Positions 1-20,971 of a DNA stretch of 20,971 nucleotides are shown here, one piece after another. Source of the stretch: a virus. How positions within the stretch are numbered: the stretch's first letter is position 1; every line of letters starts with the position of its first letter. The notes under the pieces were generated by a model. It saw nothing but the letters and a program-made list of their open reading frames with translations, had not been told where the DNA came from and searched no databases. The DNA lies in the IMG/VR virus record IMGVR_UViG_3300030098_002648, positions 1 through 20,971 of that record, one strand, 5' to 3'. A program made the translations under genes and the position numbers.

Positions 1-135
1 TATGTCTTTTTCAATAGCATTTAGGCGGTGAAAAATTTCTCTAATGTCACCTTGCCGTTTGCTAGACCTGTTAGACAAGACCATCAGCAACGCTGACACC
101 ATAGCACCAAGAAGAGCAGCGTAGATTTCAGGCAT
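1..135 (-). CDS. Small N-terminal membrane-anchor protein, partial
   Basis: The reading frame opens at an ATG at 135-133 and runs without a stop to the left edge, so the C-terminus lies outside the window. The 45 visible residues are a short head, a hydrophobic stretch from about residue 4 to 20 (YAALLGAMVSALLMVL) suitable for one membrane helix, then a basic/polar segment (SNRSSKRQGDIREIF) leading into what looks like the start of an amphipathic helix. The start overlaps the end of the upstream 63-residue gene by 8 bp (AATGCCTGA), which indicates translational coupling. One anchor followed by a helical tail occurs in spanins, some holin-associated proteins and many unassigned cyanophage proteins. 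I cannot choose between these from the visible part. Confidence 0.6.
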   Translation of the reverse strand, partial: MPEIYAALLGAMVSALLMVLSNRSSKRQGDIREIFHRLNAIEKDI

Positions 136-319
136 TTACATTAGGCCAAGTTCCTTGCTGTATCTTAATCCATTCCTTTTGTGCCTCTGCTATGTCGGGT
201 TTTGATGCATCTGGATCGTTAAGGACACTCCATATTTCAATTCTGTTATTAATCGATTCAACGGTTATTCCATGAGACTTAGCTATTACTTCCTTTTGCT
301 GCTGTGAAAGGAATTTCAT
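128..319 (-). CDS. Small hypothetical protein (63 aa)
   Basis: This complete frame starts at ATG 319 and ends with TGA at 128. The predicted product is soluble and mostly helical with no membrane segment, signal peptide or recognisable motif; it has a tryptophan-containing second half (EIWSVLNDPDAS, KEWIKIQQGTWP). I do not recognise a family. It is kept as a gene because it abuts a divergent intergenic region on one side and overlaps the next minus-strand gene by 8 bp on the other, a typical compact phage arrangement. No strong Shine-Dalgarno sequence precedes the ATG (the upstream mRNA reads TTAAAAAGTA). It may be co-expressed with the membrane protein that follows it. Confidence 0.55.
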   Translation of the reverse strand: MKFLSQQQKEVIAKSHGITVESINNRIEIWSVLNDPDASKPDIAEAQKEWIKIQQGTWPNVNA

Positions 320-370
320 TACTTTTTAACCATTTATGACTAATGTAGTTATGTTTTCTATGTTTTCCGC
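320..370. promoter_or_regulatory. Divergent intergenic region with a tandem 9-bp repeat
   Basis: This 51-bp gap separates the left-going minus-strand pair from the right-going plus-strand operon, so any local promoters for the two must lie here or inside the neighbouring genes. It is very A+T rich. Two abutting 9-bp copies, ATGTTTTCT (351-359) and ATGTTTTCC (360-368), sit directly before the ATG at 371. TATG-type hexamers could serve as -10 boxes, but I see no convincing -35/-10 pair on either strand and no clear Shine-Dalgarno for the gene at 371. The position supports a regulatory role; the exact elements are not resolved. Confidence 0.3.
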
Positions 371-811
371 ATGGCAGAAACAAAAGCTGACGAACCAAAA
401 AAGAAAAATCCTCTGCAAAAACTAAAGGAGGGTTTGGATGATAAAGAAGAACAATTGCAAGTTTTATCTACATTTGTGAGGCTTGGCGTTGTCATTTGGA
501 GTGGTTTTATTTTAACTTTAAACTATGTAGAATTGCCTGGTTTAGGTAAACAAGAAAGGATCGACCCGACTTTTATAGCAAGCGTTTTCACGGGCGCGTT
601 AGCTTCATTTGGATTGGAAACTGCAAAGAAAAGAGGAGATGGAACTTACAAAGCTGATGAAGAGAAAAAGAAAGCTCAATCTGGTTCGGGAGGCGGTGTT
701 CCTTACACAATGATTCGAGTTGAAACACCAATTAAGCTTGTACCAGTTGAACCTAAAATCGACCCAATAACAAACAAACCTATTGATCCTGAAAGTGGGA
801 GATTGACATAA
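371..811 (+). CDS. Two-helix membrane protein, cyanophage-type, holin-like layout
   Basis: The 146-residue product has a charged, lysine-rich head (residues 1-28), a first hydrophobic segment at about 34-52 (TFVRLGVVIWSGFILTL), a short loop (NYVELPGLGKQERID), a second, weaker hydrophobic segment at about 67-83 (FIASVFTGALASFGL), and a soluble, proline-rich tail from about 86. Two helices with a tight turn and charged ends fit a small holin or another inner-membrane phage protein, but no motif proves lysis activity. From memory the head (NPLQKLKEGLDDKEEQLQV) and the VRLGVVIWSGFI segment closely resemble an uncharacterised protein common in cyanophages; this was not checked by search. It is first in a coupled plus-strand operon, and its TAA shares a base with the next ATG (TAATG). 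Confidence 0.75.
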   Translation: MAETKADEPKKKNPLQKLKEGLDDKEEQLQVLSTFVRLGVVIWSGFILTLNYVELPGLGKQERIDPTFIASVFTGALASFGLETAKKRGDGTYKADEEKKKAQSGSGGGVPYTMIRVETPIKLVPVEPKIDPITNKPIDPESGRLT

Positions 812-1017
812 TGAGTGAAGATCTTTCTATTGACGCAAGACAAGAAACTCGTATTGTCTGCCAAGAGATGAAAATCAAACGAGCAGAAGAAAAGATAAAC
901 GATTTAGAAGATCGAGTTAGACTTTTAGAGAAAAGAGTATTCCAAGCTGCTGCACTTGTTAGTGCTGCTTTGGCAGTATTAGGTCTATTAGCACAAATCA
1001 GTAAAGCCTACTTATGA
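811..1017 (+). CDS. Coiled-coil protein with C-terminal membrane helix (XhlA-like)
   Basis: The 68-residue product has a helical, heptad-patterned segment at about residues 18-44 (KIKRAEEKINDLEDRVRLLEK) followed directly by a C-terminal hydrophobic helix at about 45-65 (AAALVSAALAVLGLLAQI). This is the architecture of XhlA-type proteins, which pair with holins in some Gram-positive phages, and also of many small cyanophage proteins. The assignment rests on layout, not on a diagnostic motif. The start overlaps the preceding stop by one base and the end overlaps the next gene by four (ATGA), so the three genes are translationally coupled. A role in helping the upstream membrane protein at the cytoplasmic membrane is plausible but inferred. 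Confidence 0.7.
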   Translation: MSEDLSIDARQETRIVCQEMKIKRAEEKINDLEDRVRLLEKRVFQAAALVSAALAVLGLLAQISKAYL

Positions 1018-1514
1018 AACGTTTCATCCCTCTGTTGCTTCTATTAGCAGCACCAGCACAAGCTGACATAACAATCAAACACACAGCCTCAACAAGCTTG
1101 AAGGTTGATGGAGCAGCAGTACAGGCCATTAGAGTCCCATCTACTTACGCTGTCTCTGGTAACAACATGAAAGTTACTACTGGAGAACACTTTGGAAAAT
1201 TAACAGCAGGCACAGCTACAGCAGCAGCAACACTTGATGTTGGTGTGTACGAGATGGCAACTTCGGGCAGCAGCTTCAGTTTTTCCGAAAGTTGGCTCCA
1301 AGGTGACGCTATTCCAGCCATAGGCAGTGGTGTGGATGTCTCCGCAGGTGTAGTAGCTGACATGCCAGCCTTCGGTAACACTGTCGTCACATCTGGGGGC
1401 GTAGCTGGGTCGCTCAGTGGGACAGTAACTTCTGCTGGAACAGCCACGACAGTCGCTGGAGGCGCAGGCACAACCGGAACGGCTCAAATTTCATCAGAAA
1501 TTACTGTTAAATAG
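1014..1514 (+). CDS. Exported Ala/Gly/Thr-rich protein (166 aa)
   Basis: The N-terminus is a clear signal peptide: a basic start (MKR), a leucine-rich core, and a likely cleavage site after APAQA at residue 17. The mature part is rich in A, G, S, T and V with no cysteine, suggesting a beta-rich extracytoplasmic protein. Two short segments, YAVSGNN (45-51) and SSFSFSESW (86-94), recur in modified form in the next gene (YVVSGHN and NAFSFTETL), so the two are probably distant paralogues. No enzyme motif is visible. The coding sequence is markedly richer in G+C (about 50-58% in sampled 60-bp lines) than its neighbours. The start shares ATGA with the previous gene. Similar exported proteins exist in marine cyanophages as I recall them; their function is unknown. 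Confidence 0.75.
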   Translation: MKRFIPLLLLLAAPAQADITIKHTASTSLKVDGAAVQAIRVPSTYAVSGNNMKVTTGEHFGKLTAGTATAAATLDVGVYEMATSGSSFSFSESWLQGDAIPAIGSGVDVSAGVVADMPAFGNTVVTSGGVAGSLSGTVTSAGTATTVAGGAGTTGTAQISSEITVK

Positions 1515-1960
1515 TGCATAAAATATATAAGTTATTACTGCTTATATCCTTTACAGGGACTAGCGTTTCTGCTGTTCCCGTCGTCCCAACCTTCTCAACG
1601 GGAACACTCAATTCACGCCAAGAAACTAAAACTGTAGTTAGTGAAACTATTACCTCAGTTGATTATCGATCAGGGTACGAATACGTTGTCTCTGGTCATA
1701 ATATTGAACCAATAAATACAGATACTATTTCACCTAAAGCTGTACTAAATACACCTCAAACAGTTGATAACATCACATTTTCATGGACCTCGGTAGATGT
1801 AACACCCGCAAACAAACCCGATTGGAAAATCAAAACTGCTGGCAACGCTTTCTCCTTTACAGAAACTTTAGCCAATCCTGGCCTTTCAAATGTAACAACA
1901 ATCAACCGAACCACTACAACAGAGTCCTTAGTGGAATCGGTATCTGTCTTTACTCAATAA
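1514..1960 (+). CDS. Exported protein (148 aa), related to the preceding one
   Basis: Translation probably begins at the GTG at 1514, which shares its first base with the TAG of the preceding gene (TAGTG). The product opens with a signal peptide (MHKIYKLLLLISFTGTSVSA, likely cleaved after residue 20). A mature domain follows with VPVVPTFSTGTL near its start, YVVSGHN at 57-63, NAFSFTETL at 111-119 and a Thr/Ser-rich end. The two shared motifs tie it to the upstream exported protein. It has no cysteines. From memory, exported cyanophage proteins with a 'VPV.P.F..G' start and an 'INRTT' C-terminal motif exist without assigned function. Its last 178 bp overlap another open frame that carries the next protein, which raises a start-site or frameshift question. 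Confidence 0.7.
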   Translation: MHKIYKLLLLISFTGTSVSAVPVVPTFSTGTLNSRQETKTVVSETITSVDYRSGYEYVVSGHNIEPINTDTISPKAVLNTPQTVDNITFSWTSVDVTPANKPDWKIKTAGNAFSFTETLANPGLSNVTTINRTTTTESLVESVSVFTQ

Positions 1961-2625
1961 CATTTAGTCAGCCAGTATTTGCAAACGCCACAACAATAGC
2001 CTCCCCAAGTGCAACATCCCAAGGCAGTGTGATTAACCAAGGTATCCAGGTTCAAAATGGAAGCTTTATGTTTCAAGAAGTAGGCGATGGAATACGTTGC
2101 AGTGGAACGACTCTTACCATTAATCCATTCATTTCTAAAGTCAACACTTGGAAAGATCCGTTTGAACCTTTTTATAATGAGAATGTATATGATGACCGTA
2201 CAGATGAAGATGGTAATTTAGTCAATCCTGGGGGAATCCTCTTCACTAAGCCCGTCCGAACTGGTCAAGCTGAAAATAATTTAAGCTTTAATTATGGTAT
2301 TACAGCTACGATTGCCGTTCCACTAGATAGACGTATGACTAATAGGTGCGTGGCCGCTATGAATACCCGTGTTAAATATTTAGAACAAGCTTATAAAGCT
2401 AAGAAGTTAGATTATGCTTTGGGACGTTTAAAAGTCTGTGCAGAGCAATTAAAGTTAGGTGTTATGTATGCAAAAGATAGCCCTAGCTATGTTGTTTGCG
2501 AAGATGTAAGGCTTGTAAATCCTCCTAATACATTGCCAGATCATAAACACTCTATTTCCGAGAATCCCTCTGTTCCTTTCTCCTATCAGCGAGGGACTTT
2601 ACAGGAGGCTTCTTCCCCCGAATAG
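1783..2625 (+). CDS. Third exported protein of the cluster; start uncertain
   Basis: From 1961 to 2625 this frame is clearly coding: NGSFMFQEVGDGIRCSG, PFISKVNTW, a Tyr/Asp-rich loop, AVPLDRRMTNRCVAAMN, LDYALGRLKVCAEQLKLG and SYVVCEDV. Four cysteines lie in the mature part (GIRC, NRC, KVC, VVC) and could form two disulfides. Just upstream is a convincing signal-peptide core and cleavage site (LSGIGICLYSITFSQPVFANA, ending near residue 69 if counted from 1783). However, it lies inside the end of the preceding gene with no adjacent ATG, GTG or TTG. The in-frame options are ATG 1783 and TTG 1822, both leaving a long polar leader; otherwise a rare start (such as ATC 1936) or a -1 frameshift from the preceding gene is needed. 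I recall a cyanophage family with the 'G.G..C...TL...PF' and 'VPLD...C' pattern, but this is unchecked. Confidence 0.65.
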   Translation: MDLGRCNTRKQTRLENQNCWQRFLLYRNFSQSWPFKCNNNQPNHYNRVLSGIGICLYSITFSQPVFANATTIASPSATSQGSVINQGIQVQNGSFMFQEVGDGIRCSGTTLTINPFISKVNTWKDPFEPFYNENVYDDRTDEDGNLVNPGGILFTKPVRTGQAENNLSFNYGITATIAVPLDRRMTNRCVAAMNTRVKYLEQAYKAKKLDYALGRLKVCAEQLKLGVMYAKDSPSYVVCEDVRLVNPPNTLPDHKHSISENPSVPFSYQRGTLQEASSPE

Positions 2626-3391
2626 CTAACAGCTTCTTTGTAATCTTCTTAGAAAAACTTTTAACCTGCCCTTTTAGTTGCTTCTGAACGAACTTAGCTA
2701 TTGGCTGACCAATAACAGTTACACCAACTACAGATGTAATAGCAATAGCAGATGTATTAACAAGAACCGTAGGCTGTGGAGCGTAATTACCTGCAATCTC
2801 TATAGGATTTAATCCTTCCCAAACAGTTTCACATTTACCTGTAAGGACATCTCTCTTCCATCCTTTTATTCTTGCAAGGCCGCCTTTACCTAACGAACCA
2901 ATAGGAGTTTTAGCAAGTGTGTCTAAAGGTGGGCAAGGCAGAATATCTGCAATAAACTCTCCATCAATAGTTGGAACTTTAAAATCTTGTTGCCCTACAT
3001 TGGTATCTCCCTTCTCGTTATCTTTGCCATCCTTCTCTTCCACTTCCTTTCTTTTGTTCCTTTTTGATTTCTTTGGCAAAACAGGAGGAACAATTTTTGG
3101 AGTCTCTTGTTTTATTTCCTCTTGCTGCTCAGGTTCAACAACAGTAGCCCCGTCCCAATCAACAGCCATACTTTCAAGGGTTGGCATGTTTCCATCACAG
3201 ACATAAAAATTTCCACGCTCATCCTTAGTAACTAGGTTTTTATTTTTTAAATTCCTAGCCCTTACGCAGCCAGGCATTTGAATAACTGGGAAACCTATAT
3301 TTTCTGGAACTAAAGGCTCAGGTATAGAAATTATTGTTGTATCTATCGAAGCTTCAGGTATTTCTTGAATCGAAATATCTTCTATTTCCAT
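2552..3391 (-). CDS. Lysine-rich single-pass membrane protein, cyanophage-type (279 aa)
   Basis: The predicted order is: an acidic Pro/Ile-rich head (1-38); a CVRARN ... FYVCDGNMPTLESM segment (42-75) with two cysteines; a charged Glu/Lys/Pro linker (84-130); a second conserved-looking block with two cysteines (LPCPPLDT ... GSLGKGG ... TGKCETVWEG, 151-193); one transmembrane helix at about 207-229 (PTVLVNTSAIAITSVVGVTVI); and a strongly basic tail (230-279). I recognise the pattern CP...IG...GKE...C...YE plus one late helix from uncharacterised cyanophage proteins, again from memory only. It probably sits in the inner membrane with the basic tail cytoplasmic. The ATG is preceded by AGGGGG at 9-nt spacing, buried in a hairpin. 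Its 3' end overlaps the convergent gene by 74 bp. Confidence 0.7.
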   Translation of the reverse strand: MEIEDISIQEIPEASIDTTIISIPEPLVPENIGFPVIQMPGCVRARNLKNKNLVTKDERGNFYVCDGNMPTLESMAVDWDGATVVEPEQQEEIKQETPKIVPPVLPKKSKRNKRKEVEEKDGKDNEKGDTNVGQQDFKVPTIDGEFIADILPCPPLDTLAKTPIGSLGKGGLARIKGWKRDVLTGKCETVWEGLNPIEIAGNYAPQPTVLVNTSAIAITSVVGVTVIGQPIAKFVQKQLKGQVKSFSKKITKKLLAIRGKKPPVKSLADRRKEQRDSRK

Positions 3392-3427
3392 ACAACAAAA
3401 CCCCCTAGCATGTGTGAGTCTAGGAGG
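3392..3427 (-). promoter_or_regulatory. Hairpin overlapping the Shine-Dalgarno of the 279-aa gene
   Basis: On the minus strand the arm CCTCCTAG (3427-3420) can pair with CTAGGGGG (3408-3401) around an 11-nt loop, giving an 8-bp stem with one G-U pair. TTTTGTTGT (3400-3392) follows, then the ATG at 3391. The 3' arm contains AGGGGG, the only good Shine-Dalgarno candidate for that gene, at 9-nt spacing. The structure could end transcripts arriving from the tail genes, mask the ribosome site, or both. Confidence 0.5.
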
Positions 3428-3497
3428 CTTTGGTACTGACGCTCCAACAGAGCAGAGGCTAAATTAATAGCTTGATAATGGGTCTGGTGAAAATATA

Positions 3498-4055
3498 CTA
3501 GCAGTCGTTCCATTGATTAGCAAGATCGCTTGCAACATTTCCTACCTGCTTTCTAGCTTGACCAAAAAATATCCCCGCCAATACTGGTCCAACGATAGGA
3601 ACCCCTGCCAAAGCTGGTGTCACCTGAACCGAACCAGCATCAGCAATCATCTGTCCATTACTTCTACCCTGTGCCATCTTTTCTATACATTCAATCTGCT
3701 TTTTTGTAAGCTTTCCTCCTTCTCCTTGAGGGTAAACAGCAAACTGAGCTACAGATTGTTTGTGCATATATTTCTTCTTAACACCACCATTAAAAGTAGG
3801 TTGAGAATCATCTGTGATTGTGGTGATTAGCTTTGGATCGTGTTGCTTAGAATTAAACATCCACTCCTCTGCACCGTCAGGCTTGGTTTCACTCCTGATT
3901 TGAATTGAACTGTAAGGAGTGCTAGAAAGCTTGGCGATGTCTGGAATACCAGAATCTTTACGAGCCAAAAGGTTCAGGCTCATAAAGTTTGTGGCTATCA
4001 AACCACCGCCCAGAACAAGAGAAGTTAGGCCGTTAAACGATTTAAATTGAATCAT
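3498..4055 (-). CDS. Membrane-associated hypothetical protein (185 aa)
   Basis: The product has an N-terminal hydrophobic segment at about 9-30 (GLTSLVLGGGLIATNFMSLNLL), a polar central domain (31-142), and a Gly/Pro/Val-rich hydrophobic segment near the C-terminus at about 144-166 (SVQVTPALAGVPIVGPVLAGIFFG). It ends in NDC. The N-terminal segment lacks a clear cleavage site and is more likely an anchor than a signal peptide. No catalytic motif is visible and I do not recognise the family. The start overlaps the preceding stop by four bases (ATGA), making it the last of a three-gene coupled set. About 106 bp follow before the next start, including the hairpin described at 3392-3427. A role at the cell envelope is inferred from the membrane segments only. 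Confidence 0.65.
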   Translation of the reverse strand: MIQFKSFNGLTSLVLGGGLIATNFMSLNLLARKDSGIPDIAKLSSTPYSSIQIRSETKPDGAEEWMFNSKQHDPKLITTITDDSQPTFNGGVKKKYMHKQSVAQFAVYPQGEGGKLTKKQIECIEKMAQGRSNGQMIADAGSVQVTPALAGVPIVGPVLAGIFFGQARKQVGNVASDLANQWNDC

Positions 4056-4255
4056 TTAAAAGGAAGCACAGATCCTGTCGATGATGGAACGCTTGGTATC
4101 TCTGGCATGGCTCCTTTAACAAGGGAAGGCAATTGCTTTTGCACTTCGCTCATTATGGATTCAGTTAATTTGCCACGTTGAAAGTAAACAAACGTACCAC
4201 CACCTACCGCCACTACTAGAGCAGCGGTATTTATATAGGTGAGAATCTTAAGCAT
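4052..4255 (-). CDS. Small single-pass membrane protein (67 aa)
   Basis: I choose the ATG at 4255 (MLKILTYINTA) over an in-frame TTG two codons upstream, because the ATG gives the usual 8-bp overlap with the preceding stop (AATGCTTAA). One transmembrane helix spans about residues 7-27 (NTAALVVAVGGGTFVYF). It is followed by QRGKLTES, a helical stretch and a Pro/Ser-rich end (PEIPSVPSSTGSVLPFK). From memory, a short protein of this design, ending in a proline-rich '...PALPF'-like tail, is widespread in cyanophages and unassigned. It overlaps the next gene by four bases. Its topology, with a short head and a C-terminal helical tail, is compatible with a lysis accessory or virion-associated membrane protein, neither proven. 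Confidence 0.65.
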   Translation of the reverse strand: MLKILTYINTAALVVAVGGGTFVYFQRGKLTESIMSEVQKQLPSLVKGAMPEIPSVPSSTGSVLPFK

Positions 4256-4463
4256 TAGCAACGCCAGCTTCTTTATCTATATCATTCAAGAGAATTGCAT
4301 TGATTTCTTGAATCCTTTTGTTTAAGGGGTTAATGCTGGCTTGGGTTGTAGCTGGTAAATCTCCTAGTAATTCCTCGACCTGTTTGTTGTAATTGTCAAC
4401 AATTTCTTTAACTTGATTCCCTAAACTTTCTTTTTCTTGTGCAAGAGCGATGCGATCAGCCAT
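4248..4463 (-). CDS. Small helical (coiled-coil) protein (71 aa)
   Basis: This short soluble product is almost entirely predicted helix, with heptad-like stretches at about residues 6-34 (ALAQEKESLGNQVKEIVDNY onward) and 46-64 (LNKRIQEINAILLNDIDKE) separated by a DLPATTQASIN turn. That suggests a helical hairpin or an oligomerising coiled coil. It has no membrane segment, cysteine or enzyme motif. It is first of three overlapping minus-strand genes after the fibre gene, and its stop overlaps the next start. Its place immediately downstream of a giant fibre could suit a small fibre-assembly chaperone, but nothing in the sequence shows this. An alternative is a partner of the two membrane proteins with which it is coupled. 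Confidence 0.6.
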   Translation of the reverse strand: MADRIALAQEKESLGNQVKEIVDNYNKQVEELLGDLPATTQASINPLNKRIQEINAILLNDIDKEAGVANA

Positions 4464-4565
4464 GAAAATAATACATTGCCTTAAAACTATAATCTAATAA
4501 TCAACATTTGACATGTTCGGCCAACACTAAGCAATTAAAGCTTTATAAGAAAATATTCTCATTAA
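4464..4565 (-). other. Intergenic gap after the fibre gene
   Basis: This 102-bp A+T-rich spacer holds a 7-bp A+T-rich hairpin (4545-4562, ATGAGAA/TTCTTAT with one G-U pair, loop TATT) just after the fibre stop, and a smaller AACAT/ATGTT hairpin (4503-4517). Neither is followed by a T-run, so neither is a convincing terminator. TATAGT-like sequence occurs before the gene at 4463 but lacks a good -35 partner. Confidence 0.25.
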
Positions 4566-7500
4566 TTATACTTTCAACCCCATAAATATAATTTTCCCAT
4601 AATTAAAGGTCTCGCTATCTTTTGACATGATCAAAATTCCAGTTACATAATGAGTATATGCGGCTGAAGCATCGTAAATCATAGCTCCTCTAACTGACTT
4701 AAAACTATGGGTAAGCGTGTACCACAAATTAGGGTAGTTATCCCATTGTGCATTGTACTTTAATGGAACTATTATTTCACCACTCCAGCCGTGTCCCTTA
4801 GTGTCATTGGAAAATTGACCAGTTGAGGATGTTCCGCCATAAGCATTTTCAGTTGCACTTCCATGCGTCCTTGAATATTCAGACCATTTGTAATTACTTG
4901 CGTTCCCTACTGCACCATCAGTGCCATTAGCTCCTGTGTAAAGCCTAATCCTTACAGCTCTAGCACCTCCAGTATTTCCTACATCAGCAAATACAATTTT
5001 TATTTGTCTATATTCTGTGTTATCCCATCCTTTATTTTCAATATAATTTCCGTAGTCTCCACCTGCAGAGGAGTTTAAATCACGAGTTGCAATGACCTCC
5101 CAAGCCCCACCACCAGCAGCAGCCCACGATCCATCACCTCTTAAGAAGTTAGAACTGCTTGCCGTACCAGTACCTAGTCTTGCTACAGGTATTTGTCCAC
5201 TCCCTGAAAAACATGTAGCTGCTGGTAATGAATGTATGTTTGAACCATTAACACCAGAGTTATCAATACTTAATTTTGTAGATCCATTATTTTTAAAACT
5301 AAGAGTTGCATCACTATTAATATTTAGATTTAGATCGCTCGTGATGTGTGCCATTCCATCACCAGCAACATCTGTAAATACTTCAAGATCGCCTGAAGCT
5401 CCTAACTTTAATTTGGATTGATCTGCAAGACTTAAATGAGTTCCATCAAAAGTTAAGTTGGCAGAACCAGCAAATGAACCAGAGCTATTATATTGAACTT
5501 GTGTATTAGAACCAGCAGCAGAAGTAGTAGCTGTTTGCCAAGAACACGTTCCATCACCATCCTCTCTTAGGAACTTAGTACCGCCTGATTCGCCTGTAGA
5601 TAATATTGCTGTTCCTTCTGGTGTTGCTGAAATTGTTTGCCATGTATTATCTCCTCTTAGGAACTTGGTAGTGATAGAACTTCCTGATCCAAGTCTTGCA
5701 GCATCTACTGTTCCAGCAGAAATATTATCAGCATCTAAATCAGTTAATGAAGTTCCAACTCCGCTAAATCCTGTTGAAGTTAATAATCCAGTTGAAGGGT
5801 TGTAAGTTAAGCCTGTATCTGTTTCTGCTCCTTGTGATCCTGTCGCTCCATCAACAAACAATGGATAAACAGTTTCATCGGTTGAGTTGTTAGCAGTAAC
5901 TGTAAATTCAGTTGCTAATGCTGCGGTTCCACTTGTATCTTGCGTTCCAGCCGTATTAACACCAGGAAGATTGATATTTGCTGATCCATCAAAGCTAACT
6001 CCTCCAATTGTTCTAGCCGTTGCCAAAGTTTTAGCAGTAGAAGCAATATTGCTATTTGTCTGGACGCTATTGCCCATTAAGGAATGAGCAGAGCATTGAT
6101 AATGAAGGACTTGTGGAGTTGTATCTGAAACAACTATCTGTGTATAAGCTCCAGAAGAACCAGCAGTTCCGTTAGTAGTGACTCCTGTGGTGTAAGCAGT
6201 TGTCTTATCTGCTTCTAAATAAAAACGAAGAGGATGACCTGAGTTAGAACTATCTGCTTGATCAAACTTATATGTACGTCCTGGTGTAAGAGTTAAGAAA
6301 GGAGATTCTTTACCATCAATTTTGTATCCAGAACTAGAACCAGAACCGTTATATCTATGAGCTCCAGTCTTGGTTGCAACTGTGACCGTTAATGTTTTTA
6401 CATTACCTGTATAAGTTGCATTTAGATTTGAGAAGCCAACTAAAGCTCCATCATTAGTTAATGTTGCATCTCCTGTGAATGTTGGTGATGATGTTGAACC
6501 TGGATCTACCCAAGATAAAGTTCCAGATCCATCACTAGCTAAGACATAACCAGAAACAGCAGCGTCAGCCGAAGGGAGAGTAAGAGTAAAACTGCTTGTA
6601 ATGGAAGCAGGAGCTTGAAGAGCAACATAGTGGGAGCTATCAGCGTCTTTAAAACGAAGGTCTGCTTGAGCGTTTAAATTAATATCACCACTACTTGTTA
6701 AACCTGTAAGAGTTCCAAGAGAAGTGATTGCAGATTGAGCAGCACCCGTAACCGTTGCAGCACTTCCAGAAACATTACCTGTGACATTTCCAGTTAAATT
6801 TGCAACAAAGGCACTTGCTGACTTATCCCATAAGCCATCACTAGAATCACCTGTAAATGTGACATCTCCTGTAAACGTGCCACCTGCAAGAGGCATTTTT
6901 GTTGAGTCAGTTGCACTATCAGCAGCCCAAGTAAGTGTTGTAGGTGTTGACGCATCAGCTTTGAGCACCTGACCAGCAGTAGGGGCAACAGCGGGAAGAG
7001 TAAGAGTTATATCTCCTGTCTGTGCCTGTGCTTTTAATCCTGTGTAATTTGATCCATCTCCATCAGTCTCGCTTAGTCTTAATTCCTTTCCATTATCAAT
7101 AATTAAGTTATCTGTAAGTGTTCCACCTGCTTTAGGTAACGCAGCATTAGCTGTTGTAGCAGCAGCATCAGCAGCATCTTTTGCAATCTTGACAGCAGCA
7201 GGAGTAGCAGCAGTAGAAGTAGAAGTAGATGTTGCGCTATCTGTTAATTGAAGAACACCAACTGCACTTGTCGTTCCAGTAGTAATCTTACTTCCAGTAA
7301 TCGCAGCCGATCCAGATATATCAGCATCAACAATGACTCCAGCAGCAATAGCTGTAAGTCCTGCATTATTAATAGAAATATCACCTGTAACAGCTACTGC
7401 TGTTGGAACGTTTGATCCATTTCCAACAATAATTTGAGCAGAAGTTAAAGCCTCTAATTTACTAAATGCAATCGCAGCATCACTCTTAATATCTACGTTT

Positions 7501-10500
7501 TGGATCGTGCCATTAGCAAGCATTGCTCCAGTAACCGTCCCAGTGTCTCCAGTAGTTACAACAGTTCCTGTGACATCTGGGAAAGTAATCGTTTTATCAC
7601 TACCTTGAGGATCAGCAGCGGTAAGAGTTAATTCATAGGCATCAACAGTTGAGCCTTCAAAAGCAAAACTTCCAGTATTTCCTATTAATAATTGGCCAGT
7701 AACAGTACCACCAGAAAATCCCATTTTCTCTGTCTCAAGCTCCTGCAATGCATCTTGAACATTGGTCGCACTAAGTTGACCATAAGGAGTGAAAGTGATA
7801 TTGGCTGCAATTTGACCTGCAACTGTTTGAGATAAATCAACTTCATTCCAGCTACTACCTGCACTATTTGTTATTCCAAGAATGTAATCAGGAGGAGCTA
7901 AAGCAACAACAGGGGCGGGAGAAGTAGGCGTTCCAGAAGAAGAAACTACAACATATACACCGTCTGTTGTTTCACTAGGTGTTGGCAGGTTAGAACCAAC
8001 AGATAAACCAGCTGCAATACCAGCAGAGGTCGTAGCAACCATTTGGCTTGTATTTGCGTTAAACGTTCCACCAAAAACAAGACTTCCTTTTGTAAGTGTT
8101 GTTATTGCTTGCCAAGCGTTTCCATCCCAAATAAATGCATCTTCAGAAACAGTATCAAATAATATTTGTCCATTAAATTGTGCTGTTGGATAACCACTCT
8201 GAGCTATAGATTGGAATATTGCTGTTGAAGCATTGCTTAATTTTGTACCATCAATAGAATCATTAGCTATCCTTGCAGCATCTAGACTTCCACTTGTTAT
8301 TTTACTTGCAGCAAGACTAGGAATTTGAGAAGCAGTAAGTGCCGCACCTGCTGTAACTACACCTTTATTATTAACAGTAACTGATTGATATGTTCCAGCG
8401 GTTACTCCACTTGTTGAAGTTGTTAATCCACCGCTACCATCAACAGTCAAACCTCCTCCAGATGTAATTTGAACTGCACCTTTTGCACTAGTTGTAGAAA
8501 CAGGAAGATCTGCTGCTGTTAAAGCTGTGGCAGCGGTTATCATTCCTTGAGCATTGAAAGTTATTCCACTGACTGTCGCGCCAGTAACACTATTTGTTAG
8601 AGATAAAGCACCAGCCCCAGTAATACTTAATCCAGCACCAATAGATACACCACCAACAGCACTAGCTGTCGCTATAGGAAGATCGCTGGCTGCAAGTGCT
8701 ACCGTTGAGGTAATAAGCCCTTGAGCGTTGTAGCTAATTCCAGATCTTGTTGCAGCAGTTACAACATTATTGATTCCTAAATTTCCACTGGCTACATTTA
8801 ATGACCGATCAAGATTTGATGTATTTAACTTTGCTGGTGTAATTGTACCGTCAGCAATCTTTCCAACAGTGACAGCACCTGCTCCAAGCTTTGCTTCAAC
8901 TACTGCTCCTGTTGCTATGGCTCCACTATCAACTGCATTATTAGCTAAAGCTGCTGCATCAACAGCATTTGCTGCAAGCTTTGCACTCGTAACTGCGTCG
9001 TCTGCAATCTTTGCAGTAACAACAGCATCATCTGCAATTGTGGAACTACTTAACGTTCCAGAAAGTTTTGCTGCTGTAATAGCTCCATCAATAATCTTAT
9101 CTGTAGTAACTGCGTTATTTGCTATCTCACTTGCAGTAATTGCATTTGCTGCAATATTTCCAGAAACAATTGTATCTGTAGCTATTTCATTACTTGTTAC
9201 TGCACCACTAGCAATAGCTCCTGTATCAACTGCATTATCAGCTAACTCACTAGCTGTTACGGAATTTGTTGCTAACTGAGCAGAGGTAACACTTCCACTT
9301 GTTAACTTTGCACCAGCAATATCACCATCACTTAAATTTAATTTTGCATAAGCAATCGTTGTATTTGCAATTTTTGCATTAGTAACAGCAGCATCAACAA
9401 TCGCATCTGTATCTACTGCATCATCTGCTAACTCAGAAGCCCCTACAGCATTTGCACCAATTTCACTTGCGGTAACTGAATTAGCAGCCAGCTGAGTAGA
9501 AGTAATTGTTCCATTAACTAAATTAGAACCAGTAATTGTTGTCGCTGCAATCTTCGCTCCTGTAACAGCAGAATTAACAATGGAAGCAGTATCAACAGCG
9601 TCATCTGCTAACTCTGCTGCACCTACTGCATTATTAGCTAATTGTGTTGTTGTTATTGCACCTGCACCAATCTTCGCACTAGGAATATCTCCATCAGCAA
9701 GATTTAATTTCGCATAAGTAATCGAACCATCTACAACTTCATTTGTCCCTACAGCGTTATTTGCAATCTTTGCATTGGTAACAGCATCAGTTGCTAATTC
9801 TGTTGAAGTAACAGCACCTGTTGCTATCGCAGCAGTGTCTACAGCATCATCAGCTAGTTCACTTGCTGTTACAGCATTAGTAGCTATCTGTGTCGAACCA
9901 ATCCCACCTGAAGCGATTTTTGCCCCAGGAATAGAACCATCAGCTAGATTTAATTTTCCATAACTAATCGTTGTATTTGCAATCTTTCCATCTGTAACAG
10001 CCAAATCAAGAATTGCATTCGTATCAACTGCGTCATCCGCTAATTCAGAAGCACTAATAGCATTCGCTGCTATCTGTGTTCCAGTAATAGTATCGTTAAC
10101 TAACTTTGAACCAGTTATTGTTGTATTAGCTATTTGTGTTGCAGTAACACTTGCACTAGTTAACTTTGCTCCTGCTATATCACCATCATTTACTATTATT
10201 TTTGAATAAGGAATAGACGCAGAGTTTAATTTTGCACTCGTAATAGAACCATCAACAATAGCGTCTGTATCAACTGAATTATCGGCTAATTCACTTGCTC
10301 CTATTGCATTAGGTGCTATCTCATTTGCAGTAAGAGTATTTGCTGCAATTTGAGTTGCAGTAATCGTATTGTTAACAAGATTAGAACCAGTAATTGTTGT
10401 GGCAGCTATCTTTCCTCCAGTTACCGCCCCATTAACTATTGCATTAGTATCTACTGCATCATCGGCTAGTTCACTCGACCCAATAGCATCAGCTGCTATT

Positions 10501-11387
10501 TGCGTTGCAGTTAATGAATTAGAACTAATTTTTGCTCCTGCTATATCGCCATCCGCAACCGTAATATTTGAAAAAGCAATAGCACCTGAAGCTAATTTTG
10601 CACTTGTGACAGCACCGTCAACTATTGCATCTGTATCAACAGCATCGTCGGCTAATTCAGACGCACCAATGGCATTAGCTGCTATTTGTGTGGCTGTAAG
10701 TGTATTGTCTGCAACCTGTGCAGCTGTAATCGTTTTAAGAACAAGATTCGATCCAGTAACTGTTGTTGCAGCTATCTTTGCTCCAGTAACTGCTGAATTA
10801 AGAATTGCACTTGTATCAACTGCATCATCAGCCAACTTGGCAGCAGTAACAGCATTGGTAGCTAATTGACTGGTATCAACACTTAAACTTGTTAACTTTC
10901 CTCCAGGTATATCTCCATCACTTAAATTTAATTTCGCATATGTAATTTCACCATTATTTATTTTTACATTTGTAATTGCGTTACTTGCTAATTTATCTGT
11001 CGTTATATTTAAATCCGCTATTTTCGTTGTAACAACTGCGTTTGTAGCAATAGCGTCACTATCAACTGCATTATTTGCTAATTCACTTGCACCTACAGCG
11101 TTAACAGCAATGGCATCAGTAGTAACAGAATCTGTCGCCAGCTTATCTGCATTTATCGCGTCATTTTGAATTGTCGCTGTTGCAACTGTATTAGCAGCAA
11201 ATGGACCAGCAACTTTTGCAGCAGGAATATCTCCATCGTCGATAAACGTGACACCCGCAGCAATTAAATCTTTAACACTGACCTTCTTTGTTTCAGAAGC
11301 ACTGATATCAGCCAGAGCAAGTGGATCTGTACCTTGAACACCTGCCTCCTGAATTTCGGGCAGATTACTAATCTCAAGATCTGGCAT
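4566..11387 (-). CDS. Giant repeat-built tail fibre / receptor-binding protein (2273 aa)
   Basis: The start (MPDLEISNLPEIQEAG ... DPLALADISASETKKVSVKDL, residues 1-45) is an adaptor-like N-terminus seen in marine phage fibres. Residues about 50-857 are short imperfect repeats (ELADDAVDTDAI, AVTGAKIAATTITGSNLV, GDIAGAKL). Residues about 860-1060 hold longer beta repeats (GISYNAQGLIT, GITFNAQGMIT). A FIWDGNAWQAI block lies near 1066-1100 and T4-fibre-like GGTVTGQLLI / GGTFTGDVTF segments follow. A cupredoxin-like domain occupies about 1659-1777, and three FLR(G/E)DG-type motifs lie further on. The unique, tryptophan-rich C-terminal 179 residues (from AWEVIATRDL) probably form the receptor-binding tip. 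I see no S74-type autoproteolytic chaperone. It probably trimerises and projects from the tail. The minus strand has no strong Shine-Dalgarno before the ATG. Confidence 0.85.
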   Translation of the reverse strand: MPDLEISNLPEIQEAGVQGTDPLALADISASETKKVSVKDLIAAGVTFIDDGDIPAAKVAGPFAANTVATATIQNDAINADKLATDSVTTDAIAVNAVGASELANNAVDSDAIATNAVVTTKIADLNITTDKLASNAITNVKINNGEITYAKLNLSDGDIPGGKLTSLSVDTSQLATNAVTAAKLADDAVDTSAILNSAVTGAKIAATTVTGSNLVLKTITAAQVADNTLTATQIAANAIGASELADDAVDTDAIVDGAVTSAKLASGAIAFSNITVADGDIAGAKISSNSLTATQIAADAIGSSELADDAVDTNAIVNGAVTGGKIAATTITGSNLVNNTITATQIAANTLTANEIAPNAIGASELADNSVDTDAIVDGSITSAKLNSASIPYSKIIVNDGDIAGAKLTSASVTATQIANTTITGSKLVNDTITGTQIAANAISASELADDAVDTNAILDLAVTDGKIANTTISYGKLNLADGSIPGAKIASGGIGSTQIATNAVTASELADDAVDTAAIATGAVTSTELATDAVTNAKIANNAVGTNEVVDGSITYAKLNLADGDIPSAKIGAGAITTTQLANNAVGAAELADDAVDTASIVNSAVTGAKIAATTITGSNLVNGTITSTQLAANSVTASEIGANAVGASELADDAVDTDAIVDAAVTNAKIANTTIAYAKLNLSDGDIAGAKLTSGSVTSAQLATNSVTASELADNAVDTGAIASGAVTSNEIATDTIVSGNIAANAITASEIANNAVTTDKIIDGAITAAKLSGTLSSSTIADDAVVTAKIADDAVTSAKLAANAVDAAALANNAVDSGAIATGAVVEAKLGAGAVTVGKIADGTITPAKLNTSNLDRSLNVASGNLGINNVVTAATRSGISYNAQGLITSTVALAASDLPIATASAVGGVSIGAGLSITGAGALSLTNSVTGATVSGITFNAQGMITAATALTAADLPVSTTSAKGAVQITSGGGLTVDGSGGLTTSTSGVTAGTYQSVTVNNKGVVTAGAALTASQIPSLAASKITSGSLDAARIANDSIDGTKLSNASTAIFQSIAQSGYPTAQFNGQILFDTVSEDAFIWDGNAWQAITTLTKGSLVFGGTFNANTSQMVATTSAGIAAGLSVGSNLPTPSETTDGVYVVVSSSGTPTSPAPVVALAPPDYILGITNSAGSSWNEVDLSQTVAGQIAANITFTPYGQLSATNVQDALQELETEKMGFSGGTVTGQLLIGNTGSFAFEGSTVDAYELTLTAADPQGSDKTITFPDVTGTVVTTGDTGTVTGAMLANGTIQNVDIKSDAAIAFSKLEALTSAQIIVGNGSNVPTAVAVTGDISINNAGLTAIAAGVIVDADISGSAAITGSKITTGTTSAVGVLQLTDSATSTSTSTAATPAAVKIAKDAADAAATTANAALPKAGGTLTDNLIIDNGKELRLSETDGDGSNYTGLKAQAQTGDITLTLPAVAPTAGQVLKADASTPTTLTWAADSATDSTKMPLAGGTFTGDVTFTGDSSDGLWDKSASAFVANLTGNVTGNVSGSAATVTGAAQSAITSLGTLTGLTSSGDINLNAQADLRFKDADSSHYVALQAPASITSSFTLTLPSADAAVSGYVLASDGSGTLSWVDPGSTSSPTFTGDATLTNDGALVGFSNLNATYTGNVKTLTVTVATKTGAHRYNGSGSSSGYKIDGKESPFLTLTPGRTYKFDQADSSNSGHPLRFYLEADKTTAYTTGVTTNGTAGSSGAYTQIVVSDTTPQVLHYQCSAHSLMGNSVQTNSNIASTAKTLATARTIGGVSFDGSANINLPGVNTAGTQDTSGTAALATEFTVTANNSTDETVYPLFVDGATGSQGAETDTGLTYNPSTGLLTSTGFSGVGTSLTDLDADNISAGTVDAARLGSGSSITTKFLRGDNTWQTISATPEGTAILSTGESGGTKFLREDGDGTCSWQTATTSAAGSNTQVQYNSSGSFAGSANLTFDGTHLSLADQSKLKLGASGDLEVFTDVAGDGMAHITSDLNLNINSDATLSFKNNGSTKLSIDNSGVNGSNIHSLPAATCFSGSGQIPVARLGTGTASSSNFLRGDGSWAAAGGGAWEVIATRDLNSSAGGDYGNYIENKGWDNTEYRQIKIVFADVGNTGGARAVRIRLYTGANGTDGAVGNASNYKWSEYSRTHGSATENAYGGTSSTGQFSNDTKGHGWSGEIIVPLKYNAQWDNYPNLWYTLTHSFKSVRGAMIYDASAAYTHYVTGILIMSKDSETFNYGKIIFMGLKV
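6057..6413 (-). other. Cupredoxin-like domain within the fibre
   Basis: Fibre residues about 1659-1777 contain the pattern of a small blue-copper domain: a leading strand and a YKIDG ... FLTLTPGRTYKF segment, SGHPLRF with His1718, then LHYQCSAHSLMGN with Cys1765, His1768 and Met1771. The C-x2-H-x2-M spacing is that of amicyanin-type sites, with the first histidine 47 residues upstream. All four canonical type-1 copper ligands are therefore present in order. Whether the fold binds copper or is a structural decoration is not shown by the sequence. Confidence 0.6.
8815..11225 (-). repeat. About 2.4-kb array of short degenerate coding repeats
   Basis: This part of the fibre gene encodes roughly 800 residues of imperfect short units (about 12-16 residues). 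The units are grouped into larger cycles, each marked by a (D)G(D/S)I(A/P)xAK motif. Going leftward the cycle marks fall near 11228, 10909, 10545, 10180, 9930, 9690 and 9320, so spacing is about 240-370 bp. Copies such as AVTGAKIAATTITGSNLV recur with many synonymous differences, so the amino acids rather than the DNA are conserved. The regularity also creates long meaningless open frames on the opposite strand. Confidence 0.85.
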
Positions 11388-11400
11388 GACTATCTAAAAT

Positions 11401-11428
11401 AAAAAAACCAATGCCTTTATATTAAGGC
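11401..11428 (-). terminator. Weak terminator-like hairpin before the fibre gene
   Basis: On the minus strand GCCTT (11428-11424) pairs with AAGGC (11417-11413) around a 6-nt loop. A 5-nt spacer and a run of seven T (11407-11401) follow. The stem overlaps the stop codon of the upstream tube-like gene and lies 14 bp before the fibre ATG. Five base pairs and the spacer make it weak, so it may only reduce read-through into the fibre gene. Confidence 0.35.
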
Positions 11429-12282
11429 TGATCCAATAATATAGGATCCCCACTTTCTTGAAGAATTTTGTATTGATCTTCTTGAAGCAACGCACCAGGA
11501 GCAGCACCTGTCGCTAATGTAATATCTCCATTTGTTATAAAGTCAATCCTTGTAGTGATTTCAGCCGCTGCACTAACCTCAACAGCGACATTCGTTACGA
11601 CACAATTAGCTTCGTACCAAACAGTATTAGAAGTTGTATTAGGGTCTTTATAAATATAAAAACGAGCTGAAAAATCTGCTCCTTGCTCTAATCGAATTGC
11701 TAATTGAGCTAGATAGAAACAAAATTCAGGATCATTTGTATTTGTTTTATCCGCTAAAACTGGAGAATGTTCCCAAAAACAATCTAAAGTGCCTTGTCCA
11801 GAAATTAATCCTGCCTCATATTGTTTTTTAAATTCAGCACCTAAAGAAGTCGTATCAACTTGCTCTCTATTTGTACTAATTTCAAAATTTCTAACAGTAG
11901 CTAAATGCCTAAATCGAGAATTAGTTGTTTGAATTGTTATTGCTTTTGAAGCACTTGGCGTTACAAGCGTTTTTGCATCTGCAATCCTTCCTGTAATAGA
12001 AGCAGCAAAATCATTATATAAACGAACACCACCTAACTGATCAACAAAAGCATAAGCAGTTACGTCTGGATAATTATGACCACTAACGAGTTCTAAATTG
12101 CTGCCATCAACTGTTGCTATTTCTATCCTATCTCCTGTAATAATGGAGCGTCTTGCACCATCAACAGAAAATCTTTTATTGGTTACGTTGACATCAAAAG
12201 GATCTAATGTTGAATTTAAAGCAGCAAGTAAACTATCTCTTTTAATTTCAACATCACCGTTTTGACCAAAATAAATGGCCAC
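11422..12282 (-). CDS. Tail-tube-like protein with an N-terminal extension (286 aa)
   Basis: The start is a GTG at 12282 (MAIYFGQNGD), four bases after the previous stop. Residues 1-125 form an extra domain of unknown role. Residues about 128-280 have tail-tube features: NFEISTNREQVDTTSLG, then GQGTLDCFWE, and a late VVTNVAVEVSAAAEITTRIDF strand pair. The same features appear in the neighbouring 154-residue protein (WDFTMSMAVIESTSMG ... SVGEVSSVDFSWEANG). The two are probably paralogues of the lambda V / major-tail fold, which stacks as rings around the tape measure. The larger one may be a minor tube or tail-terminus component, or a decorated tube subunit. The fold assignment is by pattern only. 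Confidence 0.6.
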   Translation of the reverse strand: MAIYFGQNGDVEIKRDSLLAALNSTLDPFDVNVTNKRFSVDGARRSIITGDRIEIATVDGSNLELVSGHNYPDVTAYAFVDQLGGVRLYNDFAASITGRIADAKTLVTPSASKAITIQTTNSRFRHLATVRNFEISTNREQVDTTSLGAEFKKQYEAGLISGQGTLDCFWEHSPVLADKTNTNDPEFCFYLAQLAIRLEQGADFSARFYIYKDPNTTSNTVWYEANCVVTNVAVEVSAAAEITTRIDFITNGDITLATGAAPGALLQEDQYKILQESGDPILLDQP

Positions 12283-12286
12283 AGAA

Positions 12287-12751
12287 TTAAGTTGCTAATA
12301 AAGTAGAACTACTAAGTGGAGCACCATTAGCTTCCCAACTAAAATCGACAGAAGAAACTTCACCAACTGAACTACTCATTCCAATAGAAGTAATCCAAGC
12401 TTCAAAAACAAGAGAACGAGGGTGTGATCCGTCTTTTAAAATACACTCAATAGTAACTTGAGTTGATTCAGTATTATCACCATCTCCTCCAGCTATACCT
12501 TCACTTTCTTTTATAGCAGCAGTTAACACTTTATTTAATTTTGAATCACCTCCAGCTGTGTCTGTGTAGTAATAAGCTCTTGCACTACCTGAATAACTTC
12601 TTAATCCATTATGCAAAATCCTGTCTGTGTCTCCCATTGAAGTTGATTCAATGACTGCCATCGACATCGTAAAATCCCAACTTTGCAACTTGGCAATCTC
12701 TACATCCTCAACCTTTAAGGAACCATCTTTCCCGCTATAAAATTTTGCCAC
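12287..12751 (-). CDS. Major-tail-tube-like protein (154 aa)
   Basis: Translation starts at a GTG at 12751 (MAKFYSGKDGSLKVEDVEIA). The signature region WDFTMSMAVIESTSMG (25-40), then GLRSYSGSARAYYYTD, and the C-terminal SVGEVSSVDFSWEANGAPL match the beta-strand plan of small siphovirus major tail proteins: an early strand ending in (S/T)TS(M/L)G, and a late pair of strands with a (S/T)xxF.(W/I) pattern. The length is typical of a simple tube subunit. It would polymerise on the tape measure to form the tube. It lies downstream of the tip gene rather than before the tape measure as in lambda. No strong Shine-Dalgarno is visible; a 44-bp gap with a T-rich run precedes it. Confidence 0.6.
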   Translation of the reverse strand: MAKFYSGKDGSLKVEDVEIAKLQSWDFTMSMAVIESTSMGDTDRILHNGLRSYSGSARAYYYTDTAGGDSKLNKVLTAAIKESEGIAGGDGDNTESTQVTIECILKDGSHPRSLVFEAWITSIGMSSSVGEVSSVDFSWEANGAPLSSSTLLAT

Positions 12752-12795
12752 GACTCAATTTAAAAAACAATGTCATTATTCTATACGAATTATGG

Positions 12796-13233
12796 CTAAG
12801 GAGCATCTAAACAAGCAACAAATGAACAACTAACATTACTTCTGCCTTTAAAAACACTCGTTACAATTGGAGGACCAGCATACCGCCACTTTAGGCCAAG
12901 AGGAATTGCATCCATGTATCCAGCTAAGTTTGTCAATCTCCCAAATGGGTCAGTGTGACCATCTCCTCCAACACCTGCCAAACCTGACTCTTCGTTGAAT
13001 GTTACATAGTCCCAAACAGAATTAACTAATCGATAATTTTCAAGGATGTCATAAGCCTGTTCATCAGTGATATTAGAAAAACCTAATCGCAACGTAGCAT
13101 TTACTTGCTTATTACCATAACGAATATGTGTCTTTGTACCGTCTAACGCTTCAAAATCTGTACTTGGATACGTCCCAGGAGAATAGCTTCTAGAACTTGG
13201 TTTTATTCCTGGGAATGGTTGTGCTGATGTCAT
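12796..13233 (-). CDS. Minor tail protein, lambda M-like (145 aa)
   Basis: The ATG at 13233 directly follows the stop of the tip gene (TAAATG). The layout resembles the phage minor tail protein M family: a PGIKPSSRSYSPGTYPST head, a strand with DGTKTHIRYGNKQVNATLRLGF, a helix with ITDEQAYDILENY, an aromatic VWDYVTF, and a C-terminal LKWRYAGPPIVTSVF ... VSCSF strand pair. In lambda M is a tail-tip component. Here the gene lies after the J-like gene rather than between H and L. The family call is from the strand-helix-strand pattern and aromatic positions, not a diagnostic residue; a generic virion protein is the alternative. Confidence 0.5.
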   Translation of the reverse strand: MTSAQPFPGIKPSSRSYSPGTYPSTDFEALDGTKTHIRYGNKQVNATLRLGFSNITDEQAYDILENYRLVNSVWDYVTFNEESGLAGVGGDGHTDPFGRLTNLAGYMDAIPLGLKWRYAGPPIVTSVFKGRSNVSCSFVACLDAP

Positions 13234-16200
13234 TTAACTTTCTACAACAAAACGAGAACCATCGTTCCACCCCTGCAATATAGCTAACCTACCGTCAGAA
13301 GTTAAAGGTGAATACGATCCAGAAAGTTCTATTAATCCATCCTCACCAAACGTAATACTTTCAACCTTGTAACACTGATCAGAAGCTTGCGACTCTTTGA
13401 TTGTAAATAAAGAACCCCTGTAGGTAGCGGGTAAAGAATAAGAGAAATTCGCTGTAGCCTCTTGTACTACTGATTGAGATGTATTCCACCAATAAAATGT
13501 TTTATTGCCTGATATTGCATCCTTACTAACTACACTACCATCTTCAAGTATTGCTCCATTATTAAATCTATTTACATGCTGAGTCGTTGAAAAAACTCTT
13601 ATATAATCACCAGGCTTAACACCATTTATATAATGAGGAGCTGTTTTAAATGTAATCGTATGATCCACTTTGTCTCTATTACTTAAAACATATTTTCCAA
13701 ACATCATTGCATGAGTTGGACTCGTACAAAAACCACTTAAATCAAATGTTTCTAATGGATCATTTGTATAATCTGCTCCCAAAAGACGCACTATTAAAGA
13801 TTTCTTTTCAGAAAAACCATTTATTTTTTCTTTTCTATAAATAATATTTGCTTGAAATGTTTGTCTATCTTCAGGGCTAAGAAAAGCTACATTTAAATCT
13901 TTGATATTACCATCAGTAAACAGTGCTTTGATTTTTGGCTTTGAGTGTATTCCATCAAAAGCAATCTCAAACGTATTAGGATCAAAAGGAATAGCAGGAT
14001 ATAAACTAAACTGTCCTCCAATAATTGTAAAATCTAATAAACAATAAGTAGCTTGTTCAAATATAAATTCTCTTAAATTAATTTTATTTGAGATAACTCC
14101 GTCCCAAAATAAATTATTAGCCTTGCAAAATTTTGCTGCATCAGTCATATTTGTTTCGTTAACTGAACTTTCATTAATTACTGTTCCAGCTCCTATTTTT
14201 TCGTCTGTTAATAACGTATAAGCAATCTCTGGAAATAAACTTGTTGCTTCTTTATAAGATTGTCCAGTTCCATAGATAGTTGGAACTAGTTTTTTAACCT
14301 TAATTCCTTGCTTAAAGAAAGCAGAAAACTGACTAAAGTTTGTCCATTCTTTTGAACTATTTATCCTTAGTCCTGCATACGCTAAATCTGAATATGTTGC
14401 AGGATTGCCAAGGCTACCACTCCCTTCTGTTTTAACTATTTCATTGCAATATGTAATTTGATGTTCTGGACCTTGCAAATGACTAGATTGATCTCCTTCA
14501 AATTTCCAATAATCAGCAGCAGCATCAAATAAATTTAATTCTAACTCAATTGATTTTTCAGAAACATCTGAAACGACTACATCTCTTATTTGTTCATCTA
14601 AAATTGTATTATTAGCATTATCTGGATCTACTTGTGCAGGTATTCTAACTCTGTCACCTGCAATATAATTTTGACCTCGTGAACCATTAAGACTCCACTC
14701 TGCATAAACTTCTGTTCTTGCTGTATTTGCCCAAACGTTTAAAAGTACTTGTAAACCACTACCTTCTGCAATACTTTCTGTAATAGTATTACCATCTTCA
14801 TCTTCATAAGTACGAATATTAGAAGTAGTAACAACTCTATCTTTAATTACAGGAGATACATTTTCCCATTCATCTTCTATTTTTCTAACGTAATAATAAG
14901 TTTGACTAACATCTCCCCACATTGAAACATCTTTATGCCCACATGGATAACCATCAGTGTCAGCGTTCGTAAGATTAGGATCAACTATAGGAATAAATTT
15001 ACCTCCTCTTCCATCCTCTGTCGCGTAATGAAATTCAACTCCAGAAACAGTTTTTCCTCCTCCATGTGCATCAACTAAATTAACACTAGAAGTTTGAGGT
15101 ACTTTTTCCTCTGGCCATAATCCACTATTAACACCGTACCCTTGTATGTTTGCTGTTACATTTTCTTTATCTATATAAAGTTGAAAAGTCGTAAAACCCG
15201 TTTTAGGAAAATTTTTGAATCCGATAAATACTGTGTCATGCCTATCACTAGCAACATTAAAAGGATTACACGCTGATTTTGTATTATTGGCTTTCCAAAA
15301 TAATTTAGTCCATAAAACTTTTGAAACTCTCTTCTGAGGAAGATTTGCTGCTGTTATGTGAGAAGGAAAAGAATAATTACTAATGCCTTTTAATTCTGTA
15401 ACACTACTTGGAATACTTCTTCTTGCCTTACTTTCTTCTCCTAACGACCATTCAGTATTGCTTAATTTAGCTTGTGTTAAGGAGTACTCTTTTATACCTG
15501 CAAATTTAACTGTATAACTACCATCGAAAAATGTAGAAATAGCATCAGAATCTGTTGCTCCATTTGCATTTAATAAATTGACATAGACTGTTGTATTAGC
15601 AATAACTTCCTTAATAACATCATTCCCAGGCCAAGGGAAAAATCTATATTCATATTGTTTATAAGGATGATCTATCCTTATATAATTATATTGAAATTCA
15701 GGAGTATTACCTCTAACACAAAATAAACCAAGATGATTTCCTATGGATGGAGATAAAGTATGCCAATTATTACCTGTTCCTGCTTCTCTTATTTGTAATT
15801 TAAAGAAACTATATCTAACAATATATTTATTTACATTTCCTAGAGTAAGTGTAGATCTATCATTGTAAATAGTATCAAGTTGATCTTCTGATGGCTTGCT
15901 ATTAACATTAGCAAAACTCATTTGTTTAAATACCTTTGACTTCAAACCTATTTCCGTTATATGACAATTTCTATTATCAGAAACAGTTCCTAAATTAACT
16001 TTTTGAAGAACATATCTTTGAGCAGGTTCATATAATAAATAAGCATCTCCATCATATTGTTCATAATAATATTTACTATCTTTTACTTGGAAAAAATCCC
16101 CTGTTGCTCTACCTTCCCTACCATCTTTCCATTTAGGATTTAGACAATGTGTATTAATACTAGGAGTAGGAGCACATTCATATTTACCTTTTTCTAAAAC

Positions 16201-17496
16201 TTTTAATTGATAACCTCTAGTAAAAGAATTTTCACCTGCTTCCCAAGGTTGTCCAGGCCAATCTTCGTTGGCCACCCAAGTGCAACTAACCAATGCTGTC
16301 CCTGCTAAATATTGCTCACCTTCTACTATGTAAGAATCAGTTGATTCTCTAATTGCTTTACTAATAGAATTAACATCTTCAACACCATGAGCTTTATAAT
16401 AATCTTCGTCTTGTTGATACGCAGCTGGATCAGTAAGCTTCCCTCCTACCACTTGATAAGTTAAATATGTATCAACAGGAAGATCACTAATACCTGCTTT
16501 TTGAGAAGAATTACCACCATCAACAAAACCAGCTCTAACAGGCCATTTGGCTAAGTTTTTCCTTCTCTTTTCATATGTAATTCTTGCTGCTGGCCTATTA
16601 TCTTTATTCAAGTTACTTGGAGCACGTACTAGTTCATAAGGAAGCCTAAAATAAGTCAAATTAGGCATAGGATTACTTAACCCAAAAGTTGCTTGTGTTG
16701 TAGGATTTCTTGCCCCAGAAAAATGCTTTAAATTATCAATTTTAAAAATATCATCAGAAAAAGCACCTCCATTAGTTTGAAAAGGAATATTTAGACCACT
16801 ACCGGAGAGAACAAAATTTCTAGATAAATAAATTTTATCAGCTTGATAGTTTTCTATTAATAAATCACCAATGGCATATCCTTCATAATCAGGTTTTTGA
16901 GCTATTTCACCTAAAGAAAATAAAGCAAGTATTTTTAATTGCTGAAACCGACCCAAGCTAACAAGTTGTGACCACATTAATTGTGAATTAACTCTTACTC
17001 CACCACTTGAATTTTCAGATGTATTTGTAAAAACAAGAGGAATTACATCACCTAAATTTGCTAATTCTTGAACACTGTTAAATGAAAACTGAGGAGCAAA
17101 ACGCTTAAGACCTGCCATATCAGCAGTTCTTTCGTTTGTCCCTTGCTTCATGCTTGGGGGTTTAGGTGTTAAAAGATATGCAACAACACTTAAAGCAACA
17201 CCAACAGCTACTTGCCCTAAAAGAGTTAATCCACCACCAGCAGCAGCAGTTTTCCATAAGGCCAAAGCACCTGCACCAGGGCCAGCAAATATCTCAGGAA
17301 CTAAACCATACGCTTCTGGTCGTTCTTTTATTTTCGCTGCTACGCCTTCTAAAAATTGATAGTATTCTTCTTCTGTTAATCCAAGTGCATTGCAGAGATC
17401 GGCTTCCGCTGGAAGTAACACCCTGCGAGTAAAAGGGCTTCTAGCGGCAACCATTTCACCACCGACTTTCCTAATGTTTTTTGGTAACTCAGCCAT
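13234..17496 (-). CDS. Tail-tip / host-specificity protein, I-J type fusion (1420 aa)
   Basis: Residues about 22-70 (RVLLPAEADLCNALGLTEEE ... EAYGLVPEIF) and a Gly/Ala-rich hydrophobic stretch at 72-109, ending LLTPKPPS, resemble the tail-assembly I protein, which in lambda precedes J. The rest is a long J-like body. Its recognisable part is late: a FPEIAYTLLTDEKIGAG segment, AKFCKANNLFWDGVISNKIN with LREFIFEQATYCLL, GGQFSLYPAI, and a terminal oligosaccharide-fold-like region (VKPGDYIRVFS ... GLIELSGSYSP). It should form the tail-tip hub that engages the host. The ATG at 17496 has GAGGAAGG before it, with short spacing. An ATG at 17454 is an alternative; either leaves a large overlap with the upstream gene. 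Confidence 0.75.
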   Translation of the reverse strand: MAELPKNIRKVGGEMVAARSPFTRRVLLPAEADLCNALGLTEEEYYQFLEGVAAKIKERPEAYGLVPEIFAGPGAGALALWKTAAAGGGLTLLGQVAVGVALSVVAYLLTPKPPSMKQGTNERTADMAGLKRFAPQFSFNSVQELANLGDVIPLVFTNTSENSSGGVRVNSQLMWSQLVSLGRFQQLKILALFSLGEIAQKPDYEGYAIGDLLIENYQADKIYLSRNFVLSGSGLNIPFQTNGGAFSDDIFKIDNLKHFSGARNPTTQATFGLSNPMPNLTYFRLPYELVRAPSNLNKDNRPAARITYEKRRKNLAKWPVRAGFVDGGNSSQKAGISDLPVDTYLTYQVVGGKLTDPAAYQQDEDYYKAHGVEDVNSISKAIRESTDSYIVEGEQYLAGTALVSCTWVANEDWPGQPWEAGENSFTRGYQLKVLEKGKYECAPTPSINTHCLNPKWKDGREGRATGDFFQVKDSKYYYEQYDGDAYLLYEPAQRYVLQKVNLGTVSDNRNCHITEIGLKSKVFKQMSFANVNSKPSEDQLDTIYNDRSTLTLGNVNKYIVRYSFFKLQIREAGTGNNWHTLSPSIGNHLGLFCVRGNTPEFQYNYIRIDHPYKQYEYRFFPWPGNDVIKEVIANTTVYVNLLNANGATDSDAISTFFDGSYTVKFAGIKEYSLTQAKLSNTEWSLGEESKARRSIPSSVTELKGISNYSFPSHITAANLPQKRVSKVLWTKLFWKANNTKSACNPFNVASDRHDTVFIGFKNFPKTGFTTFQLYIDKENVTANIQGYGVNSGLWPEEKVPQTSSVNLVDAHGGGKTVSGVEFHYATEDGRGGKFIPIVDPNLTNADTDGYPCGHKDVSMWGDVSQTYYYVRKIEDEWENVSPVIKDRVVTTSNIRTYEDEDGNTITESIAEGSGLQVLLNVWANTARTEVYAEWSLNGSRGQNYIAGDRVRIPAQVDPDNANNTILDEQIRDVVVSDVSEKSIELELNLFDAAADYWKFEGDQSSHLQGPEHQITYCNEIVKTEGSGSLGNPATYSDLAYAGLRINSSKEWTNFSQFSAFFKQGIKVKKLVPTIYGTGQSYKEATSLFPEIAYTLLTDEKIGAGTVINESSVNETNMTDAAKFCKANNLFWDGVISNKINLREFIFEQATYCLLDFTIIGGQFSLYPAIPFDPNTFEIAFDGIHSKPKIKALFTDGNIKDLNVAFLSPEDRQTFQANIIYRKEKINGFSEKKSLIVRLLGADYTNDPLETFDLSGFCTSPTHAMMFGKYVLSNRDKVDHTITFKTAPHYINGVKPGDYIRVFSTTQHVNRFNNGAILEDGSVVSKDAISGNKTFYWWNTSQSVVQEATANFSYSLPATYRGSLFTIKESQASDQCYKVESITFGEDGLIELSGSYSPLTSDGRLAILQGWNDGSRFVVES

Positions 17497-17819
17497 CCTT
17501 CCTCATAAAACGCAGCCATATACAAAGCATCATCTGATTTGCAAAGACCAATTGTTCCTAGTTTAGGGGGTGATTCAACTCCCCACCGATTTAATTCTTC
17601 AAAAAAGATACTATAGTCTTTTCTTTTTAATCTTCTATACCAATCACGCTTTCCTTTTGGAACAGTAAAACCATAATGACCTAATACTGTACGAACCAAA
17701 GACAAGCAATCTCCCGTTCCATGCTTAACAGGATCAGACCCTAAACGATATTCAAGTCCTATTAATTCATAAGGCTTCAAAGATTTTGTAATTGACCTGT
17801 TAAAGGAAGATGAGAACAC
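17376..17819 (-). CDS. NlpC/P60-like tail assembly protein, lambda K-like
   Basis: GLEYRLGSDPVKHGTGDCLSLV has the spacing of the NlpC/P60 active-site cysteine (Cys38 counted from the GTG at 17819). The ending VVKWLPLEALLLAGCYFQRK matches the C-terminal strand of K-like proteins. In the region where the catalytic histidine is expected (ALYMAAFYEEGWLSY) I see tyrosine and methionine instead of H-V-G-I-Y, so peptidase activity is doubtful. In lambda K acts with L and I in building the tip and may cut peptidoglycan during entry. The GTG start overlaps the upstream gene by 43 bp; a TTG at 17780 overlapping its stop as TTGA would give a 134-residue protein. The last 121 bp overlap the tip gene out of frame. 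Confidence 0.6.
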   Translation of the reverse strand: MFSSSFNRSITKSLKPYELIGLEYRLGSDPVKHGTGDCLSLVRTVLGHYGFTVPKGKRDWYRRLKRKDYSIFFEELNRWGVESPPKLGTIGLCKSDDALYMAAFYEEGWLSYQKTLGKSVVKWLPLEALLLAGCYFQRKPISAMHLD

Positions 17820-18265
17820 CTACTTTTAGTAAGTGTTTGTTGTGGAGCGTTAGCACTTACAGCATCAATAGCAGAACTTAATAACAATTCAATTGATTCT
17901 GGATCGTATCTCATACCAGCAGCCAACCAATATTCACCAGTTAATCTGCCTCCATTTTTAGCAGCAGTATCTTTATTAAAATCAGCAGTCATCAAAAAAG
18001 TTTCAACCTGTATGTAATATTTTTTCTCTACAAAATCTTTAACATAAGACATACTCAAAGGATTGTTAGCAAGGATAATTGAAGCTTCTAAATTATCTCC
18101 TGATCTATTCATTGCTGCTCCTTGATAAATAAAAGACAAATAATCATATCCATCAACTTTATTCCCTTGTGTTGGATGACTATGTCTTCCATTTTGAAAA
18201 CGATGCTCTACTGATCCATTTTTTTGTTTGACGGTAACAAAAGCGGTTAAGGCAACAACAGTCAT
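17777..18265 (-). CDS. Minor tail protein, L-like (162 aa)
   Basis: The ATG shares a base with the tape-measure stop (TAATG). The sequence has a YDYLSFIYQGAAMNRSGDN strand/turn, ASIILANNPLSMSYVKDFVEKKYYIQVET, EYWLAAGMRYDPESIELLLSSAIDAV, and a terminal RCSHLPLTGQLQNL. The RYDPESIELLLSSAID helix and the HLP.TG ending are typical of the minor tail proteins between the tape measure and K (lambda L or the related DUF1833-type proteins). It has a single cysteine, near the end, so a lambda L-style iron-sulfur cluster is not supported. Its position directly after the tape measure and before K/J fits a tip-hub connector. The family assignment combines position with these patterns. Confidence 0.6.
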   Translation of the reverse strand: MTVVALTAFVTVKQKNGSVEHRFQNGRHSHPTQGNKVDGYDYLSFIYQGAAMNRSGDNLEASIILANNPLSMSYVKDFVEKKYYIQVETFLMTADFNKDTAAKNGGRLTGEYWLAAGMRYDPESIELLLSSAIDAVSANAPQQTLTKSRCSHLPLTGQLQNL

Positions 18266-20886
18266 TACATTCCTAACCTCGATCTAGTACTTCTACTATT
18301 CCTTAGTGTAGATAAAGTTCTATTTTCTCCAGCTTTAGCACCTTGAGATGTAGCTGTTGCAATAATTTGTCCTACAGCAGACTTAGGAACAAACTCTTCA
18401 GAGTTGAAGCTCAATATTGGACCAGAGTAATTAACAGTAGTAGATCCCCCTGTACCTCCACCTGCATAAGACGAACCAGTACCAGGGATTACAGCTTCGC
18501 CTCTAGCACCTGCTGAATAGCGTTGCATACTTGCAGCCATCTTTGATGCAGGAATAATGTACTCATCTTCTCCAGCTTCTCCTATAAGTCCTACGGTTGG
18601 TCTTGTGACCATTCCGCCTGAGCTAAACGGTTTGATGCCATTAGAGATATAACCTCCTTCTGCTAATTTTAAATTAGTGGGCAACAAATTCATAAATGCT
18701 GCTTTCAAGTACATATTTGCAATTGATTTAGCAATTCCAGCTAATGATTCACCTAATGATTTCGTTCCAGCTATTAATCCTTCAACTGCACTTGTTAAAC
18801 CACTAGCAATAGTTTCTTTAATGTCTTCCCATTTTACTTTTATAAAGTCTGATTCATCTTTAACTGCTTTTTGAGTAGCAAGATATTTCTTTAATTCTTC
18901 TGTTGACATTCCTAATAATTTAACCCTTTCTTCTAAAGCTTTATTGATTTCTTTTAACTGCACTCCAAGCTCATCAGTCCAACCATTGGTTCTTATTTGT
19001 TGCTGTAATGATTTTTTTTGTTGTTCTAAATTAGTAGTTCCTTTATTAAAAACTTGTTCTAATTTTGCTATTTCACTTGCTAATGCCTCATTCATTCCTC
19101 CTTTTTTCAATTCAACAATACGTTGATCTATTTCAAATTGTTCTTTTTTAGTTTTTAATAATTCTTTTTCACCCATTAAAGCAGTATCTATTGAAATTTG
19201 AGCGTTTTGTAGTGCAAAAGCTGGAGTTGCTTGCTCTAAGATTTGACCTTTTAAATCTTCTCTTTGTTTTCTAAATTTAAAACTTGTAGGTGTTTGGTCA
19301 TATTGTTGAACTAGACCTTTAAGATTTGCATCACCAGATTCTCTTGCAAAACCTAATATCCGATCCTCTCTTGCAACTTTTGAAGTTCCTATGATTTTAT
19401 CAACAACAATTAATACACCTGCTAAAGCCGCTTGAAGTTTAACCATTCTTTCTTGGAAACTCATCATAATGTCACGCCATTTATCCCCAAAATCTTTCAA
19501 CCTTTGAACTCCTGCTGCTCCAACAACTGACGTTAATCTTTGAAGTGCAGCGTTAAACGCAGCTTGTTCTCCTTGTAACTTTCTAATAATTTCAATTCTT
19601 TGCCCTTCTGCTGTTCCAGCAAGACCTAAAGAAGTAACCAGTTGTTCTGTATTTTGCGTGTATTGACCTAAAGCATCTCCTAATTTCTTCGCACTACCAA
19701 TCATTGACGAGATGAGAGCGTCAAATTGTTGACCTATTGCACTAAAGAAGATTTGAGCACCAAAACCTTTTCCTCCTCTTTGTGCAAGAGCACCTCCAAT
19801 ACCACCAGCAACAGCACCAACTCCACCACCAAAGAGAAGAGGAAAACCAGCTCCAAGCATTAAGCTTTCTCTTGTTCTATCATTTCGATCTTGTCTAATT
19901 TTTCTTATATTTCTTAAACGTCTTTGTGCTTTTTTATCGTGGTCTGATGCTTTCTTTTGTACCGTTTCAGCTTCTTTATAAGCACGTTCTAAACGTGAAA
20001 CCTGTGCAGTTGCTTTTGCTAAAGCTGCATTATATAGATTCTGATCACCTGACCTTGCGGCTTTAAGAAGATTAGCTGATGAATCCCTTGCTGTTTGAAT
20101 TTGAGCTGCTGTAGGAGATAAAGCAGAAGCCGCTTTATTCTTAAAGGTTTTAGCACCTTTAGCAGGATCAACAACATCTAATCGTTCTTGTAATCTTCTT
20201 GCTTTTTCAAATCCTATAGAACCTTTTGCAACTGTTCTATTTAAAGCATTTAATTCTTCAACTGTACGACTTATTTGAGAACCAAAAGCTCTAAATGTTG
20301 CAACATTTTCATTACCTTCTACGTTTAAATCATTAAAACCTTTTTCAAGTGCATCAAGAGCTTGATTTAATTCAGTTCTTCTTTTACCTCTTGCACTATC
20401 TGGTTTCTCACTTAATCCAAAACCTGTTGGCCTTAACCCAGCAGCTCTTCCTTCTATTAATTTCCTAGAAATAAAAGTTTTATTTGCTTGTAATCTTAAT
20501 TCAGTTTGTACTGATTTTTGTCTTGCTTTATCAAGATCTAACTCTTTTGTTTTTGCATTAATTAAAGCTGTTGTTTTAGCTGTTAAAGCTGAATTTATTT
20601 TAAGAAGAGTTCCTCTCTTCTTAATTAAATTAACTTCATTTGACGTAGCAACATTTCTTATCGTTCTATCAGGATCTTTGCTATATCGACCTTTTGCATC
20701 TCTTGGACGATCTCTACCAACTCTATTTAACGTCTTTTGACTCTCCCTAATACCTCTATCTACTTGTCTAAAATCACTTGCTAATTCCTTTACAAGATCA
20801 GAAGTTTTTTGAACTTCTCTCTGAATATTTTTTACTTTCTTAAAACCTTCTACAACAAGCTGTATCTTTTGCGTCAGGTCAGCCAC
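18265..20886 (-). CDS. Tail tape-measure protein (873 aa)
   Basis: The GTG start at 20886 is supported by GGAGGG 9 nt upstream. Residues 1-340 are long charged helices (QKIQLVVEGFKKVKNIQREV; many Arg/Lys/Gln), consistent with a coiled rod. Residues about 342-397 are Gly/Ala-rich and hydrophobic (MLGAGFPLLFGGGVGAVAGG ... SAIGQQFDALISSM), the membrane-active segment expected in a tape measure. More helices run to about 740. The C-terminal part carries the family-typical GGMVTRPTVGLIGEAGEDEYIIP (759-779), then a Gly/Ser-rich end. It would set tail length and eject first to help DNA cross the membrane. At about 0.15 nm per residue, 873 residues predict a tail of roughly 130 nm if unprocessed. Confidence 0.85.
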   Translation of the reverse strand: MADLTQKIQLVVEGFKKVKNIQREVQKTSDLVKELASDFRQVDRGIRESQKTLNRVGRDRPRDAKGRYSKDPDRTIRNVATSNEVNLIKKRGTLLKINSALTAKTTALINAKTKELDLDKARQKSVQTELRLQANKTFISRKLIEGRAAGLRPTGFGLSEKPDSARGKRRTELNQALDALEKGFNDLNVEGNENVATFRAFGSQISRTVEELNALNRTVAKGSIGFEKARRLQERLDVVDPAKGAKTFKNKAASALSPTAAQIQTARDSSANLLKAARSGDQNLYNAALAKATAQVSRLERAYKEAETVQKKASDHDKKAQRRLRNIRKIRQDRNDRTRESLMLGAGFPLLFGGGVGAVAGGIGGALAQRGGKGFGAQIFFSAIGQQFDALISSMIGSAKKLGDALGQYTQNTEQLVTSLGLAGTAEGQRIEIIRKLQGEQAAFNAALQRLTSVVGAAGVQRLKDFGDKWRDIMMSFQERMVKLQAALAGVLIVVDKIIGTSKVAREDRILGFARESGDANLKGLVQQYDQTPTSFKFRKQREDLKGQILEQATPAFALQNAQISIDTALMGEKELLKTKKEQFEIDQRIVELKKGGMNEALASEIAKLEQVFNKGTTNLEQQKKSLQQQIRTNGWTDELGVQLKEINKALEERVKLLGMSTEELKKYLATQKAVKDESDFIKVKWEDIKETIASGLTSAVEGLIAGTKSLGESLAGIAKSIANMYLKAAFMNLLPTNLKLAEGGYISNGIKPFSSGGMVTRPTVGLIGEAGEDEYIIPASKMAASMQRYSAGARGEAVIPGTGSSYAGGGTGGSTTVNYSGPILSFNSEEFVPKSAVGQIIATATSQGAKAGENRTLSTLRNSRSTRSRLGM

Positions 20887-20901
20887 AGTAAAATTCCCTC
20901 C
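20887..20901 (-). promoter_or_regulatory. Shine-Dalgarno of the tape-measure gene
   Basis: The minus-strand mRNA reads GGAGGGAATTTTACT before the GTG at 20886. GGAGGG lies at 20901-20896, leaving nine bases to the start. It is the clearest ribosome site in the tail operon and fixes the GTG as the start in preference to later in-frame codons. Confidence 0.75.
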
Positions 20902-20913
20902 AGTCTCTTTAGT

Positions 20914-20971
20914 TTACCTGCGTCTACGGATTTTTTGCATTTCTTCTTCTTGATCTTCGTTCAATATTTGA
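20914..20971 (-). CDS. C-terminal end of an upstream tail gene, partial
   Basis: A frame open from the right edge ends with TAA at 20916-20914. The visible tail reads QILNEDQEEEMQKIRRRR, a helical acidic stretch closed by four arginines. It sits 27 bp before the tape-measure start, where long-tailed phages normally encode the tail assembly chaperone (lambda G/T). A chaperone is therefore the expected identity, inferred purely from position. Too little is visible to test for the frameshift that usually makes the longer chaperone. Confidence 0.45.
   Translation of the reverse strand, partial: QILNEDQEEEMQKIRRRR

Follow-up and report, generated by a model that had tools for sequence, protein, structure and literature searches.

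A G+C-rich hairpin followed by a U-rich tail lies directly before a start codon on the minus strand of a viral DNA of 20,971 nucleotides (IMG/VR record IMGVR_UViG_3300030098_002648, positions 1 to 20,971; the whole stretch is called the window here). The position of this hairpin raises the question of what it does there, that is, whether it ends transcripts, hides the ribosome-binding site of the following gene, or both, and whether it belongs to that gene at all. Our analysis indicates that the hairpin is probably, in the main, an intrinsic (factor-independent) terminator at the 3' end of a short exchangeable insert, and that it would also hide the Shine-Dalgarno (SD) sequence of the downstream gene, phrog_570. 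The features of the locus are listed in Table 1.

Table 1. Features around the hairpin upstream of phrog_570 (window coordinates)
Feature	Coordinates	Strand	Description	Basis
Next upstream gene	4261-4052	-	phrog_568 match	
Upstream gene, 185 aa	3498..4055	-	phrog_605 (annotation: unknown function)	E 2.8e-13
43-codon open frame	3382..3513	-	ATG 3513-3511; runs through the insert and the hairpin	
106-nt insert	3392..3497	-	From phrog_605 stop to phrog_570 start; 5' end TATATT, 3' end hairpin	
Hairpin	3396..3432	-	13-bp stem 3432-3420 / 3408-3396; 11-nt loop 3419-3409	Fold, pair counts
G+C core of hairpin	3427-3420 / 3408-3401	-	8 bp within the 13-bp stem	
SD-like AGGGGG	3401..3406	-	In the 3' arm, 9 nt before ATG	Anti-SD duplex -10.5 kcal/mol
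U-rich tail TTTTGTTGT	3392..3400	-	Last base directly before ATG at 3391	
Downstream gene, 279 aa	2552..3391	-	phrog_570 (annotation: unknown function); start region under the hairpin	E 4.3e-32

Gene context and phage type

Relatives of phrog_570 were found in 360 phage records, each with less than 60% identity to the window protein, and 336 of these records are named Synechococcus phage or Cyanophage, judged by the first word of the name. Synechococcus phage S-RIM2 has the same gene order, with a 'plasmid stability' gene (the description of phrog_568) followed by a phrog_605 relative and a phrog_570 relative. Over 17-21% of its length, and with 25-28% identity, a 1420-aa gene of the window aligns with proteins of S-LBS1, S-CBS3 and S-CBS1 that are annotated as tail or hypothetical; we take these three phages to be Synechococcus siphoviruses. 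Together, the cyanophage relatives and the siphovirus matches suggest that the window is part of the genome of an uncultured cyanophage whose tail is siphovirus-like. The first-pass annotation of this DNA had proposed that the hairpin could stop tail transcripts. The genes immediately upstream are phrog_605 and phrog_568 instead, but large tail-like genes lie farther upstream on the same strand and tail transcripts could therefore reach the hairpin. At its other end, phrog_570 converges with a plus-strand ORF of 280 aa (1783-2625), the two overlapping by 74 bases (2552-2625), and overlaps of this kind are annotated in Sf-FS3 and S-RIM2.

A stable hairpin of thirteen base pairs

The hairpin reads CAAAGCCTCCTAG-ACTCACACATG-CTAGGGGGTTTTG on the minus strand (3432-3396). 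Its core pairs CCTCCTAG (3427-3420) with CTAGGGGG (3408-3401) and contains one G-U pair (T3425-G3403). This is the 8-bp G+C-rich stem before the ATG at 3391 that had been noted earlier, correctly as far as the inner pairs go, but the full stem is longer, since the outer pairs CAAAG/TTTTG extend it to 13 bp. RNA folding, which had been suggested as a check, bears the structure out: the fold energy of a 51-nt piece is -19.9 kcal/mol, whereas its shuffles average -10.8 (sd 2.6; z -3.55), and none of 200 is as stable. Longer pieces that contain the hairpin give z -2.87 for 128 nt (0 of 200 shuffles as stable) and z -2.43 for 148 nt (2 of 200). Once the outer 5' arm is cut off, as in a 35-nt piece, significance is lost (z -0.18; 81 of 200 shuffles are at least as stable), and the fold signal thus depends on the full stem. 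The hairpin is thus confirmed as a real structure.

A simple terminator scan of the window, which takes only loops of 3-8 nt, does not list the hairpin. In a scan of the 21 kb for hairpins with U-tracts it scored -14.5, with most of the outer A/U pairs left out, and one site had a lower energy (-15.3, at about 9580 on the minus strand, within a 2273-aa ORF). A bidirectional terminator was considered and rejected, the plus-strand fold being weak in the window (z -0.80, 40 of 200 shuffles).

The hairpin ends an insert of scattered occurrence

The insert sits cleanly between the stop codon of phrog_605 and the start codon of phrog_570, two genes that are adjacent in relatives. Related loci (L-numbers) were collected by protein search, one set being the best 80 of 120, and by search with insert motifs. 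A total of 170 loci with the end of phrog_605 collapsed to 89 usable distinct junctions and one that is too short (L184). A phrog_570 mate was recognised in 84 distinct junctions, which excludes L184 as well as L146, L159, L176, L181 and L205, where no such mate was recognised; L146 begins with the 106-nt insert type and is cut by the contig end. Among the 84 there are 53 junctions without insert, 21 with a hairpin-ended insert and 10 with longer DNA, proportions that are biased and do not represent population frequencies, because some loci were fetched with the insert sequence as query. One of the ten longer junctions (L138) also begins with a hairpin insert. The start codon follows directly at the stop codon in 50 of the 53 insert-free junctions. 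Since the insert is absent from these 53, the hairpin is not a conserved leader of phrog_570.

The occurrence of the hairpin hardly follows the ancestry of the gene behind it. A quick phrog_570 tree was built with 67 rows, of which 19 bear the hairpin. With hairpin-bearing rows labelled against all others, 15 label changes are required; shuffled labels require 16.9 on average, and 80 of 500 shuffles were as low. L001 has no insert, though its phrog_570 protein is 94% identical to that of the window, and the 41 nt of hairpin and tail are the same in the window and L050 save for two bases near the foot of the stem, with phrog_570 proteins about 51% identical. The interiors of the inserts are mosaics, and the same short modules are found reordered in L019, L034, L124 and L189. 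The boundaries of the insert and its scattered occurrence are direct results of the computation; judged from sequence comparison, the insert behaves as one moving, exchangeable unit. In cultured phages, blastn matched neither the window region nor the L051 insert, and no convincing second copy of the L156 insert was detected elsewhere in the 12 records searched. A host origin was also considered and rejected: CTAGGGGGTTTTGTTGT matched four scattered bacterial records, none labelled cyanobacterial.

The structure is kept while the sequence changes

Every one of the 21 distinct inserts shows a hairpin directly ahead of the ATG when its final 60 nt are folded (-19.6 to -28.6 kcal/mol, values that include other small hairpins). 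Eleven distinct stems of the same length, standing for 14 of the 21 inserts, have all of their 143 pair cells paired; this count omits the seven inserts that bear another stem. When the partners are slid by 1-3 columns, 43-67% of cells are paired. The eleven stems have nine further pair types, and two pairs (three cells) are changed on both sides. Covariation across related phages had been suggested as a second check, and some compensatory changes do occur, but they are few and some letter shuffles are as good: 30 of 500 reach the observed covariation score together with the percentage paired, and the count of pairs changed on both sides is equalled in 132 of 500. Covariation alone is therefore modest. 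A stronger sign of retention, in our comparison of the inserts, is the replacement of the stem at the same spot, as CCCTG...CAGGG in 5 of the 21 inserts and as a TAACAT-type stem in 2, each time with the U-rich tail kept. The CCCTG...CAGGG hairpin, which has an inner hairpin, was found at the 3' end of the inserts of L022, L082, L156, L165 and L209, and the L209 version is 3 nt shorter inside. The hairpin structure has been kept while its sequence was changed. The modest covariation relative to letter shuffles would suit a chance hairpin without function, but against the shuffle result for the window fold and the hairpin at the same spot in every distinct insert, with two kinds of replaced stem among them, chance is hardly credible.

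A probable terminator

The hairpin resembles an intrinsic terminator in its stable G+C-rich stem of 13 bp (-19.9 kcal/mol) and in the U-rich tract directly after it, where 7 of 9 bases are T and the run is broken by G residues. The tail TTTTGTTGT or a near variant (GCTGT, ATTGT, GTTTT, CTTTGTTGT) follows the stem in 21 of the 21 distinct inserts. In addition, five other hairpins with nearly the same GGGGGTTTTGTTGT tail are not followed at once by a start codon; L075 has two of them, ahead of a converging gene, and L078, L079 and L227 have one each. Their fold energies lie between -19.9 and -28.6 kcal/mol, with z from -3.8 to -6.5 and none of 200 shuffles as stable in any of the five, and the one in L079 lies, by eye, directly 3' of an apparent stop codon. 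Because these five were found by searching for the tail they show recurrence and not frequency; it is on their account that we read the hairpin mainly as an intrinsic terminator. Furthermore, the five CCCTG-stem inserts have a weak SD (-3.1 kcal/mol) with hairpin and U-rich tail present. Hairpin and tail thus outlast the SD, which favours the terminator role.

Termination in vivo would proceed as follows. Once RNA polymerase coming through phrog_568-605 has copied the G+C stem and the U-rich tail behind it, some of the transcripts would end there. In the RNA that is read through, the SD of phrog_570 would be locked in the 3' arm of the hairpin. With partial termination and a locked SD, the insert would lower phrog_570 output twice, in place of the direct stop/start joint of insert-free relatives. 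Several points speak against the terminator reading: the covariation is thin, and G residues interrupt the U tail, in which 7 of the 9 bases are U. Unless a large share of transcripts reads through, phrog_570 would be starved by a terminator placed 9 nt ahead of its start codon without an intervening promoter. Moreover, ribosomes translating the 43-codon frame would open the hairpin and abolish both termination and masking.

Predicted masking of the Shine-Dalgarno sequence

The AGGGGG of phrog_570 had been placed in the 3' arm by the first-pass annotation, and it lies there, at 3406-3401. Its mean unpaired probability in the window leader is 0.00, and opening the stretch from SD to ATG is computed to cost 21.8 kcal/mol. 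The same cost is 11.6-22.6 kcal/mol in the eight other inserts tested and 5.5-10.9 kcal/mol in five of the 53 insert-free junctions. By computation, then, the SD is masked in the hairpin, as in the sequestering hairpins of T4-like phages discussed below. The SD reaches -9.8 kcal/mol or stronger in 16 of the 21 hairpin junctions and never reaches -5 kcal/mol in the 53 insert-free ones, so that the insert also brings an SD with it. Masking may matter for the expression of phrog_570, and the model would have it act downward. Termination is the better constrained of the two roles, and it is plausible that both fit. The earlier proposal of a combined terminator and ribosome-binding-site mask is retained in its terminator-like hairpin, its SD in the 3' arm and a computed lock, but not in the gating by starts within the stem.

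An open frame through the insert

The 43-codon frame begins with an ATG just before the phrog_605 stop codon (3500-3498), and its own stop ends 10 nt into phrog_570. The frame is open to this stop at ATG+10 in 16 of the 21 distinct inserts, including some with swapped interiors or hairpins, and the open inserts have seven lengths (106, 127, 169, 172, 190, 193 and 199), each a multiple of three plus one. The start codon is ATG in 20 of the 21 inserts and GTG in L156. A conserved small protein was tried as an explanation and rejected, since neither the 43-aa frame nor a 71-aa version has a PHROG match and the changes seen in the 106-nt type ahead of the hairpin look neutral.

These data suggest a translated bridge as the leading rival to the terminator reading. 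Ribosomes starting near the phrog_605 stop would melt both the terminator and the SD lock, end 10 nt inside phrog_570 and restart there; the openness of the frame would matter and not the peptide. The number and the varied lengths of the open inserts argue for this reading, as do the other two frames, which hold 1-7 stops in the 15 open inserts read in phase, and dinucleotide shuffles, which keep the frame open in 13-75 of 500 (eight open architectures). Ahead of the hairpin, the 106-nt type shows 2 synonymous changes and 7 nonsynonymous ones, about what neutral evolution would give; inside the hairpin there are 7 synonymous changes, 12 nonsynonymous and 3 scored as stops against the consensus (MERLL frame). 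Coupling by RNA unfolding also has precedent (PMC12548453). However, five of the 21 inserts break the frame and keep the hairpin (L189, L175, L050, L048 and L142). The start codon lies within phrog_605 codons and is present in 76 of the 89 junctions, with or without insert, and no SD is evident before it by eye in the window. The architectures share modules and are therefore not independent trials, so we keep the translated bridge as a rival that is possible but unlikely. If the frame is translated, there would be selection for an open frame without selection on the peptide.

A wider version of this idea makes the insert an exchangeable control cassette, in which a ribosome on the bridging frame opens terminator and SD lock, phrog_570 is made only when phrog_605 is translated, hairpins and interiors are swapped with the frame mostly kept open, and the 3' arm of the terminator serves as a joint for adding genes such as that of L138. 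We regard this composite as rather doubtful.

Promoters and the remaining alternatives

The first-pass annotation had further suggested efficient translation solely for messages that begin within the stem, which recalls the late-gene lock of T4, where the SD is hidden in long messages and a promoter in or before the 5' arm gives short messages with a free SD. We scored the zone 60-32 nt before the ATG for TATAAT and for the T4-late-like TATAAATA. The best matches in the window are 3 of 6 and 4 of 8, respectively; no element of either type that would give messages lacking the 5' arm was found there, and the suggestion finds no support in the window. A lock of this kind would fit the strong computed masking, and the arrangement is known from T4-like phages (PMC2988022). 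In addition, L175, L050 and L048 carry a 5-of-6 TATAAT match in the zone. Nevertheless, the best TATAAT match in the other 20 inserts is anywhere from 3 to 5 of 6 at varying places, and in the window the stretch from SD to ATG still costs 11.5 kcal/mol to open without the 5' arm. A T4-style promoter at the stem was therefore rejected for the window for want of a suitable element, and such a lock is very improbable overall.

The TATATT at the 5' end of the insert matches TATAAT at 5 of 6 positions. Its distance from the ATG is 106 nt, and any message started there would still include the whole hairpin. It may instead be the promoter of a small RNA gene, whose transcript of about 95-200 nt would have the hairpin as its 3' end, with phrog_570 as a bystander. 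Nineteen of the 21 inserts start with TATATT (16) or TATGTT (3), the mosaic interiors hold further small hairpins such as GACTGA/TCGGTC, and the changes in the 106-nt type are without peptide constraint, all of which would be consistent with such a gene. Against it, no -35 element was established; TATGTT, in L003, L028 and L175, matches at only 4 of 6 and L050/L048 begin otherwise; there is no Rfam family match; and the types have very different interiors, which would be uncommon for an RNA with a single task. We judge a small RNA gene to be distinctly improbable. A search of Rfam 15 with window positions 3200-3700 gave four weak matches (E 1.1-4.6), far below the gathering score, and 12 related loci gave no gathering match; a known structured RNA family was accordingly rejected, as was a tRNA or tmRNA, none being present in the window.

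Relation to known systems

With the hairpin read mainly as a terminator, the insert can be compared with phage morons, which often bring along a promoter and a terminator when they are transferred (PMC2147016). It is like morons with terminators in its G+C hairpin and U-rich tail, in being DNA inserted between neighbours in relatives and in its scattered occurrence. As to a promoter and terminator of its own, the hairpin is terminator-like, but TATATT at the 5' end is no more than a weak hint of a promoter. In contrast to morons, the window insert has no recognisable gene, its 43-aa frame having neither PHROG match nor peptide constraint, and its terminator reaches right up to the start codon of the following gene, for which it provides the SD.

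In T4-like phages, PMC2988022 describes a hairpin with a late promoter for I-TevI, segB and mobE, and sequestration of the ribosome-binding site for soc and e. The window hairpin is like these T4/Aeh1 hairpins in being stable and hiding the SD in read-through messages. It differs in that no promoter-like element was found at its stem in the window, its U-rich tail suits termination and it lies in a swappable insert. Coupling by RNA unfolding is described for phage f1 VII-IX and MS2 coat-lysis (PMC12548453). Here too an upstream open frame overlaps a masked start site, as it does in the window, where the frame runs into the start of phrog_570, and in 16 of the 21 inserts in all. The upstream frame of the window, however, is no known gene, shows no amino-acid constraint and would be translated only putatively. 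Taken singly, terminators, SD locks and inserted cassettes all have precedents, and their combination in one exchangeable insert is a variant. Among the matches listed for open-licence papers, no title describes this insert.

Among the related ocean phages, a single control element is naturally present, absent or replaced at one joint, and these ready-made variants allow a test of what a terminator with SD lock does when it is inserted between directly joined genes.

Genes added at the same joint

The junction between phrog_605 and phrog_570 also holds larger additions. In L138 (the same locus as L031) the complete 106-nt insert is followed by a Phage_OMP gene (3327-3698; PF24653, E 1.5e-43) and then by the 3' half of the terminator before the ATG, a second copy that lacks the usual 5' arm. 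This related insert, unlike that of the window, does carry a gene. The arrangement suggests that the 3' arm of the terminator served as the joint for the addition of the L138 gene, and this one case points to terminators as places where phage genomes may gain genes. A gene in L078 resembles that of L138 by eye, and a terminator of the same kind follows it.

Other genes were detected by Pfam match at the same junction, namely an MT-A70 methyltransferase in L183 and 2OG-Fe(II) oxygenases in L172, L214, L060, L163, L055 and L039; the junction gene of L216 has no Pfam match. In L092/L093 and L099, contigs that came up in the pattern search, a very similar short terminator-like repeat (CCCTC...GAGGGTTTTGTTGTATGGAA) abuts an ATG in apparently unrelated sequence, which is probably a case of convergence.

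Follow-up and report, generated by a model that had tools for sequence, protein, structure and literature searches.

The question raised by this locus is whether the tail fibre of a phage can contain a copper protein domain. The window, by which we mean the whole stretch of 20,971 nucleotides that was analysed (IMG/VR virus record IMGVR_UViG_3300030098_002648), encodes a long tail fibre, and a preliminary description made from the sequence had proposed that one segment of this fibre resembles a cupredoxin with the ligands of a type-1 blue-copper site. Since the tape-measure and tail proteins of the window match, among isolates, only the Synechococcus siphoviruses S-CBS1, S-CBS3, and S-LBS1, the source virus is taken as a marine cyanosiphovirus. 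Small plus-strand genes at 371–1960 adjoin the tail module, with apparent signal peptides at 1014–1514 and 1514–1960; in Pfam, 1514–1960 matches DUF6322 (2.7e-29) and 371–811 matches DUF6450 (3.2e-33). The fibre itself begins with a repeat-rich N-terminal shaft, which is followed by the cupredoxin module, further shaft modules, and the C-terminal end. The features on which the argument turns are the following:

4566–11387, minus strand: tail fibre gene, 2273 amino acids, from its translation and PHROG tail fibre families 892 and 30742
6051–6404, minus strand: predicted cupredoxin-fold domain, residues 1662–1779, from the AlphaFold2 model and PDB fold matches
6234–6236, minus strand: His1718, first (N-terminal) ligand position, within S-N-S-G-H-P, aligned to the His of the amicyanin P-H-N
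6093–6095, minus strand: Cys1765, thiolate ligand position, from translation and amicyanin alignment
6084–6086, minus strand: His1768, second His ligand position, from translation and amicyanin alignment
6075–6077, minus strand: Met1771, axial ligand position, from translation and amicyanin alignment

Translation of the minus-strand reading frame 4566–11387 confirmed the positions that had been given for His1718, Cys1765, His1768, and Met1771, the assignment to a tail fibre is borne out by the two PHROG families, and the segment that had been singled out (residues 1659–1777) coincides with the predicted domain (about 1662–1779, with strands from 1663 to 1777). The fibre protein contains 3 Cys, 12 His, and 11 Met in its 2273 residues, and for a protein of this composition the chance expectation for a C-x2-H-x2-M motif is 7.7e-5 occurrences; the more permissive C-x2-H-x2..4-M arose in 46 of 200,000 random placements.

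For the fold, residues 1656–1782 were modelled by AlphaFold2 using an alignment of 88 copies, and the resulting model (mean pLDDT 91.8, pTM 0.86) has nine strands in a Greek-key beta-sandwich, the predicted counterpart of the 7–8-stranded sandwich that characterizes the cupredoxin superfamily. His63 of the model (=1718) lies just ahead of the strand 65–68, Cys110 (=1765) closes the strand 105–110, and His113 and Met116 (=His1768 and Met1771) are in the loop ahead of the last strand 118–122, so that the model shows the type-1 arrangement of a His before a strand and a C-x2..4-H-x2..4-M loop between the last two strands. The beta-strand pattern that had been read from the sequence is thus reproduced with the ligands in their cupredoxin places. 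A Foldseek search of the PDB returned rusticyanin at places 1–7 (E 1.8e-4 to 7.2e-4), and with VIA-align the best match was the N-terminal domain of the copper nitrite reductase (CuNIR) of Hyphomicrobium denitrificans (2dv6 and 6tfo, Z 9.2 and 9.1, about 100 residues; 3.0 Å over 101 residues for the best), followed by small laccases (Z 8.2), ceruloplasmin (7.5), and rusticyanin (7.5), all of the matches listed being cupredoxins. Based on model and fold matches, residues 1662–1779 almost certainly adopt a cupredoxin fold.

At the sequence level, the similarity to known cupredoxins is marginal. The window copy reaches the cut-off of no Pfam model; it gave no match to PF00127 (Copper-bind) at E 1, and no NCBIfam family, including amicyanin TIGR02657, was found for it at E 0.1; PF00127 matches 6 of the 88 relatives (best 4.5e-5), and TIGR02657 matches 5 of the 88 (best 0.001). 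A search of PDB sequences with the window copy alone returned nothing at E 10, and cupredoxins were found by the profile only: CuNIR (1.4e-3), a copper oxidase (1.4e-3), and pseudoazurin (9e-3), with some noise mixed in, and more weakly several plastocyanins (0.07–0.4). In an hhalign comparison with amicyanin (1aac), all four ligands are superposed, with GHP on PHN and CSAHSLM on CTPHPFM, at a low probability of 5.6% (P 0.007). The full set of type-1 ligands, spaced as in amicyanin and recognized as such before, holds in this alignment, and the window copy has the order His, Cys, His, and weak axial residue (Met, Gln, or Leu) that defines such sites. The preliminary description had named a fold with the four residues far apart as a refutation; both the topology of the model and the amicyanin alignment are consistent with four side chains that converge on one site. 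Other readings of the sandwich were tried. The plant domain PF25489 (At5g54830-like) aligned over nearly its full length at 17.2–17.6 bits, below its cut-off of 27 bits, and this as well as weak Ig-like and carbohydrate-binding Pfam matches was judged to be general beta-sandwich similarity and dropped, because the ligand-centred and fold evidence favours cupredoxins.

Amicyanin, plastocyanin, pseudoazurin, and rusticyanin share with the module the Greek-key sandwich, which for the module is predicted, and the order His, Cys, His, Met, and the C-x2-H-x2-M loop spacing of amicyanin is identical in the fibre. However, type-1 copper proteins of this kind are free electron carriers, whereas the fibre module is part of a fibre, has a Pro after its first His, and is a putative metal binder. 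The Hyphomicrobium CuNIR resembles the fibre in that a cupredoxin domain is fused to a larger protein, but the fibre lacks the catalytic nitrite reductase domains, and the identity is 16–18%. The module is classed here as a cupredoxin-fold module, neither an amicyanin nor a plastocyanin. The same domain is contained in the marine phage tail fibre and baseplate families PHROG 30742 (match E 1.7e-62), 693, 677, and 27200, which are annotated as tail proteins or unknown and bear no copper or cupredoxin label, nor any name that mentions a metal. In the open-access literature, we found no report of phage virions with cupredoxin, plastocyanin-like, blue-copper, or copper-binding domains, an absence that is unproven as subscription papers and bioRxiv were thinly covered. 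Neither the fold nor the ligand set is new; what is new is the cupredoxin module in virions, which is undescribed in searchable papers. The nearest published idea is that of iron-binding phage tail fibres with HxH sites, proposed as part of the Trojan horse hypothesis (PMC11705849), which likewise concerns a proposed metal site in a marine phage fibre, but with other ligands and another metal.

The domain recurs in virion proteins of other marine phages, as the preliminary description had supposed, and here it extends to fibres, baseplate, and other components of cyano-, pelagi-, and methylophilophages. The best isolate hits are in Melnitz, Bellamy, P-SSM2, and P-TIM68 (48–82% identity to the window copy), the hosts of the carriers are Synechococcus, Prochlorococcus, Pelagibacter, and Methylophilales, and the proteins that contain the domain bear annotations such as tail fibre, baseplate wedge (gp7), baseplate–fibre connector (gp9), or other virion structural protein, a placement also seen in predicted viral structures. 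By its homology to these proteins of isolates, the window copy belongs to what we define here as a virion cupredoxin family. One member, P-SS2 gp080 (NC_013021; L507:2492-2830), consists of a stand-alone, ligand-less domain of 113 codons, in which the quartet positions are D, A, T, and M, leaving only the Met. As mass spectrometry found gp080 in virions, at an average of 9 peptides (PMC2784084), at least this family member is a virion component. Within fibres of the window's kind, the domain is an optional module of mosaic shafts: of 75 fibres in which the module that follows it is present and the upstream sequence is long enough, only 3 have the domain within 60 residues upstream, and in others the same shaft modules are joined without it. 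A relative of the window's tail protein 12796–13233 has an inserted cupredoxin domain (L425:4001-4321), and the module therefore enters other tail proteins as well. In S-BM1 gp9 (L099), a baseplate–fibre connector, a site-bearing and a site-free copy flank a YHYH-like stretch. Fold matches also include small proteins labelled "beta-sandwich proteins" in metagenome-derived genomes of Pithovirus and Marseillevirus (A0A481Z6J5, A0A481Z7Q7, and A0A481YWX9), and a wider viral spread of the fold is possible.

How well are the ligands kept? Five viral scans together with the phage hits yielded 410 sources, all of which contain the domain. Among the 496 full-length copies, whose counts may be inflated for ligand-bearing copies as the scans used conserved peptides that included the Cys loop, 478 have H-C-H-M, 10 have H-C-H-Q, and one has H-C-H-L; one has H-C-H-E with a loop insertion, one (L057) is cut by the contig end, and the site is lost in five, of which three are a single orthologous copy in P-HM1-type proteins and the others are P-HM2 gp7 and S-BM1 gp9. 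The ten copies with the stellacyanin-like Gln in place of the axial Met form one related group (L276, L272, L275, L295, L299, L300, L303, L310, L318, and L319). In 70 representatives below 70% identity, retention was 96% for the first His, 93% for Cys, 94% for the second His, and 89% for Met. To offset the Cys-loop bias, whole isolate phage genomes were separately searched by profile. All 14 known carrier genomes were matched, with 1–6 copies each (five each in Syn9, P-SSM4, and S-ShM2), and no copy was detected by the profile in the genomes of S-PM2, P-SSP7, and T4. We read 58 distinct segments from 17 genomes and P-SS2 gp080, counted as sequences and not as independent events: 31 have the full H ... 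C-x2-H-x2-M, three have quartets with a longer loop (C-x2-H-x3-M twice, C-x2-H-x4-M once), and about 20 lack the Cys and nearly always the second His with it, the remainder being truncated or split. About one third of the segments are thus without the site, usually the entire site, and ligand-less copies are still under-counted as the profile was built from ligand-bearing ones. The site is thus gained or lost largely as a unit, and virions use the fold both with and without it. The preliminary description had held that frequent ligand loss in homologues would refute metal binding; such loss is absent from the 90 copies that are at least 60% identical to the window copy, and it is common across the 17 genomes and P-SS2 gp080.

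Axial Met-to-Gln exchange and loop-length variation occur among characterised type-1 proteins. Because the ligand identity, these two kinds of variation, and the joint loss suit a type-1 site, we infer that the quartet probably binds copper. On this reading, the shaft of a cyanosiphovirus tail fibre has received a cupredoxin beta-sandwich as an optional module, in which His1718, Cys1765, His1768, and the axial Met1771 make up a complete type-1 copper site; fold and ligand set are supported by prediction and conservation, and one copper ion would be taken up per chain. Fibre assembly takes place in the copper-poor cytoplasm, and for this reason copper loading is unproven; it would most likely follow the exit of the fibre from the cytoplasm, with the lysate or sea water as the source of copper. 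The metal may lock the ligand loop and thereby produce a rigid, protease-resistant surface knob, which would be structural or decorative, and possibly adhesive, rather than a site of electron transfer. With less force than for copper itself, such a role is suggested by the presence of the domain in particles, the lack of an evident redox partner, its dispensability, and the site-free copies; if copper is bound, a mainly structural or decorative role is likely. The chances that this reading holds as a whole appear evenly balanced. It does not extend to a general need of the module for fibre stability, as there are paralogues without the site and related fibres without the module.

It is also conceivable, if unlikely, that the cupredoxin scaffold holds a structural metal other than copper, for example zinc or whatever the lysate offers. 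What supports copper in particular is the identity of the ligands, and zinc is the more available metal during cytoplasmic assembly. In the 70 representatives, the first His is usually followed by Pro, whereas Asn or Ser is common at this position in known type-1 sites, and the second shell therefore differs from these. On the other hand, the fourth ligand is Met or Gln in 488 of the 496 copies and never a third His or second Cys, which is typical of type-1 copper but not of zinc.

Rather unlikely is the view that no metal is bound and that the quartet persists through common descent and because its residues serve in packing or in receptor contact within an Ig-like decoration domain. In its favour, Tyr1763, Phe1708, and several Gly are conserved to the level of the ligands—as expected for a scaffold—and the predicted fold persists in ligand-less copies. 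For L328, a copy devoid of the ligands, the model is again a cupredoxin, with pLDDT 80.8 and a Z of 9.9 against the CuNIR domain named above, although its alignment included ligand-bearing relatives. This speaks against the idea that the ligands are required for the fold, and they are thus probably not kept on its account. But the quartet is strict in the 90 near copies, with no ligand change although three of the four codons vary freely between synonyms (TGC 45 and TGT 44 for Cys1765, CAT 80 and CAC 10 for His1718, CAT 69 and CAC 20 for His1768), the losses are joint, and axial substitutions are confined almost wholly to Gln, all of which argues for a metal.

A more far-reaching proposal would be that the fibres and baseplates of marine tailed phages, and of cyanophages in particular, contain true type-1 centres whose copper state is exploited in infection, for example to sense or bind the surface of a phototroph, which is rich in copper and electrons, or to stiffen the fibre only once it is outside the cell; we consider this improbable. 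Quite improbable, too, is that the copper site acts in infection as a redox or copper-dependent switch, or by binding a copper or electron-transfer component of the host at the cell surface. Cellular relatives, mostly with C-x2-H-x2-M, occur in SAR86, SAR92, Woeseiaceae, and marine group II archaea, in proteins predicted to be lipoproteins, and the presence of the domain in predicted surface lipoproteins of SAR86, SAR92, and the archaea fits such a role, as does the proposal that phage tails use iron to reach receptors (PMC11705849). However, no partner, oxidase, or link to host copper genes was found, many copies are site-free, and most fibres that share the neighbouring modules lack this one. 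The response to copper or redox at the cell surface that the preliminary description had envisaged thus received no support in our analysis. Among the cellular proteins, L447, L451, L453, L455, and L461, mostly from marine group II archaea records, are predicted lipoproteins with a C-terminal cupredoxin domain; in L447 this domain comes after collagen-like GPAGPAGADG repeats, which gives a cellular protein the layout of a fibre. Finally, that many sites per virion guard the particle from copper damage or ferry copper between cells is very improbable: that a genome can have several quartet-bearing copies, spread over different virion proteins and probably multiplied by the copy number of the fibres, would fit, but S-PM2, P-SSP7, and T4 do without a detectable copy.

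If the sites of the fibre module are loaded, the particles of many ocean tailed phages would contain copper centres, and these would represent a new class of virion metal site and might hold a pool of tightly bound copper in the sea. Paralogues that lack the ligands can serve as natural controls, as one and the same fold exists with and without the site, sometimes within one protein.
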